Shown here piece by piece: positions 1 through 64,000 of a stretch of 64,000 bases of DNA; within the stretch, counting starts at the first letter, position 1, and the number at the start of each line of letters is the position of its first letter. Source of the stretch: Opitutia bacterium ISCC 52 (GTDB taxonomy: Bacteria > Verrucomicrobiota > Verrucomicrobiia > Opitutales > UBA2995); assembly GCA_014529675.2 (NCBI GenBank), contig CP076040.1, positions 3,739,894-3,803,893 on the forward strand, in the 5' to 3' direction. Below the pieces are notes generated by a model. It saw only the letters and a program-made list of their open reading frames with translations, was not told the DNA's origin and searched no databases. The position numbers and the translations under genes are program-made.

Positions 1-199
1 GGTGGAGCATAACAAGACCGGTCTGCTAGTCCCTCCGGGAAATAAAAAGGCACTCGCTAAAGCCTTTACGGATTTAATTGAAAATCCGGAATTGCGGAAA
101 TCCATGGGCCAAACGGGCCGCCAGTGGGTAGGAAAGTATCGCTGGGACAAGTCGGTAGACATGCTGTTCGGCCATGATGACTTGATCATCGAGTCCTAA
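1..199 (+). CDS. Glycosyltransferase (GT4-like), C-terminal fragment cut by window edge
   Basis: This is the last ~65 residues of a gene that begins before the window. The visible part contains GLLVPPGNKKALAKAF followed by a helix-rich tail with a late RWDKSVDML segment. That is the usual end of a GT-B fold family 4 (group 1) glycosyltransferase: the nucleotide-sugar site is followed by a V-P-P-G-N/D loop and closing helices. Such enzymes transfer a sugar from a nucleotide donor during polysaccharide or lipid-glycan assembly at the inner membrane. The donor and acceptor cannot be read from this piece. The next gene starts 11 bp downstream on the same strand, so cotranscription is possible. 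Confidence 0.75.
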   Translation, partial: VEHNKTGLLVPPGNKKALAKAFTDLIENPELRKSMGQTGRQWVGKYRWDKSVDMLFGHDDLIIES

Positions 200-210
200 T
201 TCAAACTGTC

Positions 211-618
211 ATGATTCAGAACAAGACCGCCATCCGTGTACGCTATGTTGAGACTGACGCCATGGGATTCGCCCACCATGCGAATTACCTGGCGTGGTTC
301 GAGCTAGCACGAATTGAGTTTATGGACGCCCTCGAAATGCCTTACAAAGAGATGGAGAAAGAGGGTTATTTACTACCGGTACTGGGAGCCCATTTGAAAT
401 ACAAGAAGCCTGCGCACTTTGATGACCAATTAATCGTCATTTGTACCGCGAGAGAAAAACCACGGATTCGCCTCAAGATGGCATACGAGGTATTTCGAGG
501 AGAGACACTGATAGCGACCGGATCAACAGAGCATGCGTTTATGAATCCCGAGGGCATGCCCATCCGACCTCCCCAAAAGTTCGTAGAGCTCTTTGAACAA
601 AACGGAGCTAACGAATAA
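211..618 (+). CDS. ybgC: Acyl-CoA thioesterase, YbgC/FadM (4HBT hotdog) family
   Basis: A 135-residue single-domain hotdog protein, the usual length for the family. Near the N-terminus it shows RYVETDAMGFAHHANYLAWF, in which Asp16 aligns with the catalytic Asp of 4-hydroxybenzoyl-CoA thioesterases and the HANYL.WFE stretch follows. It should hydrolyse short- or medium-chain acyl-CoA thioesters in the cytoplasm. In many Gram-negatives ybgC sits with tol-pal, but that cluster is not here. It lies 11 bp after a glycosyltransferase and converges on aroK with a 4-bp gap. The family call is firm; the substrate is unknown. Confidence 0.88.
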   Translation: MIQNKTAIRVRYVETDAMGFAHHANYLAWFELARIEFMDALEMPYKEMEKEGYLLPVLGAHLKYKKPAHFDDQLIVICTAREKPRIRLKMAYEVFRGETLIATGSTEHAFMNPEGMPIRPPQKFVELFEQNGANE

Positions 619-622
619 TTCC

Positions 623-1153
623 TCAAAGACCGACTTTGCGTCTGTATATCCGGATAATATGTGAGACGATGTCGTTTACGCCGCGACCATCCGTAAGCAC
701 TCCAATTCCAGCCTTACTATAGATAGGTGTCCGCTCTTTCAACAATCGCTCAATCTCCACTTTCGGATCTTCTACATTGAGAAGCGGCCGGTTCTTGTTC
801 GAACGTGTGCGTTCGTAAACCGTTTCCGGAGACGCGAATAAAGTAATGACTACCCCCTTGGCCTGAAGCATCTCGGTCAAACCAGGTTGAAACACCAAGC
901 CACCACCGGTAGAAACCACACATCCCTCACTGTCATGACCCGATTCGACAAATGCTTTTTCCATGGCACGAAAGGCTGACTCACCTTGGGTCTCGAAAAT
1001 CTCGGGAATGCTTATTCCAGCTTTCGCCTCAATAGCATGATCGCTATCGATAAAGGTATACTCCAGCTGCTGTGCAAGCTGCCGCCCAATCGTCGACTTA
1101 CCGGTTCCCATAAAACCGACGAGATAAATATTGGGTCTGGAGCTATTTGACAT
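623..1153 (-). CDS. aroK: Shikimate kinase
   Basis: A 176-residue P-loop kinase with the full shikimate kinase signature. The Walker A motif GFMGTGKST lies at residues 13-21, the shikimate-binding DSD at about residues 36-38, the GGG triplet in VSTGGGLVF at about residue 82, and the lid-type RNRPLL stretch (here KNRPLL) near residue 120. It phosphorylates shikimate at the 3-OH with ATP in the cytoplasm, for chorismate and aromatic amino acid synthesis. The length fits AroK/AroL. The ATG at 1151-1153 puts the P-loop at the expected distance. It is divergent from the MIF-like gene with about 100 bp between them, a shared promoter region. Confidence 0.95.
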   Translation of the reverse strand: MSNSSRPNIYLVGFMGTGKSTIGRQLAQQLEYTFIDSDHAIEAKAGISIPEIFETQGESAFRAMEKAFVESGHDSEGCVVSTGGGLVFQPGLTEMLQAKGVVITLFASPETVYERTRSNKNRPLLNVEDPKVEIERLLKERTPIYSKAGIGVLTDGRGVNDIVSHIIRIYRRKVGL

Positions 1154-1250
1154 ATCTCTTTATCTGAAAGTGATTAATACGAATTACAAGCGTTCCTTCA
1201 TCAAAGAAGAGCTTAGCTCTGCTCTTTTCATAAGATAAAACCTTTATTAT

Positions 1251-1595
1251 ATGCCTCAGATATCCGTCATCACCAATCAACCAAAGCCCAAAGATGAAGC
1301 ATCGCTGAGAAAGCAGCTTTCGTCCCAATTAGCCGAGTGGCTTAACAAGCCGGAGTCCTACTGCATGGTGCATACGCAATTCGATGCTGGGTTATCCTTC
1401 GGAGGCACAGAGGAACCGGCAGCAACGGTAGAACTAGCCTCACTCGGGTTAAGTGAGGACCAACCCGCTCAATTAACACCTCTCATCTGCGATTTCCTAC
1501 TTCAGCAGCTAAACATTGAAGCCACTCGGGTATACATCCGTTTCGATTCTCCCGCTCGAACACATTGGGGATGGGATAAAAAGACCTTTGGTTAG
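1251..1595 (+). CDS. MIF-like tautomerase
   Basis: A 114-residue protein matching the macrophage migration inhibitory factor / phenylpyruvate tautomerase family along its length. It begins Met-Pro, so Met removal would expose the catalytic N-terminal Pro. The middle has LSFGGTEEPAATVELASLG, matching the MIF segment with FGG-[ST]-x-[ED]-P. It ends with RVYIRFD...HWGWDKKTF, like the MIF tail with its V-G-W-N-x-x-T-F pattern. Relatives form trimers and tautomerise phenylpyruvate-like enols. Bacterial homologues are uncommon and of unclear physiology. It sits next to aroK, which may be a coincidental aromatic-metabolism link. Confidence 0.85.
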   Translation: MPQISVITNQPKPKDEASLRKQLSSQLAEWLNKPESYCMVHTQFDAGLSFGGTEEPAATVELASLGLSEDQPAQLTPLICDFLLQQLNIEATRVYIRFDSPARTHWGWDKKTFG

Positions 1596-1613
1596 AACAG
1601 GCAGCAACTGCCC

Positions 1614-2480
1614 CTAGTTCCAGCCTTTGAGCATCACCTCAAGTCGATTGTATACGTCTTCTAATTTCCATCGCGTTCCAGGAATACGATGAAAGATCTT
1701 TCCTTGCGTATCCAAAACCAAGACCACCATGGAGTGGTTGAGAATGGTTTTTTCACTCGGAGCGACGACAACGCCGACCTGCTTGGTAAGATAGTCTAAA
1801 GTTTTCTTAGACCCTGTAAGCATCCAATACCCCCCATGATCGACACTCCGCTCGTCTAAGAATTCGTAGCACAATCCAGGCGTATCAAACTCTGGATCCA
1901 GACTGACAGATACCAAACACACTGAATCCGCCAATCCTGCGGCTTCTAGTTTATCCTGCAATTCTGCCATGCGATCAGCCGTGGCTGGACTCATCGAAGG
2001 CACCTTACCCCGTGTGAAAATAAAATTGAGAACGATGGCTTTGTTCTGAAACTCCTCGGCAGTAATCAAATCTCCCAATTGGTTATACATCGCAAATCGA
2101 GGAAGATCGTCCCCCACCCTCAAGATGCCCTTGCTAACAGCACCAATGCGAGGTCGGGTGAGGTCTCTATTGATAAGCATCATGGAGCGCTCAGCTTGAG
2201 GCTCAGCAGGCCAGATATTTTCCAACGATAAAACACCCCCTTTTTCTACTAATCGCCCCTTGATGATACTCTCAGGCTTCGCAATTAGATGATCTCCGGC
2301 TCCGACTATCAATTCAAGCTCGCCCGCCTCTTCTGCAAATCCACGGATCCCGTCATGTGCAGCCACTATCTTGGGCTCTTCCTTATTCACCGAACGAATA
2401 ACACCTGAAAAAGACCAGGATCCATCGGCTAGAAGCACCTCAGGCGAAAGGCATAACAAACAAAGCAATAGCAGTTTCAT
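1614..2480 (-). CDS. SCO1/SenC-like periplasmic protein lacking the copper-binding cysteine pair
   Basis: A 288-residue protein with an N-terminal signal peptide (MKLLLLCLLCLSPEVLLADG). A small beta-rich domain follows at residues 25-95 and a thioredoxin-like SCO domain at 115-285. SCO proteins deliver copper to the CuA site of cytochrome c oxidase, consistent with the divergent ctaA-ctaB genes. Relatives carry F-x-F-T-R-C-P-x-P-x-x-C-P, but here the segment reads FIFTRGKVPSMSP. Both Cys positions (158 and 164) are Gly and Ser. The downstream His is kept (LNHSMVVLVLD). Copper transfer by the usual mechanism therefore looks lost. It may be a redox-inactive paralogue or have another role. Confidence 0.82.
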   Translation of the reverse strand: MKLLLLCLLCLSPEVLLADGSWSFSGVIRSVNKEEPKIVAAHDGIRGFAEEAGELELIVGAGDHLIAKPESIIKGRLVEKGGVLSLENIWPAEPQAERSMMLINRDLTRPRIGAVSKGILRVGDDLPRFAMYNQLGDLITAEEFQNKAIVLNFIFTRGKVPSMSPATADRMAELQDKLEAAGLADSVCLVSVSLDPEFDTPGLCYEFLDERSVDHGGYWMLTGSKKTLDYLTKQVGVVVAPSEKTILNHSMVVLVLDTQGKIFHRIPGTRWKLEDVYNRLEVMLKGWN

Positions 2481-2708
2481 CGGGGATTTAGACGTATGTT
2501 CTAGGAGAAAGTTCTACAATTTTTATGGGAGATGAAAAAGTAAGAGAAAGACTAGACTTTGAATCTGATTTTTTGCGGATGGCCAAACTGTAAATTTGGA
2601 ATACACATCTTTTTACAGTTTAGTTGGTCCAAAAGGTTGATTTCCCGATCAAAATCGATCTTTTTGGCTCTCACCTTTTTTAAAGCAACTATCCGAATCA
2701 ATAAAACC
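2481..2708. promoter_or_regulatory. Divergent intergenic region between SCO-like gene and ctaA
   Basis: About 230 bp of AT-rich DNA separates the divergently transcribed SCO-like gene and ctaA, so both promoters should lie here. It can be read in the ctaA frame from a TTG at 2559, but the resulting 50 extra residues do not resemble a CtaA N-terminus. I therefore treat it as non-coding. I see no clear operator palindrome. Confidence 0.4.
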
Positions 2709-3704
2709 GTGTCTAAATCCGCAGCCTACAAGCCATTATTGGCATTTTATAGCCTGTTCGTCTTATTTGTGACGACCTTTCTGCTTTATGCCGGAGGGTT
2801 TACCACATCCATTGGCGCAGGAATGGTCTTCCCAGACTGGCCGCTATCCAATGGTTCTCTCAATCCCAAGGGCTGGTTGGAGAACCAAGCCATGCTGGCA
2901 GAACATAGTCACCGCCTCTTGGGCGCAACGATTGGCCTGCTCACTTTGAGCCTCGCGATTTGGATATGGGTAAAGGACAGCCGGAAATGGATGCGTATAC
3001 TAGCAATTGTATCTTTGGTAGCCGTCATTTTGCAGGGTCTACTTGGTGGATTTCGAGTGCTATTCAACAGCCTGCAATTCGCCATGATTCATGGCTGCCT
3101 GGCTCAAGTCTTCTTGTGCATGCTTGTATCTATCGCAGCTGGACAATCCAGCTGGTGGTTCCGCGACCTTTCGTTTCCGCCAAAAGGCAAAGCCAAGATA
3201 AGAGGGTTTGGTCTGGTCGTGTGTGGACTCATCTTTGTGCAACTGATCATCGCCGCCATCATGCGTCATTCCGGTGCCGGGCTCGCTATACCGACCTTTC
3301 CGCTGACCCCAGAGGGAGGTATCATTCCTGAAGCCTGGAATTTCCGCATTAGCATCCATTTTGCTCACAGAGCGATGGCTTTGGCTATCTTTGCGGTCTA
3401 TATCTACTGGGCGAGTCGCATTCTGACCACTAAGGAGCTAGACGGCCGAATTAAATTGTTTTGCGGTATTGGGCTGATACTCCTCTTCACTCAAGTAACT
3501 CTTGGAGCTATGGTCATTTGGACCTACCGGAGTCCGATTCCCACTACGGTTCATGTTATCGTAGGAGCCTTCCTTTTCGCCACCACATGGCTGATTACAT
3601 TTTTCCAATACAATCCAGCATTGAAAACAACACTCCCTACATCTGAAGAAAACATAGAGTCGGTTGACTTTTCCGAAGTTTCCACCGGACAATCTCATTC
3701 ATGA
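2709..3704 (+). CDS. ctaA: Haem A synthase (COX15/CtaA)
   Basis: A polytopic membrane protein of about 331 residues with eight predicted helices. Four helix-end histidines lie in the expected motifs: AEHSHRLLGA, MIHGCLAQVF, IHFAHRAMALA and TTVHVIVGA. It oxidises the C8 methyl of haem O to formyl, giving haem A for aa3-type oxidases. I place the start at GTG 2709 (VSKSAAYKPLLAFYSL), directly before the first helix. A longer reading from TTG 2559 adds an atypical 50-residue leader. No convincing Shine-Dalgarno is visible, so the exact start is uncertain. It overlaps ctaB by 4 bp, so the two are translationally coupled and act in sequence. Confidence 0.92.
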   Translation: MSKSAAYKPLLAFYSLFVLFVTTFLLYAGGFTTSIGAGMVFPDWPLSNGSLNPKGWLENQAMLAEHSHRLLGATIGLLTLSLAIWIWVKDSRKWMRILAIVSLVAVILQGLLGGFRVLFNSLQFAMIHGCLAQVFLCMLVSIAAGQSSWWFRDLSFPPKGKAKIRGFGLVVCGLIFVQLIIAAIMRHSGAGLAIPTFPLTPEGGIIPEAWNFRISIHFAHRAMALAIFAVYIYWASRILTTKELDGRIKLFCGIGLILLFTQVTLGAMVIWTYRSPIPTTVHVIVGAFLFATTWLITFFQYNPALKTTLPTSEENIESVDFSEVSTGQSHS

Positions 3705-4630
3705 GTCAGGGAGATTCCAACTCAGCGGTCGATTCATCGTCACCACTGATACCAGAACCCATCGCGGGTAAAGCACGTCTTGCTGATTACTTGGAATTGA
3801 CCAAACCCAAGCTGAGCTTGATGTCGATCATTACGGCATTGCTCGGCTATTTTGCAGCAAGTCCGGTTAAGAACGTACCCGTCTTCCTCGGATTGACGAT
3901 CGGGACCTCCTTTGCTGCAGCTGGAGCTGCTGTGCTCAATCAGTGGTTTGAACGAGATGCAGATAAAAAGATGAAGCGGACACAGGATCGGCCCATAACC
4001 CGTGGAGTTATCTCGCCACTGACTGCTTTGTTTCTAGGCGTTGTGCTAACGATCGTAGGGATCGCAGTATTGTTCGTTTGGACCAACTTGTTGACTGCCT
4101 GGCTCGGCCTTGCGACCGTCATCATCTACGTAGTCATTTACACTCCACTCAAACAAGTGACCCCATTAGCCACGGAAATCGGTGCCCTTCCCGGAGCTAT
4201 TCCCCCTCTGATGGGTTGGACAGCGGCTACAGGCTCCATTTCTACCTTGGGCTGGGTACTGTTTGGCATTCTCCTTTTTTGGCAAATGCCACATTTTATG
4301 GCCATCTCGTGGATGTATCGTGAGGATTACCAACGCGGTGGGTTCCGCATGCTGGTATCAACTCAGAACGGCGCGGTAAAAATCAGCTACAGCGCTATTT
4401 TCTACACCATACTACTGATAGCAGTTACCTTGGTTCCCATCCTTCTATCCATCACTGGACACCTTTACTCGGCCGGAGCCACAATCCTAAGTGCCTTTAT
4501 AGGCTGGCGAGCCTGGCAGTTCTTTAAGGCCGTCGATATGGATGGGCCCGCGAGAAAACTCTTTTATGCCTCCATTATTCATCTCCCTTTGCTATTTGCC
4601 GTGCTCGTGGTAGATCGTTGGTTGTTTTAA
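3701..4630 (+). CDS. ctaB: Protohaem IX farnesyltransferase (haem O synthase)
   Basis: A 309-residue UbiA-family membrane prenyltransferase. The first Asp-rich motif is NQWFERDADKKMKRT (N-x5-D-x3-D type), followed by RPITRG. The second conserved region is YTPLKQVTPLATEIGALPGAIPPLMGW, split here by its Pro-rich turn. The loop WQMPHFMAISWMYREDYQRGG is diagnostic of CtaB/CyoE. The enzyme adds farnesyl to protohaem IX to make haem O, the substrate of CtaA. The ATG at 3701 overlaps the ctaA stop by 4 bp. Together with the SCO-like gene this is a haem A / cytochrome oxidase maturation block, although no oxidase subunit genes are in the window. Confidence 0.95.
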   Translation: MSQGDSNSAVDSSSPLIPEPIAGKARLADYLELTKPKLSLMSIITALLGYFAASPVKNVPVFLGLTIGTSFAAAGAAVLNQWFERDADKKMKRTQDRPITRGVISPLTALFLGVVLTIVGIAVLFVWTNLLTAWLGLATVIIYVVIYTPLKQVTPLATEIGALPGAIPPLMGWTAATGSISTLGWVLFGILLFWQMPHFMAISWMYREDYQRGGFRMLVSTQNGAVKISYSAIFYTILLIAVTLVPILLSITGHLYSAGATILSAFIGWRAWQFFKAVDMDGPARKLFYASIIHLPLLFAVLVVDRWLF

Positions 4631-4714
4631 AACCACAAACGGAATCACACTTTACCCCGACGGTGGCGTTCCTCTATTTTGCAGTCACAATATTGGATTT
4701 CTCATTAATTACGT

Positions 4715-6511
4715 ATGACATTGGATATCGTATTAGTGTTCGCTATTCTGGCATTAACACTCGCTAGCTTCGTCTGGGAAAAAGTGCCTGTCGAGGTAAC
4801 GGCTATCTCGGCCTTTGCCCTGATATTGGCCCTGGGCTTATTACCTGTGGACTCCGCACTCAGCGTGCTGGCAAACCCTGCGCCCGTAACCGTCGGTGCC
4901 ATGTTTATGGTGAGCGCCGGATTGGAAAGGTGTGGAGCCATCGAGATCATGACCGGCTATTTCAAAAAATTAGCCAAGGCGGGTTACATCCCCTTCCTAT
5001 TTGTCATGATACTGTCGGTGGCGTTTGTCTCGGCGTTTATTAATAATACCCCGGTCGTCGTAATATTCATGCCAGTATTGCTGAGCTTGGCACGAGAGAT
5101 GGATGTTCCGGCCTCCAAACTACTGATTCCACTCTCCTATGCATCTATCTTCGGTGGAGTCTGTACCTTGATGGGAACCAGCACCAATATCCTTATAAGT
5201 GGTATCGCAGAGACCTACGACATGGCCCCTTTCTCCATGTTTGAGCTGGCTAAGGTCGGTCTACCCCTGCTTGGACTAGGGACGATCTACCTTATGGTGT
5301 TTTCAAGGAAACGGCTACCCGTTCGTGAAACACTGACCCAAATTCTGTCACCCGAGGAACGGCGTGAATTCATCACAGAAGCCTTCATAAACGCTCACTC
5401 TCCTCTTTCAGGAAAAGGAATCATCGAATCTGGAATCCTGAAAACGCCAGGTGTTCGCATTCTGGAAATCGTGCGATCCGGCATGCCAATGGAAGATCCA
5501 TTGAATAAGATTACCCTTCAATCAGGAGATCGACTGGTATTGGCCTGCAAACCCCACGGGATAGCTCAGGCAAGGAGCTTGGAAGGTGTTGATTTCCTTG
5601 GAGAAATTGGCGAGGGGCTCGAACAGGTAGCCGCATCAGAAGGTTCAATCGTGGAAGGCTTTATTGGACCCGCTTCCTCTATCGTTGGTAAGACGGTGGG
5701 AGAAATCAATTTCCGCCAACGCTTCCATATGATCGTTCTCGCATTGCACCGACGAGGCAAGAACGTGCGAGAAAAGCTGCAAACACTGCCGTTGGAATTT
5801 GGTGACACGCTACTCATGATGGGCACCGATCAAGCCATCGGATCGTTGAGAAATTCAAACGACATTATTTTGCTCGATAAACCTCACGTGCCCTCAAGGA
5901 GCAGACGGAAAAAAATCCCCATAGTGTTGGCAACCATTCTAGGTATCGTTGGATTCACCACTTTCACCAACTTCCCCATCGTAGCGTCGGCGATTATTGG
6001 AGTCGCAGTGCTTCTTGTAACCAATTGTGTAAGTTCCAAGGAGGCCTTTTCATCGGTGGGCTGGAACATCATTTTCCTCATCTATGGGATGTTGGCACTC
6101 GGACTGGCCATGCAGGAAACGGGCGCCTCTACTCTGATCGCAGATAATGCCGTCTCAGCTGTGAATTCCTTTGTAGCGCCTCAGTGGCAACCTTACGTGA
6201 TGCTAGCCGTTATGTATCTCATGTGCTCGATACTCACTGAGATACTTTCAAACAACGCTACGGCAGCTTTACTGGCACCGGTCGGCATTGGCATAGCAGC
6301 CAGCATGGGAGTGGACCCTCGAGCGTTCTTGGTCGTAACTGCAATCGCTTCTTCGGCCAGCTTTGCTACACCCATTGGTTACCAAACCAATACCTTTGTT
6401 TATGGTGTAGGTGGCTACCGATTCAGTGACTTCATTAAATTTGGCCTGCCGCTCAACCTGATGTATTTCAGCGTAAGTATTTTCCTAATACCAATGGTCT
6501 GGCCCTTCTGA
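4715..6511 (+). CDS. SLC13/DASS-type anion permease with two RCK_C domains
   Basis: A 598-residue permease with two membrane halves flanking a cytoplasmic middle. Two TrkA_C (RCK_C) modules are visible at about residues 229-285 (SGILKTPGVRILEIVRSG...LQSGDRLVLAC) and 313-380 (FRQRFHMIVLALHR...LEFGDTLLMMG). Each transmembrane half ends in the family's N-T-P/N-x-A type hairpin motif: FINNTPVVVIFMP with MGTSTNILISG in the first, and LSNNATAALLAP with TPIGYQTNTFVYG in the second. Such proteins transport sulfate, dicarboxylates or other anions, usually with Na+. The substrate cannot be assigned. It lies 84 bp after ctaB and may have its own promoter. Confidence 0.88.
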   Translation: MTLDIVLVFAILALTLASFVWEKVPVEVTAISAFALILALGLLPVDSALSVLANPAPVTVGAMFMVSAGLERCGAIEIMTGYFKKLAKAGYIPFLFVMILSVAFVSAFINNTPVVVIFMPVLLSLAREMDVPASKLLIPLSYASIFGGVCTLMGTSTNILISGIAETYDMAPFSMFELAKVGLPLLGLGTIYLMVFSRKRLPVRETLTQILSPEERREFITEAFINAHSPLSGKGIIESGILKTPGVRILEIVRSGMPMEDPLNKITLQSGDRLVLACKPHGIAQARSLEGVDFLGEIGEGLEQVAASEGSIVEGFIGPASSIVGKTVGEINFRQRFHMIVLALHRRGKNVREKLQTLPLEFGDTLLMMGTDQAIGSLRNSNDIILLDKPHVPSRSRRKKIPIVLATILGIVGFTTFTNFPIVASAIIGVAVLLVTNCVSSKEAFSSVGWNIIFLIYGMLALGLAMQETGASTLIADNAVSAVNSFVAPQWQPYVMLAVMYLMCSILTEILSNNATAALLAPVGIGIAASMGVDPRAFLVVTAIASSASFATPIGYQTNTFVYGVGGYRFSDFIKFGLPLNLMYFSVSIFLIPMVWPF

Positions 6512-6536
6512 AACTAGAAGCCCCTTCCTGAAAGAA

Positions 6537-7322
6537 TCACAATCGAACCCTCAAGCCGTCGAAGGAAAGGTTCACTCGATCCGGCAATTGCATGTCCACT
6601 TCGTCGTGATCGACATGATGAGTCATGTGGATCAAATAGGTTTGTGGAGCACCAATAGAGTTAGCAACTTCCACTGCTTCCTCGATGCTCATATGAGTCG
6701 GGTGCGGGTCATGCCGCAAACCATCGAGCACCACCATGTCCGAATCGCTGGCGAGTTCACGAGCCTCTTCACTCACCGACTTGCAGTCGGTATAGTAAGT
6801 AAATTTCTTACCGGATGACGCTTCGGTAAACACTAATCCCATAACTTCAAAGCGGCCATGAGGTAACACCGTCGTTTCCAGCGTCCCCCAAGGAAACTCC
6901 AACGTCCCATGGCGTTCCACCGCATGAGGGATAAACGCCGGGTAACCACGAAATTCAGGACGATCTCGAACTGCATAAGGATACATGAGGCGCATTCGTT
7001 CCAAGACCTCCTCGAAGGCATAGACGGGAACACCCTCCCCTTCTCTAAAATCAACAAACCGTCGAAGATCATCCATACCAGCCACATGATCTGCATGAGC
7101 ATGGGTGAGAACGACCCAATCAATATGATCCACTTGGTGGGCAATACATTGGAGTCTAAACTCTGGAGAAATATCAACCTGGACCGCGTGGTCACCCATG
7201 CGGACATGGATCGAAGTCCGCGTCCTCCGGTTCTTGGGATTGTCACTGGTACATATGTTGCAGTCGCAACCAATCATGGGCACTCCGTGTGAAGTACCAG
7301 TCCCCATAAACACAATCTCCAT
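6537..7322 (-). CDS. MBL-fold metallohydrolase, PhnP-like
   Basis: About 261 residues of a metallo-beta-lactamase fold hydrolase. It starts MEIVFMGTGTSHGVPMIGCDCNIC, whose Cys-rich turn resembles the PhnP zinc loop. THAHADHVAGMDDLR is the HxHxDH metal site. Later LPHGRF and the final IHMTHHVDH supply further ligands. PhnP relatives hydrolyse cyclic phosphodiesters, and others in the group act on lipoate-like or nucleotide substrates, so only the class is certain. I choose ATG 7322 because this family begins at the beta-strand MEIVFMGTG; an upstream TTG at 7349 would add nine residues. It converges on the SLC13 gene with about 25 bp between stops. Confidence 0.85.
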   Translation of the reverse strand: MEIVFMGTGTSHGVPMIGCDCNICTSDNPKNRRTRTSIHVRMGDHAVQVDISPEFRLQCIAHQVDHIDWVVLTHAHADHVAGMDDLRRFVDFREGEGVPVYAFEEVLERMRLMYPYAVRDRPEFRGYPAFIPHAVERHGTLEFPWGTLETTVLPHGRFEVMGLVFTEASSGKKFTYYTDCKSVSEEARELASDSDMVVLDGLRHDPHPTHMSIEEAVEVANSIGAPQTYLIHMTHHVDHDEVDMQLPDRVNLSFDGLRVRL

Positions 7323-7465
7323 AAAGGGAGAAGGGAGTTCATTTCCCAAAAGGGGACAAGGCAGAAGTTTAAGATTCTTAAGAAGAGGGCTAATAAAATG
7401 ATAAAAAAGGCAGGATGCCCTTTTAAGCTATGAATGGCATGCACACTGCTCTATGATTTTAACCA

Positions 7466-8131
7466 ATGAATCTCGTCCGTCCAAAATGTCGGACTCGCCT
7501 GTCCGCTGAAGATTTTGTATTTATCCAGTCGGTGCTTCTTGAGGCCGCGCAGGATGAAATAGCTTTGAAGTCTCTCCTTCTCGACCCGGAGATGCTGGAC
7601 GCCATCTTGGATCAGAGTGAATTGTATGAGGCGATTCAAGACCGTGCCTTAACCGTAAATATTTCAGCTCAGCTCTATTTCTATGTTTTGGTCCGGCAAA
7701 CTCTGCTAAACGCCGATATCGATGATCGGGAGATGTCAGATTATATCGCCAGTTTGCTCATCAGCTTTTCGAGGGAAGATCATCAGAAAAAACTGTTCCC
7801 CGAGTTGAAAGAGCCTATGCACTACTTGATCGATATCGTGACTCAGATTGAAAAGTCCGATTACTATCACAGATTTTTCTTATACGCCCACCTGGGGAAT
7901 CAAACACTCTTTCTCTCAGGACTCTTCCCCAATCACATCCGTCACCGGGAACAACGCCGAGCCGCTCCCGGACTTCGCTACTACGAATCCATGGGCAGGA
8001 GTCACTTTAAGGCCGCACGCAATCACCCATTGGCTAAAGAGTTCGCGATGCAGGAACTCTACGACGATCTCTATCAGAGTTTTTATGAAACTCGGCAGGC
8101 CTTAAATGGACTGGCAGATAAACTGTACTAA
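7466..8131 (+). CDS. Conserved hypothetical helical protein
   Basis: A 221-residue soluble protein that I do not recognise. It has no signal peptide or membrane segment. It is mostly helical, with recurring acidic and Leu-rich stretches at residues 15-125 and a basic segment HIRHREQRRAAPGLRYYESMGRSHFKAA near residues 155-185. The ATG follows 53 bp of non-coding DNA after a 20-bp imperfect hairpin. A bidirectional terminator-like hairpin follows its stop, where it converges with the Spy-like gene. Codon use resembles its neighbours, so it is probably a real lineage-conserved gene. Confidence 0.7.
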   Translation: MNLVRPKCRTRLSAEDFVFIQSVLLEAAQDEIALKSLLLDPEMLDAILDQSELYEAIQDRALTVNISAQLYFYVLVRQTLLNADIDDREMSDYIASLLISFSREDHQKKLFPELKEPMHYLIDIVTQIEKSDYYHRFFLYAHLGNQTLFLSGLFPNHIRHREQRRAAPGLRYYESMGRSHFKAARNHPLAKEFAMQELYDDLYQSFYETRQALNGLADKLY

Positions 8132-8135
8132 AAAA

Positions 8136-8162
8136 AGACCCGGATCGATGATCCAGGTCTTA
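8136..8162. terminator. Hairpin terminator between convergent genes
   Basis: Directly after the stop of the hypothetical gene there is a stem of AAGACC / GGTCTT extended by GGATC / GATCC around a GAT loop. A-runs lie on its left and a T-rich stretch on its right. Placed between two convergent stops, it could terminate transcription in both directions. Confidence 0.75.
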
Positions 8163-8166
8163 CAAA

Positions 8167-8703
8167 TTAATTTTGGGTCGATTCGCCACTACTCTCGTTA
8201 GTCGGTTCTTTCATCCTAGGTGGTCGTTCTCCAAGTTCTCCATTGCGAGGACCACGCTCCCCTCTGCCGCCACGTTCTCCATTGCGAGGACCACGCTCCC
8301 CTCTGCCGCCACGTTCCTCCCAACGTTTTCGACGTTCTTCCAGCCACTTTTCAAATTTCACCTGCTGCTCATCGGTCATGAGCTCACGAATAGCTGCCTG
8401 TTGAGCACGACGGATTTGGTCAAGTGAAGGCCGTGTGTCCAGGTAAAGGGTCTCATAGAGCTTTTGGGAATCATCAAGAATCTTTCGAATACCCATCTGT
8501 TGTTCTTCAGTAAGGTCATACTGATTGGATAAACGATTCTCGATGTGTTCAATAACCCCTCGCTCCATTCTAAAGGGATCCAGGCCAGGGCCGATCGTAC
8601 GTGTTGGACGCCCACCCAATTGTTTGCTGGCGACAAAACCGGATAGTCCTCCAATCGCGAAGACTATAACGAGAATAAGCGCTGCCTTTACAGACGGGTT
8701 CAT
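8167..8703 (-). CDS. Membrane-anchored Spy/CpxP-like protein with Arg/Gly-rich repeat tail
   Basis: A 178-residue protein with one N-terminal membrane anchor (residues 6-26, ALILVIVFAIGGLSGFVAS). A helical periplasmic domain follows at residues 50-135 with two LT-x-EQQ-like motifs (LTEEQQMGIRKIL and LMTDEQQVKFEKW). This resembles the LTxxQ repeats of Spy/CpxP and of periplasmic heavy-metal sensor-like proteins. The tail is unusual: two near-identical 13-residue units (GGRGERGPRNGER), encoded by an exact 39-bp tandem repeat. It is third in an operon with the ECF sigma factor and a membrane protein; its ATG overlaps the preceding stop by 4 bp. A role in envelope stress sensing is inferred from context. 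Confidence 0.72.
   Translation of the reverse strand: MNPSVKAALILVIVFAIGGLSGFVASKQLGGRPTRTIGPGLDPFRMERGVIEHIENRLSNQYDLTEEQQMGIRKILDDSQKLYETLYLDTRPSLDQIRRAQQAAIRELMTDEQQVKFEKWLEERRKRWEERGGRGERGPRNGERGGRGERGPRNGELGERPPRMKEPTNESSGESTQN
8235..8312 (-). repeat. 39-bp tandem repeat, two units, in coding DNA
   Basis: Two consecutive 39-bp units (8235-8273 and 8274-8312) are identical at nucleotide level. They encode a duplicated 13-residue Arg/Gly-rich block in the Spy-like protein. The period is a multiple of three, so copy-number change would keep the frame. Confidence 0.9.
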
Positions 8704-9167
8704 AGCCAGTCAGACCATTCGGCTTCGGCTTCCGCTTCCACTGAGTTCATGGTCACGAGTGGATCCGCGTACTCGGAATCATATTCGGAGTCTAGCATAG
8801 AGGTCGTACCGGCAAGCACTAGCAAAGCTACAAACGCAGTTCCCACTCCCAGCTTGACGAATCCAGGAGTGAACAAACGAATGATATCGCTGGTCCAATC
8901 GGCTTCAACGTCTTCGCGGACAGTGCCACTGCGCAACAGACTTTCCAACATAGCACGCACCGCATAACGGACGTCGACTGGAGCAGGAGATTCTTTCCTG
9001 CTTGCGGCGACCATTTCGGCCCAGCTTTGTTGTTTGCTACTACTTGACAGACTCTCCAACTCAGCACGCACCGAAGAACGGACGTCCACATGAACAGGAG
9101 ATTCGTTCCTGCTTGCGGCGACCATTTCGGTCCAGCTTTGGTTAGGGTTGTTATTCGGAGATGTCAT
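8700..9167 (-). CDS. Putative anti-sigma-like membrane protein with internal duplication
   Basis: A 155-residue protein between an ECF sigma gene and a Spy-like gene, overlapping both. Residues 11-42 and 48-78 are repeats of one another: each has SW-x-EMVAASR-x-ESP, then VDVR-x-x-VRA-x-LESL. The period is 37 residues. A single membrane helix lies at about residues 104-124, followed by an acidic C-terminal part that would be periplasmic. Cytoplasmic N-terminus, one helix and genetic linkage to a sigma factor fit an anti-sigma factor, but I see no zinc-binding HxxxCxxC motif. Function is therefore inferred from position. The start overlaps the sigma stop by 17 bp. Confidence 0.65.
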   Translation of the reverse strand: MTSPNNNPNQSWTEMVAASRNESPVHVDVRSSVRAELESLSSSSKQQSWAEMVAASRKESPAPVDVRYAVRAMLESLLRSGTVREDVEADWTSDIIRLFTPGFVKLGVGTAFVALLVLAGTTSMLDSEYDSEYADPLVTMNSVEAEAEAEWSDWL

Positions 9168-9723
9168 AACGATTTAGTAATTTACGTAATTTTTTCTTTG
9201 CTCGAAAGCTTTTAACTTTGGTTTTTGATAAGCTCCACCTAGTTGCTTCAGCTACCTCTGCTAGGGGGCGCTCTTCCAGGTAATGCATGGTTAACAGGAG
9301 TCGATCGTCGGCCGGTAACTCAGAGAGCAGTTGTTGAACTTGCTCGGTGATTTGATATTCTTGTTGAATATCCGTGCGATCTTCCAGTCGCAACAATTCC
9401 AGCTCGTTGGACTCTTGCCCAGGTGAGGCGAGAGACACCGGAGTACGCTTGGACCGGCGAAAATAGTCATGACCCGTATTGTAGGCGATACGACGTAGCC
9501 AGTTTTCAAAAGGTGCTGTGGGTTTCCACAAGTGCAGTTTGCGATAGGCCTTTATGAAGGTATCCTGCACCAGATCTTCCAAATCGGACTGATGAGGACA
9601 GAACCGAAACAAACATCGGGAGATCATCCCTTGGTGTTTCACAACGAGCGTATCAAAGGCTGCCAAGTCGCCATCACGGGCGCGCTCTACCAATTGTTTG
9701 TCTGTTTCAGCCTCTGAATCCAT
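9151..9723 (-). CDS. RNA polymerase sigma-70 factor, ECF subfamily
   Basis: About 190 residues with sigma region 2 (DGDLAAFDTLVVKHQGMISRCLFRFCPHQSDLEDLVQDTF, split here by domain) including the DLEDLVQDTFIKAY core. Promoter-melting residues follow in FENWLRRIAYN. Region 4 (LPADDRLLLTMHYLEERPLAEVAEATRWSLSKTKVKSFRAKKKLRK) has the helix-turn-helix. I start at ATG 9723, 17 codons after an upstream TTG reading at 9774, because homologues begin with this acidic D-K-Q-L-V stretch. It heads a three-gene overlapping operon. It likely directs an envelope-stress or growth-linked regulon and its own promoter; the target motif could not be identified. Confidence 0.92.
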   Translation of the reverse strand: MDSEAETDKQLVERARDGDLAAFDTLVVKHQGMISRCLFRFCPHQSDLEDLVQDTFIKAYRKLHLWKPTAPFENWLRRIAYNTGHDYFRRSKRTPVSLASPGQESNELELLRLEDRTDIQQEYQITEQVQQLLSELPADDRLLLTMHYLEERPLAEVAEATRWSLSKTKVKSFRAKKKLRKLLNRYDISE

Positions 9724-9774
9724 TTTTGCTTCAGAAACTGCTAGAGTAATTGAACTGGGATAACAATGAAACAC

Positions 9775-10291
9775 TTCTGGCTTTTTTTACCCTGAGATAA
9801 ACTCAGGCCCTGTATGTTAAAGAACAGGTTATTAGGTTTTGACACCATGAGCAGTCTGCTTGCGCCTGACCTGTTGAATTCGGTTAAATGATTGAAATGA
9901 ATCCTCGTTGAGGACCATTGAAATGGATAGCCTCCAAGGAGCTTGGTGAGCCTTTCCAATGTAGGACAGTTTCTTCATAGCATGCTGCGGGTTTTTAACA
10001 ATGGATTCATTTCCGATATCTTTCTGATTATTAGCGAATTAATCCTCTAAAAACCCTGAATTTTGTCTCTGCAGCAATAACGTGTCATTTTTTCAAAGGG
10101 TTACACGATTAGGAGAAAAACTGGCAACTTCTCCCACGGTTGTTCTTAAAACCTTAAATTAGCCTTACAAAAGGCTTGATTTCTGAAGATTTTGGAATGA
10201 TTTTTGCTCCCTTTTTTACCGGATTTAAGAGAATTAACCCACTTGGCGCACACTTTCCAGAAGGAAACTAACAAGCAACCAATGCAAAGCT
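9775..10291. other. 517-bp intergenic region upstream of sigma operon and H1-like gene
   Basis: Non-coding, AT-rich DNA between the divergent sigma operon and the Lys-rich protein gene. A perfect 6-bp stem hairpin (CCTGAG, loop ATAAA, CTCAGG) lies at 9791-9807, in what would be the leader of the sigma operon. Short ORFs here have no family resemblance and poor codon use. Promoters for both flanking genes should lie here, but I could not pick boxes with confidence. Confidence 0.5.
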
Positions 10292-10693
10292 ATGCCAGCT
10301 AAGAAGGTAACCAAAAAAACCACAACCAAAAAAACCGCGGCCGAAAAGGCTCCGAAAGCTAAAAAAGCACCTGCCAAAAAGGCAGTCGCTAAGAAAGCTC
10401 CAGCCAAGAAAGCCGCAAAAACACCAGCAGCGAAGAAGACAGTCACCACTATTGTGGCCAAATTCGACGTCGGTTATGGAAATACACTTCTCTTACGAGG
10501 AGATGCTCCAGGACTGAGCTGGGACCACGGAACGATCATGGAAAACGTCGACGCCGAAACTTGGCAATGGACCACGTCCACCGCGAAGTCGGACTTCGAA
10601 GTCAAATTCCTGATCAATGACACCACTTGGCCTCAAGGAGAGAATGTCGCTGTAAAACCCGGCACCACTGTTGGCATTGCGCCCAGCTTCTAA
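10292..10693 (+). CDS. Lys/Ala-rich histone H1-like N-terminus fused to a beta-sandwich domain
   Basis: A 133-residue protein of two very different halves. Residues 1-50 are almost only Lys, Ala, Thr and Pro, with repeated PAKKA/VAKKA units like eukaryotic H1 tails or bacterial H1-like DNA-binding proteins. Residues 55-133 form a compact domain (FDVGYGNTLLLRGDAPGLSW...WQWTTST...FEVKFLINDTTWPQGENVAV) resembling early-set / carbohydrate-binding beta-sandwiches of the CBM20/48 type. The first half should bind DNA or another polyanion non-specifically; the role of the second is unknown. There is no signal peptide. A strong terminator follows. The gene stands alone. Confidence 0.78.
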   Translation: MPAKKVTKKTTTKKTAAEKAPKAKKAPAKKAVAKKAPAKKAAKTPAAKKTVTTIVAKFDVGYGNTLLLRGDAPGLSWDHGTIMENVDAETWQWTTSTAKSDFEVKFLINDTTWPQGENVAVKPGTTVGIAPSF

Positions 10694-10727
10694 TTGAGCA
10701 CATGTGAGAAAAAGAAACTGAAATGAG

Positions 10728-10756
10728 AAGCCCCGGATTCGTCCGGGGCTTTTCTT
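10728..10756 (+). terminator. Rho-independent terminator of the H1-like gene
   Basis: A perfect 10-bp stem (AAGCCCCGGA / TCCGGGGCTT) with a TTCG tetraloop, followed by TTCTT. It lies 35 bp after the stop. This is one of the strongest intrinsic terminators in the window. Confidence 0.92.
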
Positions 10757-10809
10757 ATTCCTGCGTTGACGCGTTTTACATCGCCTCAACATGCTGAACT
10801 ACGAATCTC

Positions 10810-11346
10810 ATGATCGAACCTTGTCCATACCTACCTGATGCAGATCCATCCATGGACTGGCGCTCCATGCAGGAAAGCAAGTCTGTCTCGAACGCACAGT
10901 TCTATAGGACCGCCCTTGGCTATGGGCAGGTGCTTTGGCTGAAGAACCTACCTGCAAGGGCTCTTCTGGCCATTGATCGAGCCTTATTGACTTCCCTCAC
11001 GGGAAAGGAACCTGAGATTCAGGATTGGCCACTCCCCTACCGTGCCATGGCCTGGATGCTTGCTCACTATGATGATGCGGCCTTCGTCGGAAATCCACGG
11101 GTGCACTTTCAGCACCTTGCAACGCGCGTTCGCGGAGACCGCCATGAACAGCGCAAATGGAGAGCATGGGCCTGCTGTTACCTGGCCTGCTTGCAAAGGC
11201 CGTTGCTACCTGGAGACGAAAAGCAAGGAATAGAGGAACCGACACGCACCGATATTGAAGCCGGATTAGAGCAATACGGAATAGAGCGTGAGCTGGAAAC
11301 CTGGCTAGAGGTTGTCGAAGCGATCGAAGCCGCCAATCTGGCTTAA
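10810..11346 (+). CDS. Conserved hypothetical protein
   Basis: A 178-residue protein that I recognise only as a lineage-conserved hypothetical. It is helical and Trp-rich, with paired motifs LPYRAMAWMLAHYDDAAFVGNPRVHFQHLATRV and RKWRAWACCYLACL (written here by region). It has no signal peptide or membrane helix. It follows the H1-like gene's terminator, so it should have its own promoter in the ~50 bp before 10810. It converges with the VWA gene; the two stops overlap by 4 bp. No active-site pattern is evident. Confidence 0.7.
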   Translation: MIEPCPYLPDADPSMDWRSMQESKSVSNAQFYRTALGYGQVLWLKNLPARALLAIDRALLTSLTGKEPEIQDWPLPYRAMAWMLAHYDDAAFVGNPRVHFQHLATRVRGDRHEQRKWRAWACCYLACLQRPLLPGDEKQGIEEPTRTDIEAGLEQYGIERELETWLEVVEAIEAANLA

Positions 11347-12362
11347 AGCTCGCGATATTGACCTTGGTATCGCCCCACCAAATTAAGGAGCTCTGCCTTG
11401 TGCTGAGGCTTTACTTGGAATCCAACGAAATGAAGGCGTGCATCCTTTTCTGATACTTCCTGCAGACGATGGATATCGCGTGACAACTCTTCCCAAGGAA
11501 CGTTTTGACTGCCCCCCGTTGACTTCGTCCTTTGAAAATCTCCATCTGAAATAATAAAAATGACATCGGGCTGCCATGCGAAAGCAGCTTCGAGTACAGA
11601 CTGAACGCCATTGATATCCTGCCGAATCCAATTTCTCCCAGATTTCCCATCGGTACGGAATTCGTTTTGGAGCCACTCCACTCCAGCTGCCTTGTTAGAC
11701 TTGGTGCCTGTGACCAGGTAGTCCTCAAAGATATCGTAACTACGACTGAATTGAATCAAACCAAACAGAGTATTCGCATTGATCCCCTGAACAAGCTCTG
11801 CCGCCTCGGCCTGCAATTGGCGAATTGAAACACCGCTCTTTTTCGCCTTTGTCACAACCGACTGTGAAATATCGAAAGCCACAACCACCCGTGATGCCTG
11901 ATCCTCAATACCAAAGAAACTGACCTTAGAACTCTCGGAGACGAGACCTTGGAGAGATCCCATCAACCCGGAGGCTCCCAACAAGGCAGCCGTGTCATCA
12001 AGTGAGTTGGCCGCATTATCAAATGGATTAAACTCCTGACTGGGGAGACTCGGAAGAGATGGCATATCAGCACTGATTAGAGCCTCGGTGGTCAAAAGCT
12101 CCATCAAGGCAGGTTTGCTGGCTACTTGCTGAAACTCAGAAAGAGCCACAGAGTGCTCCAGTTCGCGCTGAGGCAGATAGATCGTTTTTTTCGCAACAAA
12201 TTCGGGATCCTTTTTAATGCTAGGAATAACGACCACTACGAATACCGCCGCGAGCAAGATACCCACTTGAATAATTAAAGCCCAAATGAGCGGCCCAAAC
12301 TTAAATTTCGGAGTGGTCCGCTTTTCATATTCTTGAAGCGATTTTCCCTGGCGAAATTGCAT
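11343..12362 (-). CDS. Membrane-anchored von Willebrand factor A domain protein
   Basis: A 339-residue protein with an N-terminal cytoplasmic stub, one membrane helix at residues 27-48 (LIWALIIQVGILLAAVFVVVV, slightly trimmed) and a linker. A VWA domain runs from about residue 155 to the end. The MIDAS motif is visible as VVVAFDISQSV (D-x-S-x-S), with later Thr/Asp positions in the strand PDVIFIISDGDF. VWA domains mediate metal-dependent protein-protein contacts. In this phylum such single-gene VWA proteins often sit near MotA/ExbB-type genes, but none is present here. The topology suggests an envelope scaffold or substrate-recognition protein. Confidence 0.8.
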   Translation of the reverse strand: MQFRQGKSLQEYEKRTTPKFKFGPLIWALIIQVGILLAAVFVVVVIPSIKKDPEFVAKKTIYLPQRELEHSVALSEFQQVASKPALMELLTTEALISADMPSLPSLPSQEFNPFDNAANSLDDTAALLGASGLMGSLQGLVSESSKVSFFGIEDQASRVVVAFDISQSVVTKAKKSGVSIRQLQAEAAELVQGINANTLFGLIQFSRSYDIFEDYLVTGTKSNKAAGVEWLQNEFRTDGKSGRNWIRQDINGVQSVLEAAFAWQPDVIFIISDGDFQRTKSTGGSQNVPWEELSRDIHRLQEVSEKDARLHFVGFQVKPQHKAELLNLVGRYQGQYREL

Positions 12363-12454
12363 TTTTCCCTATCCTGGTGGAGCTCAGAAAAATTCAACGG
12401 CAGAGTGAAATTTCCCTAATATCGAAAAAAGTGAAACTTTGTCGATAATCCCAC

Positions 12455-12483
12455 TTGACTAGGAATTATTTCCTCATCATACG
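12455..12483 (+). promoter_or_regulatory. Possible sigma-70 promoter of tRNA-Asp
   Basis: TTGACT at 12455-12460 matches a -35 box. With a 17-bp spacer a weak -10-like CATACG lies at 12478-12483, about 20 bp before the tRNA. The -35 is good and the -10 is poor, so this is tentative. Confidence 0.4.
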
Positions 12484-12502
12484 TTTCAATCTTCTATTTC
12501 CA

Positions 12503-12580
<78 letters not shown>

Positions 12581-12587
12581 CTTTTTG

Positions 12588-12616
12588 AAGGTCTGCAATT
12601 TCGCAGGCCTTTTTTG
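12588..12616 (+). terminator. Intrinsic terminator after tRNA-Asp
   Basis: An imperfect stem AAGGTCTGC / GCAGGCCTT with a short AATTTC loop, followed by TTTTTTGTTGT. It sits 8 bp after the tRNA CCA end. Confidence 0.85.
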
Positions 12617-12704
12617 TTGTACGAGTCGTCGCACACTCGAACCGCGGCCTTTTTAGGTTCCCATATCAGCCAATAAAGTCCACATAGGTGTTAAAGGACA
12701 CGCA

Positions 12705-13985
12705 ATGGAACACATGAGCGCTAATACCAGGTTGGATTATGGAGAGACAGGGCTCTCAGTCGACTTAGAGGGGTTGAACCCAACTCTTCTTTCCCCCAAA
12801 TTCTTACCGGGCCTTCCCGATGAAGGAAAAGCCTTTCATCATTCAGCAAATAACCCAATTGCTAGCGATCCACTAAAAGCCATCGTAGGTGCGGATGAGA
12901 CGGTGGCTATCGTGATTCCGGATATTACGCGGGCGCTTCCCAACGAACGATTACTCAACTGGGTGTTCCAGGAGCTGGCCCATGTACCGCGAGAAAATTT
13001 CACGATCATTTCAGGAACGGGGACACATAGGGAGAACACTCCTCAGGAATGGGTCTACATGGTTGGTGAAACGATTTACCAAGAGTATCGTTGTATAAAC
13101 CATAATGGATTTGATGAAGCGAGCCTCACTCCGGCAGGGACTTCGTCTTTTGGCTACGATGTGTATTTTAATCGCGAATACGCAGCAGCAGATCGACGTA
13201 TCATCATGGGGTTCATAGAGCCACACTTTATGGCGGGTTTCTCCGGCGGCTACAAAGCAGTCTTCCCTGGAGTCACCGGCGTGGACACCATCATGAAGTA
13301 CCATAGCGCCGAGAACATTGGGCACCCAGGCAGCACTTGGGGCAATCTCGACAATAATCCTACACAGGACAATGTCAGAGCAGGAGGTTCCTTAATCCCA
13401 GTTGATTTCCTCGTAAATATAACCCTCAACAATAAGCGAGAGATAACCGGCTTTTTCTTAGGGCATCCCATCGATGCACACAATGTAGGCTGTAAGTTCT
13501 GCAAGGACACCGCGATGATTCCTTGTGAGGATGCGTTTGATATCGTTGTAACTTCAAACAGTGGTTACCCGCTCGATCAGAACCTTTACCAAACCGTTAA
13601 AGGCATGTCAGCTGCCTCTCAAATCGTTAAGAAGGATGGGTTAATTATTTCAGCCTCGCGTTGCAATGACGGCTTCCCTGATCACGGAAACTTTAAGCGC
13701 TTCCTTTTCGAGAACGCATCCACACAAGCTATGTTAGACAAAATTTGCTCACCTGGTTTTGAGCTCATGGATCAATGGCAGGTGCAGCTATTAGCGATCA
13801 TCCTTATAAAAACACGCGTGGGTCTCTACAGCGAATTGTCGGATAAGGACGTCTGTAAAGCCCACCTCGAACCGGTAGCTGACATCAGATCAACAATCGA
13901 CTCGGAGATCCATCGACTTGGGGGAACGGCACGCATTGCAGTTCTTCCGGAAGGGCCACTGACCATTCCATATCTGAATACCTAG
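12705..13985 (+). CDS. larA: LarA-family nickel-pincer racemase/epimerase
   Basis: A 426-residue protein of the LarA family (DUF2088 plus C-terminal domain). Diagnostic segments are PDITRALPNERLL, the GTGTHRENTPQEW loop and PHFMAGFSGGYKAVFPGVTG. The Lys of the last one aligns with the cofactor-linked Lys of lactate racemase. A His-rich turn KYHSAENIGHPG and the C-terminal SNSGYPLDQNLYQTVKGMSA follow. LarA enzymes interconvert 2-hydroxy-acid stereoisomers by hydride transfer using a nickel-pincer nucleotide. The cofactor genes larB/larC/larE are not in this window, so they must lie elsewhere. The substrate may not be lactate. It converges with the next gene, overlapping 4 bp at the stops. Confidence 0.85.
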   Translation: MEHMSANTRLDYGETGLSVDLEGLNPTLLSPKFLPGLPDEGKAFHHSANNPIASDPLKAIVGADETVAIVIPDITRALPNERLLNWVFQELAHVPRENFTIISGTGTHRENTPQEWVYMVGETIYQEYRCINHNGFDEASLTPAGTSSFGYDVYFNREYAAADRRIIMGFIEPHFMAGFSGGYKAVFPGVTGVDTIMKYHSAENIGHPGSTWGNLDNNPTQDNVRAGGSLIPVDFLVNITLNNKREITGFFLGHPIDAHNVGCKFCKDTAMIPCEDAFDIVVTSNSGYPLDQNLYQTVKGMSAASQIVKKDGLIISASRCNDGFPDHGNFKRFLFENASTQAMLDKICSPGFELMDQWQVQLLAIILIKTRVGLYSELSDKDVCKAHLEPVADIRSTIDSEIHRLGGTARIAVLPEGPLTIPYLNT

Positions 13986-14656
13986 AGATCAGGAATGATT
14001 TCTGGATATACCTGTCCCGTCGCACTGACCTTAAATATATAGACAAGGCCTGGCCGAAGCTCGCTGTAGACGGCTGTTCCGAATACCGCTTCAATACCGT
14101 ATTCTTTTAAACGGTGTTTCTCATGGGCTAAATCCCAGATCTCCGACCAAAACAACTCCCGTTGATCAATGGGTAATCGAGCTAATAAGCCACGGTACCT
14201 TTCTGGTTCACGACCATGCACTTCAATGGGAAAGCCATCATTGGGTGCCATGTGTTCGCCATAGATTCTCCTCCATAAATAAAGCGACCTCGCTTTTCCA
14301 TCACTGACAAACTCGTCACTAAACTTCACTATAAGGGCGTCGAAATGCACTACATTTCCCTCTATCGTAAACTCGCTGTTGAATACGATCTCGAGTGGAT
14401 CATCTCTGGATGTCTCCACAAATTTAAGGGTAGTGAGAAGTTTTCCGGATTCATCACTTTGATGCACAACCTTGGCATAACCAATCTGATCTTCATCCGT
14501 AAGATTCTCAATCGCCTGCTTGAGCTCCTTATTCTCCGTCAGTAACGCCTGAATGGTCAGGCCCGTTTTAAGAAATGCCACTCCCAGGATTCCCCCGACT
14601 GCGATTCCAGCTACGGAAATCCCTCCCCAGAAAAATTTGGCTGACAGTGATAACAT
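13982..14656 (-). CDS. Hypothetical membrane-anchored protein
   Basis: A 224-residue protein that I do not recognise. It has one N-terminal membrane helix (residues 8-30, FFWGGISVAGIAVGGILGVAF) and then a short coiled-coil-like stretch (LLTENKELKQAIENLTDEDQ) at about 38-57. The rest is a mixed alpha/beta periplasmic domain without cysteines, including FNSEFTIEGNVVHFDALIVKF near residues 92-112. Size and topology suggest an envelope protein. It has no operon partner on its strand. Confidence 0.62.
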   Translation of the reverse strand: MLSLSAKFFWGGISVAGIAVGGILGVAFLKTGLTIQALLTENKELKQAIENLTDEDQIGYAKVVHQSDESGKLLTTLKFVETSRDDPLEIVFNSEFTIEGNVVHFDALIVKFSDEFVSDGKARSLYLWRRIYGEHMAPNDGFPIEVHGREPERYRGLLARLPIDQRELFWSEIWDLAHEKHRLKEYGIEAVFGTAVYSELRPGLVYIFKVSATGQVYPEIIPDL

Positions 14657-14725
14657 AAAGGCAACAAGAACAATTATTCTCTGAGACTACAAGCACGCAG
14701 CATGGATCCATTGTTTGGATACAAA

Positions 14726-14755
14726 AAGGGCGTTCCACCAAGCCGGAACGCCCTT
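14726..14755. terminator. Strong bidirectional terminator hairpin
   Basis: An 11-bp perfect stem (AAGGGCGTTCC / GGAACGCCCTT) with an 8-nt loop and T-runs on both strands. It lies between the start of the 13982-14656 gene and the stop of the truncated tail fragment read leftwards. It probably terminated that now-broken minus-strand gene. Confidence 0.8.
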
Positions 14756-14776
14756 TTGTTTTGGGTCATCAGGGTA

Positions 14777-14908
14777 CTATTCAGGATAGTCGTAAATTTC
14801 TAAGAGTCCATAACCAGAAGAATTCTCTGCTCCACCAACCACTGCGGTATAGCTGCCTGGCTCCAGAGTGGCCACAATGGTAGGCTCTCGATCGTCGCTG
14901 GGAGGAAT
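14777..14908 (-). pseudogene. C-terminal remnant of a secreted protein (PGSYTAVV-type tail)
   Basis: Read on the minus strand, this stretch encodes about 44 residues ending in a TAG at 14777-14779: PPSDDREPTIVATLEPGSYT, then AVVGGAENSSGYGLLEIYDY. This is the characteristic tail of large secreted Verrucomicrobia/Planctomycetes proteins with P-G-A/S-Y-T-A-V-V and L-x-E-V/I-Y-D blocks. Upstream the similarity stops near 14908, where plus-strand phzF-like coding sequence begins. Only the 3' end of the gene remains, with its terminator still in place at 14726-14755. It is a clear relic rather than a functional gene. Confidence 0.75.
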
Positions 14909-15294
14909 GCCTGGGTGCACATCCTGTCGAGTGCTTCAAAGGCGAAGATTACATGGCGGTGCTAGATAGCGAGGACACTTTAATCAATTTGCAGCCAGAC
15001 TTTCGCCAAATGGCTACTCTGCCTTGCCGAGGAATCACCGTCACAGCCCCCGGTGATCAGAGCGATTTTGTATCCCGTTTTTTCGCACCACAGTCCGGAA
15101 TTGACGAAGATCCGGTAACCGGTTCTGCACACTGTGCTACAACACCGTATTGGGCGAAGCGTCTTAAGAAGGATAAGTTAACGGCCATCCAAAGATCCAA
15201 ACGCGAAGGTCATCTGATCTGCGAAGTAAAAGGTGACCGTGTGTTGATTACAGGACACGCAAAGCGGTTTCTCTCAGGCACCATCCATTTATAA
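14884..15294 (+). pseudogene. 5'-truncated PhzF-family isomerase/epimerase
   Basis: About 136 codons are open from 14884, and the product aligns with the C-terminal half of PhzF-family proteins. It begins RWEECLGAHPVECFKGEDYM, continues through FVSRFFAPQSGIDEDPVTGS, and ends with KGDRVLITGHAKRFLSGTI. The N-terminal domain (the M-x-L-Y-Q-V-D-A-F-T region with its catalytic Glu) is absent. In-frame similarity extends upstream of the first ATG (14953), so this is a truncated gene and not a short intact one. It abuts the oppositely oriented tail remnant, implying a deletion or inversion joint near 14884-14910. Confidence 0.85.
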
Positions 15295-15327
15295 AAAAGG
15301 AGCCTGACCGAATATCAGCCAGGCTCC
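15293..15327 (-). terminator. Intrinsic terminator of katG
   Basis: On the minus strand an 8-bp perfect stem GGAGCCTG / CAGGCTCC (15299-15327) is followed by TTTTTTAT (15298 downward). It lies just after the katG stop. Confidence 0.9.
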
Positions 15328-15360
15328 GTAAATGGTTTAAAGAAAGATATTTAACTCAGA

Positions 15361-17577
<2,217 letters not shown>

Positions 17578-17661
17578 CTATAGTTTTGATGGTTAATTAA
17601 TATGAGTTTTTAAAAGGGTGATTTGATAGTTCGCAGTTCCTTTGAATTTGGCGATTTAATT

Positions 17662-18096
17662 TCAGCTTCTTTTTGATTTCGAAGCACTCTTCTGGCATTC
17701 GGGACAGGTACCCCAATAAACGACTTCTGCCTCATCGATCACGAAACCAGAATTATTGGCGGCCGTCAGACACGGGGTATCACCGACTGCACAATCAACG
17801 TCGACCGTCGTTCCGCAACTGCGACAGATAAGATGGTGGTGATTATCGCCGACTCGATCTTCATAAAGGGCGGAAGAGCCAGCAGGTTGAATCCGACGAA
17901 TGAGTCCTTTTTCAGTCAGCACTCCGAGAACATTATAAACAGCCTGACGAGAAATGGTCCCGATCTCTGCCCGTACATCTCCGGCAATAATGTCGGCTGT
18001 ACTATGAGGTCTTTTGGAGACCGCTCTGAGCACAGCGAGACGTTGCGCCGTCACAGGAACATGGTGTTGCCGAAGAAGATCAGTCGGGTCTGACAT
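17662..18096 (-). CDS. Fur-family regulator, PerR/FurA-like
   Basis: A 144-residue Fur-family repressor. The winged-helix region has [11 protein letters not shown] and a recognition helix in [19 protein letters not shown]. The metal region has [10 protein letters not shown] (His86-88, Cys91, Cys94), and a C-terminal CPEC (Cys131, Cys134) completes a four-Cys structural zinc site. The closest functional class by context is PerR/FurA: it sits directly upstream of katG, suggesting metal-dependent peroxide sensing and autoregulation. I cannot decide between PerR and Fur from sequence alone, as both share this architecture. It is likely cotranscribed with katG. Confidence 0.9.
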
Positions 18097-18123
18097 AACC
18101 TTCAGATTTTCATTCTTTTATAC

Positions 18124-18148
18124 TCTGTCAAGTAATTGCTTCTGTCAA
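18124..18148 (-). promoter_or_regulatory. TTGACAGA direct repeats upstream of the Fur-family gene
   Basis: On the minus strand two copies of TTGACAGA occur 17 bp apart (plus-strand 18141-18148 and 18124-18131), followed by GTATAAAAG before the regulator start at 18096. One copy may be a -35 element with TATAAA as a -10-like box at a long spacing. The repetition also fits an operator. Both readings are tentative. Confidence 0.4.
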
Positions 18149-18239
18149 AATAACAAAAATATGGGGACAACTCATTCAGCTTTTGTTTCATTCACGAACA
18201 CAAGCTTTACAGAAGCAGATTATTTCATCTTCTAGTCCT

Positions 18240-18674
18240 ATGCAAAAGCCCAAGACCCTCATTCTCTGCACTGGAAATTCATGCCGTAGCCATATGGCCG
18301 AAGGCATCCTGCGAGCCGCCGCTGATGACTTGTTCGAAGTCTACAGCGCCGGATCCAAACCAGCCGGCTACGTCCATCCGAAGGCGATCGAAGTAATGTC
18401 GGAAATTGGGATTGATCTTTCGGCCCACAGCTCAAAGTCACTAGAGCAATACCTGGATGCTGGTATCCACACAGTAGTCACTGTTTGTGGAAATGCGAAC
18501 GAAGCCTGCCCGGTATTTCCAGGTATGGTAAATCGCTATCACTGGGGATTTGAAGACCCGGCACACGCAACGGGAACCGAGGAGGAAATCCTTGAAGCAT
18601 TCCGCAGCATTCGTGACCAAATTAAGCTCGTTTTCGAAGCCTATGTTTCTGGATATCGGCAGGCTCAGTCGTAA
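18240..18674 (+). CDS. arsC: Arsenate reductase, thioredoxin-coupled (LMW-PTP fold)
   Basis: A 144-residue protein with the P-loop [16 protein letters not shown] (Cys10, Cys15) and the redox pair CGNANEAC (Cys83, Cys90). This is the spacing of the Staphylococcus-type, thioredoxin-dependent ArsC, which uses Cys10-Cys82-Cys89. WGFEDPA supplies the Asp general acid of the low-molecular-weight phosphatase fold. It reduces arsenate to arsenite in the cytoplasm. I start at ATG 18240 because the family begins right before the first strand; an upstream TTG reading would add 19 atypical residues. The matching efflux pump, acr3, is 10 kb away. No ArsR is seen. Confidence 0.93.
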
Positions 18675-18731
18675 AACGCATTAATCCGAGAGCTTGCTTT
18701 TTCAGGTTTTGGGCCTTTTATCGGCACCATC

Positions 18732-19526
18732 ATGTCAAACGAAGATCCAATATGGAACCAACTTCGCCTGGAAGCTGAGAAGACCGCAGCCAGTGAAAAG
18801 CTGCTATCTAGCTTTTTGGAAGAAGTTATTCTAAGTCAGACGTCGCTCGAACGGGCGATCAGTTTTCACCTGGCACAGAAATTGGATTGCCAAAATATTC
18901 CTGCCATCACGCTGTTTGACTTGTTCCTGAATATTGCCCGGGAAGACAAACGCTTTCAGGACGCCATAAGAACAGACCTCAAGGCCATCTCCGACAGGGA
19001 TCCTGCTTCCAATGGAATCCTGGCTCCGTTTCTTTATTTCAAAGGATTCCATTCTTTGACGGCTTATCGTTTTGGACACCACCTCTGGCAATCGGAACGC
19101 ACCTGCCTGGCACTGTTTCTGCAGAGTTTAATTTCAGAGCAGTTTGGAGTCGATATCCACCCAGCCGCTCGTATCGGTAAAGGTATCCTCATCGATCATG
19201 CCACCTGCTTGGTCATCGGAGAAACCGCTGTGGTTGGAAACAACGTGTCCATTCTGCACGATGTAACCTTGGGCGGAACGGGTAAAGACAAGGGTGACCG
19301 CCACCCTAAAGTTGCCGCTGGAGTACTCATCGGAGCCGGAGCCAAGATCCTGGGAAACGTAAAGATTGGCATCGGTGCAAAAATCGGAGCCGGCAGTGTC
19401 GTGCTCACAGACGTCCCGAATCATTGTTCAGCAGCGGGAGTCCCCGCCAAGATCGTTGGCAAGTGCGAGGTCGATCAGCCGGCCTTGAGCATGGATCACC
19501 AGTTGGAACACGATCCGGTGATCTAG
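18732..19526 (+). CDS. cysE: Serine O-acetyltransferase
   Basis: A 264-residue protein with an N-terminal helical domain and a C-terminal left-handed beta-helix of hexapeptide repeats. Characteristic segments are FGVDIHPAARIGKGILIDH, VIGETAVVGNNVSILHDVTLGGTG (by region), DRHPKVAAGVLIGAGAKILG and CSAAGVPAKIVGK. It acetylates L-serine with acetyl-CoA, the first step of cysteine synthesis in the cytoplasm. It lies 57 bp after arsC on the same strand; coexpression is plausible because thiol supply supports arsenate reduction and peroxide defence. The length is normal. Confidence 0.94.
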   Translation: MSNEDPIWNQLRLEAEKTAASEKLLSSFLEEVILSQTSLERAISFHLAQKLDCQNIPAITLFDLFLNIAREDKRFQDAIRTDLKAISDRDPASNGILAPFLYFKGFHSLTAYRFGHHLWQSERTCLALFLQSLISEQFGVDIHPAARIGKGILIDHATCLVIGETAVVGNNVSILHDVTLGGTGKDKGDRHPKVAAGVLIGAGAKILGNVKIGIGAKIGAGSVVLTDVPNHCSAAGVPAKIVGKCEVDQPALSMDHQLEHDPVI

Positions 19527-19561
19527 AACGAGTCCACCCAGAGCATTCTACCCCATTCAAC

Positions 19562-21475
19562 ATGGCAATCCGACAGAAAACGAATTGTATCCGTTTTCTC
19601 CTGACGCTAACTTATACTCTATTATTTCTAAGCTCAGGGAATGCGGAAGATCAACCTAATGTGCTCTGGATTACCTGGGAGGACATCAGCCGCGACTTAG
19701 GCTGTTACGGAAATGAATACTCGATCACCCCCCATGTTGATCAACTGGCTAAGGATGGAGTTCTCTATACCCATGCGTGGTCCAATGCAGGTATGTGCGC
19801 ACCGGCAAGAGCGACACTCATCACAGGTATGTATCCTCCTTCGACGGGAGCGATGAACATGCGCTCAGAGGTGACGCTGCCGGACCACATCCGAGGTTAT
19901 CCGGAATACATGCGCAACGCCGGATACTTTTGTTCCAACCACGTAAAGCTTGATTACAACTGGGTGCCGCACGAAGAGACCTGGGATGTCATTGATTCCG
20001 ACTGGCAGAACAAAGGCTGGGACCTAAGAAAACCGGGTCAGCCATTTTTCACCGTCGTTAACATTACCGACACTCACAGCTCGCAGCTTTACTACCGAGG
20101 TGAGGAACGATACCAAAAGCGGCTGGAGAGGTTAACTGAGGAAGAGATTCACGATCCAGACAAAGCGCCAGTTCCTCCCTACTATCCCGACACCCCGAAT
20201 GTCAGGAAAGACCTGGCACGCTACCACGACAATATCACCTACGCCGATAAACTGGTAGGTGATATCCTGGCCAAACTCGAGGCCGATGGACTGGCCGATG
20301 ACACCATCGTTTTCTTTTATTCGGACCACGGTCGAGGCATGCCACGCAGCAAGGGATGGCTCTTTCAAACATCCTTGCGCGTTCCCTTTATCTTACGGGT
20401 CCCTGAAAAATATAAGCACCTCGCTCCCAGTGCTCCAGGAACTCAGTCAAATCGCATAGTAAGCTTTGTAGATTTTGCGCCGACTCTACTCAGCCTCTGC
20501 GGGATCGACATTCCGGAACACATGCAGGGAAAGGCCTTTCTCGGTGAACAAGAAGCTGAGCCTCGTCGATTAGCCTACGCGTATCGTGATCGTATGGACG
20601 AGCGCATTGACCTCATTCGCGCCGTTTGGGACGGTAAGTATAAATACATTCGCAACTTCCGATCCAACCTTCCTTGGTTTCACCACCAAACGCGCAATTA
20701 CCCCCACCAACAAGGGAGCTACCAGGATCTGCACCAATATTACGCCAATGGAAAACTGAATGAAGCTCAGGCTCAATTCATGGCTATGTCCCGACCAAGG
20801 GAACAACTTTTCGATACTGAGGCCGACCCCTATGAATTGAACAATCTAGCAACGGCCTCAGAACATCGGACGAATCTCCTCCGCATGCGTGAAGCATTAA
20901 GCCGTTGGCAACATGAGATTCTTGACCTTGGCTTTTTTCCAGAATCACAATGGTGGACACGTTTTGACATGGATGGCGACAAACTCGACCGACACAGCCT
21001 CGTTCGAGAACAGCCGGAATTGTATCCCCTCTCCGAAATCATGCACGTAGCCAACCTGCTCGATCAGGGTGAGGCAGCACTCCCCGAACAATCGGCATAC
21101 CTCGATCATGAGAATCCCGTCATTCGCTACTGGGCCTTACAAGGTATCATTGCACAAGGTATTTTCGGTCGACCTGCCATGCCAAAACTCCGCCTAATCT
21201 TAAAAGACGATGTGCATATCAACCGCATCGAAGCAGCCCATGCGCTCTGTGCACTCGGTGAAACCAAAACGGGGCTGAAATTCCTGATAGAAGCACTCAA
21301 TCATCCACAACCATTGATAGCCCTTCCCGCTGCGAACGCACTTGATCACCTCGGCGATACTGCCAAGCCGGTTTTGCCTGCTATTCGAACATTCGTTGCG
21401 AAGGAACCCAATCAGGATCTGCTCGGATGGCAGTTCACGCAGAGGCTACTGCAGATGACGCTGGAGAAGCATTGA
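19562..21475 (+). CDS. Secreted sulfatase (SGSH-like) with C-terminal HEAT-like repeats
   Basis: About 637 residues. A signal peptide (IRFLLTLTYTLLFLSSGNA) precedes an alkaline phosphatase-superfamily sulfatase domain. The formylglycine motif is C79-A-P-A-R83 in GMCAPARATLITGM. The N-terminal metal site reads WEDISRDLGCYG, as in heparan N-sulfatase-like enzymes, and a later metal segment is FYSDHGRGMPR. Residues ~500-637 form alpha-helical HEAT-like repeats (VIRYWALQGI, RIEAAHALCALGE, ALPAANALDHLGD). I start at ATG 19562; a frame-open upstream stretch overlaps cysE and is not coding. The Cys-to-formylglycine activating enzyme is not in the window. Confidence 0.9.
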   Translation: MAIRQKTNCIRFLLTLTYTLLFLSSGNAEDQPNVLWITWEDISRDLGCYGNEYSITPHVDQLAKDGVLYTHAWSNAGMCAPARATLITGMYPPSTGAMNMRSEVTLPDHIRGYPEYMRNAGYFCSNHVKLDYNWVPHEETWDVIDSDWQNKGWDLRKPGQPFFTVVNITDTHSSQLYYRGEERYQKRLERLTEEEIHDPDKAPVPPYYPDTPNVRKDLARYHDNITYADKLVGDILAKLEADGLADDTIVFFYSDHGRGMPRSKGWLFQTSLRVPFILRVPEKYKHLAPSAPGTQSNRIVSFVDFAPTLLSLCGIDIPEHMQGKAFLGEQEAEPRRLAYAYRDRMDERIDLIRAVWDGKYKYIRNFRSNLPWFHHQTRNYPHQQGSYQDLHQYYANGKLNEAQAQFMAMSRPREQLFDTEADPYELNNLATASEHRTNLLRMREALSRWQHEILDLGFFPESQWWTRFDMDGDKLDRHSLVREQPELYPLSEIMHVANLLDQGEAALPEQSAYLDHENPVIRYWALQGIIAQGIFGRPAMPKLRLILKDDVHINRIEAAHALCALGETKTGLKFLIEALNHPQPLIALPAANALDHLGDTAKPVLPAIRTFVAKEPNQDLLGWQFTQRLLQMTLEKH

Positions 21476-21572
21476 TCTAGGCCTCTCAGCGGATGGTAGC
21501 AATTGGTTTAGGGGATATAAAACATCCACGAAGCCCAATCGCGCCAAATACATCTAGAAACTTCAGATTGCG

Positions 21573-21680
21573 ACCATCCTCAATGCCGACATGCTGATTG
21601 TTCCTCACTCATGCCTTCGGTCACGCACCAACGTGCGCTCCCTTGACAATCGGTCGTCAAATACAACATCTCGTCACCGT
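21573..21680 (+). repeat. Dispersed intergenic repeat, copy A
   Basis: About 100 bp aligning with the reverse complement of 41192-41288. Shared blocks include ACCATCCT, ATGTTCCTC-like, TCACGCACCAACGTGCGCTC (20 identical bases) and CGTCAA...ACATCT. The core TCACGCACCAACGTGCG contains a CGCAC/GTGCG palindrome. Confidence 0.75.
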
Positions 21681-21738
21681 GAGAGCCCTATCTCAAAATT
21701 TCGATGTAACATATGTAGCGACGCCGGTTCACGACCAT

Positions 21739-21786
21739 AGGCATCTTGCCTGTGTAAGCGCACGAAAAATTCACAGGCAAGATGCC
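21739..21786. repeat. Perfect 15-bp inverted repeat
   Basis: GGCATCTTGCCTGTG and CACAGGCAAGATGCC flank an 18-bp spacer. The right arm and its flank, CAAGATGCCTTTGCTACTTT, recur with one mismatch at 57232-57251, next to another sulfatase gene. It could form a hairpin but lacks a following T-run suited to termination. Confidence 0.8.
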
Positions 21787-21866
21787 TTTGCTACTTTAAA
21801 GGCATTGCCAGTTCCGCATTGATTCCCCAACCTTAACGCTTCACTTCATTTAGAACTCACTACCCT

Positions 21867-23042
21867 ATGAACAAACGCATTGCTCTACTCTCGCTTCTCA
21901 GCCTCTTCTCATTTTCCATTTTCATGACTGCCGGTGTTCCCGATGGAGTCTGGGTTCGGGATGGCTTTAAACTGACCGTTGTCGAAGATACCATAAAGAA
22001 ACCCCGGTTTCTCGCAAATGGACCGGATGGCACGCTCTTCGTGAGTGTAATTGCTGATGGCCGAATCGTGGCCTGTCGCGATGAAGACGGAGATAGTACT
22101 TACGAAAGCACCACCAACTTTATCGAAGGCAAAGAAGCGAAGACTCGGCTTCAAGGCATGCAATTTCACAATGGTTGGCTTTACTTTGCTCAGCTCAATT
22201 CTATTTCAAGAGCCAAAGACACCGATGGGGATGGCAAGGCCGATATCGAAGAAGAAGTACTTGGGGCTGATGATCTTCCCACAGGAGAAGGCGGAGGCCA
22301 CCGCTGGCGCGCCCTCTTGATATACAAAGGGCGTATCTACACCCACGTAGGCGACCAGACCAATGCGACCGACGAACCCATCGACGCTTCCGAGCGAAAG
22401 AAAATCTGGTCGTTTAGTTTGAATGGCACAGACAAAAAGGAATTTGCTTCCGGAATTCGTAATTCTGAGAAGCTCGTAATTCGACCAGGCACGGATGAAA
22501 TTTGGGGTGTTGATCACGACGTAGATCGCATAGGCCTTAAATTTGAAGAAGGGAACAAAGACGGTCTACAACCGTTCACCGATCACAACCCACCGGCCGA
22601 ACTTAACCATTATCAGGAAGGTAAATTCTATGGTCACCCCTGGATCGTTGGCAAGATGCAGCCCAACCTGCTCTTCCTCGATAATCCCGATCTTCTAAAA
22701 TACGCCAGCATGTCCACCAATCCTGAGTGGACCATGTCCGCTCACAGTTCGGCCAACTCATTGACCTTCTATCGTGGAAACAAAATCCGCGGAGCTCATG
22801 GAGACGCGTTCATTGCAAAAAAGGGAGGTTGGAACGCAACGGAAAAAGTTGGCTACTCTATTTCCCGTGTCTTGTTTGAGGATGGACATCCTTATGGAGA
22901 ACAAAAAGTCGTCAGCTTTCTTAAAGATGGGGACGAAGTTCTTGGCCGTCCGGTCGACTGCATCCAAGCCCCCGATGGCTCTATCCTCTTTAGCGACGAC
23001 ACTGAAAATAAAGTCTACCGCTTAGCCTGGGTGGGAAGATAA
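21867..23042 (+). CDS. Secreted beta-propeller protein, PQQ sugar dehydrogenase-like
   Basis: A 391-residue protein with a signal peptide (residues 1-22, ending MTAG) and a six-bladed propeller. Blade segments include VEDTIKKPRFLANGPDGTLFV, GGGHRWRALLIYKGRIYTHVG and PVDCIQAPDGSILFSDDTEN. The D-x-D-G-D-x-x-Y/A loops (DEDGDSTYE, DTDGDGKAD) resemble calcium loops. The pattern fits the L-sorbosone/glucose dehydrogenase-like group (NHL/GSDH fold). A periplasmic quinoprotein sugar oxidase is plausible, but the PQQ ligands cannot be confirmed by eye. The start ATG 21867 gives a clean signal peptide. It follows the sulfatase gene on the same strand after 391 bp. Confidence 0.78.
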   Translation: MNKRIALLSLLSLFSFSIFMTAGVPDGVWVRDGFKLTVVEDTIKKPRFLANGPDGTLFVSVIADGRIVACRDEDGDSTYESTTNFIEGKEAKTRLQGMQFHNGWLYFAQLNSISRAKDTDGDGKADIEEEVLGADDLPTGEGGGHRWRALLIYKGRIYTHVGDQTNATDEPIDASERKKIWSFSLNGTDKKEFASGIRNSEKLVIRPGTDEIWGVDHDVDRIGLKFEEGNKDGLQPFTDHNPPAELNHYQEGKFYGHPWIVGKMQPNLLFLDNPDLLKYASMSTNPEWTMSAHSSANSLTFYRGNKIRGAHGDAFIAKKGGWNATEKVGYSISRVLFEDGHPYGEQKVVSFLKDGDEVLGRPVDCIQAPDGSILFSDDTENKVYRLAWVGR

Positions 23043-23133
23043 GCGTTCTTTCTTCTACTTTAATTCGACGGTCTCACGAGCGTCGCTACACTTCGATGTC
23101 GACGAGGAGCCGTCTATAGAGGTTTCGGGTGCC

Positions 23134-23178
23134 AGGTGTCAGAAGCAAAAGTGAACAGACACCTGAACACTGACACCT
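23134..23178. repeat. Inverted repeat AGGTGTCAG / CTGACACCT
   Basis: Nine-base perfect arms at 23134-23142 and 23170-23178, with a further ACACCTG in the spacer. It lies between convergent gene ends, at the 3' end of the next minus-strand gene. It resembles short dispersed palindromes, not a T-tailed terminator. Confidence 0.65.
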
Positions 23179-23201
23179 AGATTTTTGGCGAAGCCAACTC
23201 C

Positions 23202-24746
23202 TTAGCTATTGGGGCCCTTCACCAACGGTAACCGATACAACGCTGCTTCCAAGTGATTGCGAACCAGCAGGTATTCACCCACCAGTGCTGGCGGATTCCA
23301 GCTCTTGCCATCAAGGGCTTGGAAGCTACCCAGAATGCGAGGCTCTTCCGGAACGGGTTCGGTCAGGAGCACTTCCCCCCGCTCGGTGGTTAGCAGCATC
23401 AGGTCTCCGACTAAGATATTTTGGCCGTGCCCGTAGCGACCTTTTTTCCAGGCTCGCCGTCCCTTCTCTACATCGATGCAGGTAAACATGCCATCATCCA
23501 ATCCGTAGATGTATCCGTCTTTGAATACGTAGTTATTAAACTTGGCTTTTAAGTGAAGCGTGCGCCACAATCGCTCAGCGCTCTGAGTGCCGCCCTCGCT
23601 ATTAGAGATCTGTAACATCTCAGCCCCTTTGCCGTATCCGCTACTCAGCACAATACGATCCTCTCCCACCGGAACAGGAATAGCCACGTGAGGCATGCCA
23701 TCTGTATTCCACTCGTATTCCCAGAGTATAGAACCATCGGTCACATCATGAGCAAACAGTGCTGAGTGGTTGAAGATTAGCACTTGGCGTTTACCGGCGA
23801 TATCGTAAGCAACGGGAGAGCTCCAATGAGCGCGGTCACTGCCACCACTCCATACTAGATCCCCGGTCATTTTATTGTAGGCGACCAGGGAATCTCCATT
23901 TCTGCCCCCCGCACTTACGATCACTAAATCACCCTCAATCAGCGGTGAACTCGCCATGGCCCAATCGGGCAGTTTTGCCTGATGCTTTTCCAACAGGTTG
24001 AATCCCCATTGCTTTTCGCCTGTTTCCAGATCAAGCAGCATAAAGTCTCCCATTGCCCCCAGCGCATACACGCGATTCTCTTCAATTGTCGGAGTCGCTC
24101 GTGGACCGATACCTCCCAAAGGATTATCATAGCGAGCCGGGTATCGATGTTCCCAAAGTTTATTTCCGGTTAAGAGTTCGTAACACACGACCAACTCATC
24201 GTCCCCATCCTGCTCCTGAGTCACCGCTCGATTGCCCACGATCGCGAATGCAGACCAAGCTTCCCCAATCGGTTGTTTCCAAATTAGCTGAGGAGGATTC
24301 GTTTCCCAGTCCCGATCTAACGGGATGTTTGGCATAGTGGTATCACGGTTGGGGCCCAAAAACTGAGGATAGCTTCCCTGAACAAGCTCTGATCCATCGG
24401 CCAAGCCTGTGGCTACCTTTTCACCTGCACCGGACCAGCGAAACTTTACAATGGGCATCAAGTCTCCGGTAACACCTTCCATACGGAAGAGCGCCACCAT
24501 CAGTAGCATCAAAAGTACAAACGCCCCAAAGCCTTTCAGTCGGATCTTCCATGGCATTCGAGAGAGTGCCAACAACCACATGACAGAGAGTGCCACGCCT
24601 GTAAATCCCGTTCCCAGTATCGCCATAATAGCCATCTGGCGATTTCTCTCACCCGTCAGAATAAAATAAATCCAGCCACCCAGGACCAATGCCCAGATAA
24701 CGATCAGTGGCCACCAGCGTGGAGAAGTTGTTTTCGATAAACTCAT
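23202..24746 (-). CDS. Membrane-anchored PQQ-type beta-propeller protein
   Basis: A 514-residue protein. Three membrane helices occupy residues 12-30, 38-60 and 68-90; the rest is periplasmic. From about residue 130 it has PQQ-like propeller blades with GEAWSAFAIVGNRAVTQEQ, LTGNKLWEHRYPAR, LETGEKQWGFNLL, MTGDLVWSGGSD and DGSILWEYEWNTDG. These W/G-rich repeats match outer-membrane assembly BamB-like or quinoprotein-like propellers. No quinone dehydrogenase active-site residues are obvious, so it may be a scaffold or a non-catalytic propeller. It converges on the preceding gene and lies divergent from the metal cassette. Such proteins are common in Planctomycetes and Verrucomicrobia, usually without known function. 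Confidence 0.8.
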   Translation of the reverse strand: MSLSKTTSPRWWPLIVIWALVLGGWIYFILTGERNRQMAIMAILGTGFTGVALSVMWLLALSRMPWKIRLKGFGAFVLLMLLMVALFRMEGVTGDLMPIVKFRWSGAGEKVATGLADGSELVQGSYPQFLGPNRDTTMPNIPLDRDWETNPPQLIWKQPIGEAWSAFAIVGNRAVTQEQDGDDELVVCYELLTGNKLWEHRYPARYDNPLGGIGPRATPTIEENRVYALGAMGDFMLLDLETGEKQWGFNLLEKHQAKLPDWAMASSPLIEGDLVIVSAGGRNGDSLVAYNKMTGDLVWSGGSDRAHWSSPVAYDIAGKRQVLIFNHSALFAHDVTDGSILWEYEWNTDGMPHVAIPVPVGEDRIVLSSGYGKGAEMLQISNSEGGTQSAERLWRTLHLKAKFNNYVFKDGYIYGLDDGMFTCIDVEKGRRAWKKGRYGHGQNILVGDLMLLTTERGEVLLTEPVPEEPRILGSFQALDGKSWNPPALVGEYLLVRNHLEAALYRLPLVKGPNS

Positions 24747-24902
24747 GGTTACGATCTAGTTTCAGGAGATCAGTCGTATAGTCGGCAAGCAACCTGACAG
24801 AGTAAACGCTTTTTAACGAAGCCACCAGTTCATGCTTGCCTTACCTTAAAAATATAACATCGACTTGCTACTCAATGCATTGACTAGATCTCGGTGATTT
24901 GC

Positions 24903-25301
24903 ATGACTTCGAAAAGATCGATGAGTGGACATAAGAAATTTTTCCTGTATATCGCCAGCTTTGCCGCTGGTCACCGAGGAAAATCTATCGCCCTACTCTT
25001 GATCGCTGAACTGTTTCTGGCCCAGTTGGCTATCGCAAGTCCAAGCCTGCATAATTGGATGCACGGTGTTGAGGATTGTGAACACCACACAGAGAACCAC
25101 TCCGAAAACAACAGTGATTCTCAATCTAATGAAGGTCATGCATGTACAATCACACTCATTTCCGATAGCCTTTACCAGGAAGCGGAAACCTGTGAGATCA
25201 GCAAAGTAAAGATATTTGAGGCCCAGGCCTGCTACTCGTACATTTGTCCGAGTGAATCGGCCATTGCCAGGCACTCTGCACGGAGTCCTCCACAGCTATA
25301 A
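24903..25301 (+). CDS. Small His-rich exported protein (DUF2946-like)
   Basis: About 132 residues with a hydrophobic signal-like segment (SIALLLIAELFLAQLAIASPS). A short His/Cys-rich part follows: LHNWMHGVEDCEHHTENHSENN, trimmed here, and then GHACTITLISDSLY. Proteins of this type are found just upstream of metal-linked TonB receptors in this phylum and resemble DUF2946. They are thought to bind metal, though without experimental proof that I can cite. I choose ATG 24903; a GTG three codons upstream and an ATG at 24921 are alternatives. It precedes the acidic/His-rich receptor by about 125 bp and probably belongs to the same cassette. Confidence 0.7.
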   Translation: MTSKRSMSGHKKFFLYIASFAAGHRGKSIALLLIAELFLAQLAIASPSLHNWMHGVEDCEHHTENHSENNSDSQSNEGHACTITLISDSLYQEAETCEISKVKIFEAQACYSYICPSESAIARHSARSPPQL

Positions 25302-25327
25302 GGTTACATACGTTTAACGAACGGCCC

Positions 25328-25421
25328 TTTGGGAGGTCACACCTCCTACATTAATTCAGAAACGCTTTCTGCGGGGCATGTCTTAAAAACCTTTTAGCTA
25401 GCAGGCATAGATACCTGCAGT
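25328..25421 (+). other. Two small hairpins in the leader of the metal TonB receptor
   Basis: GGAGGT-CAC-ACCTCC lies near 25334-25348 and GCAGG...CCTGC at about 25404-25421, close to the receptor ATG at 25428. They could be regulatory, but neither matches a riboswitch or Zur-type operator that I can recognise. Confidence 0.35.
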
Positions 25422-25427
25422 ACATCC

Positions 25428-27692
25428 ATGCAAACATACCTAAGATACATTTTCATTTTTTCTAGCCTAGTTCTTACGAGCCATATTTTCGCCCAACACG
25501 ACGGGCACGAAGAAGAGGAGATCATTGATCTCAAGCAAATTAATATCACGGCCAGTCCCTTTGCTTTGCGGCAAGAAGACGTGGTCGTCGCTACCAGCTC
25601 CGTTCTTTCGACAGAGCTTCGACGTAGCCGACTATCAACACTCGGATCGACCCTGGATGGTCAGCCGGGCATTCACAGTTCCAGTTACGCACCCGGCGCA
25701 GGTCGTCCCATAATTCGTGGATTCGATGGAGACCGGGTCAGCATCCTGCAAAACGGTACGGAGATTTTCGATGTATCTTCTACCAGTGCAGACCATGGTG
25801 TGGCAATTGAACCGTTGATGATCCAAAAAGTTGAGATCGTTCGAGGGCCCGCCTCGCTACTCTACGGCAACCGAGCCATTGGCGGTGTTGTTAACGTAAT
25901 CGACAAATCGATGCCACGGGAAGCGATTGATGGCATTACCGGCGAAGCAGAGTTCAGATATGGATCCGTCGCCGATGAAAAAGCCGGAGGACTATCCGTT
26001 CAGGGTGGTCAGGATGGTTTTGCCTGGAGCCTCAACTACCATAAGCGTGAAGCCGAGGACTATGACATACCGGGCTATGCGGAATCCTTATTCCAACGCG
26101 AATCAGAGGAGCACGACCACGACGAGCATGAGGATGAGCACGAAGACGAGGAACACGAAGGCGAAGAGGACCATGAGGACGAGCACGAAGACGACCATGA
26201 CGATGAACATGAAGAAGAGGTCTTCGGCGTGCTCGAGAACAGCTTCGCTGAGTCTGAAATGTTCTCCGTAGGTGCAGGCTGGTTCAGCGAATCCACTGCA
26301 TACAGCATTTCTTACAGCCAGTATGATTCCTTCTATGGTGTCCCCGGACATTCACATGGTCACGAAGACGAGCATGACGAACATGATGAGGAGCACGAAG
26401 GCGAGGAAGAAGGCGAACACGAAGATGAAGAGCACGAAGAGGGTGAACATGATGAAGATGAGCACCACGAGGATGAACACGGGGAAGAAGCCGTAGCCAT
26501 TGATATGGAGAATCGTCGCACCGCATTTCGCATGGAGTGGCTCGACCTGGGTGGCGTCTTTGAGTCCGCGGAACTAGATGCCAGCTTTGGTGACTACAAA
26601 CACACTGAATTGGAAGGAGACGAGATAGGCACCGTATTCGAACGCGACGGATTCGACATCCGCCTATCCGGTATTCACCGTCCAATCGGAGACTGGTCTG
26701 GCGCCGTAGGCTTGGACTTCAAGAATGAGTCATTCGAGGCCATCGGCGAAGAAGCCTTCATTCCTACCATCGACAAACGAAACTACGCACTCTTTCTCGT
26801 CGAACGACAAGAAACATCCTGGGGTGCAATCGAATTGGGAGGCCGCATAGAAAACCAAAGCCTGAGCCCCAACGATTCGAGTCTTAGGGATAAAGACGAA
26901 ACCACACTCAACCTGTCAGCAGGCATGTTGCGTCGCCTAGAAGACAATAGCACGTTTGCGGCAAATCTGTCCTTTAATCAACGTGCCCCCAATGCAGCGG
27001 AACTTTATGCCTTCGGCCCCCACGTTGGTACGGGTTCATTCGAAATTGGTAACATCGACCTCGACCTAGAGAAATCGATAAGCCTTGATGCTTCCTGGAG
27101 AAAATCGGTCGGTTACCTTACCGGTGAGTTCGCCCTCTTCTACTCCGATTTCGAGGATTACGTGTTCCTGGAGCATATGGACCACGAAGTATTCGAAGCA
27201 CTTTACCCGGACGAGGATGACGACGGATTGGAAATCCTGACAGCTGAAGCTGCGGACGCCGAGTTTTACGGGTTCGAGTTGGATCTTCGCATCCATATTA
27301 TAGATACACGGGAACAACGCTTTCACTTTGATCTGACTATCGATCAAACTCGGGCCACCAACCAAACCGAAGACAGTAACCTGCCTCGCATTCCGACACG
27401 TCGTGTCGGCGGGCGACTAGGTTACGAAGAAGGTCCCTGGTCGTTTGGCTTGGGTGCCCGCCATCATACCAAAGCCAGTCACTTAGCTCCGGAAGAAACA
27501 CCGACCGATAGCTACACCCTGGTCTTCGCCGATATCAATTACCATATTGATATAGGTGAAAGCGCCATGGAGTTCTTCGCTATCGGACGAAACCTCTCAG
27601 ACGAAGAAGCAAGGCCTCACACATCGTTTGTGAAGGAACTGGTACCACTCCCAGGTCGCAGTATCGAACTAGGAGCTCGCCTGTTCTTCTGA
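25428..27692 (+). CDS. TonB-dependent receptor with His/Asp/Glu-rich loops (ZnuD-like)
   Basis: A 754-residue outer-membrane receptor. A signal peptide ends at IFAQ. The plug domain (residues ~40-165) contains SVLSTELRRSRLSTLGSTLD, PIIRGFDGDRVSILQNG and VRGPASLLYGNRAIGGVVNV. The barrel ends in LGARLFF with a terminal Phe. Two extracellular-type loops at about residues 224-264 and 306-354 consist almost entirely of His, Glu and Asp. Such loops occur in zinc receptors of the ZnuD type and suggest capture of a divalent metal. The neighbours (small His-rich protein upstream, MerC-like protein downstream) support metal uptake. Zn2+ is the best guess; Cu or Ni cannot be excluded. Confidence 0.88.
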   Translation: MQTYLRYIFIFSSLVLTSHIFAQHDGHEEEEIIDLKQINITASPFALRQEDVVVATSSVLSTELRRSRLSTLGSTLDGQPGIHSSSYAPGAGRPIIRGFDGDRVSILQNGTEIFDVSSTSADHGVAIEPLMIQKVEIVRGPASLLYGNRAIGGVVNVIDKSMPREAIDGITGEAEFRYGSVADEKAGGLSVQGGQDGFAWSLNYHKREAEDYDIPGYAESLFQRESEEHDHDEHEDEHEDEEHEGEEDHEDEHEDDHDDEHEEEVFGVLENSFAESEMFSVGAGWFSESTAYSISYSQYDSFYGVPGHSHGHEDEHDEHDEEHEGEEEGEHEDEEHEEGEHDEDEHHEDEHGEEAVAIDMENRRTAFRMEWLDLGGVFESAELDASFGDYKHTELEGDEIGTVFERDGFDIRLSGIHRPIGDWSGAVGLDFKNESFEAIGEEAFIPTIDKRNYALFLVERQETSWGAIELGGRIENQSLSPNDSSLRDKDETTLNLSAGMLRRLEDNSTFAANLSFNQRAPNAAELYAFGPHVGTGSFEIGNIDLDLEKSISLDASWRKSVGYLTGEFALFYSDFEDYVFLEHMDHEVFEALYPDEDDDGLEILTAEAADAEFYGFELDLRIHIIDTREQRFHFDLTIDQTRATNQTEDSNLPRIPTRRVGGRLGYEEGPWSFGLGARHHTKASHLAPEETPTDSYTLVFADINYHIDIGESAMEFFAIGRNLSDEEARPHTSFVKELVPLPGRSIELGARLFF

Positions 27693-27756
27693 GAGGCTGC
27701 CAAAACAGCCCTCCTCGTGGGTGCAGCGACAGCCGATCACGGCTAGTCCTGCACCC
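27667..27756 (+). repeat. 90-bp direct repeat, copy 1 (left of merC-like gene)
   Basis: Copy 1 covers the last eight codons of the TonB receptor and 64 bp after its stop, ending in a 38-nt hairpin at 27719-27756. Its outer stem is GGGTGCA/TGCACCC and its inner stem AGCCG/CGGCT around ATCA. Copy 2 lies at 28282-28371, 615 bp away in the same orientation. Confidence 0.85.
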
Positions 27757-27872
27757 AGCAGGGGTGCAGCAAGCCTGTCCCTGTATTATTCATTACCTCA
27801 TTAATAGTTTCGGCAAACTTCGATTCCGGGTCGGTCAATCAAATACCCTTCAAATCTAACACCGTAATAAAA

Positions 27873-28265
27873 ATGAGAATAGCATCTCAATCGGTCCTCG
27901 ATCGCGTTTCCATTGGAGTTTCAGTTCTTTGTGCACTTCATTGCGCAGTGCTGCCAATTCTACTGGCAATTTTCCCTACCCTCGTCGTGCTTCCTTTCGA
28001 AGATCATGTGTTCCACGAATTGATGATCTGGATTGTAATTCCATTCAGTATCGTGGCGGTCTTTCTTGGTTGCCGTCGCCATAAAGACCGAGGCGTATTG
28101 TTCGGTGCCGGACTTGGTTTAACGACACTTGTACTAAACGCTTTGTTCGGTCATGACCTTTTGGGCGAGGCAGGAGAAAAGCTGGCGACTTTGGCTGCAG
28201 CAGTCGTGTTCGCCTCTGCCCATTGGAGAAATTTCTCACTCTGTCGCCGAGACAACTGTGATTAG
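27873..28265 (+). CDS. MerC-domain membrane protein
   Basis: A 130-residue membrane protein with four helices and the MerC signature near the N-terminus, SVLCALHCAVLPILLAIFP, whose Cys-x3-Cys pair lies at the membrane face. MerC moves Hg2+ in mer operons. In non-mer contexts MerC-domain proteins cluster with TonB metal receptors, and a zinc-related inner-membrane role has been proposed. There is no merA or merR here, so a general metal role next to the ZnuD-like receptor is the better reading. The gene lies between two 90-bp direct repeats. Confidence 0.85.
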   Translation: MRIASQSVLDRVSIGVSVLCALHCAVLPILLAIFPTLVVLPFEDHVFHELMIWIVIPFSIVAVFLGCRRHKDRGVLFGAGLGLTTLVLNALFGHDLLGEAGEKLATLAAAVVFASAHWRNFSLCRRDNCD

Positions 28266-28281
28266 CAAACGGGTGAACCTT

Positions 28282-28371
28282 AACTAGGAGCTCGCGTGTT
28301 CTTCTGATAGGCCGCCACAGCGACCACCTTCTCGGGAGCAGCGAAAGCCAATCATGGCTAGCGTTGCTCCC
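28282..28371 (+). repeat. 90-bp direct repeat, copy 2 (right of merC-like gene)
   Basis: This repeats the 3' coding end of the TonB receptor (still readable as LGARVFF then stop) and its downstream hairpin, now outside any gene. The hairpin at 28334-28371 keeps the same length, with outer stem GGGAGCA/TGCTCCC and inner AGCCA/TGGCT around ATCA. It differs from copy 1 by paired changes. Confidence 0.85.
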
Positions 28372-28443
28372 AGAGCGGGAGTTGCCGTTAAGGCCCTTGC
28401 ATGCTCGAGGCATTTGGCTGCTGAGGTCACAACCGCTGGGGTG

Positions 28444-29535
28444 TTAGGACGACTGAATCGTAGCTTCATTCATGAAAAGTCGTCGTCTGAACCAAAATGC
28501 CAGGCTCACGAGTGCTATCATAACTGGAACCTCCACAAGGGGTCCGATGACAGCAGCAAATGCTGCACCGCTTCCGATTCCGAAGACCGCCACGGCAACT
28601 GCGATGGCCAGCTCAAAATTATTGCTGGCTGCAGTGAAGCTGAGAGTAACGCTTTGCTTGTAATCTGCACCGACCCACTTTCCCATGTAAAAACTTACTA
28701 CGAACATGACCGCAAAATAGATGGTGAGCGGCACTGCGATCAGAAGTACGTCCAGAGGCAGTTCGACAATTTTATCACCCTTAAAACTGAACATGAGGAC
28801 AATCGTAAAGAGCAATGCAATAAGGGTAATGGGACTAATCCTGGGTATAAATTCTGTTTCATACCACTCCCGACCTTTTGCCTTTACTCCCAGGAATCGA
28901 GTGAGCATTCCACCAAAGAATGGTATCCCCAAATAAATGAATACACTCTGGGCAACCTCAGCCATCGTAATAGCAACCACACTGCCTTCCAGGCCGAATA
29001 CTCCCGGCAGGTAAGTAATAAAAAACCAGGCATAGATACTGAAGAAAACGATCTGGAATAGGCTGTTGAAAGCGACCAACCCGGCAGCATATTCATTATC
29101 ACCCTCCGCCAGCTCGTTCCAGACAATAACCATGGCGATACAGCGCGCGAGACCAATTAGAATGACCCCCGTCATGTATTCAGGATGACCTTTGAGAAAC
29201 AAAACGGCCAATCCGAACATCAAAGCAGGGCCTATAACCCAATTTTGAATGAGAGATAATCCAAGCACTTTCAGGTTCCGGAAAACACGGTGCATCTCTT
29301 CATACCGAACCTTTGCCAGGGGTGGGTACATCATCAATATCAGCCCCATAGCAATGGGAATATTGGTCGTTCCTACCTGGAATTGATTGAGAAATGCCTC
29401 TGCACCATCCCACAGGGCACCGATGGCTACCCCCAGGGCCATAGCCAAAAAGATCCAGGCCGTTAGGAAACGATCCAGGAACCCCAGCTTTTTCTTACAG
29501 GGATGCCTGGGAATAGATGTTTCATTGTTTTGCAT
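28444..29535 (-). CDS. acr3: Arsenite efflux permease, Acr3 family
   Basis: A 363-residue membrane protein with about ten helices. The Acr3 core is visible: [27 protein letters not shown] and [19 protein letters not shown] with the conserved Cys132. It then has [19 protein letters not shown] and, near the end, [20 protein letters not shown] (20 residues shown), a BASS-superfamily motif. It exports arsenite from the cytoplasm using the proton gradient. Its partner arsC is at 18240 on the other strand, so the arsenic genes are split and not in one operon, and no arsR is nearby. It converges with the merC-like gene. Confidence 0.93.
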
Positions 29536-29778
29536 AGGATTTGTTGGATAGTTCGATTTAGCACAAAGATTTTATTAGCACATCCGGAATAGGATGGATG
29601 CCGAATTATCAGCAGAACGCAATTGAAATAAACAACGGACTGACTTACAGCAGAAACAAGAGTGATTTGCTTTTTTTGCAGGCCAAGAGCTTAGATTTTT
29701 CCTGGCATTAAAAGCACAAAATATTCCGAGAGAACTATCTAGATAGAAGTGCCATTGGATATAGTTTTATAATCAGGC

Positions 29779-31377
29779 TTAAAAGATCAGATAAAACCCA
29801 ATGAAGATCACGATATAGAGGCCCCACCAGAACTTAAAGGTTTTGTACCAGGGGCGTGGGGGTCCTTCTTCCAGCTGAGGCTCAATCGGCGCGATGCACT
29901 GGAGTTTTTCTGCAGGAGGAGGCTCAGTGACGTAGCTGACTGCAAAGAGCACGATAATCAGGAAGACAAAGACGATAGGGAAGACGTGATAGAAATGCAT
30001 GCCGCGGAATGCAGGTAACATGAAGTCGTGCAGGACCGGGAAATTCTTGCATGCTACATAATAGGTACCGATGAGCATACCGAGGAAGAGGGTCACGACT
30101 GCACCCTTCCCCTTCAGACGTCGATTGAATCGGCCAAAGAGAAACACCGTGCCCGATGGGATGACCATGAAACTCACCACGGTCATAGCCAAGTCGAAGA
30201 GGCCGGTCTCCAGGTTCATAAAGATCGGAGCAGCGATCACTCCCCAGATCATATTACAGGCGGCAAAGGTTTTACCGACGGTTACTGCTTCTGTCTGAGT
30301 AGCATTCGGACGAACCAGTGGATAGATATCTAGGGCCACCACACTTGCCTGAGCGTTGATACCGGAATCCTGGCTGGACATCATGGCCGCGATCATCCCG
30401 GCAAGCACAAGCCCCGACGATCCCACCGGGAGGAAGTCTTTCACCATCGTCGTATAAAGGGTGTCGGTATTTTCAACACCGGAATAAAGCACGGCTGCCA
30501 CCAGACCGGGGATCAAAAATAAAAAAACGCCAAACAATTTCAAGTAAGCCCCTAGCAGCATGCCGCATTGGGCATTGTGTAGATCCTTGGCAGCCAAGAC
30601 GCGTTGCAGAATTTGAATCGACGTAAAGGCGTAAAAAGCTGAGTGCAGTAGTTGTCCCGTCAATACAGCGCTCCAGGGAAACTCCTTGTCACTATGCGGT
30701 CGAAGCAGCTCAAAGTTATTGGGCAGTGCTTCCAGGATTGGTCCAAATCCACCGACCTTCTACAACCCGATGAAAGCCACCAGCGTCCCTCCACCAATCA
30801 TGATAACCACTTGGACCATGTCGGTCACTACTACCGAGGTCAGCCCACCAAGAACGGCGTAGAGTCCGACCGTGCACAGTATGACGATACCACAGATGAT
30901 CACGTTCTGTGCATTCACCTCCCAGCCAAATAAACTAAGCACCCCCAAGGCAGCTGTGTAGATGGCTATCGGGCTGTAGAGTACCGACTGAATAACATAG
31001 ATTCCCCCGAAGATGACTTTGGAGGCTTTATTGAAACGCAGCTCCAAAAACTGAGGAACCGTATAGATCTTACTCCGCAGATACAGCGGGATAAAGATCA
31101 ACGCCGAAATGGTCAGCATGATGCCGCCCAACAGTTCCGGATTGAAGGCAGCGAAGCCGGATCGGACCGCCTTGCCCGTCCAACCCACAAAGAAACCCAT
31201 GTGGATATTGGTCGCAAACAGTGAGAAACCAATCAGCAACCAAGTAAATTTTCGACCACCTAAAAAATAGTCTTCCGTGGAGCCCGACTTCTTGCGGCCA
31301 ACATAGAGGCCCAAAATCGTTACGGCAATCAGGTAGGCAGCAACGACGGTCAAATCGATGATTTGCTCAGTGGTCAT
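29779..31377 (-). pseudogene. Sodium/solute symporter (SSS family) interrupted by one in-frame TAG
   Basis: Read from 31377 to 29779 this is one frame of about 532 codons with a single internal TAG at 30760-30762. The first part has YFLGGRKFTWLLIGFSLFAT and ends LVAFIGL. Directly after the TAG, in the same frame, come KVGGFGPILEALPNNFELL and FPWSAVLTGQLLH, the normal next segments of SSS symporters (G-L-x-x-V-G-G, then F-P-W). The second part continues with MIAAMMSSQDSGINAQASVV, a family motif. The gene is therefore full length except for one nonsense codon. It may be a recent pseudogene, a sequencing error, or read through. It lies downstream of the dehydrogenase gene on the same strand. Confidence 0.87.
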
Positions 31378-31606
31378 AGTTTTTGAGAACTGGGTAACAG
31401 GAGATTTTTAGAAGTATGGCTAAAAGCTTTAGCAGGCAAATGGACTGGAACCAATTCCGCGATCACTTGACCGTAATTCAAGCCCAAAAGAATTTCGCCA
31501 AAAGCCCACACAAATCGGGAGCTACCGATGAACGAAGTGAAGACACCTCAACAAGCGAATCGCAGAATAACAGCTCCTCTCCTTCCGCTGCGCTTCGAAA
31601 TGCTTC

Positions 31607-31642
31607 TGTAGGAGAGCACCTTGGTGCCGATTTCAGCCTCTA
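31607..31642. repeat. TGTAGGAG-type REP-like element
   Basis: TGTAGGAG is followed by the hairpin GCACC-TT-GGTGC and CGAT. It overlaps the stop codon of the dehydrogenase gene. It belongs to the same family as the elements at 32904, 33013, 55856 and 58844, but with a different stem sequence. Confidence 0.7.
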
Positions 31643-32656
31643 CGAAAAATCCAACAACACCTTGATCGCACCGTCAGCTCGATCTACAAAGGTCTCAAAA
31701 GCTTCTTGCGCCTGATCCAGTTTGAACGTGTGCGTAAGCAGGGCCTTCACATCAATGATCCCTTCAGCAATCAATCGTGAGGCTTCCACAAAATCTTTCT
31801 CGTAAAAAGCACCGACTGAATTGTGAAGCGTGACGTTTTTGTAGAAGAACTTGCCGAGCGGAAATTGATCCACGTGATCGATATCGGTCACACCAAACTG
31901 CATCACGTGCCCATCATGTCGCACCAGGTCAATCGCCAGCTCGATCGCCAACTCATGATGCCCAGCCACTTCAATAACGATATCGGCACCCTCACCATCG
32001 GTAAGCGTTTCGACGATGGATTTTGGGTCCCGTTCTGAATTATTGATATCTCCGGTCGAACCCATTTGCTCCCCCACTCTCAAGCGATAATCGTATTTAT
32101 CGATACCAATGATTTGCGCAGCCCCTCTCAATTTTAAAGCAGCGTTCATCAAAACGCCCATGGGCCCCTGGCCAATGACCACTACGTTCTTGTCACGAAT
32201 CTCAGGCAACTTGCGAAATCCAAATAGAATCGTTCCCAGTGGCTGACTCATGAGTATTTCCTGATTGGATACAGGACCGCGTGGCATCGGATAAATCCGA
32301 TCCTCCGGCAAGGTGAGGTATTCGAAGAACCCGTATTGCATGATCGGAACACCGAGCACAAAATCCCCTACCTTATATTTCTCAGACGTACTCTCAGTAA
32401 CGGTACCCACACACTCGTGTAGAGAAAGTCCCGGGGGCAAAGGGTACAAAGATTCTTTCTCGTAATCGATATAGATATCGTTCGTCAAATATTTGGCAGC
32501 TCTCCGTTCATTGAAGTCGTAGTTAAACATCGGCGAGTCGGAACCACAAAGACAGGCGTGCTCAACTTTAAAGCGCACTTGCTCGTCCTCCATTTCGGGC
32601 ATCGGCACGTCGACAATTTCTATTTTACGTTGAGCAACAATTTGTCCGGCTTTCAT
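31640..32656 (-). CDS. Zinc-type medium-chain alcohol/polyol dehydrogenase
   Basis: A 338-residue MDR-superfamily dehydrogenase. The catalytic zinc region has CLCGSD (Cys37), and LHECVGTV has His and Glu in place of the usual GHE. The Rossmann motif is VVVIGQGPMGVLMNAA, with an acidic residue after the second strand (IIGIDKYDYR), which favours NAD+. I do not see the four-Cys structural zinc lobe. The enzyme probably oxidises a polyol or sugar alcohol in the cytoplasm. The symporter gene follows on the same strand, so a transport-plus-oxidation unit for one substrate is a reasonable inference. Confidence 0.85.
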   Translation of the reverse strand: MKAGQIVAQRKIEIVDVPMPEMEDEQVRFKVEHACLCGSDSPMFNYDFNERRAAKYLTNDIYIDYEKESLYPLPPGLSLHECVGTVTESTSEKYKVGDFVLGVPIMQYGFFEYLTLPEDRIYPMPRGPVSNQEILMSQPLGTILFGFRKLPEIRDKNVVVIGQGPMGVLMNAALKLRGAAQIIGIDKYDYRLRVGEQMGSTGDINNSERDPKSIVETLTDGEGADIVIEVAGHHELAIELAIDLVRHDGHVMQFGVTDIDHVDQFPLGKFFYKNVTLHNSVGAFYEKDFVEASRLIAEGIIDVKALLTHTFKLDQAQEAFETFVDRADGAIKVLLDFS

Positions 32657-32847
32657 TAGATCGAAGTTTCAAAGTCATAGACAGATAGTCAACGCCCATA
32701 ATAACAAGAGCCCCCTGCCTTGACTTCAGCCATAGTTTGGAAGGCAAACAGAGCCCCCACTCCACGACTTTCTGTAAAGCTCGATCACCGTTTCGAGAAG
32801 CATAGTGACGACACCAACACGAGCCGTACAGTATGAGTACGAGCATC

Positions 32848-32873
32848 GGCGCTCTCGGCGATAGCGCCCTACC
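32848..32873. repeat. GGCGCTCTCGGCG-family palindrome
   Basis: GGCGCT and AGCGCC flank CTCGGCGAT, followed by CTACC. Related copies occur at 55698-55723 and 57126-57151, all intergenic. Confidence 0.75.
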
Positions 32874-32903
32874 TCTTTGAATCTATCGATTACTGATTTA
32901 AAT

Positions 32904-33038
32904 TGTAGGAGCGGCTTTACGCCGCGATCGCACTGAAGATTCAGATTCGTTCAATAAACAACAGAATTTACTGTGAGTTGAATATCCAAATTCGAGAGAA
33001 AGTCGTTGAGAAGATCGCGGGGTCAACCCGCTCCTACA
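32904..33038. repeat. Inverted pair of TGTAGGAGC REP-like elements
   Basis: Each 26-bp arm starts TGTAGGAGC and ends GCGATC when read outward to inward. The left arm has the hairpin GCGGC-TTTAC-GCCGC and the right arm GCGGG-GTCAA-CCCGC (plus strand). The two internal stems differ but both pair perfectly. About 83 bp of AT-rich DNA separates the arms. This pair arrangement is typical of BIME-like REP doublets. Confidence 0.88.
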
Positions 33039-33044
33039 GTTGCT

Positions 33045-33944
33045 CTACCGCGCAATACCCGCCACCTGCATGTCGAGCTTCATCAACCGAGTACCACCGG
33101 TGATGTAGAGCGTCTTGCGGCCTTGGCCGCCGAAGGTGACGTTGGTCGATCCTCCTTCGCCCGGTAAATCGATCTCACCAAGCAAAGATCCATCAGGTCG
33201 ATGAACCACCACCTTATCTCGGGTAAGGTAAAGGTTTCCCTGCACGTCCAAGGTCATCCCATCACACCTGCCATCTGCAAAGCGGGTTTTGTTGGTGAGC
33301 ACACCGGGACTCTCAATGTCGTAGCGATTGATAAATTCACCGGCGTAATCTGCGACATAGAGCGTCTTGCCATCGGTGGTACCGATCAGCCCATTCGGCC
33401 GCTCGTAGTCAGGATCGGCCACACTGAGTTCTCCATCAGCTCCTAGGTAGTAGAGGATCTCCACATCTAACTCCATCACCTCACGGGTGCGATAGCGCGG
33501 ATCGGTAAAATAAATACCACCAGCCGGATCCACCCAACAATCGTTGGGAGCGTTCAGCCGCTTTCCATCCACTTTATCAACCAGGACGGTTCGTGCGCCG
33601 TTCTCAGAGATACGATACAGCTGTCGATCCAGCAGGTTCCCACAGACAATCAACAAGCCTCCGTTATCAAAGTAGAGTCCGTTGGTGCCGATGTCATCGA
33701 TGTATAGGGAAACGTCCCCATCCTCGGTATAGCGCATGATCTTGTTTACACGCACATCCGAAAACAACAGACCGCTGCCATCCCAAACCGGACCCTCGGT
33801 AAAGACGAAGCCTTCAGCCACGATTTCCACTGCTGCTCCAGGAGCTATGAGATCACTAAGTGATTGCTTAGAGCAGGCAGTCAAAAGACAAGCGAACAGG
33901 CTTATGGTGACTACAGACATTCGGGGAAAACAGAAAGAGCTCAT
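33045..33944 (-). CDS. SMP-30/gluconolactonase-like lipoprotein
   Basis: About 299 residues starting at ATG 33944. The N-terminus is a lipoprotein signal (SVVTISLFACLLTAC, lipobox LTAC). The propeller domain has FVFTEGPVWDGSGLLFSDV (metal Glu), NAPNDCWVDPAGGIYFTDP (metal Asn/Asp) and ERPNGLIGTTDGKTLYVAD with the third ligand. These match the SMP-30/gluconolactonase/LRE family, which hydrolyses sugar lactones. The periplasmic location fits the quinoprotein dehydrogenase on the other side of the divergent promoter at 34035: a dehydrogenase would make a lactone and this enzyme would open it. A TTG 36 bp upstream and an ATG at 33959 are alternative starts. Confidence 0.85.
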   Translation of the reverse strand: MSSFCFPRMSVVTISLFACLLTACSKQSLSDLIAPGAAVEIVAEGFVFTEGPVWDGSGLLFSDVRVNKIMRYTEDGDVSLYIDDIGTNGLYFDNGGLLIVCGNLLDRQLYRISENGARTVLVDKVDGKRLNAPNDCWVDPAGGIYFTDPRYRTREVMELDVEILYYLGADGELSVADPDYERPNGLIGTTDGKTLYVADYAGEFINRYDIESPGVLTNKTRFADGRCDGMTLDVQGNLYLTRDKVVVHRPDGSLLGEIDLPGEGGSTNVTFGGQGRKTLYITGGTRLMKLDMQVAGIAR

Positions 33945-34034
33945 GACTTCGAGGTTCATTCTTGCCGGAAGTAGAGTCAATGTCCTTCATGGAAACACCA
34001 TCTACGAGCATCTACATGAATAAGTTTCAGCTCC

Positions 34035-36185
34035 ATGCTTCAAAAATCCTTTTTAATACCGTCTGCCATTCTAGGACTGACAATAGTTCTGATAACCACT
34101 GCCTGTACCAAAGAGGAAAAGAATGCCGACTGGCCGGTCTACCTGGGAGACAGCGCTTCCAGTCAATCTTCTGAGGTAAATCAAATCACGCCTAAAAATG
34201 TAGATCAACTGGAGATCGCCTGGACCTTCGATGCACAAGGGGTCGAACCAGATGGATTCACCAACATGCAATGTAATCCGTTGGTCATCAACGGAACCGT
34301 ATACCTGACCAGTGCGACCTTTAATCTCTATGCATTAGACGGCAAAACGGGGGAACCCATTTGGAAGATCAATCCATTTGAGGAGATCAGTAAATCCCTC
34401 CCTTCACCCATCGAATCCACAGGGGGCACTCGAGGCATGGCTTACTGGTCTGGCCCGGAAGGTGATCGCATTCTTCTTGGAATCGCCAACTACCTTCTGG
34501 CCATCAATCCAGATGATGGAACTTTCATTGAGGGATTTGGCAACCAAGGTCATATCGATCTTAAAAAAGGACTCGGTCGTAATATCGACCAGCTACGCTA
34601 CATTACACGATCACCCGGAATTATTTACCAGGACCTGATCATCATGGGCTCTTCGGTTTCGGAATCGCTGCCGGCAGCACCTGGACACATCCGCGCGTTC
34701 AACGTTAAAACCGGCGAACAAGTTTGGCGTTTCAACACCATACCCCAACCTGGGGAGTATGGTTACGAAACCTGGCCCAAGGAGGCTTATAAAGAATTTG
34801 GTGGAGCCAATACATGGGCGGGTATGGCCGTCGACGAGAAGCGCGGCTTAGTTTATTGCCCGACCGGTTCGGCCACCTTTGATTACTACGGAGGCGATCG
34901 ATTGGGTGACAACCTCTTCGCCAATTCTCTGATCTGTCTCAATGCCAAGACCGGGGAACGCGTTTGGCATTATCAAACCGTTCATCACGATCTGTTTGAT
35001 TACGACCTACCAATTCCTCCCAACCTTTTAACCGTAAATCAAAACGGCAAAGAGATCCCGGCCGTTGCTCAACTGACCAAGCAAGGCTACGTGTTTCTCT
35101 TCAATCGAGTCACGGGCGAACCTCTATTTGAAATCGAGGAGATTCCCGTTCCAGCCTCAACCATGCCTGGTGAGATCGCTTCGAAGACTCAACCACGACC
35201 CACCAAGCCCGCCCCATTCGTTCGCGAGGTCCTTTCCCCAGATCAATTAAACGATGTCACCCCTGAAACAAAGGCAGAGATTTTGGCCAAGTATTCCACG
35301 ATGGATCCTCATGTGCCCTGGACACCAGGAAGCCTACATAAGGATACCATCGTTCATCCCGGAATGATCGGAGGCGCTGAATGGGGAGGTGCGGCGGCTG
35401 ATGAGAATGGCATTCTTTATTTCAACTCCAACGAGAGCTCAGCCATCCTGACGATGATCGATGCCACATCCAGCGGCTCACCTGGTGAGGCCCTCTACAA
35501 ACAAAATTGTATAGTTTGTCACGGAGAAGATTTGAGCGGAGGAACGGCGTTTGGACAGGTAGTGCCTACCTTGATCGGCATCGAAGATCGCATGGATCGA
35601 GGAGCCATCGCCCAAGTCATCCAATTCGGTGGAACGACCATGCCGGGCTTTCGCCATTTTTCAGGAAAGGATGTTTTCGATGTGATCTCGTTTATTGCTT
35701 CACCCGGGCAGACAGGTCAACACGCTGAGGATGCAAACGACACACCACAGCCGAATAACGTGAAATACATTCACACCGGTAATAACATCTGGACGGAAAC
35801 CAACGGCTACCCGGCTATCAAACCACCTTGGGGAAATTTAAATGCGCTGGACCTCAACACCGGCGAATACCTCTGGCAAATACCGTTTGGTGAATATCCT
35901 GAACTCATTGAGAAAGGAATTCCAGCCACTGGACGAGTGAGCTATGGAGGTCCCATTGTCACGGCCAGTGGCGTCATGTTTATCGCGGCCAGCCTCGATA
36001 ATCATATGCGCGCTTATGATATGAAGACAGGTGATGAGCTGTGGCGCACGAAGTTACCCTTCGGCGGCTACGCCACACCATCCACCTACATGATCGATGG
36101 GAAACAATACGTCCTCATCGCCTGCGGCGGTGGTCGAGGCTCTCCGACTGGGGACCAGTTTGTCGCGTTTGCGTTACCGCATTAG
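34035..36185 (+). CDS. PQQ-dependent dehydrogenase with inserted cytochrome c domain (paralogue 1)
   Basis: A 716-residue lipoprotein (IVLITTAC lipobox) with an eight-bladed quinoprotein propeller. W-motif blades include LEIAWTFDAQG, LDGKTGEPIWKIN, VKTGEQVWRFNT and MKTGDELWRTKLPFGGY. A cytochrome c domain is inserted late in the chain, with haem motif C492-I-V-C495-H496 and a distal-type Met in TTMPGFRHFSG. It should oxidise an alcohol or sugar in the periplasm and pass electrons to the chain. It is divergent from the lactonase-like gene. A second protein with the same architecture and nearly equal length is at 41389-43536 (haem Cys491). PQQ synthesis genes are not in the window. Confidence 0.9.
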   Translation: MLQKSFLIPSAILGLTIVLITTACTKEEKNADWPVYLGDSASSQSSEVNQITPKNVDQLEIAWTFDAQGVEPDGFTNMQCNPLVINGTVYLTSATFNLYALDGKTGEPIWKINPFEEISKSLPSPIESTGGTRGMAYWSGPEGDRILLGIANYLLAINPDDGTFIEGFGNQGHIDLKKGLGRNIDQLRYITRSPGIIYQDLIIMGSSVSESLPAAPGHIRAFNVKTGEQVWRFNTIPQPGEYGYETWPKEAYKEFGGANTWAGMAVDEKRGLVYCPTGSATFDYYGGDRLGDNLFANSLICLNAKTGERVWHYQTVHHDLFDYDLPIPPNLLTVNQNGKEIPAVAQLTKQGYVFLFNRVTGEPLFEIEEIPVPASTMPGEIASKTQPRPTKPAPFVREVLSPDQLNDVTPETKAEILAKYSTMDPHVPWTPGSLHKDTIVHPGMIGGAEWGGAAADENGILYFNSNESSAILTMIDATSSGSPGEALYKQNCIVCHGEDLSGGTAFGQVVPTLIGIEDRMDRGAIAQVIQFGGTTMPGFRHFSGKDVFDVISFIASPGQTGQHAEDANDTPQPNNVKYIHTGNNIWTETNGYPAIKPPWGNLNALDLNTGEYLWQIPFGEYPELIEKGIPATGRVSYGGPIVTASGVMFIAASLDNHMRAYDMKTGDELWRTKLPFGGYATPSTYMIDGKQYVLIACGGGRGSPTGDQFVAFALPH

Positions 36186-36433
36186 GTTTAAGGGACCTTC
36201 TCATCCACGGACTCACGACCGTGGCTACAAATAACATATTTCAGCTCCTTTTGCCAAGCTGGGGAATAGCGTTCCCAAGGCGTTAAGGTCTTGGCAAGGT
36301 CCATCAAATTCTTGCTAAGAAAATGGCCCGAAGGGTTTACAGGAAGACAATCTGGTAAATAATAAGTTTGCCCGCAAAAGGGTTTAGCTTGTAGTTGGTG
36401 TCCGTCCTATCAAACTTATCCTCTAAGTCTTAA

Positions 36434-38917
36434 ATGACTAACCTTGCGGAATTCCCCTGTATTACCAAATCAGGCACTCGAATAATTGCTCGCCTGCGCT
36501 TTGCCATGGTGTCGTTTTGCCTGGGCCTATTCCTCCTCGCTTCGGCTTCCTATGCGGCCAAAGAAGCAGCGAAAAACGACGAAGAGGAAACGACCGAGTC
36601 AGAAACCCACACCGACGACAATATCGTCAGTCAAAAAGATGAGGTAAAGCTGGTAGACGACTCCTCGGTAGCGGAGGCTGTAAAACGCCGCCCGGATCTC
36701 AATTTTGCGAACGTCACCATCGATGGTGAAAGTTCCGGGGTATCCCTTTCCAGCCTAGAGGCAGAAGATGTGGAATCGGTTGAAGTGATGAAGGCCGTCA
36801 CTCCCGATATCGACGCAGACTCACGCGGTGGATCCATCAGCTTGAAGACCCGCCCCTCTTACGCGCAATCACGCCGAGCAACTTCAGTAGAAGGATCTTT
36901 GTATTATGACTCTTTGGATTCCGCCAAAGGATATCGAGGAAAACTCTCTTTTAGTGGGCCTATAAATAAAGCCCGCACATTAGGCGCACGTGCATCGGTA
37001 ACATACCGAGATTCTCCCTACTTTAATAATACCCTCTACCAGGACTGGCAGTCGAAGGAGGTTGAAGGAGAGAAGGAATTTGTCCTCCGAGATACCGGCA
37101 TCGGAACCTTTCAGCGAACAACCAAAGAATTCGAATACAGTGTAGCATTGGATTATAAATTGAGCGATTCCATAGACCTCTACCTTCGAAACACAGCCGA
37201 GTCCACGGACTATCACACGGCTTACAATGTAAACAAGTTTCGTTTCTTTCGGGGCGATTACCTTCAGGTCGACGAGCTAGGAGCCAATGCAGAATCGGCT
37301 GATGTTCGAAATTCAATCTGGCGTTACGACACAAGAAGCGACGAAGTCGAATCCACCCTGGGTGGAACCTACGAGAAAAACAACTTGATAGTAGATTTTA
37401 AACTCACCTACAAGGATGACGAGATCGAATACCTCAATTACTTTACCGCAGACTTCGTCCAAGATGACGTTGATTTGCGCTACGACCTATTCGACCCCAA
37501 GTTCCCGACCACCACGGTGACCAACGATAGCGACCTGAATGACCTGTCGAGATATGAATTCGAAGATTTGGTAGATCGCTACTATCTCGGAGATGAATCT
37601 GACACCATCAGCGCTATCAATATCAAGTGGGACGATCTGTTCGAGAAACGTAATGCGTTTATCAAGCTCGGCTATAAATCCAGAGTGAGGGACTATAGTC
37701 GTATCACGCAGTATGATATTTACGATGACTACGACGGTTCATTTACGATAGCGGATGTGCCTTCCGATCTGAGATTTCCCGATTTGCTCGATGGTCGTTA
37801 TGTTTTAGAAAACATAGCTGACGGCGAAGATGCCCAAGCTTTCTTTGAGGACAACATCGATAGCTTTACCCTCAACGAACGCCGCACTCGCGAAAACAGT
37901 GATCCGAACAATTACACGGTGAACGAGACCGTAGACGGAATCTACGGCATGATCAATATGGAGCTAGGAAACTGGCGTGCCATTCTTGGAGTTAGGAGTG
38001 AAGAAACGAGCATCGATTTCGTAGGCAACGAAGTGCTTCTGGACCAAAACGATCTGGGTGAAACCGTTTACGTGGGTACCAACTCCATTCCTGGAACGTC
38101 CAACTATGATAACCTGTTTCCTAACGCTCACTTCCGATATAATTGGAGTGATACCATCACCTTGATTGGCTCATACACACAAACGATCGATCGCCCGGCT
38201 TACACCTACATCGTTCCCTACCGTCGTGTGAATCTGGAAGAGATGGAAATCGAGGAAGGCAATCCCGATCTCAAACCGACCGTTTATACGAACTACGACT
38301 TGTCAGTGGACGTTGAGTTACCGAGCCACGCACTTCTTTCAGTGGAGTTGTTTAACCGTTCTGTAGAGGACTTTGTCTTTAGCCAGAAACAAATCCTGAG
38401 TAGTGGGATCTATCAGGGGTTTGAACTCGAAAGCTATGAGAACAGTGCCTCTGCCGATATTCAGGGAGCAACATTCACCTGGCGTCAACCTCTCGACACA
38501 TTCCATCTACCTGAGGGATTGTCATTGAATGCCAACTACACGAAACAGAAATCGGAGATCGAGTACCCAGCACGCCCCGGTGAAACACTGCCTCTCACCC
38601 GCATGCCGGACAATGAGCTCAAGCTGACACTCTCCTACCAAAACGAGAAATTCTTTGCCCAAGTGCGTTACGCTTACGAAGACCTCGTTCCCAGCCGAAT
38701 TGCGGGCAATCCCGACGAAGATCTTTATTACTTGGAGAATGGACAAATCGACCTCAGCTTAACCTATCAGCTGAGAAAGAATGTGCGACTATTTGCCGAT
38801 GTTCAAAATTTGACCAACGAACCCTACTACGATCGCTACGAAGGTGATAGCAGTCGACCAGCAGGATTTCGTCACTTACCGTGGACCATGTCGTCAGGGG
38901 TAAGAGTAGAGCTTTAG
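36434..38917 (+). CDS. TonB-dependent receptor with shortened plug domain
   Basis: An 827-residue outer-membrane receptor with a signal peptide (residues 20-40) and a Glu/Asp-rich linker. The plug is compressed: DDSSVAEAVKRRPDLNFANV is followed almost at once by TIDGE...SSLEAEDVESVEVMKAVTPD and DIDADSRGGSISLKTR. Relatives of this type carry an extra segment with V-S-V-R-G-L-x-P-x-Y between these parts, and I do not see it. The barrel region from about residue 150 looks complete and ends RHLPWTMSSGVRVEL. It may be a specialised or plug-reduced receptor. No SusD-like gene is adjacent. Substrate unknown; the neighbouring quinoprotein hints at a carbohydrate. Confidence 0.82.
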   Translation: MTNLAEFPCITKSGTRIIARLRFAMVSFCLGLFLLASASYAAKEAAKNDEEETTESETHTDDNIVSQKDEVKLVDDSSVAEAVKRRPDLNFANVTIDGESSGVSLSSLEAEDVESVEVMKAVTPDIDADSRGGSISLKTRPSYAQSRRATSVEGSLYYDSLDSAKGYRGKLSFSGPINKARTLGARASVTYRDSPYFNNTLYQDWQSKEVEGEKEFVLRDTGIGTFQRTTKEFEYSVALDYKLSDSIDLYLRNTAESTDYHTAYNVNKFRFFRGDYLQVDELGANAESADVRNSIWRYDTRSDEVESTLGGTYEKNNLIVDFKLTYKDDEIEYLNYFTADFVQDDVDLRYDLFDPKFPTTTVTNDSDLNDLSRYEFEDLVDRYYLGDESDTISAINIKWDDLFEKRNAFIKLGYKSRVRDYSRITQYDIYDDYDGSFTIADVPSDLRFPDLLDGRYVLENIADGEDAQAFFEDNIDSFTLNERRTRENSDPNNYTVNETVDGIYGMINMELGNWRAILGVRSEETSIDFVGNEVLLDQNDLGETVYVGTNSIPGTSNYDNLFPNAHFRYNWSDTITLIGSYTQTIDRPAYTYIVPYRRVNLEEMEIEEGNPDLKPTVYTNYDLSVDVELPSHALLSVELFNRSVEDFVFSQKQILSSGIYQGFELESYENSASADIQGATFTWRQPLDTFHLPEGLSLNANYTKQKSEIEYPARPGETLPLTRMPDNELKLTLSYQNEKFFAQVRYAYEDLVPSRIAGNPDEDLYYLENGQIDLSLTYQLRKNVRLFADVQNLTNEPYYDRYEGDSSRPAGFRHLPWTMSSGVRVEL

Positions 38918-40623
38918 GTTTGCTTCTTCCCATTCACCCGCGGTGGGTATCGTTCGAGAAATTTGTTTTCGGAATCGACCGTACCAATCACGACCAGCTC
39001 ATCCCCTTCCTGAAATACGGATTCGGGCTGCGGATTCACAACGGTGACATCCTGACGCCTCACGCCTACGACGCTGCATCCAGTCTCCTGACGCACATTG
39101 CAATCGAGCAACGATTTACCAACAAATTCATCTGGCAGGTGCACCTTAAACAGGCCTAACCCTTCCGCCACTGTGAGTAGTCGATCATCACGCAATACAT
39201 TGAGCACGGCACCTGCACCCATGCCAGCGTAGGACATAACGAAATCGGCTCCTGCACGATGAAGGTTTGAAATATTCCGCTCCAGATTCGCCCGAGCGAT
39301 CATCTGGATATCCGGCCGAATCCGACGAATAAAAATGGCCAAGTAAACATTGGTATCGTCATCGTGAGTCGTAAGGATCACAGCCGGAGCTTTCAGGATG
39401 CCTGCTTCCTCCAGCGTCTTGCGCTTAAAGGCATCGCCACTGACATAGTTCTCCGGATCCCGGATTCGCTCAGGCAAGCGCTCAATGATACGATAGTCCA
39501 CACCACGAGCAGCAAGAGACCGACCCGCTGATCGACCCACTCTACCACCACCAATGATCACAATCGGAGCTGAGCTGACCGGCCGTGAAAAGAGCTGATT
39601 GAAGGCAGAGATGTGTTGGGGTGTTCCAGCTAACACAAGTACGGTGTTTTCCGTCATCCGTGTGTGAGCTAAAGCAGGCTGAAAACTCCCCCGTTCCCAA
39701 ACACCAATAGCACCGACTCCAGTCAGAGCACGCAATTGACTCTCAGCCAAGGTCTGCCCCACCAGTTCTGTTCGATTGATTGGCGCTTCTGCCACAGCCA
39801 GTTCATCAAATTGACCTAACAAATTGGCCACATGATCCCCAGAACTACACCGACGGGCTAAGGATTGGCCCATCATCTCGGGCAGATGAATCACTTGATC
39901 CACGCCGGAGAGCTGAAGGACTTCTTTGGCTGACTCTCGTGAAACGGTCGAAATGATCCGCACTTCAGGAGCAATTTCTCTAGCCGTGAAAGTTGCATTG
40001 GTATTGGAGGTATCGGACCCGGTTGCCGCAAGCACTGCAGCATTCTTCAAACGAACCGCCTCATAGGTAGCAGGATCGTCCAAATCTCCCAGCACTACCC
40101 GGATTCCCAACTCGGTTAACTCCCGAGCTTCTTCCAAGGTAGGAATCATGACCACGTATTCGTAGCCATAGGTAGGCAGTTTCTTAATCAAATTGGCCGA
40201 AACACTATCCCACTGAGTAAGTACTACATGCCCCTTCGTATCCTCAGGAAGCTTTCTCGGCGTTGCAGCCTCCTGTTGGGCCTGCATCCAGGGTGCGTAA
40301 AAGAATTCGATAAAAGTAAAAGGCAACAGCACCAATAGGAACACCATCCCGGTCCCTAAAACCACCATAGAGAAAATCCGTCCAAGGTCGGTATGAAACG
40401 TGATGTCTCCGAAGCCCAAAGTAGACATCACAGTCAAGGTCCAGTAAAAGCCAGTTGCCCAGGAATACTCCTGTCCCTCCCTGGCCATCAACATATGAAA
40501 CAATACGCTGTAGGTGGAAATAAGTAGTAGAAGAACAATCAAGAGCCGAACCAGTATCATCAGGTTGCGACGCTGAGTCCGAGTATTGAGCAAGTAACCA
40601 AATACAGCCGGTGAGAATTTCAT
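38914..40623 (-). CDS. Potassium channel with two RCK domains
   Basis: A 569-residue protein. Two membrane helices (residues 21-45 and 84-108) flank a pore loop with the selectivity filter STLGFGD (residues 67-73), a TVGYGD variant. Two TrkA_N/RCK domains follow: GHVVLTQWDSVSANLIKKL at about residue 131 and PIVIIGGGRVGRSAGRSLAA near 343. A TrkA_C domain closes the protein (VHLPDEFVGKSLLDCNVRQE). This architecture gates K+ flux by ligand binding to cytoplasmic RCK octamers. The first RCK lacks a full GxGxxG, so nucleotide binding may reside in the second. It converges with the receptor gene; the stops overlap by 4 bp. Confidence 0.9.
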   Translation of the reverse strand: MKFSPAVFGYLLNTRTQRRNLMILVRLLIVLLLLISTYSVLFHMLMAREGQEYSWATGFYWTLTVMSTLGFGDITFHTDLGRIFSMVVLGTGMVFLLVLLPFTFIEFFYAPWMQAQQEAATPRKLPEDTKGHVVLTQWDSVSANLIKKLPTYGYEYVVMIPTLEEARELTELGIRVVLGDLDDPATYEAVRLKNAAVLAATGSDTSNTNATFTAREIAPEVRIISTVSRESAKEVLQLSGVDQVIHLPEMMGQSLARRCSSGDHVANLLGQFDELAVAEAPINRTELVGQTLAESQLRALTGVGAIGVWERGSFQPALAHTRMTENTVLVLAGTPQHISAFNQLFSRPVSSAPIVIIGGGRVGRSAGRSLAARGVDYRIIERLPERIRDPENYVSGDAFKRKTLEEAGILKAPAVILTTHDDDTNVYLAIFIRRIRPDIQMIARANLERNISNLHRAGADFVMSYAGMGAGAVLNVLRDDRLLTVAEGLGLFKVHLPDEFVGKSLLDCNVRQETGCSVVGVRRQDVTVVNPQPESVFQEGDELVVIGTVDSENKFLERYPPRVNGKKQT

Positions 40624-40798
40624 GCGAACAAGTAAGAGCGACTACTTAAAGCAGATATGGGGAAGAGTTGAAATAGTTTTTCGGTACACAATACAATCGA
40701 ATCGGTGACTCCATTAAGAGCTCTCATTCCATCCGACGCACGATGAATGTCAACGCCTGGGAAATGATCCTCCTTTCTTTAGAAATTGAGGAAGAAGG

Positions 40799-40888
40799 TA
40801 ACCACGAATGGACACGAATATTACCAAAGACAAAAAATACCCGAATTCTGTATTCTAATTCGTGTCTATTTGTGGCCATTCGTGGTTA
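40799..40888. repeat. Inverted repeat with ACCACGAATGG arms
   Basis: The left arm TAACCACGAATGG-ACACGAAT (40799-40819) pairs with the right arm at 40858-40888. The right arm carries the same sequence plus a 10-base insertion (CCACAAATAG on the left-arm strand). The spacer is AT-rich. Repeats of this ACCACGAATGGACACGAAT type are found between genes of many bacteria. Confidence 0.82.
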
Positions 40889-41191
40889 ATTTTTAAAACT
40901 ATTATACGCCACTACTTAAGTAATTCACTCCTACACATATTCAGCGCAGAATAAACCTGCCTGCCACGGTATTGAATGAGTCATTGTCCTTCCCCTGTAG
41001 AACAGAAACACTAAAGGCACTGAAAATGAAGGATAAGAATAAAGGCACCACATGAATAAACTGTGCAGAGACCCTAGAGTTTTCAAGAAAGACCTGCCCC
41101 CAATCCTTCTAATACGGACCGAATAGAAATTGGTCCCTACTTAATAAGCCGTCCGCGAGCTACGACTTGGATTCTGGCGTCGGGATTGAGT

Positions 41192-41288
41192 CAAGATGTC
41201 GGCATTGACGAACGAGTGGCGATAGAGCGCACGTTGGTGCGTGACTGAGCCATAAGAGAGGAACATCCGGCATGTTGGCCAAAGGATG
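41192..41288 (-). repeat. Dispersed intergenic repeat, copy B
   Basis: The reverse complement aligns along about 100 bp with 21573-21680, including a block of 20 identical bases around ACGCACCAACGTGCG. The two copies are inverted and about 20 kb apart. Confidence 0.75.
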
Positions 41289-41388
41289 GTTCTAAAACAA
41301 TCACCAGCGACATCAACTCACTCAACTAACATCCCTCAAACAAAAGAATTAAACTCACATTTAAAACCATCCGGTCCAGGCACCAGAA

Positions 41389-43536
41389 TCAAGGCAATGC
41401 GAAACAGTAGTAGCTGTCCCCAGGCTTCGTCTGCAGCTTGCTTCCTCCCCCACCGGCAATGACTACGTACTGCCGTCCATCCATTTCGAAGGTCGCAGGA
41501 GTTGCATATCCGGCCGCATCCAGTTGATAGGTCCACAAGATCTCTCCGGTCGCTTTATCAAACGCACGGAAACGTTCGTCCTTGGTGGCGCCGATGAATA
41601 CCAGCCCTCCGGCAGTCACCATGGGACCCCCAATGTTAAAGGTGCCGGTATCTTCAACCCCTTTGGCTTCGAGCGCGGGATAGGTACCCAGGGTTTTGGA
41701 CCAGACAAAATCACCTGTATTCAGGTCAATGGCGTGGAGCTGCCCCCAAGGTCGCTTGTTGATGGGATAGCCCTCTTGATCGTGCAGATCCTTATGTCCG
41801 TTCATCACGTAAGGGATGTTATTTCGCCAGGTAAGAGCAACCTCACTGGTTTTGATTTTCTCCTCATCGCGATCACGAAACAGGAAGGCCAGGATACTTT
41901 GTTTTTCTATCTCATGAAAGGGAGCAAAGGAAGGCATTGAGCCACGTCCTTCCTGGATCACTTGGTAAACTTCTTCCCGGGACAAACGCTCCTTCACGGT
42001 CCGTAACGCGGGCAGCTCCATCCCAGGAATCTTCCCCGCGTCATCCAAGCCATGACAGTTCGAACAAATCCCCTGGTAGATATCCTCTCCCAACTCCCAT
42101 AGCGGCATCTCTTCTTTCTCCGTGGCCTTCTTCATGGAAGTGTATTCGGCTTCATTGGACACATTGATATAAAGAATATTAGTTTCCGGATCAAAACCAG
42201 GACCTGGCCACTCGGAACCTCCGTTAAATTGCGGCATGAGGATCGTCTTCTCAAAACCCGGTGGTTTGTAGAGCGGTCCATATTTAAAGTCTTTGAGCAA
42301 GTCTAAGACAAAAGCGCGTGACTCCGGCGTTAGATCTGTGACATCCTCCAAATCAAAACCGATTCGCCCATAGGGTAATGGCTTTGTAGGAAACGGTTGC
42401 GTGCGGGAGGTTTCCTCGCCCCATATCTCCGATTGAGGTACAGGGCGCTCCTCCACCTCGAAAATGGGTTCCCCCGTCTCCCGATCAAAGACGAACAATA
42501 AAGCAATCTTGGTAGCCTGAGCCACGGCATCAATCTGTCGGCCATCTTTCTCAACCGTTACAAGCACCGGAGGCATGGGTAAGTCGTAGTCCCAGATATC
42601 ATGATGTGTGATTTGAAAATGCCAGATGCGTTCACCCGTTTCCGCATAGAGCGCCAGAACACAGTTAGCAAAGAGGTTGTCCCCTACCCGATCACCGCCG
42701 TAGCCGTCGTAGCTGGGCGCTCCGGTAGCGGCAAAGACGATACCCCGCTCGGAATCGAGCGTGAGTCCCGACCAGGCATTGGCTCCACCGTTTCGTTTGT
42801 AGGAATCAGGCGACCAGGTCTCGTATCCGTATTCACCCGGATGTGGAATGGTGTGAAAGATCCATTTCCGTTCACCGGTGCGGATGTCGAAACCCCGGAT
42901 GTGACCAGGGGCCGCTTGCGCAGGCCCTTCCCCCACCGAACCTCCGATAATGAGAATGTCTTTGTAGACCACACCCGGTGCCCTCGGAGAGTAGGAACGC
43001 AAAATACCGTCCGTGTCGAGCTGCTCTCGCATGTCGAGACGACCCTCGACCCCGAAGCTCTTGATCGGTTCGCCCGTCGCGGCATTGAGCGCATAGTAGT
43101 AGTCACTGGCTCCTACATAGATCCGTTTGTCGGGCCCATCTTCCCAATACAATAATCCACGCGAGTAACCTAGCACCTTATCTCCATCATGCGGGTCGAA
43201 TCGCCAGATCTCTTCACCAATCAGTGCGTTAATCGCTACCGCTTTTTGGCCAGGTGTGGTTAGATACATCACTCCATCAACGACGATCGGATTGCACTGG
43301 ATAGTGGAACGCAGGGTCTCCCCTTTATCATCCGCCCGGTAGCGCCACACCAGTTCGAGCTGGTCCACATTGCCCCGATTGATCTGATCGAGCTCGGAGT
43401 ATTTGGTCCCCTTCAGGTCCCCATTGTAGACCTGCCACTCACGTTGGCTGTTGCGAGGGTCTTCGTTACCCAAAACCGCACTCGTAAAATGCAGAATGGC
43501 AAGAGCAGAAGTAGCTGCTATACGTCTTGGCTTCAT
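41389..43536 (-). CDS. PQQ-dependent dehydrogenase with inserted cytochrome c domain (paralogue 2)
   Basis: A 715-residue secreted quinoprotein. It has a signal peptide (residues 1-23) and an eight-bladed propeller (LELVWRYRADDKG, IRTGERKWIFHT, ALYAETGERIWHFQITHHD, KATGEILWTYQLDAAGY). An inserted cytochrome c domain carries C491-S-N-C494-H495. Blades, inserted haem domain and length match the protein at 34035-36185, so the two are paralogues separated by a receptor and a K+ channel. Differences in the loops (YWEDGPDKRIYVGASDYY versus the paralogue) suggest different substrates. Its ATG overlaps the stop of the tricorn-like gene by 4 bp, so it is the downstream member of an operon. Confidence 0.9.
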   Translation of the reverse strand: MKPRRIAATSALAILHFTSAVLGNEDPRNSQREWQVYNGDLKGTKYSELDQINRGNVDQLELVWRYRADDKGETLRSTIQCNPIVVDGVMYLTTPGQKAVAINALIGEEIWRFDPHDGDKVLGYSRGLLYWEDGPDKRIYVGASDYYYALNAATGEPIKSFGVEGRLDMREQLDTDGILRSYSPRAPGVVYKDILIIGGSVGEGPAQAAPGHIRGFDIRTGERKWIFHTIPHPGEYGYETWSPDSYKRNGGANAWSGLTLDSERGIVFAATGAPSYDGYGGDRVGDNLFANCVLALYAETGERIWHFQITHHDIWDYDLPMPPVLVTVEKDGRQIDAVAQATKIALLFVFDRETGEPIFEVEERPVPQSEIWGEETSRTQPFPTKPLPYGRIGFDLEDVTDLTPESRAFVLDLLKDFKYGPLYKPPGFEKTILMPQFNGGSEWPGPGFDPETNILYINVSNEAEYTSMKKATEKEEMPLWELGEDIYQGICSNCHGLDDAGKIPGMELPALRTVKERLSREEVYQVIQEGRGSMPSFAPFHEIEKQSILAFLFRDRDEEKIKTSEVALTWRNNIPYVMNGHKDLHDQEGYPINKRPWGQLHAIDLNTGDFVWSKTLGTYPALEAKGVEDTGTFNIGGPMVTAGGLVFIGATKDERFRAFDKATGEILWTYQLDAAGYATPATFEMDGRQYVVIAGGGGSKLQTKPGDSYYCFALP

Positions 43537-46500
43537 TTCCTAAATGCTTCAGGTCGATTCTCAAAAGACAGATCAGGAAACTCCGGTGCTTCCGGCACTT
43601 CACGCGGATCCTTTTCCAACTCTTTTAACAGGTACTCGATCCCTGCCTCGAGCTGGGCATCTTGCCCGTTAAAGGTCGCATACGGAAGATTATCAAGCTC
43701 GATATCCGGAATCACACCGACTTGTTCCACCAGCCACTTTCCTTCGGGGCCGTAGACACCCATCATAGGAGCACGAGCGATTCCATTGTCAGATAGTCTA
43801 TTACCTGAGTGGAGCCAGATTTCGCCACCCCAAGTCCGAGTCCCTAGCACCTTCCCTAATTCCAATCGCTGGAATCCTTCAGCAAAGGCTTCGCCATCGG
43901 AAGCGGTCAACTCATTACATAAAACGAGGATGTGACCACGAAAGGCATACTGCATGTTCCATTCAGTAGCCGTGTCACGATTTTTCCAATACATCCAGGC
44001 GGTACGCATGAGTTTTTCCAGAATAAAACTTTCAATGTTTCCTCCCCGATTGTGCCGCACATCCACGATCAATGCCGGCCGATCAAAGATAGGATAAAAT
44101 TCGCGGTACCACTGCTCCAGATCGCTAGCCACCATCGACTGCAAGTGAACATAACCAATTTTATCATCACCCAATGTTTCAACTTTTAAACGACGCGTGT
44201 ATTCCCAATCGTCGTAGCGCAGGCCATAGCCGTTGTTCTTGGGTATAACAATGGCATCCTGTTCCTCACCGGAAGATTTGCGCACAGACAGTCTCACCTG
44301 TTTGCCGTTCTGATTTCTCAACAACTCGCCAATCGCTCTGGCCGAGAGTGTATCCACACCATTAACCTGCACAATGACATCTCCCACTTCGATATCCAAC
44401 TCGGGGTGATCTAACGGCGACCGTTCATTGGGATAGTCGGGATCAGCCTGGTAAATGTAGTCGATTCGATACCCCCCTGCCTCAGGATCTCTGACGAGTC
44501 GCCCACCTAAGGTTGGAACTCCCACATCATCCGGACCGTCACGCAAATCTCCACCACGGACACTGGTGTGTAAGGCAGACAGCTCGCCCACCATTCGCCC
44601 AATCAAGTCTGACAACTCGTCCCGGGTAGTTACTCGATCTACCAAAGGCAGATATTTTTCATGCATTGCATCCCAATCGACTCCGTGCATTCCAGGATCG
44701 TAAAAATAATCACGTTCCATTCGCCAGGCATCGGTAAAAATCTGCCGCCAATCCTCACGCACATTGATAGGAAAACTCCACTGGCTTAAATTTAACTTAG
44801 AGTCGTCAAGCTTGCTAGCCGGTTTCGGCGTGGCATTGATCACGTAAAAATCGTTACCTTTTAGAAAGGCTAGCTTTTCCCCATCCTGGGAAACCTGGAA
44901 ATTCCGAATATCCGAAGTGATCTGCTCCGGTTTCGGCTTCTCGTTCGTAATCTCCAAACCCATCAAGTGAGTCTTGGCACCGATGCCTGTATCCGACTTC
45001 GTAAAAAACAGGGCTTTGTCGTTTCCATGAAGCTGACCGTAGTTTCCCGCAGGAATGGGCACTTCCTGAACACGCCTTTGGATACCATCCAGATCGATCG
45101 CGATCAGGGTTTCTTCGTCTTGTTCTTCCTCTTCGCCTTGCTCTTGCTCTTCCTCTTTTGACTGCTCCGACTTAGATTCAGTTTCTTCTTCATCCTCATC
45201 CTCCTCTTCAACCTTCACGAGTTCATCGTCCGGACGGAAGGGCGATCGCAGCCCCTTTTGCAAGGACAGGTGAAAGAGCTTCATCTTTCGATCGAAATAG
45301 GGCTCCGGCTGCCGAGGCCCCCAAGGACTTCCCACCAAGGTCTTAAAGTTTCGATCGGAAAGAAAATACAACCACTCTCCATCCGGATGCCAGACTGGAT
45401 CAAAACTGTTGGCCCGATCGGATGTAAGCTCCGTAACCGAACCATCGGCCAGACTATACAAGTGAATCTGACGAAAGGTATTATAGCTATATTGCACAAA
45501 GCTAATCCACTGGCTGTCTGGAGACCAGCTTATGCCATCGATACCATGGTTGTTGGTGGAGATGATCTTCTGCTCACCCGTTTCCATCTCCAGTAACCAC
45601 AGATGATTGTTGAGATCAGAATAACTCAACCATTTGCCATCGGGTGAAGGCTTTCCCTCGAAGCGCAGTATCTCACCATCGTCTGTCAGCGTATTGGCTT
45701 CTCCGATACCATCTGCTGGATATTCAACAAACTCAAATTCGGAAGACTCATCGGACAAAGTGATGATCTTTTCTCCATCGGCTGAGAAGACAGCATCCCG
45801 GTAACGGACTCCAGGCTTTCTGGAAATTTGGACCAACCGGCCACTTTTTACCGGAACCACAAAGACCCTTCCTCGAGCGGTAAGCGCAACCTTTTCCCCT
45901 TCGGGATGAAGCGCGGCGTTGGTTATATAGTCAGTTGGTTTCTCGACCCAGTTTTCCCGGAGCTGATCCAGGTCACTTACCAATCGAATGGGAATGATTT
46001 GATCTCGCTTGGAGCGAACATCATAAAGCCATAGGTCGCCTGCCCGGTGATAGACAATGCGCCCCTCATTGAGGTAGGGTTGCCGAACATCAAAATCGAG
46101 GTGCTCTGTGTGCTGTTCCAAATCACTTCCATTTTCTTTCATCGACCAGAGGTTCATGGTGCCGTCCCGATCGGTTACAAAATACACACGCCCTTTCCAC
46201 CACATAGGGTGGTGACTCTCGCCAACATGATCCGTAGTGAGCTTGACGGCTTCCGCGTCACCTTCCTTAAAGCTCCATATTTGCCGGGCCGTCCCACCGG
46301 AGTAACGCTTGGTAACATTGCCATGAAAGGGAGGTCGAACAAAGAAGAGCGTTTCTCCGGAGTCATCGTAGTTTCCTTCGGAAGCCTGACTCAAAGGAAT
46401 CCGATTTTCCACATTGCTTTCAGTATCGATGGCTACCAATTGGCGATTCGGAAGCGTTGAGAAATGTTGAGTCGTATAGACCAGTTTCCCGTCCGGCGTC

Positions 46501-46895
46501 CAAGTGGTAGCCACAGAGCTTTCTGCCTGATAGGTCCTTCGAATCGGTAAGCCACCTTCAAGCGGCATGGTATAAACTTCCATTGGCCCTTCATAGGTTG
46601 CCGTGAATGCCAAGGTCTTGCCGTCAGGTGAAATTTGGGGATTTCGCTCTTCACCGGGATGGGAAGTCAGCCGCCTGGCCAATCCACCTTTGACCGGAAC
46701 GGTCCACAAGTCTCCTTCCGCACTGAACACCAAGGTATCCTCATGCAAGGCCGGGAAGCGGTAATAGCCTTCGACCCCCTGACCGTTCGTAAGCGAGACC
46801 ATGGCCGACAAGACGAAAAAAAGACCGATTACTTTCCGATTAATTAAGGAGGAGGCCTGACCGGCAAACATACCTGAGCGAAAACTGAATTTCAT
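43533..46895 (-). CDS. Tricorn-like S41 protease with PD40 propellers and PDZ domain
   Basis: About 1,120 residues. A signal peptide (VIGLFFVLSAMVSLTNG) precedes two WD40/PD40-type propellers (VFSAEGDLWTVPVKGG, NPQISPDGKTLAFTATYEG, ISWSPDSQWISFVQ). A very acidic Glu/Asp/Lys linker lies near residues 570-600. A PDZ domain (GDVIVQVNGVDTL) and an S41 peptidase core follow, with DVRHNRGG and LTASDGEAFAEGF (nucleophile Ser). In the segment GELSALHTSVRGG the His is kept, but the position that is Ser in tricorn appears to be Leu. It should cut peptides in the periplasm. I start at ATG 46895, before the signal peptide; a longer reading begins 60 bp upstream. Confidence 0.9.
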   Translation of the reverse strand: MKFSFRSGMFAGQASSLINRKVIGLFFVLSAMVSLTNGQGVEGYYRFPALHEDTLVFSAEGDLWTVPVKGGLARRLTSHPGEERNPQISPDGKTLAFTATYEGPMEVYTMPLEGGLPIRRTYQAESSVATTWTPDGKLVYTTQHFSTLPNRQLVAIDTESNVENRIPLSQASEGNYDDSGETLFFVRPPFHGNVTKRYSGGTARQIWSFKEGDAEAVKLTTDHVGESHHPMWWKGRVYFVTDRDGTMNLWSMKENGSDLEQHTEHLDFDVRQPYLNEGRIVYHRAGDLWLYDVRSKRDQIIPIRLVSDLDQLRENWVEKPTDYITNAALHPEGEKVALTARGRVFVVPVKSGRLVQISRKPGVRYRDAVFSADGEKIITLSDESSEFEFVEYPADGIGEANTLTDDGEILRFEGKPSPDGKWLSYSDLNNHLWLLEMETGEQKIISTNNHGIDGISWSPDSQWISFVQYSYNTFRQIHLYSLADGSVTELTSDRANSFDPVWHPDGEWLYFLSDRNFKTLVGSPWGPRQPEPYFDRKMKLFHLSLQKGLRSPFRPDDELVKVEEEDEDEEETESKSEQSKEEEQEQGEEEEQDEETLIAIDLDGIQRRVQEVPIPAGNYGQLHGNDKALFFTKSDTGIGAKTHLMGLEITNEKPKPEQITSDIRNFQVSQDGEKLAFLKGNDFYVINATPKPASKLDDSKLNLSQWSFPINVREDWRQIFTDAWRMERDYFYDPGMHGVDWDAMHEKYLPLVDRVTTRDELSDLIGRMVGELSALHTSVRGGDLRDGPDDVGVPTLGGRLVRDPEAGGYRIDYIYQADPDYPNERSPLDHPELDIEVGDVIVQVNGVDTLSARAIGELLRNQNGKQVRLSVRKSSGEEQDAIVIPKNNGYGLRYDDWEYTRRLKVETLGDDKIGYVHLQSMVASDLEQWYREFYPIFDRPALIVDVRHNRGGNIESFILEKLMRTAWMYWKNRDTATEWNMQYAFRGHILVLCNELTASDGEAFAEGFQRLELGKVLGTRTWGGEIWLHSGNRLSDNGIARAPMMGVYGPEGKWLVEQVGVIPDIELDNLPYATFNGQDAQLEAGIEYLLKELEKDPREVPEAPEFPDLSFENRPEAFRK

Positions 46896-47020
46896 AAACC
46901 TAATGAGATTGAAGGTTGTGATATATCTAGAATTGGAAACGCCCTCTAAAGACACAAGCCTTGTTCATTCCAAAACTGACAATTCCAGGTTTGAATAAGG
47001 AAGCTCTACAAACTATCGAT

Positions 47021-48853
47021 ATGCTTATGTTTCAAAGGTACCCTACTCTACTAATCTTGGCATCACTCGTATTTATTTGTGTCGGTCTTCGCGCAGACTA
47101 CTCCCTCGATGGTGAATTAAAACAATGGCACCGCGTAACGCTGAACTTTGATGGACCGGCATCTTCGGAGGATGCGACGCCCAACCCCTTCCTGGATTAT
47201 CGTCTGCAGGTGACGTTTACGCATAAGGATCAAACATTCTCCGTTCCTGGGTATTTTGCGGCGGACGGAGAGGCAGCCGAAACAAGTGGAACCGCCGGAA
47301 ACAAATGGCGTGTGCACTTCATGCCTGAGACGGCGGGGAAATGGGAGTTCGAAGCCTCATTCAGGACGGGTAAGGAAGTAGCTATCTCTGCAGATGCATC
47401 GGCCGGCAAAGCAACCTCTTTTGATGGCACCCGAGGAAGCTTTACCATTGTAAGAAGCGACAAGGCAGCTCCAGACATGCGAGGCCAAGGTAAATTGGCC
47501 TATGTGGGAAAGCGATACCTTCAATTTCAGGAAACGGGGCAATACTACCTCAAGAGTGGACCAGACAGCCCGGAGACATTTCTCGCCTTCAAGGACTTTG
47601 ATGGAACTTACTCCCACAACCCCAAGAAGCAGTTCCTAAAAGACTGGGCACCGCACTTACAAGATTGGCGGGAAGATGATCCCACTTGGCAAGGTGGTAA
47701 AGGGAAGGCTATTATCGGTGCGGTGAACTACATCAGCTCACAACGTATGAACGTGATCTACTTCCTTACTCAGAACATTATCGGAGATGGACAGGACGTG
47801 TGGCCCTACACGGACTACGATGAGCGGTTTCGATTCGATTGCAGTAAACTCGACCAATGGGAAATCGTTTTTTCCCATATGACGAAAATGGGGATCGTTG
47901 TACACGTCATCACCCAGGAAACGGAAAACGATCAGTTGCACGATGGCGGTGAACTGGGCCCGGAACGCAAAATGTACTACCGGGAACTGATTGCACGGTT
48001 TGGGCACCACCCCGCTCTCATCTGGAACCTGGGTGAAGAAAACACCAACACCACCCAGCAGCAGAAGGACTTCGCCGACTATTTCAAAGCGACCGACCCG
48101 TACAAACACCCAACCGCCTTGCACACCCATACCAAGAAGTGGGAGCACGTTTACGGGCCGTTGCTTGGGCACAAGAGCCTCGATGTCCTTTCCTTCCAGA
48201 CGCGGGACAAACTACGGGTCATCAACACCCAAACTCAGAAATGGATCCAACGCTCCGCAGCAGCCGGTCATCCCTGGGTCTTCTTTCTCGATGAACCGGG
48301 AATCGCGTGGCAAGGCGTAGAGCCAGACAACCACATACCCAACAATCAGGCTGCGATGCGGAAATACACTCTGTGGGGGAACCTGATGGGTGGTGGTGCC
48401 GGCGTAGAATGGTATTTCGGATACGAGCTGCCTCACAGCGACTTGAATTGTGAGGATTGGCGGAGCCGGGAAAACATGTGGGCCTACTCGCGTCACGCGC
48501 TGGACCTGTTTCACAAGCACCTTCCTTTCACAGATATGCTACCCGCAGACGCTCTAACCTCCGATGACCGTGACTACGTGCTCGCACGAGAAGGCGACCT
48601 ATATGCCGTCTACTTTCCCGAGTGGGACAACAACCTGATTGATCTTCGAGGGAAAAGTGGAACGTACTCAGTTTCCTGGTACAACCCTCGCACCGGAGAT
48701 GGACCTCATACCGGTGAAAAGCTGAAGGAACTCTATTCAAGACGCCGAGTTGGGAGCATCAATTCGGTGGAGGGCGGCGATTGGAGAAGCCTTGGCTTGC
48801 CTCCCTATGATTTTCACGAAGACTGGCTGGTGCTGGTGAAAAAACTACCCTAG
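47021..48853 (+). CDS. DUF5060-containing putative glycoside hydrolase
   Basis: About 610 residues with a signal peptide (LLILASLVFICVGLRA). The N-terminal beta-sandwich is of DUF5060 type (ELKQWHRVTLNFDGPASSED...NPFLDYRLQVTF, with GYFAADGEAAET). The middle is a TIM-barrel-like region with MNVIYFLTQNIIGDGQDVWP and HPALIWNLGEENTN, whose Glu is a candidate catalytic residue, and FFLDEPGIAW supplies a second acid. The C-terminal small domain (GTYSVSWYNPRTG) resembles the putative collagen-binding-type beta-sandwich. It probably cleaves a plant or algal glycan outside the cytoplasm. I start at ATG 47021, not at the TTG 60 bp earlier. It is divergent from the tricorn gene. Confidence 0.82.
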   Translation: MLMFQRYPTLLILASLVFICVGLRADYSLDGELKQWHRVTLNFDGPASSEDATPNPFLDYRLQVTFTHKDQTFSVPGYFAADGEAAETSGTAGNKWRVHFMPETAGKWEFEASFRTGKEVAISADASAGKATSFDGTRGSFTIVRSDKAAPDMRGQGKLAYVGKRYLQFQETGQYYLKSGPDSPETFLAFKDFDGTYSHNPKKQFLKDWAPHLQDWREDDPTWQGGKGKAIIGAVNYISSQRMNVIYFLTQNIIGDGQDVWPYTDYDERFRFDCSKLDQWEIVFSHMTKMGIVVHVITQETENDQLHDGGELGPERKMYYRELIARFGHHPALIWNLGEENTNTTQQQKDFADYFKATDPYKHPTALHTHTKKWEHVYGPLLGHKSLDVLSFQTRDKLRVINTQTQKWIQRSAAAGHPWVFFLDEPGIAWQGVEPDNHIPNNQAAMRKYTLWGNLMGGGAGVEWYFGYELPHSDLNCEDWRSRENMWAYSRHALDLFHKHLPFTDMLPADALTSDDRDYVLAREGDLYAVYFPEWDNNLIDLRGKSGTYSVSWYNPRTGDGPHTGEKLKELYSRRRVGSINSVEGGDWRSLGLPPYDFHEDWLVLVKKLP

Positions 48854-48886
48854 CTTTTTCCCAATCCTTTAACTGAAATCACTTCC

Positions 48887-49342
48887 ATGAATAAATTCGT
48901 ACCACTCATCAGCAGCCGTTCCACCGGCCGCCTCGGCATCGTCCATTTACCCAGGCTGTGGCAGAAGATGCTCCTCGCCTCCAAGGACCGGCTGAACGAC
49001 GACTATAAATCTGGCGTCGGAGGCCTCGATGGGTGGCTACTGGACACTCTCGGGCTGGAGTATGAAGCGACGGCTGCGTTCTTCGCCAAAGCGGCGCCCA
49101 CCTACCTGGATTTTGAAGCCTGGATAAAACAAAATGCGCCCGCCGAGAAATTGACCTCGGAAGCAATCCATACCTTCAACCAGGAAGTTCTAGCCTTCCA
49201 CAAACCGGAACCTGAGCGCAACGTCATGCTGGAGCGCGCCGGTCTGCCCGTCGATGACACCATCTGGCCGGCAGTCGACTTGAATGATCAGGACGACTGG
49301 GTTGGTTTCCACCAGGAGATCGTTCAAGATAACCAGAATTAG
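48887..49342 (+). CDS. DUF5069 domain protein
   Basis: A 151-residue cytoplasmic protein matching DUF5069. It has PLISSRSTGRLGIVHLPRLW, then DDYKSGVGGLDGWLLDTLGL, and a helical second half with FEAWIKQNA and the end DDWVGFHQEIV. The function of this family is unknown. It is widespread in Verrucomicrobia and Planctomycetes. It lies 33 bp after the DUF5060 gene on the same strand, so cotranscription is possible, although there is no obvious functional link to a secreted glycosidase. Codon use matches the neighbours. Confidence 0.85.
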   Translation: MNKFVPLISSRSTGRLGIVHLPRLWQKMLLASKDRLNDDYKSGVGGLDGWLLDTLGLEYEATAAFFAKAAPTYLDFEAWIKQNAPAEKLTSEAIHTFNQEVLAFHKPEPERNVMLERAGLPVDDTIWPAVDLNDQDDWVGFHQEIVQDNQN

Positions 49343-49490
49343 CTTTTTGTAGATTTGGTTTTCGAAATGAGACAAATTTGGTAAAGTAATTGCTTTACTC
49401 CCATCATCTTACTGACTTTTCCACATACACCGCTGATAGCTACCATGACTATCTTCTTACGGATTCTCCTTCTGACAATTTGTGCTCTAG

Positions 49491-49673
49491 TTTAATGACC
49501 GCAACAAAGGATTCAGTGGCATTGACTTGATGCCGGATGAAGTGGGAGCTGGATGCGTGAGACTCGTTTCACAGCTGCTTTATCAAAATGAATTTGGTAT
49601 CCCCGAAAAACCAATGTCGATGCTCGTTCCGGGTAATTGGAGAACTGGCAAAATGTGCCCTTCAGTTACTTAA
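49491..49673 (+). pseudogene. C-terminal remnant of a LacI/XylR-type transcription regulator
   Basis: An open stretch of 60 codons after an in-frame TAG (49488-49490) and ending at TAA 49671 encodes GFSGIDLMPDEVGAGCVRLV, then SQLLYQNEFGIPEKPMSMLV and PGNWRTG. This closely resembles the last ~60 residues of LacI-family effector-binding domains of this phylum (G-I-D-x-x-P-x-x-x-G-A, V-x-L-L, G-I-P-x-x-P, V-x-G-x-W). No DNA-binding domain or start is present upstream; 49343-49490 shows no continuation. It is a gene relic. Confidence 0.68.
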
Positions 49674-49725
49674 CAGACAGTAATCTCGACCAACTTAGAT
49701 CAAAACTATAGCTAGCGCATAGGCC

Positions 49726-52605
49726 TCATTGTTGTAAGTAAGCGATCAGATCCACCACATCCTGTTGACTCATGGTCTGCAACAAACCTTCTGGCATGGT
49801 GGACTGTTCGAATTGCTCTTGCTTCACCACTTCCGATACCGGAATCACTTCGACACTATCGAGTCCAGCAATCGTGATCGTGTGTCTCGACTGCGCGGTA
49901 ATATTTCCGCTTAACACACGGCCATCCTTCAGTGTGATCACGTTCATTCGGTAGTCCTGCGGAAGCACTGCACTAGGATCGATCAGATTCTCCAAAACAT
50001 AATAGAGATTCTGGCGATCACTACCATCCAGGTGTGGACCTAAATCACCACCTTCACCGAAGAGAGCATGACAGGAAGAGCAACTGGCCTTGAACAGAGA
50101 CTTACCATTGGCGATGTTAGCCTTGGCCAACACTTGGGGTGTAAGCTTTTTCTCCCACGCCTTAATCTGGCTTTGCTTCTCTTTGGGACTTTGTCGGAGC
50201 TGCCCCCACACCTCACTCAGGAGTTTGTTGAGGCGCTTATCACCTAAGTTGTAAATCTGTCGCGCATGGAAGGCCGAGAGATCTTTCTGCAACACAGTGC
50301 CATTTTTCATGGCCTGCAGGAGTGGTCCAGCAAAGGAAGCGCGGGAACTCAGCGTAGCCATGGTCGCCTGTCGATCGTCGGTCAAGTAACGACGGTAGGG
50401 TCTTAAGATGATTCCCGCGATCTTGGGATCGTCAAAAGCAGCTAATTCACGAATGGCCTGATTTCTACGAGACTGATTATCGAGCAGGGCCAGCCAGTCT
50501 CTGTCAGTCATCGATGCATCCTGATCGAAGACCGGCTCCAGTCCGATCGCTTCAGCCAGTACGCCGGCATCATTTGAATCGGCCAACAAATTCCAATTCG
50601 CGGGGGCTTGGAGTTTTTTCAGACCATGAAGCGCTTCCCATATGCCTTTCACTCCTGCTCGGGCCTGCAACTGATTCCCACGATCTAAGGTAGCAGAAAT
50701 GGCCTCAACCAACTGCGGCATTAAATTCGCATTCAAATCAAAGTCTGAGGCGATGCGGCGAACGATATTCTTATAGACTTGAGGATCGGCGCAATGGGCT
50801 AGAAAGCCAAGCGCTCGAACAGGATCGGCTTCCACCAGGGGAAGCAGTGCATACCAAATCATGTAGGGGAGGTTTTGGTCGGATGCGTATCCAAAATCCG
50901 ACAACAGGTCTTCCGCCAGAGTCCATTGCTGATTCTCAGAAAAGCGTGGAAAGGTCGAAGCCACATACATACGCACCAACCGCGACTCACCATTACTGGC
51001 CAGCTTACGAATCTTATTAAACTGAGACTTAGTAGGCAGGCCTCCCTCACCGATCAATCGAACGGCCCAGCTGCGGACGTGTTCATTTCTGTGATCAAGA
51101 AGTGAGGTTAATCGTTTTTCCCCGACTCCACCGCTACTATTTAATGCCCAGATAAACCGAAGCTCCCGATCGGCTTCATAGTCACCCGAATCGAGCATAC
51201 GCATCAACTCCTTGCGGGCATCACCGATATCATCACCAGCAACATAGCGCTCCTGCAAAAGACGACGCGCATGGCGCACATACCAATCGTTCTTGTGAAG
51301 TTGATACGCCGCCAATTCGAGGCTGGTTTGTTTGGCCAGGTCAATCGAACCTGGATTTTTCACATCGCCATAGACGACTTTGTAAATCCGACCACTGGTG
51401 CGATGGACGCCATCGTTGTCATGACACTCGCCGATGTCGGTCCAGTCGGACATATACACAGCTCCATCAGGTCCATAGATTTGAGTGACTCCTTTATACC
51501 AGGGATGGTTGGCGATCATGAAGTCATTGCTGTGCGTGGCCGCATACCCCGATCCTGTCCGCTGCAGGATGTCGTTATTGATGCGCCGGCCATGGGTGTT
51601 ACTCATAAAAATAGTGTCGCGGTATTTCTCAGGCCAATTGTCCCCAAGGTATACCATAGCTCCGCAGTGAGTATGCCCGCCACCCATGAGGTCGGTTAGA
51701 CCTTCGGCATTGTCACGAAACTTTCTTCGGTCCGTCCATTTACCTTCATGATGAAGGTGATCGGCAGTTAGAGGTATGCGGTCATAGACATGCGCCGCAG
51801 AACCTTGGCCGTGCATGCGTGGATAGTAAGCCCCAGGGACCACATGCCAAAGATGACCATTTACGTTTCCGGTCATGAACATCTCACCCATATCGTTCCA
51901 ATCGAGTCCCCAAGGATTGGTGGTACCACGGACGACGATTTCAAATTCACGCGTGACGGGATGCAAACGCCAGATACCGCAACTGACATCGACTCGCTCA
52001 CCCACTGGCGTGCCTGGTTTGCCAACCAAGGACGAAGCCGTGATGCCATGGCGGCCATAGAGCCAACCATCTAAACCCCAGCTCAGGCCGTTAAAAAAGT
52101 TGTGGTTGGCCTGCATAGTAAATCCATCGAGCACGATCTCGGGCGGTCCATCCGGAACGTCATCCCCATCTCGATCCGGGATAAACTCCAAGTTGGGCGA
52201 GTTACAGATCCACACCCCACCAAAGCCGACCGTCATGCCAGACAGGTGGGTGGCTTTGTCATAAAAAATCTTTCGTGAATCAAATCGGCCATCACTGTCC
52301 GTATCTTCAAAAACCAACACCCGATCTTCCCCTTTCATCTCCCATTCCTTATAAGAATAAGACTCAGCCACCCAAAGCCGTCCACGATCATCCGTTTCCA
52401 TGGCGATGGGTTGCCGCACATCTGGTTCACCGGCAAACAGAGTAGCCGAAAACCCTTCAGGCAAGGACATAGCCGCCGCCGCGTCTTCAGGAGGCAATGG
52501 CTCCTCACCAGGGGCCTGCGTATTGTAAGGAACATAGAGGTCGGCCGAAAACAGGGGAACTGAAAGCACGTAGAGGAGTCCGAGAATTGTAAGGATTTTT
52601 TTCAT
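49726..52605 (-). CDS. PVC-type haem-binding CxxCH dehydrogenase
   Basis: A 959-residue secreted protein with a signal peptide (KKILTILGLLYVLSVPLFSA). The N-terminal propeller domain is of the membrane-bound dehydrogenase type: SLPEGFSATLFAGEPDVRQP, AMETDDRGRLWVAESYSY, VFEDTDSDGRFD, and DLMGGGHTHCGAMVYLGDN. A HEAT-like helical middle covers residues ~430-800, and a C-terminal cytochrome c domain has C842-S-S-C845-H846. It ends PEGLLQTMSQQDVVDLIAYL, which is diagnostic of the PVC haem domain. The substrate is unknown in this family; a sugar or hopanoid-like compound cannot be told apart here. It stands alone on the minus strand, with the LacI-type remnant at its 3' side. Confidence 0.9.
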   Translation of the reverse strand: MKKILTILGLLYVLSVPLFSADLYVPYNTQAPGEEPLPPEDAAAAMSLPEGFSATLFAGEPDVRQPIAMETDDRGRLWVAESYSYKEWEMKGEDRVLVFEDTDSDGRFDSRKIFYDKATHLSGMTVGFGGVWICNSPNLEFIPDRDGDDVPDGPPEIVLDGFTMQANHNFFNGLSWGLDGWLYGRHGITASSLVGKPGTPVGERVDVSCGIWRLHPVTREFEIVVRGTTNPWGLDWNDMGEMFMTGNVNGHLWHVVPGAYYPRMHGQGSAAHVYDRIPLTADHLHHEGKWTDRRKFRDNAEGLTDLMGGGHTHCGAMVYLGDNWPEKYRDTIFMSNTHGRRINNDILQRTGSGYAATHSNDFMIANHPWYKGVTQIYGPDGAVYMSDWTDIGECHDNDGVHRTSGRIYKVVYGDVKNPGSIDLAKQTSLELAAYQLHKNDWYVRHARRLLQERYVAGDDIGDARKELMRMLDSGDYEADRELRFIWALNSSGGVGEKRLTSLLDHRNEHVRSWAVRLIGEGGLPTKSQFNKIRKLASNGESRLVRMYVASTFPRFSENQQWTLAEDLLSDFGYASDQNLPYMIWYALLPLVEADPVRALGFLAHCADPQVYKNIVRRIASDFDLNANLMPQLVEAISATLDRGNQLQARAGVKGIWEALHGLKKLQAPANWNLLADSNDAGVLAEAIGLEPVFDQDASMTDRDWLALLDNQSRRNQAIRELAAFDDPKIAGIILRPYRRYLTDDRQATMATLSSRASFAGPLLQAMKNGTVLQKDLSAFHARQIYNLGDKRLNKLLSEVWGQLRQSPKEKQSQIKAWEKKLTPQVLAKANIANGKSLFKASCSSCHALFGEGGDLGPHLDGSDRQNLYYVLENLIDPSAVLPQDYRMNVITLKDGRVLSGNITAQSRHTITIAGLDSVEVIPVSEVVKQEQFEQSTMPEGLLQTMSQQDVVDLIAYLQQ

Positions 52606-52744
52606 AGGGCAAAGCTAATCGGGGTAGTCGTTCATGTTTAGCAATGGCCTCCTCCGGGTCAAGATCTGCCGTTATTAGACCAATGAAGATTGCATCCCAA
52701 AACTGAGACACTATTTTCCAATATTTCTTAATCAACTTATACCC

Positions 52745-55564
52745 ATGAAACGTCTACTCGGAAGCACATCCCTCCTAGGACTGGCACTTTGCATAGCCTC
52801 TAGCCTGTTTGCCCAACCCGACCAGGAGTTGCCTCTCGACCCGGCTATCACCTACGGCAAACTTGAAAATGGTCTGACCTATTACATTCGGGAGAACGCT
52901 GAACCGAAAAACCGGGCCAATTTCCGGCTCGTCGTGAACGCTGGATCAATTTTGGAGAAGGAAAGTACCCGTGGACTCGCCCACTTTCTCGAACACATGG
53001 CCTTCAATGGTACCGAGAACTTTGAGAAGCTAGAACTGGTGGAATACCTTGAGAGCATCGGCATGCGCTTCGGAGCCGATCTCAACGCTTACACTTCCTT
53101 CGATGAAACCGTCTACATACTGGAGCTACCCATGGACGATGAAGAGATCCTGGCTCAAGGATTTCAAATACTGGAAGACTGGGCACACCAGATCACCTTT
53201 GACGAAGAAGAGATCGAAAAGGAGCGCGGGGTCATCTTGGAGGAACGTCGCCTTCGACTGGGCGCACGCAATCGTATCCAGGATAAGCAAATCCCGGTTT
53301 TGTTTCACAATTCCATGTATGCAGAGCGGATCCCGATCGGCACAGTTGAAGCCATCGAATCTGTGACCAGGGATGACTTTGTAGAGTTTTATAAAGACTT
53401 CTATCGTCCTGATCTCATGGCAATTGTGGCGGTGGGCGATTTTGAAACAGAAACCATCAAAGGCCTGATCGAGAAACACTTTGCTCATCTGACGAACCCG
53501 GAAGATGCTCCTGATCGACCGAGCTTTGAGGTCCCGGGTCACCAGGAAACTCTATTCTCTATCGAAACGGATCACGAGTTATCCAGCACCTCTGTTAGCA
53601 TTGCCTACAAGACGGATAAGAGCCACATGATCACCGAAGGCGACTATCGGAAAATGTTGGGGGAGTCACTCTACACCAGCATGCTGAACGCACGACTTCG
53701 TGAACGCGCCCAGGAAAAAGAGCCACCCTATCTTGGAGCATCCACAGGCAAGGGGAGCTTCGTGCGAGCCGTGGATATGGTTCAGCAAGGAGTGGCCGTC
53801 GAAGAAGGAAAATTTGCCGAAGGCCTTAAAGCCCTGCTGGTTGAAAACAAGCGAGCGCGGGTGGATGGATTCACCCAAGCAGAACTGGGTCGAGCCAAAG
53901 TCAACATGATGCGCGGCATGGAACGGGCATTTAAAGAAAAGGACCAACGGCGATCCAGTCGTCACTCAAGTGAATTGGCCTCGCACTTCCTTGAAAAGGA
54001 AACCGCTCCAGGCATTGAATATGAACTTGAGCTGACCAAGAAGTTCCTCCCCACCCTGTCGCTAGCAGAGGTCTCAGACATCGGAGACAACTGGATGACG
54101 ACTGAAAATCGAATCATTCTATACACCGCTTCTGAGAAAGAAGGGGTCTATGTCCCAAGTCAGGAAGAAATCCTTGCTGTGATTAAGGATGCGGAAGCTG
54201 CAACCATTGAAGCCTACCAAGAAGCGGATCTTTCGAGTCCATTGATGAAACAAGAACCGACGCCAGGTTCGATCGTTTCCGAAAGCTACCATGAGTCGGT
54301 CGATGTAACCGATTGGCAACTTTCCAACGGCATTCGAGTGGTTTTAAAACCCACCGATTTCAAGAAAGACCAGGTCAGCTTCTCAGCCTTTAGTCCAGGA
54401 GGGCACAGCCTCGCTTCCGATGAGGATTTCGTTTCAGCATCCAGTGCGGATAGCGTTATAGCAGGTAGCGGAATTGGAGATTACAAGTCACGTGACCTTC
54501 GCAAGAAGTTGGCTGGAATTCGCGCACAGGCACGCCCATCTATTGGAGAACTCTATGAGAATATGTCGGGCAGTGCCTCCCCAGAAGATTTGGAAACGTT
54601 GTTCCAACTGACGCACTTACGTTTCACCGAACCTCGGACTGACGAAGAGATTTTTAGCGCCATGCTCACCCAAATGAGGGCCTCGGTTAAGAACCGTTTG
54701 AATAATCCCAATGCTGTGTTCGGTGACGCCGTTGAAAAGAAACTCTACAATAATCATCCACGTCATCAGCCTTTCAACGAAGCGTACATCAATGCACAGG
54801 ACCTGGAAGAGTCTTTAGAGTTTTATGAAGACCGATATAAAGACGCGGGTGACTTCACCTTTATTTTCGTTGGTGCCTTCGACTTGAAGGTCATCCGGCC
54901 CCTGGTCGAAAAATACCTTGCCAGCTTGCCCACTATGGGTCGAAAAGAAAGCTGGAAGGATATTGATGACGACAAGATCACCGGGCAAAACGAGGTGATC
55001 GTTCGCAAAGGTATCGAACCCAAAAGTTCGGTGCGCGTCAGCTTCTATGGTTCTACTGAATGGAGCTACTACGATCAGTATCTATTGAGTGCGATGATTG
55101 ATGTGTTGAAAATTCCAATGCGGGAAGCACTTCGCGAAGACAAAGGCGGCGTCTACGGCGTAAGCGTTGGTGGAGGCATGAGCCGCTACCCGACCGGGGA
55201 ATTTTCGACCGGCATCAGCTTTGGCTGCGATCCAGAACGCGTAGACGAGCTCCTTCAAACGGCATTGGATGTCGTTGCAAAATTTCAAACAGAGGGTCCC
55301 GATCCAGAGGATCTCGATTCCGTAAAGGAAATGCACATGCGAGGCATCGAAACCAGTTTACGCGAAAACCGATTCTGGATGTCGGCTCTTGGGACTTATA
55401 CCAAGAACGGTATCGACTTCGATGCGGTCAATCAGCGGGTAGCACGAACCGAATCATTAACTGCTGAAAAAATACGCCAGGCGGCAATCAAGTATTTCGA
55501 TGATAGCAATCGGTTCATTTCGAAGTTGTTGCCGGAAGTTGAGGCAAGCGAGGCGACACAGTAG
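52745..55564 (+). CDS. M16 family zinc metalloprotease
   Basis: A 939-residue secreted pitrilysin-type protease with a signal peptide (LLGLALCIASSLFAQ). The active site is the inverted zinc motif H80-F-L-E83-H84 in LAHFLEHMAFNGT. The distal Glu ligand is expected in the segment IEKERGVILEERR near residue 160. Four M16 subdomains are recognisable. The C-terminal half (from about residue 510, VDVTDWQLSNGIRVVLKPTD) lacks HxxEH and is the usual inactive partner, with an R/Y-rich substrate-binding segment YGVSVGGGMSRYPTGEF. It degrades short peptides. Two domains on one chain correspond to the PqqL/YmxG fused type. No neighbour suggests a specific substrate. Confidence 0.92.
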   Translation: MKRLLGSTSLLGLALCIASSLFAQPDQELPLDPAITYGKLENGLTYYIRENAEPKNRANFRLVVNAGSILEKESTRGLAHFLEHMAFNGTENFEKLELVEYLESIGMRFGADLNAYTSFDETVYILELPMDDEEILAQGFQILEDWAHQITFDEEEIEKERGVILEERRLRLGARNRIQDKQIPVLFHNSMYAERIPIGTVEAIESVTRDDFVEFYKDFYRPDLMAIVAVGDFETETIKGLIEKHFAHLTNPEDAPDRPSFEVPGHQETLFSIETDHELSSTSVSIAYKTDKSHMITEGDYRKMLGESLYTSMLNARLRERAQEKEPPYLGASTGKGSFVRAVDMVQQGVAVEEGKFAEGLKALLVENKRARVDGFTQAELGRAKVNMMRGMERAFKEKDQRRSSRHSSELASHFLEKETAPGIEYELELTKKFLPTLSLAEVSDIGDNWMTTENRIILYTASEKEGVYVPSQEEILAVIKDAEAATIEAYQEADLSSPLMKQEPTPGSIVSESYHESVDVTDWQLSNGIRVVLKPTDFKKDQVSFSAFSPGGHSLASDEDFVSASSADSVIAGSGIGDYKSRDLRKKLAGIRAQARPSIGELYENMSGSASPEDLETLFQLTHLRFTEPRTDEEIFSAMLTQMRASVKNRLNNPNAVFGDAVEKKLYNNHPRHQPFNEAYINAQDLEESLEFYEDRYKDAGDFTFIFVGAFDLKVIRPLVEKYLASLPTMGRKESWKDIDDDKITGQNEVIVRKGIEPKSSVRVSFYGSTEWSYYDQYLLSAMIDVLKIPMREALREDKGGVYGVSVGGGMSRYPTGEFSTGISFGCDPERVDELLQTALDVVAKFQTEGPDPEDLDSVKEMHMRGIETSLRENRFWMSALGTYTKNGIDFDAVNQRVARTESLTAEKIRQAAIKYFDDSNRFISKLLPEVEASEATQ

Positions 55565-55697
55565 AGGTCATCGGTGTATCCACCGATGCTACCCCTATTT
55601 AGATCATCCTCTTGTTCCGGTTCTGCTGCGCAGCCCGGTCTTGTCGTCGCTTCGCTCTTCGGAACTCTTCCTCTTCCTCTTGAACCGTACTTAAAAG

Positions 55698-55723
55698 GGC
55701 GCTCTCGGCGATTTCGCATTACC
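55698..55723. repeat. GGCGCTCTCGGCG-family palindrome, diverged copy
   Basis: GGCGCTCTCGGCGATTTCGC followed by ATTACC. The left half matches 32848-32873; the right half has decayed, so the hairpin is weaker. Confidence 0.6.
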
Positions 55724-55855
55724 TTTCATTTTAAAGCTCAACCGAAACTCATCGGTGTCTCCACCGATGCTACATTTCAAAAAGTAGCGATGCTGGTTCA
55801 CGACAGAATGGAGAAGGCCTGACAACAGCATCGACGAAGAGGTCCATTCGTCTTC

Positions 55856-55925
55856 TGTAGGAGCAAACTTGTTCGCGACTCGTAGGGGCAAAGGCGTTGA
55901 GGTCGCGAACAAGTTTGCTCCTACA
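55856..55925. repeat. Long perfect inverted repeat, TGTAGGAGC family
   Basis: Two 24-bp arms (55856-55879 and 55902-55925) pair perfectly around a 22-bp loop. The outer ends read TGTAGGAGC / GCTCCTACA, as in the other REP-like elements. The inner part of each arm (TTCGCGAC) is specific to this copy. Confidence 0.9.
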
Positions 55926-55988
55926 ATCAACCAGATATAAAACTCGGCTCGTGGTAGGGAGGTCTAGCCCCAGCCTGCTATCTGAAAC

Positions 55989-56963
55989 CTACTCTATAGT
56001 TAGCTCCGCAATTGCAATCCCTTCCTCGCCGGCCACGGAGTAAAGCAAATACAACTGCCCGTCCTCTTCAAAGATACCGGGATCACGAAGCTGCTGAAGT
56101 CCGATACCTCCGCCTTTTTTGGAGGGCTGATTGGGATGCTGAATACCTTCATAATCCATTTCGGGTCGGAGCACTTCGATGGGTTCACTGGCTTCCCAGC
56201 TTTTCCAATCACCGATCAGGGGAACCGTTGCAATTAAAATGCGTTCAGGGGCATCACTCTTGCGCGTGTAAAAGAGATACAACGTATCGTTTCGCAGATA
56301 GACCGCGCTGTGCCGGATACGAACATCGTCGCGAGCCCCAAACTCGTCATCGGTGGGTATCGTAGCGATTAGCTCGTGCTCCCGCTTTTCCCATCCATGG
56401 TCAGGGTGATCAGATCGGTTCAAATATCCCGAGGAATCCATCGCGTAGTAAGCCCTTTCATATTGGAACACGCGAAAATAGCTGAGGCCGTGAATCTCAT
56501 CAAAGACATCGAATACAAGACCGTCTTTGGAAATAGCAGACACTGTTCGTTGATTAGTCCCTGGATGCGAGCCGTGAAAATACATGCGGATGATTTGGTT
56601 TTCATCATCGATATGTACATCGGGCGACGCAATGTGATCTTCGAGAGATCGAGCTTCTTCCAAATGAATGGTACCCGGTTCGTAAATACGCCAGGGGCCG
56701 TGCAAGTCATCCGCATAGGCCAGGCGAATAAAGTTTCCTTTGTGGTGTGCGAAATAAAGGTAATAGTTTCCGAGCGGATTTTTTACCCAATCGGGAACAC
56801 GGATCAGGGACGGCCCATTGAGTTTGTTACCGAGCGTACCTGATAGACCCGCGTGGAGAATAGGGTTTTCAGCAAAGCGGTTTACTTCGACGACTGATTC
56901 TTTTTCTACTGCGGAGCAAGCGACCAAGGGTAAACAAACAATGAGGCATAAGAGATGTTTCAT
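55989..56963 (-). CDS. GH43-like beta-propeller lipoprotein
   Basis: A 324-residue lipoprotein (lipobox LVAC in CLPLVACSAVEK) with a five-bladed propeller of the GH43/GH62/GH32 clan type. NPILHAGLSGTLGNKLNGPS and YYLYFAHHKGNFIRLAYADD are typical, as are HIASPDVHIDDENQIIRMYF and the aligned Asp residues in NQPSKKGGGIGLQQLRDPGIFEE, trimmed here. The final blade reads LYLLYSVAGEEGIAIAEL. It probably acts on arabinan, galactan or a related side chain, or binds it. The assignment to a numbered GH family is not certain; the typical Asp/Glu catalytic set cannot be fixed by eye. It is downstream of the sulfatase gene on the same strand, 285 bp away. Confidence 0.78.
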   Translation of the reverse strand: MKHLLCLIVCLPLVACSAVEKESVVEVNRFAENPILHAGLSGTLGNKLNGPSLIRVPDWVKNPLGNYYLYFAHHKGNFIRLAYADDLHGPWRIYEPGTIHLEEARSLEDHIASPDVHIDDENQIIRMYFHGSHPGTNQRTVSAISKDGLVFDVFDEIHGLSYFRVFQYERAYYAMDSSGYLNRSDHPDHGWEKREHELIATIPTDDEFGARDDVRIRHSAVYLRNDTLYLFYTRKSDAPERILIATVPLIGDWKSWEASEPIEVLRPEMDYEGIQHPNQPSKKGGGIGLQQLRDPGIFEEDGQLYLLYSVAGEEGIAIAELTIE

Positions 56964-57125
56964 GCTGAGGATTCCAATAATGCAGCAGCTCGCTTATAGG
57001 AACCAAGATTAAAAGCATTGGTATACCCTGCCCTTCTGAGCCTGGCTACAGCGATGGCCGATCGCCGGACCGAGGCGAAGCCGACATCACCCACGAGCCG
57101 TCTGATCTTGAATCTAACCAAACAC

Positions 57126-57151
57126 GGCGCCCTCGGCGAGGCCGCCCTACC
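57126..57151. repeat. GGCGCTCTCGGCG-family palindrome
   Basis: GGCGCCCTCGGCGAGGCCGC then CCTACC. It shares the CTCGGCGA core and the CCTACC end with 32848-32873, with changes in both stem arms. Confidence 0.6.
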
Positions 57152-57248
57152 AATAATAGCGGTATACTAAATAAATGTTACGTTCTATAGCACTGAAAAC
57201 CGCTCAGTAAAAATGTGTATAAGACTCTAGCAAGATGCCTATGCTACT

Positions 57249-58817
57249 TTAATCAAAAAGCGGTTCTCCCCAACGAAGAGTTTGTGTCACATCGATGACG
57301 ACATCCGTATCATTCTTCTGGGCTGGCCCTTCACGACTGGTACCTCGGGCAACCACTTTACGCAGCTTCTCTTCCAATGCATCGGCTACATCAGATTGCT
57401 GCTCAATCAGATTCTCGGACTCGTCAATATCCTCCGCCAAATGATAAAGCTCCCGAATGCGCGGTTTACCGCGGGATAGATTTCGATTCTGAACTTCGTT
57501 CCTGAATATAAGTTTCCATCCGTTCTCAGCATAGGAAAATTCACCCCCCACCGAGTGCCCAACAATATGATCTCGATGTGGCTCTTCGCTCTTACCCAAA
57601 AGCACAGACAGAAAGCTTAAACTATCTTCTGCTTCGTCGAGCCCTAGGGACGTACCCAATATTTCAGCACAAGTAGAAAAAATGTCATTCAAGCTCAGGA
57701 GATTTTCATTTATCGAACCCGCTTCTATCATTCCGGGCCAACGTACCAGGAACGGTATGCGATGACCACCCTCCCAAATTTCTGCTTTCCGACCACGGTA
57801 GGGGCCACTCGGTTTGTGGCCGACTTTGACTAAATCGTCCCAGCCCTGTGGTAAATGTCCATTGTCTGAAGTAAAGAGTACCAGGGTATTTTCAGCGACT
57901 CCTGCATCCTCCAAAGCCTGAATCACTTGTCCCGCCGACCAATCGGTTTCCATAATAAAGTCCGCCACATTGGAAATGCCACTTTTCCCGACAAAGGGTT
58001 CACTGGGAACAATGGGGGTATGTGGACTCGTCATCGGAAAGTACAAAAAGAAAGGTTCATCCTCCTTTGCTTGTTCGTGGATGTAGCGTACCGCCCGTTT
58101 TGTAATTTCAGGTAGTATCTGCTCAAATCTCCAACCTGGCGCCATCGGGTTATCATCGAATGCCCGTGGCATAAAACGATTATCATCGGGATCATACTCA
58201 AAGCGATCGGTGGGCAGCTCCACAATTCGATCGTTTTCGATAAAGGTAAACGGCGGCATGTTTGGAAGGTGCACACCAAAATAGTGATCAAATCCACGGG
58301 TAATCGGACCATCCTCGATAGGCTGATCATAATACCAAGTATGCTGGGTATGAAGATGAGCATCCTCTTCCATCGTACTCGGTTGTGGCCCCGGCCAGTT
58401 CCAACCCAAATGCCATTTCCCGATACAGGCCGTAGCATATCCCTGGTCCTGCAAAAACCCCGGTAGCGTTAATCGATCCTCTGCAATCAAGGGTGGTTCA
58501 TAACTTGCCAGCACCCACTCCTGTAGGCGAGTCCGCCAAGCGTAACGCCCCGTCAGAAGCCCATACCTCGTGGGTGTGCATACAGCTGATCCGCTATGAG
58601 CATTCGTAAAGCGCATAGACTGCTCCGTAAATTGATCCAGATAAGGGGACGGGATCTTGCCACCGGGAAAATGGGATTGGATGTCTCCGGCTCCAAAGTC
58701 ATCGGCTAGAATGATGACTATATTGGGTCGCGATGCTTCTTCTGGCTTGGCGCAGCCGGCGAAGAGAGAGGCCAAACAAAGGCTCAATGTAGCAAAAATC
58801 CAAACTGAATTTTTCAT
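57249..58817 (-). CDS. Lipoprotein sulfatase (arylsulfatase type)
   Basis: A 522-residue sulfatase. A lipoprotein signal ends at LFAGC (Cys22). The metal motif is IILADDFGAGD (residues 36-45), and the formylglycine site is C80-T-P-T-R in SAVCTPTRYGLLTGRYAWR. Later metal and substrate-site segments are KWHLGWNWPG, FTSDNGHLPQG and GGHRIPFLVRWPG. It should remove sulfate esters from a polysaccharide at the periplasmic face or outer membrane. Adjacent genes on the same strand include a GH43-like protein and a large secreted protein, arguing for one glycan-degradation cluster. Formylglycine maturation would need an enzyme outside this window. Confidence 0.92.
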   Translation of the reverse strand: MKNSVWIFATLSLCLASLFAGCAKPEEASRPNIVIILADDFGAGDIQSHFPGGKIPSPYLDQFTEQSMRFTNAHSGSAVCTPTRYGLLTGRYAWRTRLQEWVLASYEPPLIAEDRLTLPGFLQDQGYATACIGKWHLGWNWPGPQPSTMEEDAHLHTQHTWYYDQPIEDGPITRGFDHYFGVHLPNMPPFTFIENDRIVELPTDRFEYDPDDNRFMPRAFDDNPMAPGWRFEQILPEITKRAVRYIHEQAKEDEPFFLYFPMTSPHTPIVPSEPFVGKSGISNVADFIMETDWSAGQVIQALEDAGVAENTLVLFTSDNGHLPQGWDDLVKVGHKPSGPYRGRKAEIWEGGHRIPFLVRWPGMIEAGSINENLLSLNDIFSTCAEILGTSLGLDEAEDSLSFLSVLLGKSEEPHRDHIVGHSVGGEFSYAENGWKLIFRNEVQNRNLSRGKPRIRELYHLAEDIDESENLIEQQSDVADALEEKLRKVVARGTSREGPAQKNDTDVVIDVTQTLRWGEPLFD

Positions 58818-58843
58818 AACTTATATCTATTATTATGGGAAAT

Positions 58844-58905
58844 TGTAGGAGCTGCATTAGCTGCGAATGATAGAGGCTAGGATCGCAACTAAAGCAGCTC
58901 CTACA
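58844..58905. repeat. TGTAGGAGC REP-like inverted repeat
   Basis: The outer arms TGTAGGAGCTGC / GCAGCTCCTACA (12 bp) enclose a partly paired interior (TTAG.TGCGA / TCGCA.CTAA). It lies between the sulfatase start and the stop of the next gene. Confidence 0.85.
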
Positions 58906-58921
58906 CAAACGAAATCGTTTT

Positions 58922-60751
58922 TCACCGATCCCAAGGGAATGTCATCGTTGGCTGCTCAACATACCGATCGTTGGAGACCTTCAATCGTGCACCACTTCCA
59001 GCAGCCAGACGAACTCGAAATGTAGAGGCATCAACAGGCACCATTTGACCATCACATTCAACCTCCGTCACTCGATGTTCACCGTAGGCTCCGGCTTGGA
59101 CAATAAGCTCGCGACTATGGCTAGGACTGAGGTTGACCAGGGTAACTTCAACGGAACCATCAGACATCCTATCGATTAGGGCTGCCACGTCTTCAGGAAT
59201 TCCCGCCCGCCGATTGACGGGATCAAAATAGCGTAGACGACAATGCAGTGGCGCAGCTCCTCGTCCAGGATCGAGGCCAGCCATCATCAGTTTATTGAGT
59301 GTCTGAATAGTAGCCGGGTTAAACTTCATCGGATCATCCGCCAAACGAGTATCAGGAGTGGTAGTATCTGCTCGCATTCCAGCCACCTTGGATCGAATGG
59401 TTCCAAAGTCCTTTTTTAATTCACGGGTAGGATAATCAGCGTCCTCACCATTCAAGTAGCGCACCCAGGCATCCTGCCTCACTCGCTTCTCATCCGCTTC
59501 ATCCTGAGTCCAGAACCAACAATTCAAGGCCCCCCAAGGAACAGGTTCGGGCTTAAAGTCATACCATCCGTCATCCCCATACATATAAGGATAGAGCTTA
59601 ACGCCATCAACGAGCTTGGCCTTCGAGTTGACCAAGTCGATCATCTGGGTCCAGGCATCGATGTACTTCCGCTCTCCGGTCAACAGGAAGGCATTCCCAA
59701 ATCCATCTACAGCACGATAAACGCGTGTGCGGTGAGCCAATTCACCTGTTTGAGGAACGATTACCGAAAACCCCCAGCCGTAGACACTTCCCCACCACTT
59801 TCCATCCGTTTCGCCTCCGATGGTTCCGTCCAAACCTATACTGGATGGGATGATGCCATCGTTTTGCTTCATGCGATCGAGCCAGGCATCCACATAGTCA
59901 AGCATCCAAGTCTTGTACTTCTCCTCCCCCGTCAGTATGTAAGCATTCAGGCCGAGGGTGGTTGCTGATAGATTCTGCGGATGGTCACCCAATGTGTCAT
60001 TGTAGTCTTTGAAGTGAGCGACCATCTCAGAGTAGTTGCGCTCGCCATGTCCCAAGTGAAATCGGTTCTCCACTTCGATGGGATCACCTGCCCAATCGAG
60101 CCCCGTAGTCTTCCGCATGAGCGGTCCACGACTCCCATTGAACATGCTTTTGATGATCTTGTGTTCGTAGTCGTAGTTGAGCGCCCCGGGATCTTCATTC
60201 ATATAAAACCCGGCGTAGCGCCGAGTTCGCTTTTGAAAGTCCAGATTGTATGGGTCACTTAAACCTTGGAGGTTAAACACCCGGAGACCTTCCCCATTAT
60301 GCATCCAGTCCATCATCACAGGAAACTCTTTGTAGTACATGCCATCCCGCGCAAAGGGCACATCTACGGTCTTTGCTTCGGTGTATTGACGAAGATGCCC
60401 CTCCCAGGCTTTTCGATAAAGGGTGAGAATATTGTCATCCCCACCAAGCGCATGCAGGATTGGCCAATCCGCTACATTCTCAATAGCGTCGTCCGGGCCA
60501 TCATCTCCACCCCAGCGTTCTATGCACTCCAACCAACCACGCTCATCAAAATACTTTTCGTAGAATTCCTCGCAAGCTACCGCATTGGCTAGAAGCAACT
60601 CTCTTTGCAACAAGGCCCACTCAGGAGGAGCCATCGGCGAGGCAATTTCTATAGTAGCGTTTCCTTTAAGTAAGATAGATCCACTTAGTAAGTGAATAAC
60701 GAATACAAAAACAAAAACAACGAATGAACGGGGAGTTTTCATGGGGAACAT
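58922..60751 (-). CDS. Large secreted protein, probably (alpha/alpha)-barrel type, function unknown
   Basis: A 609-residue protein with a signal peptide (FVVFVFVFVIHLLSGS). Most of it is helical with the look of an (alpha/alpha)n barrel: LANAVACEEFYEKYFDERGW, HFKDYNDTLGDHPQNLSATT, LDYVDAWLDRMKQNDGIIPS and VYRAVDGFGNAFLLTGERKY. A C-terminal beta domain (VEVTLVNLSPSHSRELIVQA) follows. I recognise no catalytic motif. The context (sulfatase upstream on the map, PL10-type lyase and Gfo/Idh/MocA genes) suggests uronic-acid or pectin metabolism, perhaps an unsaturated-oligosaccharide hydrolase or lyase. The 5' end has two ATGs (60751 and 60742). Confidence 0.72.
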   Translation of the reverse strand: MFPMKTPRSFVVFVFVFVIHLLSGSILLKGNATIEIASPMAPPEWALLQRELLLANAVACEEFYEKYFDERGWLECIERWGGDDGPDDAIENVADWPILHALGGDDNILTLYRKAWEGHLRQYTEAKTVDVPFARDGMYYKEFPVMMDWMHNGEGLRVFNLQGLSDPYNLDFQKRTRRYAGFYMNEDPGALNYDYEHKIIKSMFNGSRGPLMRKTTGLDWAGDPIEVENRFHLGHGERNYSEMVAHFKDYNDTLGDHPQNLSATTLGLNAYILTGEEKYKTWMLDYVDAWLDRMKQNDGIIPSSIGLDGTIGGETDGKWWGSVYGWGFSVIVPQTGELAHRTRVYRAVDGFGNAFLLTGERKYIDAWTQMIDLVNSKAKLVDGVKLYPYMYGDDGWYDFKPEPVPWGALNCWFWTQDEADEKRVRQDAWVRYLNGEDADYPTRELKKDFGTIRSKVAGMRADTTTPDTRLADDPMKFNPATIQTLNKLMMAGLDPGRGAAPLHCRLRYFDPVNRRAGIPEDVAALIDRMSDGSVEVTLVNLSPSHSRELIVQAGAYGEHRVTEVECDGQMVPVDASTFRVRLAAGSGARLKVSNDRYVEQPTMTFPWDR

Positions 60752-60814
60752 AGGAACGAGTTCCTGGTATTCTCCGAAAATCCACCGGCAAGCGTCAAGC
60801 TCACCCTCGAATTA

Positions 60815-62185
60815 TCAGCGTGGCCCCTTCAATTCCATGAAGCTACGACCATCAAGCAATTCAATGTAATCACAAAGCAAATTGATATTATCGATAAAAA
60901 CCTTAGTGCTGATGCGGTCCTGCACCTCCCATTGACCGTTCCATGGCTGACCGCGAACACGTTTTTTGTATTTATCATCGTGAGTGATCCAACGGCCTTT
61001 TTTATCCTGAGCATCGATAATAGCAATCACCCATGGTTCTAGTTTAGCTATCTGAGCTTCTCTATCCAATCCCTCTTCCGGATCCAGATCTTGGCCCGTG
61101 TTCCAAAGACTTGCAAACCGCTTACGTACGCGATCCAGCTTATCAGATAAATCATTCTGATAACCATATCCGGTACGAGGTTCTTCACTGAGCTGTTCCG
61201 GGGTATCCCACACGAATTCGCCCGCGGTCGTAGTGTAAAGCCTTTCCTGCGCCGATCTCGATAAAGCGTGGCCATAACCCATTCTCTAATTGGGTATCGT
61301 CCAGCCAACGGAGTGCATCGTGAATAGGCTCCAGGTAGTCTCGATTGTTCAGGTAGACCGCAAGATCCATAAAGTGTCGAGGTTGTTTACCGTCACTGCA
61401 GGGCTCAAAGAAGGGGGCTCAAAACTTCTGGCCCAAGCAGGTTGCATAAATTCGTTGTACTGTTGCGCCCATCCTGGCTGAGGCGGTGCTTGCTGAGAAC
61501 GCATTATAAACTGAGCGGCTCGATGCAGACTGCCCCGGATCTGCGCGTTGGCGTAGAATTCATCAGCTTCGATCATCACCCGGATACAATCGTTAATTCC
61601 ATGATCATTGAAAGTCGCATAGTCATGATAATTTCCCTGCCGTGGAAACATGTGCGGCCAACCGCCATTCGCAAGCTGGGAAGTGGTCATTAAGTTAAGC
61701 CCTTTTTCAACGGCTGAAAGGGCAATGTCGTCGACAAACTTTTGCTCAAAAGCCATGAGAAAACTCAAGGCCGACTGAGTTTGATTGTCGTCAAAACTCG
61801 CCAACAAAGGTGCCGGCTTATCGAAATGAATAGTATGGCCCCAACCACCTAGATTATTCTGACCACCAATGAGTGCCTCGGCAGCCGCTTTAGCTGCACG
61901 CATGGCCGTGTTGTATTTGGTCACATCGTAAGCACGCATAAATGTCATCCCAACGGTGGGTGTGCCGGGTGGCTGAACTTCGATCGTCTGATCATCGGTG
62001 GGGCCTTCCCCCCAACGCTCGTCAAAGTCCGGAGTCACATACCAAACATAGCCACCCTCAATGCTGGTGGTTTGAAAGAAACGAATGCCGTCTTCTACCG
62101 CGCGCGTGGCATCGCGCTTGAGGTCTGCAAATGCAGTAAACGAAGTCGTAGACAGAAATAGGATAAGCAGGATAAGCGGTTTCAT
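60815..62185 (-). pseudogene. PL10-type pectate lyase with two compensating frameshifts
   Basis: The intact reading would cover about 455 codons. Part 1 (62185 to ~61372) has a signal peptide, GGWGHTIHFDKPAPLLASFD, GGWPHMFPRQGNYHDYATFN, and the active-site-like GWAQQYNEFMQPAWARSFEP. Near 61372 the frame shifts: MDLAVYLNNRDYLEPI and ENGLWPRFIEIGAGKA lie in another frame. Near 61220 it shifts back, giving FVWDTPEQLSEEPRTGYGYQ to the end. The segments, in order, match the PL10 pectate lyase family, which cleaves polygalacturonate by beta-elimination. As it stands, translation from the native start stops at 61349, so this is a pseudogene or carries two sequence errors. Confidence 0.85.
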
Positions 62186-62249
62186 GAAACCTTTGGATTT
62201 GGATGAGTTTAGGATTTGCTCAGAGAGCTAGAAAAAAATTCTGTGAGTA

Positions 62250-63599
62250 TCAAACCTTAGGGTACTCCCATTCGCCACGATAATCGCGATAGAGAAGCTT
62301 ATTCGCATCCTTGTCGCCAACGATGCGTTCTTTCTGACCGTCCCACTCGATGCCGCGACCCAGTTTGAAGGACAACATGCCAAGTAGGCTCAGATTGGTT
62401 GAATAGTGAATCTCCTCAATATCGCAGACGGGTTTGTCTCCTGATTTGATACAGTGAAGTAGATCTGCCCACAGCTCACGAATGTTTTGGGAATTCGGCT
62501 CATTGAGTTGAGCCCCCCGGTGAACCACGGGCTGATTTTTATTATTCGGATAAAAGGTCCAGCCTTCACGCCACCCCATGTGAAAAGTTCCTTCGGTGCC
62601 ATAGAAGTAACACCCTACATTCTCGCCCTTTTCAGCATGGTTGCCGGCAAAGCGTCGGTGCTCCCAGCTAGCAGTGAAGTTTTCAAACTCATAAGTTGCC
62701 ACCTGATGGTCGGGCGCATCGGTTGTTTGTTCCTTCTCGTTGTAAATGGCCGGTCCAGCGATGGGTCGACCACCCGTAGAGTAAACATGCTTGGGGTATT
62801 TCTCTCCCAGGATCCACACGATCTGGTCGAGCCAGTGTACGCCCCAGTCGCCTAACATGCCGTTGGCATAGTCGAGGTAGTGACGAAAGCCTTTGGGATG
62901 TATGGGCCGGCCCCCGGTTCCGGGTAAGGCTTCACAATAATGGCGAAGCGGCGCTGGACCGCACCACATATCCCAATCGAGTTCTTTGGGAGGCTCGGTG
63001 TTGGGAGTCGGTTTTTCCGGGCCACCTCCATAATGCACAAAAGAGCGCACCATGCCCACTTTGCCAAGGTTACCTGCCTTTATAAACTCATACCCGGAAA
63101 CATTGTGCGGAGCGATGCGACGGTGAGTACCCACCTGAACGACTCGATTCGCCGCTCGAGCAGCGTTAACCATCGCCCGTCCTTCCATGGCCGTATGCCC
63201 GATGGGTTTTTCAACATAGACATGGGCTCCGGCTTTCACGGCCTCAATCGTCTGAAGGGGATGCCAATGATCGGGGGTAGCAATAATGGCGATATCGACT
63301 TCTTCTTTGGCAAATAACTCACGGTAGTCGCGGTAAAGCTTAGGGTTATCGCCGCTCTCCTTCTTCACACGTGCCTGCATGGGTAGCAAATAGCGTTCAT
63401 CCACATCGCAAAGGGCAGTGATCTTGCACTCTCCTGAGGCCATGGCTTCACCCAGAATATTTCCGCCCCACCAACCGGTTCCTACGAGGACAGTGCGGTA
63501 CTTTTGACCACGAGATTGTCCGAGCAAGTAAGGAGCGGAAGCGAGAGCAGCACCAGCGATGGTGGCATCTTTAAGAAAGGTTCTTCGGGTATGCATCAA
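62250..63599 (-). CDS. Gfo/Idh/MocA family oxidoreductase with Tat signal
   Basis: A 449-residue protein. A twin-arginine signal at the N-terminus (HTRRTFLKDATIAGAALASA) suggests folding before export to the periplasm. The Rossmann domain has RTVLVGTGWWGGNILGEAMA (G-x-G-x-x-G-like), then EVDIAIIATPDHWHPLQTIE and the family motif AGAHVYVEKPIGHTAMEGRA, whose Lys is the catalytic EKP Lys. The C-terminal domain includes GGPEKPTPNTEPPKELDWDM. This export-tagged subgroup is common in Planctomycetes and Verrucomicrobia. Substrates are sugars or inositol-like compounds; no specific one can be assigned. It is the first gene of the minus-strand run, divergent from the SDR gene. Confidence 0.88.
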   Translation of the reverse strand: MMHTRRTFLKDATIAGAALASAPYLLGQSRGQKYRTVLVGTGWWGGNILGEAMASGECKITALCDVDERYLLPMQARVKKESGDNPKLYRDYRELFAKEEVDIAIIATPDHWHPLQTIEAVKAGAHVYVEKPIGHTAMEGRAMVNAARAANRVVQVGTHRRIAPHNVSGYEFIKAGNLGKVGMVRSFVHYGGGPEKPTPNTEPPKELDWDMWCGPAPLRHYCEALPGTGGRPIHPKGFRHYLDYANGMLGDWGVHWLDQIVWILGEKYPKHVYSTGGRPIAGPAIYNEKEQTTDAPDHQVATYEFENFTASWEHRRFAGNHAEKGENVGCYFYGTEGTFHMGWREGWTFYPNNKNQPVVHRGAQLNEPNSQNIRELWADLLHCIKSGDKPVCDIEEIHYSTNLSLLGMLSFKLGRGIEWDGQKERIVGDKDANKLLYRDYRGEWEYPKV

Positions 63600-63732
63600 A
63601 ACTGAAAGTTGATTATGATTTCGGGGCGATAGATGACTGCTTTACGGGATAGTTATTGTGCCCGTCTCGAATAGACAAGCAAGCAGGTAAATTGTGATCG
63701 CGCAGATTAACGATGCTTGCCTCAATACAGGT

Positions 63733-64000
63733 ATGAGATTGAGAGAAAAAGTTGCGTTGGTGACAGGTGCAGCCTCGGGGATCGGCAAAGCCTGTGTAGA
63801 AAAGTTTCTAATAGAAGGAGCCAGTGTCATGGCGACGGACATCAATGAAGACGCTCTCCAATCTCTTCAGGCTCCAGGATTGAAGTCCACCAAAGGCAAT
63901 GTGTGCAAGCGCGAGGACGCCGAACGAATAGTTGCGGAAACCGTAGCACAGTTTGGCCGAATCGATATCCTGGTGAACTCAGCAGGCATCACTGCAAGAA
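63733..64000 (+). CDS. Short-chain dehydrogenase/reductase, N-terminal part (cut by window edge)
   Basis: The first 89 residues of an SDR. The nucleotide site TGAASGIGKACVEKF (T-G-x3-G-I-G) follows the first strand; Asp in MATDINEDAL follows the second and suggests NAD(H). NSAGITAR corresponds to the N-A/S-A-G strand. The catalytic Y-x3-K lies beyond the window. It is divergent from the Gfo/Idh/MocA gene with 133 bp between starts. In this setting it may oxidise a uronate-derived keto acid, which is inference only. The start ATG 63733 is natural for the family. Confidence 0.9.
   Translation, partial: MRLREKVALVTGAASGIGKACVEKFLIEGASVMATDINEDALQSLQAPGLKSTKGNVCKREDAERIVAETVAQFGRIDILVNSAGITAR

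Follow-up and report, generated by a model that had tools for sequence, protein, structure and literature searches.

A probable duplication of an overlapping receptor/aquaporin gene junction around a merC-like gene, with a hairpin at each copy

Why should the end of a TonB-dependent receptor gene, together with the hairpin that lies just beyond it, recur in the same orientation on the far side of a merC-like gene? The locus lies in what we call the window, the whole 64,000-nucleotide stretch of DNA that was analysed (features in Table 1). The direct repeat that a sequence-only reading had placed around merC is present, and pairs positions 27667–27758 with 28282–28373 (92 nt, 78% identity, ungapped, both copies on the same strand); blastn gives it an E-value of 3e-19 in pairwise comparison and 8e-17 against the whole window (broadly, E ~1e-17 to 1e-19). 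The next-best match in the window is at noise level, and the genome of 4,815,747 bases holds two copies of the repeat, both at this locus.

Table 1. Features of the locus, in window coordinates
Feature	Coordinates	Strand	Remarks
ZnuD-like TonB-dependent receptor	25428..27692	+	TonB barrel and plug domains (Pfam); 27669-27692, the final 24 nt, form the receptor side of copy 1
Copy 1, aquaporin (MIP) C-terminal coding remnant	27669..27773	-	LAAPLLGAGLAVIGCRCTHEEGCFGSLSEEQASS then stop; antisense to receptor tail; stop codon 27671-27669
Hairpin 1	27719..27756	+	38 nt, 26 nt past receptor stop; core -27.6 kcal/mol
merC-like gene	27873..28265	+	130 aa; PF03203 E 6.6e-23; between receptor and aquaporin ends
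Copy 2, aquaporin C-terminus remnant	28284..28442	-	~50 codons including stop; abuts acr3
Hairpin 2	28334..28371	+	38 nt, between convergent merC and acr3; core -27.0 kcal/mol
ACR3-family arsenite efflux transporter (acr3)	28444..29535	-	TIGR00832 E 5.5e-135, over cut-off; Pfam SBF

The nature of the repeat becomes apparent on the minus strand, which the sequence-only reading had left out of account, and where the homology reaches past the limits first given for it. In both copies a minus-strand frame (27669–27773 and 28284 to ~28442) ends LGA-x-LA-V/M-IG-x-RC ... SEE-x-A-S-S-stop, and corresponds to the C-terminus of an aquaporin that is intact in G005, the closest relative (a sister species of the window organism, known as an uncultured Opitutales MAG, CALJGU01; 226 aa, MIP, PF00230 E 1.9e-53). 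Copy 1 matches residues 193–226 of this protein at 76% amino acid identity (E 1.1e-9) and copy 2 residues 178–226 at 59% (E 1.3e-9), such that both copies are of aquaporin origin, with reading frame and stop codon in register with the intact MIP (E ~1e-9 each). The left edge of the repeat is the aquaporin stop codon, followed by the overlap with the receptor and then by the aquaporin coding end. Receptor and aquaporin overlap by the last 8 codons of each (24 nt, stops included), antisense and codon against codon; the receptor-tail-like part of copy 2 is 28284–28307. The MIP domain of the G005 aquaporin stops at residue 204, leaving its ~22 last residues outside, which suggests that these C-terminal residues were overprinted on the receptor end. 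Measured against the intact G005 aquaporin, copy 1 (27669–27773) carries changes in a 5/4/16 split over codon positions 1/2/3, as if copy 1 may have been coding for a time, in numbers too small to decide.

Comparison with G005 and with a second relative, G001, shows the homology and the arrangement of these parts and, on sequence grounds, the probable order of events. The window reads receptor, copy 1, merC, copy 2, acr3; G005 reads receptor, hairpin, merC, receptor-tail copy, intact aquaporin, its merC sharing 78% amino acid identity with that of the window at the same position. G001 has a single junction without merC there, formed by the receptor and a decayed aquaporin whose stop lies at the homologous codon. 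(This decayed gene, L042 8896–9260, carries an internal deletion joining ~residue 151 to ~residue 206.) merC is absent from this locus in G001, G003 and G004, and the receptor tree unites the window and G005 at 100/100, with G001 and G003 next. A receptor-based contig scan returned two genus members that were already known, the rest being distant receptors; at the loci that it reached, no match to this merC or aquaporin was found except in G005.

The simplest order of events would run from a convergent overlap, through merC and a duplicated junction, to aquaporin loss and the arrival of acr3. The ancestral ZnuD-like receptor (+) and aquaporin (−) would have stood head-on with a 24-nt antisense overlap, and a stem-loop immediately past the receptor stop would have been formed by the last codons of the aquaporin. 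merC would have been placed between them with a second copy of the ~100 bp junction, in the ancestor of the window organism and G005, whereby both overlapping genes would have retained their own stop codons and tails; because receptor and aquaporin overlapped, an insertion sparing both genes must duplicate the overlap. Later, on the branch leading to the window, the body of the aquaporin would have been lost and acr3 have come into its place, leaving the tail that carries hairpin 2, with copy 1 a free fragment carrying hairpin 1. In the window, acr3 occupies the former place of the aquaporin body (where its stop codon borders the aquaporin remnant, 28442–28454). That both copies descend from one duplicated receptor/aquaporin junction is close to certain in our estimation, and the explanation as a whole, of a junction duplicated around merC, we hold at a probability of roughly 0.8. 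The past duplication and merC insertion at the receptor 3′ end that had been proposed from the window by itself are supported by the single junction without merC in G001 and the double one with merC in G005.

The same arrangement could have arisen without any insertion, by tandem duplication of a larger unit (merC, receptor and aquaporin end), after which the first unit would have lost its merC and its aquaporin body, and the second its receptor body. G036 and G038 make such a unit plausible, since in both a merC precedes a ZnuD-like receptor and reads in the same direction, and the third-position lean of the copy 1 changes would fit a fragment that went on coding for a while. This course nevertheless calls for several independent deletions, neither the window nor G005 was seen to hold a receptor remnant beyond the overlap upstream of copy 2, and merC is missing from the locus in the three relatives named above; we regard it as unlikely. 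Neither this course nor a loss of merC from G001 through recombination between the repeats can be distinguished securely from the history that we favour, insertion with a duplicated junction. For the duplication itself, single-crossover integration, slippage and tandem duplication with deletions are all candidates. As to the source of merC, the nearest homologues reach only 34–45% identity (phylum sample) and plasmid matches 33–37%.

Direct repeats around one gene, hairpins, and a REPIN-like family in the same genome might together bring to mind a mobile element, be it a REP/REPIN sequence or a cassette in which merC is bounded by attC-like or transposon ends. Usual target-site duplications are far from ~100 bp in length. 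The aquaporin homology disfavours such an element; what is repeated is the gene junction, which has no other copies, and the REPIN-like family of the genome differs from it in sequence, such that we give this origin almost no credence. An attC/integron cassette was rejected on the grounds that the 7-bp complementary ends around window copy 2 are absent in G005 and that the aquaporin explains both copies. A REP family was rejected in turn, many dispersed copies being expected where we find two in 4.8 Mb and none further (27 genomes); REP/REPIN hairpins share with those described here the form of GC-rich stem-loops outside genes, whereas ours are two copies at one locus, derived from coding sequence. 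The REPIN-like sequence of the genome is seen in the window as an inverted pair at 58844–58905 (TGTAGGAGCTGCTTTAGTTGCGA and its near reverse complement), after the gene at 58922–60751; it has 15 genome matches, many in closely spaced inverted pairs (reversed control, 0). Four genome matches to the Y1 transposase family (PF01797) exceed the cut-off, and a possible RAYT may be among them.

Both hairpins fold strongly. Folding z-scores are −5.05 for hairpin 1 (27692–27775, 84 nt) and −5.32 for hairpin 2 (28307–28390, 84 nt), and by this measure the 84-nt stretch following the receptor stop comes second among 45 window gene ends. The 38-nt cores differ at 8 positions, 4 of which make up two compensating pairs, T-A to A-T in the outer stem and G-C to A-T in the inner. 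Both pairs had been singled out in the sequence-only reading as paired changes, and stand; the list was selective, given the 8 differing positions. The arms of the hairpins consist of codons for the aquaporin C-terminus, read in antisense, and the sequence similarity of the copies therefore has a coding origin.

Are the hairpins, then, kept by selection? The three cores that lie outside an intact aquaporin have energies of −27.6, −27.0 and −28.6 kcal/mol, against −16.9 kcal/mol for that inside the intact G005 gene, and between copies the hairpin is kept across changes at 8–13 of 38 core positions. When any other copy was mutated by the observed number of changes, those three energies were reached in at most 0.16% of trials, which ignore mutation bias and gene conversion and bear on a region chosen for its folding. 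Synonymous recoding of the aquaporin end reached the receptor-sense energy in 0.1% of cases for G005 and in 0/1000 for the window copies (z −3.6 to −4.7), with less extreme values on the aquaporin-sense strand for G005 and copy 2. At fourfold sites, identity between the receptors of the window and of G005 is only 54% (dS ~0.7–1.1), so that an unconstrained hairpin should have decayed; copy 1 had the time. In copy 1 of G005 the stem is perfect over 12 bp, and the loop differs.

The opposing reading holds that the hairpins are passive coding relics without function, paired by chance and by gene conversion between copies. Only four sequences are available, and covariation over these four known copies is not significant, the observed level being reached in 52–79 of 500 shuffles (two-sided changes occur in 3 of 15 pairs, a level that 75 of 500 shuffles matched). 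G001 has lost the hairpin, its aquaporin-side arm missing, and has kept the receptor; no hairpin follows the receptors of G004, G006 and G007, and those after the receptors of G003 and G036 are unrelated (z −3.1 and −3.9). Against passivity stands the retention of the structure outside the intact gene despite so many core changes, which random mutation seldom allows, and the perfect stem with a new loop in G005 copy 1, which gene conversion leaves unexplained. We place the relic reading a little below even odds. Of the selection on structure proposed earlier, there remains a hairpin kept beyond the expectation from mutation and recoding; the proposed covariation does not extend to significance over four copies, and G001 lost the structure. 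It is plausible that a 3′-end hairpin lay first inside its neighbour's coding end and was then kept. The fuller version, in which a functional 3′-end hairpin was encoded antisense in the convergent neighbour and, after duplication, was kept and refined in both copies while the neighbour died, we advance tentatively, as less likely than not.

Within the duplicated-junction explanation, the hairpins may now serve as 3′-end structures of the receptor and merC transcripts, in mRNA 3′-end protection or termination, and hairpin 2 possibly for acr3 too; we rate a 3′-end function at about an even chance. They have the GC-rich stem-loop of an intrinsic (rho-independent) terminator. No U-tract (T-run) directly follows either stem (the following sequences are AGCAGGGG and AGAGCGGG), and a terminator scan reported neither hairpin. 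Where bacterial genes converge, bidirectional intrinsic terminators have been described (Ju et al. 2019, as cited in PMC7566282). They share with this locus a strong stem-loop at convergent 3′ ends, as hairpin 2 is between merC and acr3; here, in contrast, there is no U-tract on either side, the structure lay originally inside the coding end of one gene, and termination is a putative role.

A dedicated regulatory RNA hairpin of metal-uptake operons would also account for strong folding, paired changes and the same place after two genes. Its arms, however, are aquaporin codons, the covariation is not significant, and no more copies occur in the genome itself or in 26 relatives: a covariance model search of the 27 genomes found this locus only, in two species, and an Rfam search gave no relevant match. 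We consider such an element very unlikely, and the suggestion of a conserved element controlling a metal-uptake operon, made before these searches, finds no copy outside the locus to sustain it.

The receptor's best NCBIfam model is ZnuD (E 4e-112), with a score of 376 bits, under the cut-off of 950; its best PDB match is ZnuD 4rdr, and it contains acidic His-rich stretches, which together support the label "ZnuD-like" only. Several merC genes elsewhere in the order adjoin such a receptor, a Fur-family gene or a CobW-type gene, and from these neighbours the merC context is likely zinc rather than mercury. Footprinting across five genomes gave no convincing conserved Zur-box palindrome upstream of the receptor and of a small ORF that precedes it. 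This ORF (24894–25301) contains His and has no Pfam or NCBIfam match; comparable short ORFs precede the receptors of G001, G003, G004, G005, G036 and G038, several ending ARSPP or ARGPP. An arsC-like gene lies at 18183–18674 in the window, and upstream in G005 also.

At one site in these sister species, then, MIP (G005) and ACR3 (window) alternate. MIP channels of the AqpS type are stand-alone arsenite transporters of ars operons, and a survey of such operons found MIP never together with another transporter in one operon (PMC4435449); the alternation here appears in line with that survey. The locus resembles those systems in having a MIP and an arsC-like gene in one region, and differs from them in that there is no operon, arsC is several kb away, and arsenite transport by this MIP is putative. 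Overlapping convergent transcription is known as well, in excludon arrangements (reviewed in PMC7154746), with which the locus shares convergent neighbours whose ends overlap in antisense; here, by contrast, the coding sequences overlap by 24 nt, and the overlap is duplicated around an inserted gene.

We regard the locus as a new example, unusually easy to read, of arrangements already known. It shows a route by which a gene can be inserted between overlapping ends, where the overlap must be duplicated, and it presents a site at which sister species carry either an aquaporin or an arsenite efflux pump. It is also a caution that what looks like covariation between two copies can fall within coding sequence of the opposite strand. 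As a small natural test, it asks whether a hairpin embedded in the coding end of a neighbouring gene persists when that end no longer has to encode protein; if it did, coding sequence would here have turned into RNA structure, with the intact form surviving in a sister species.
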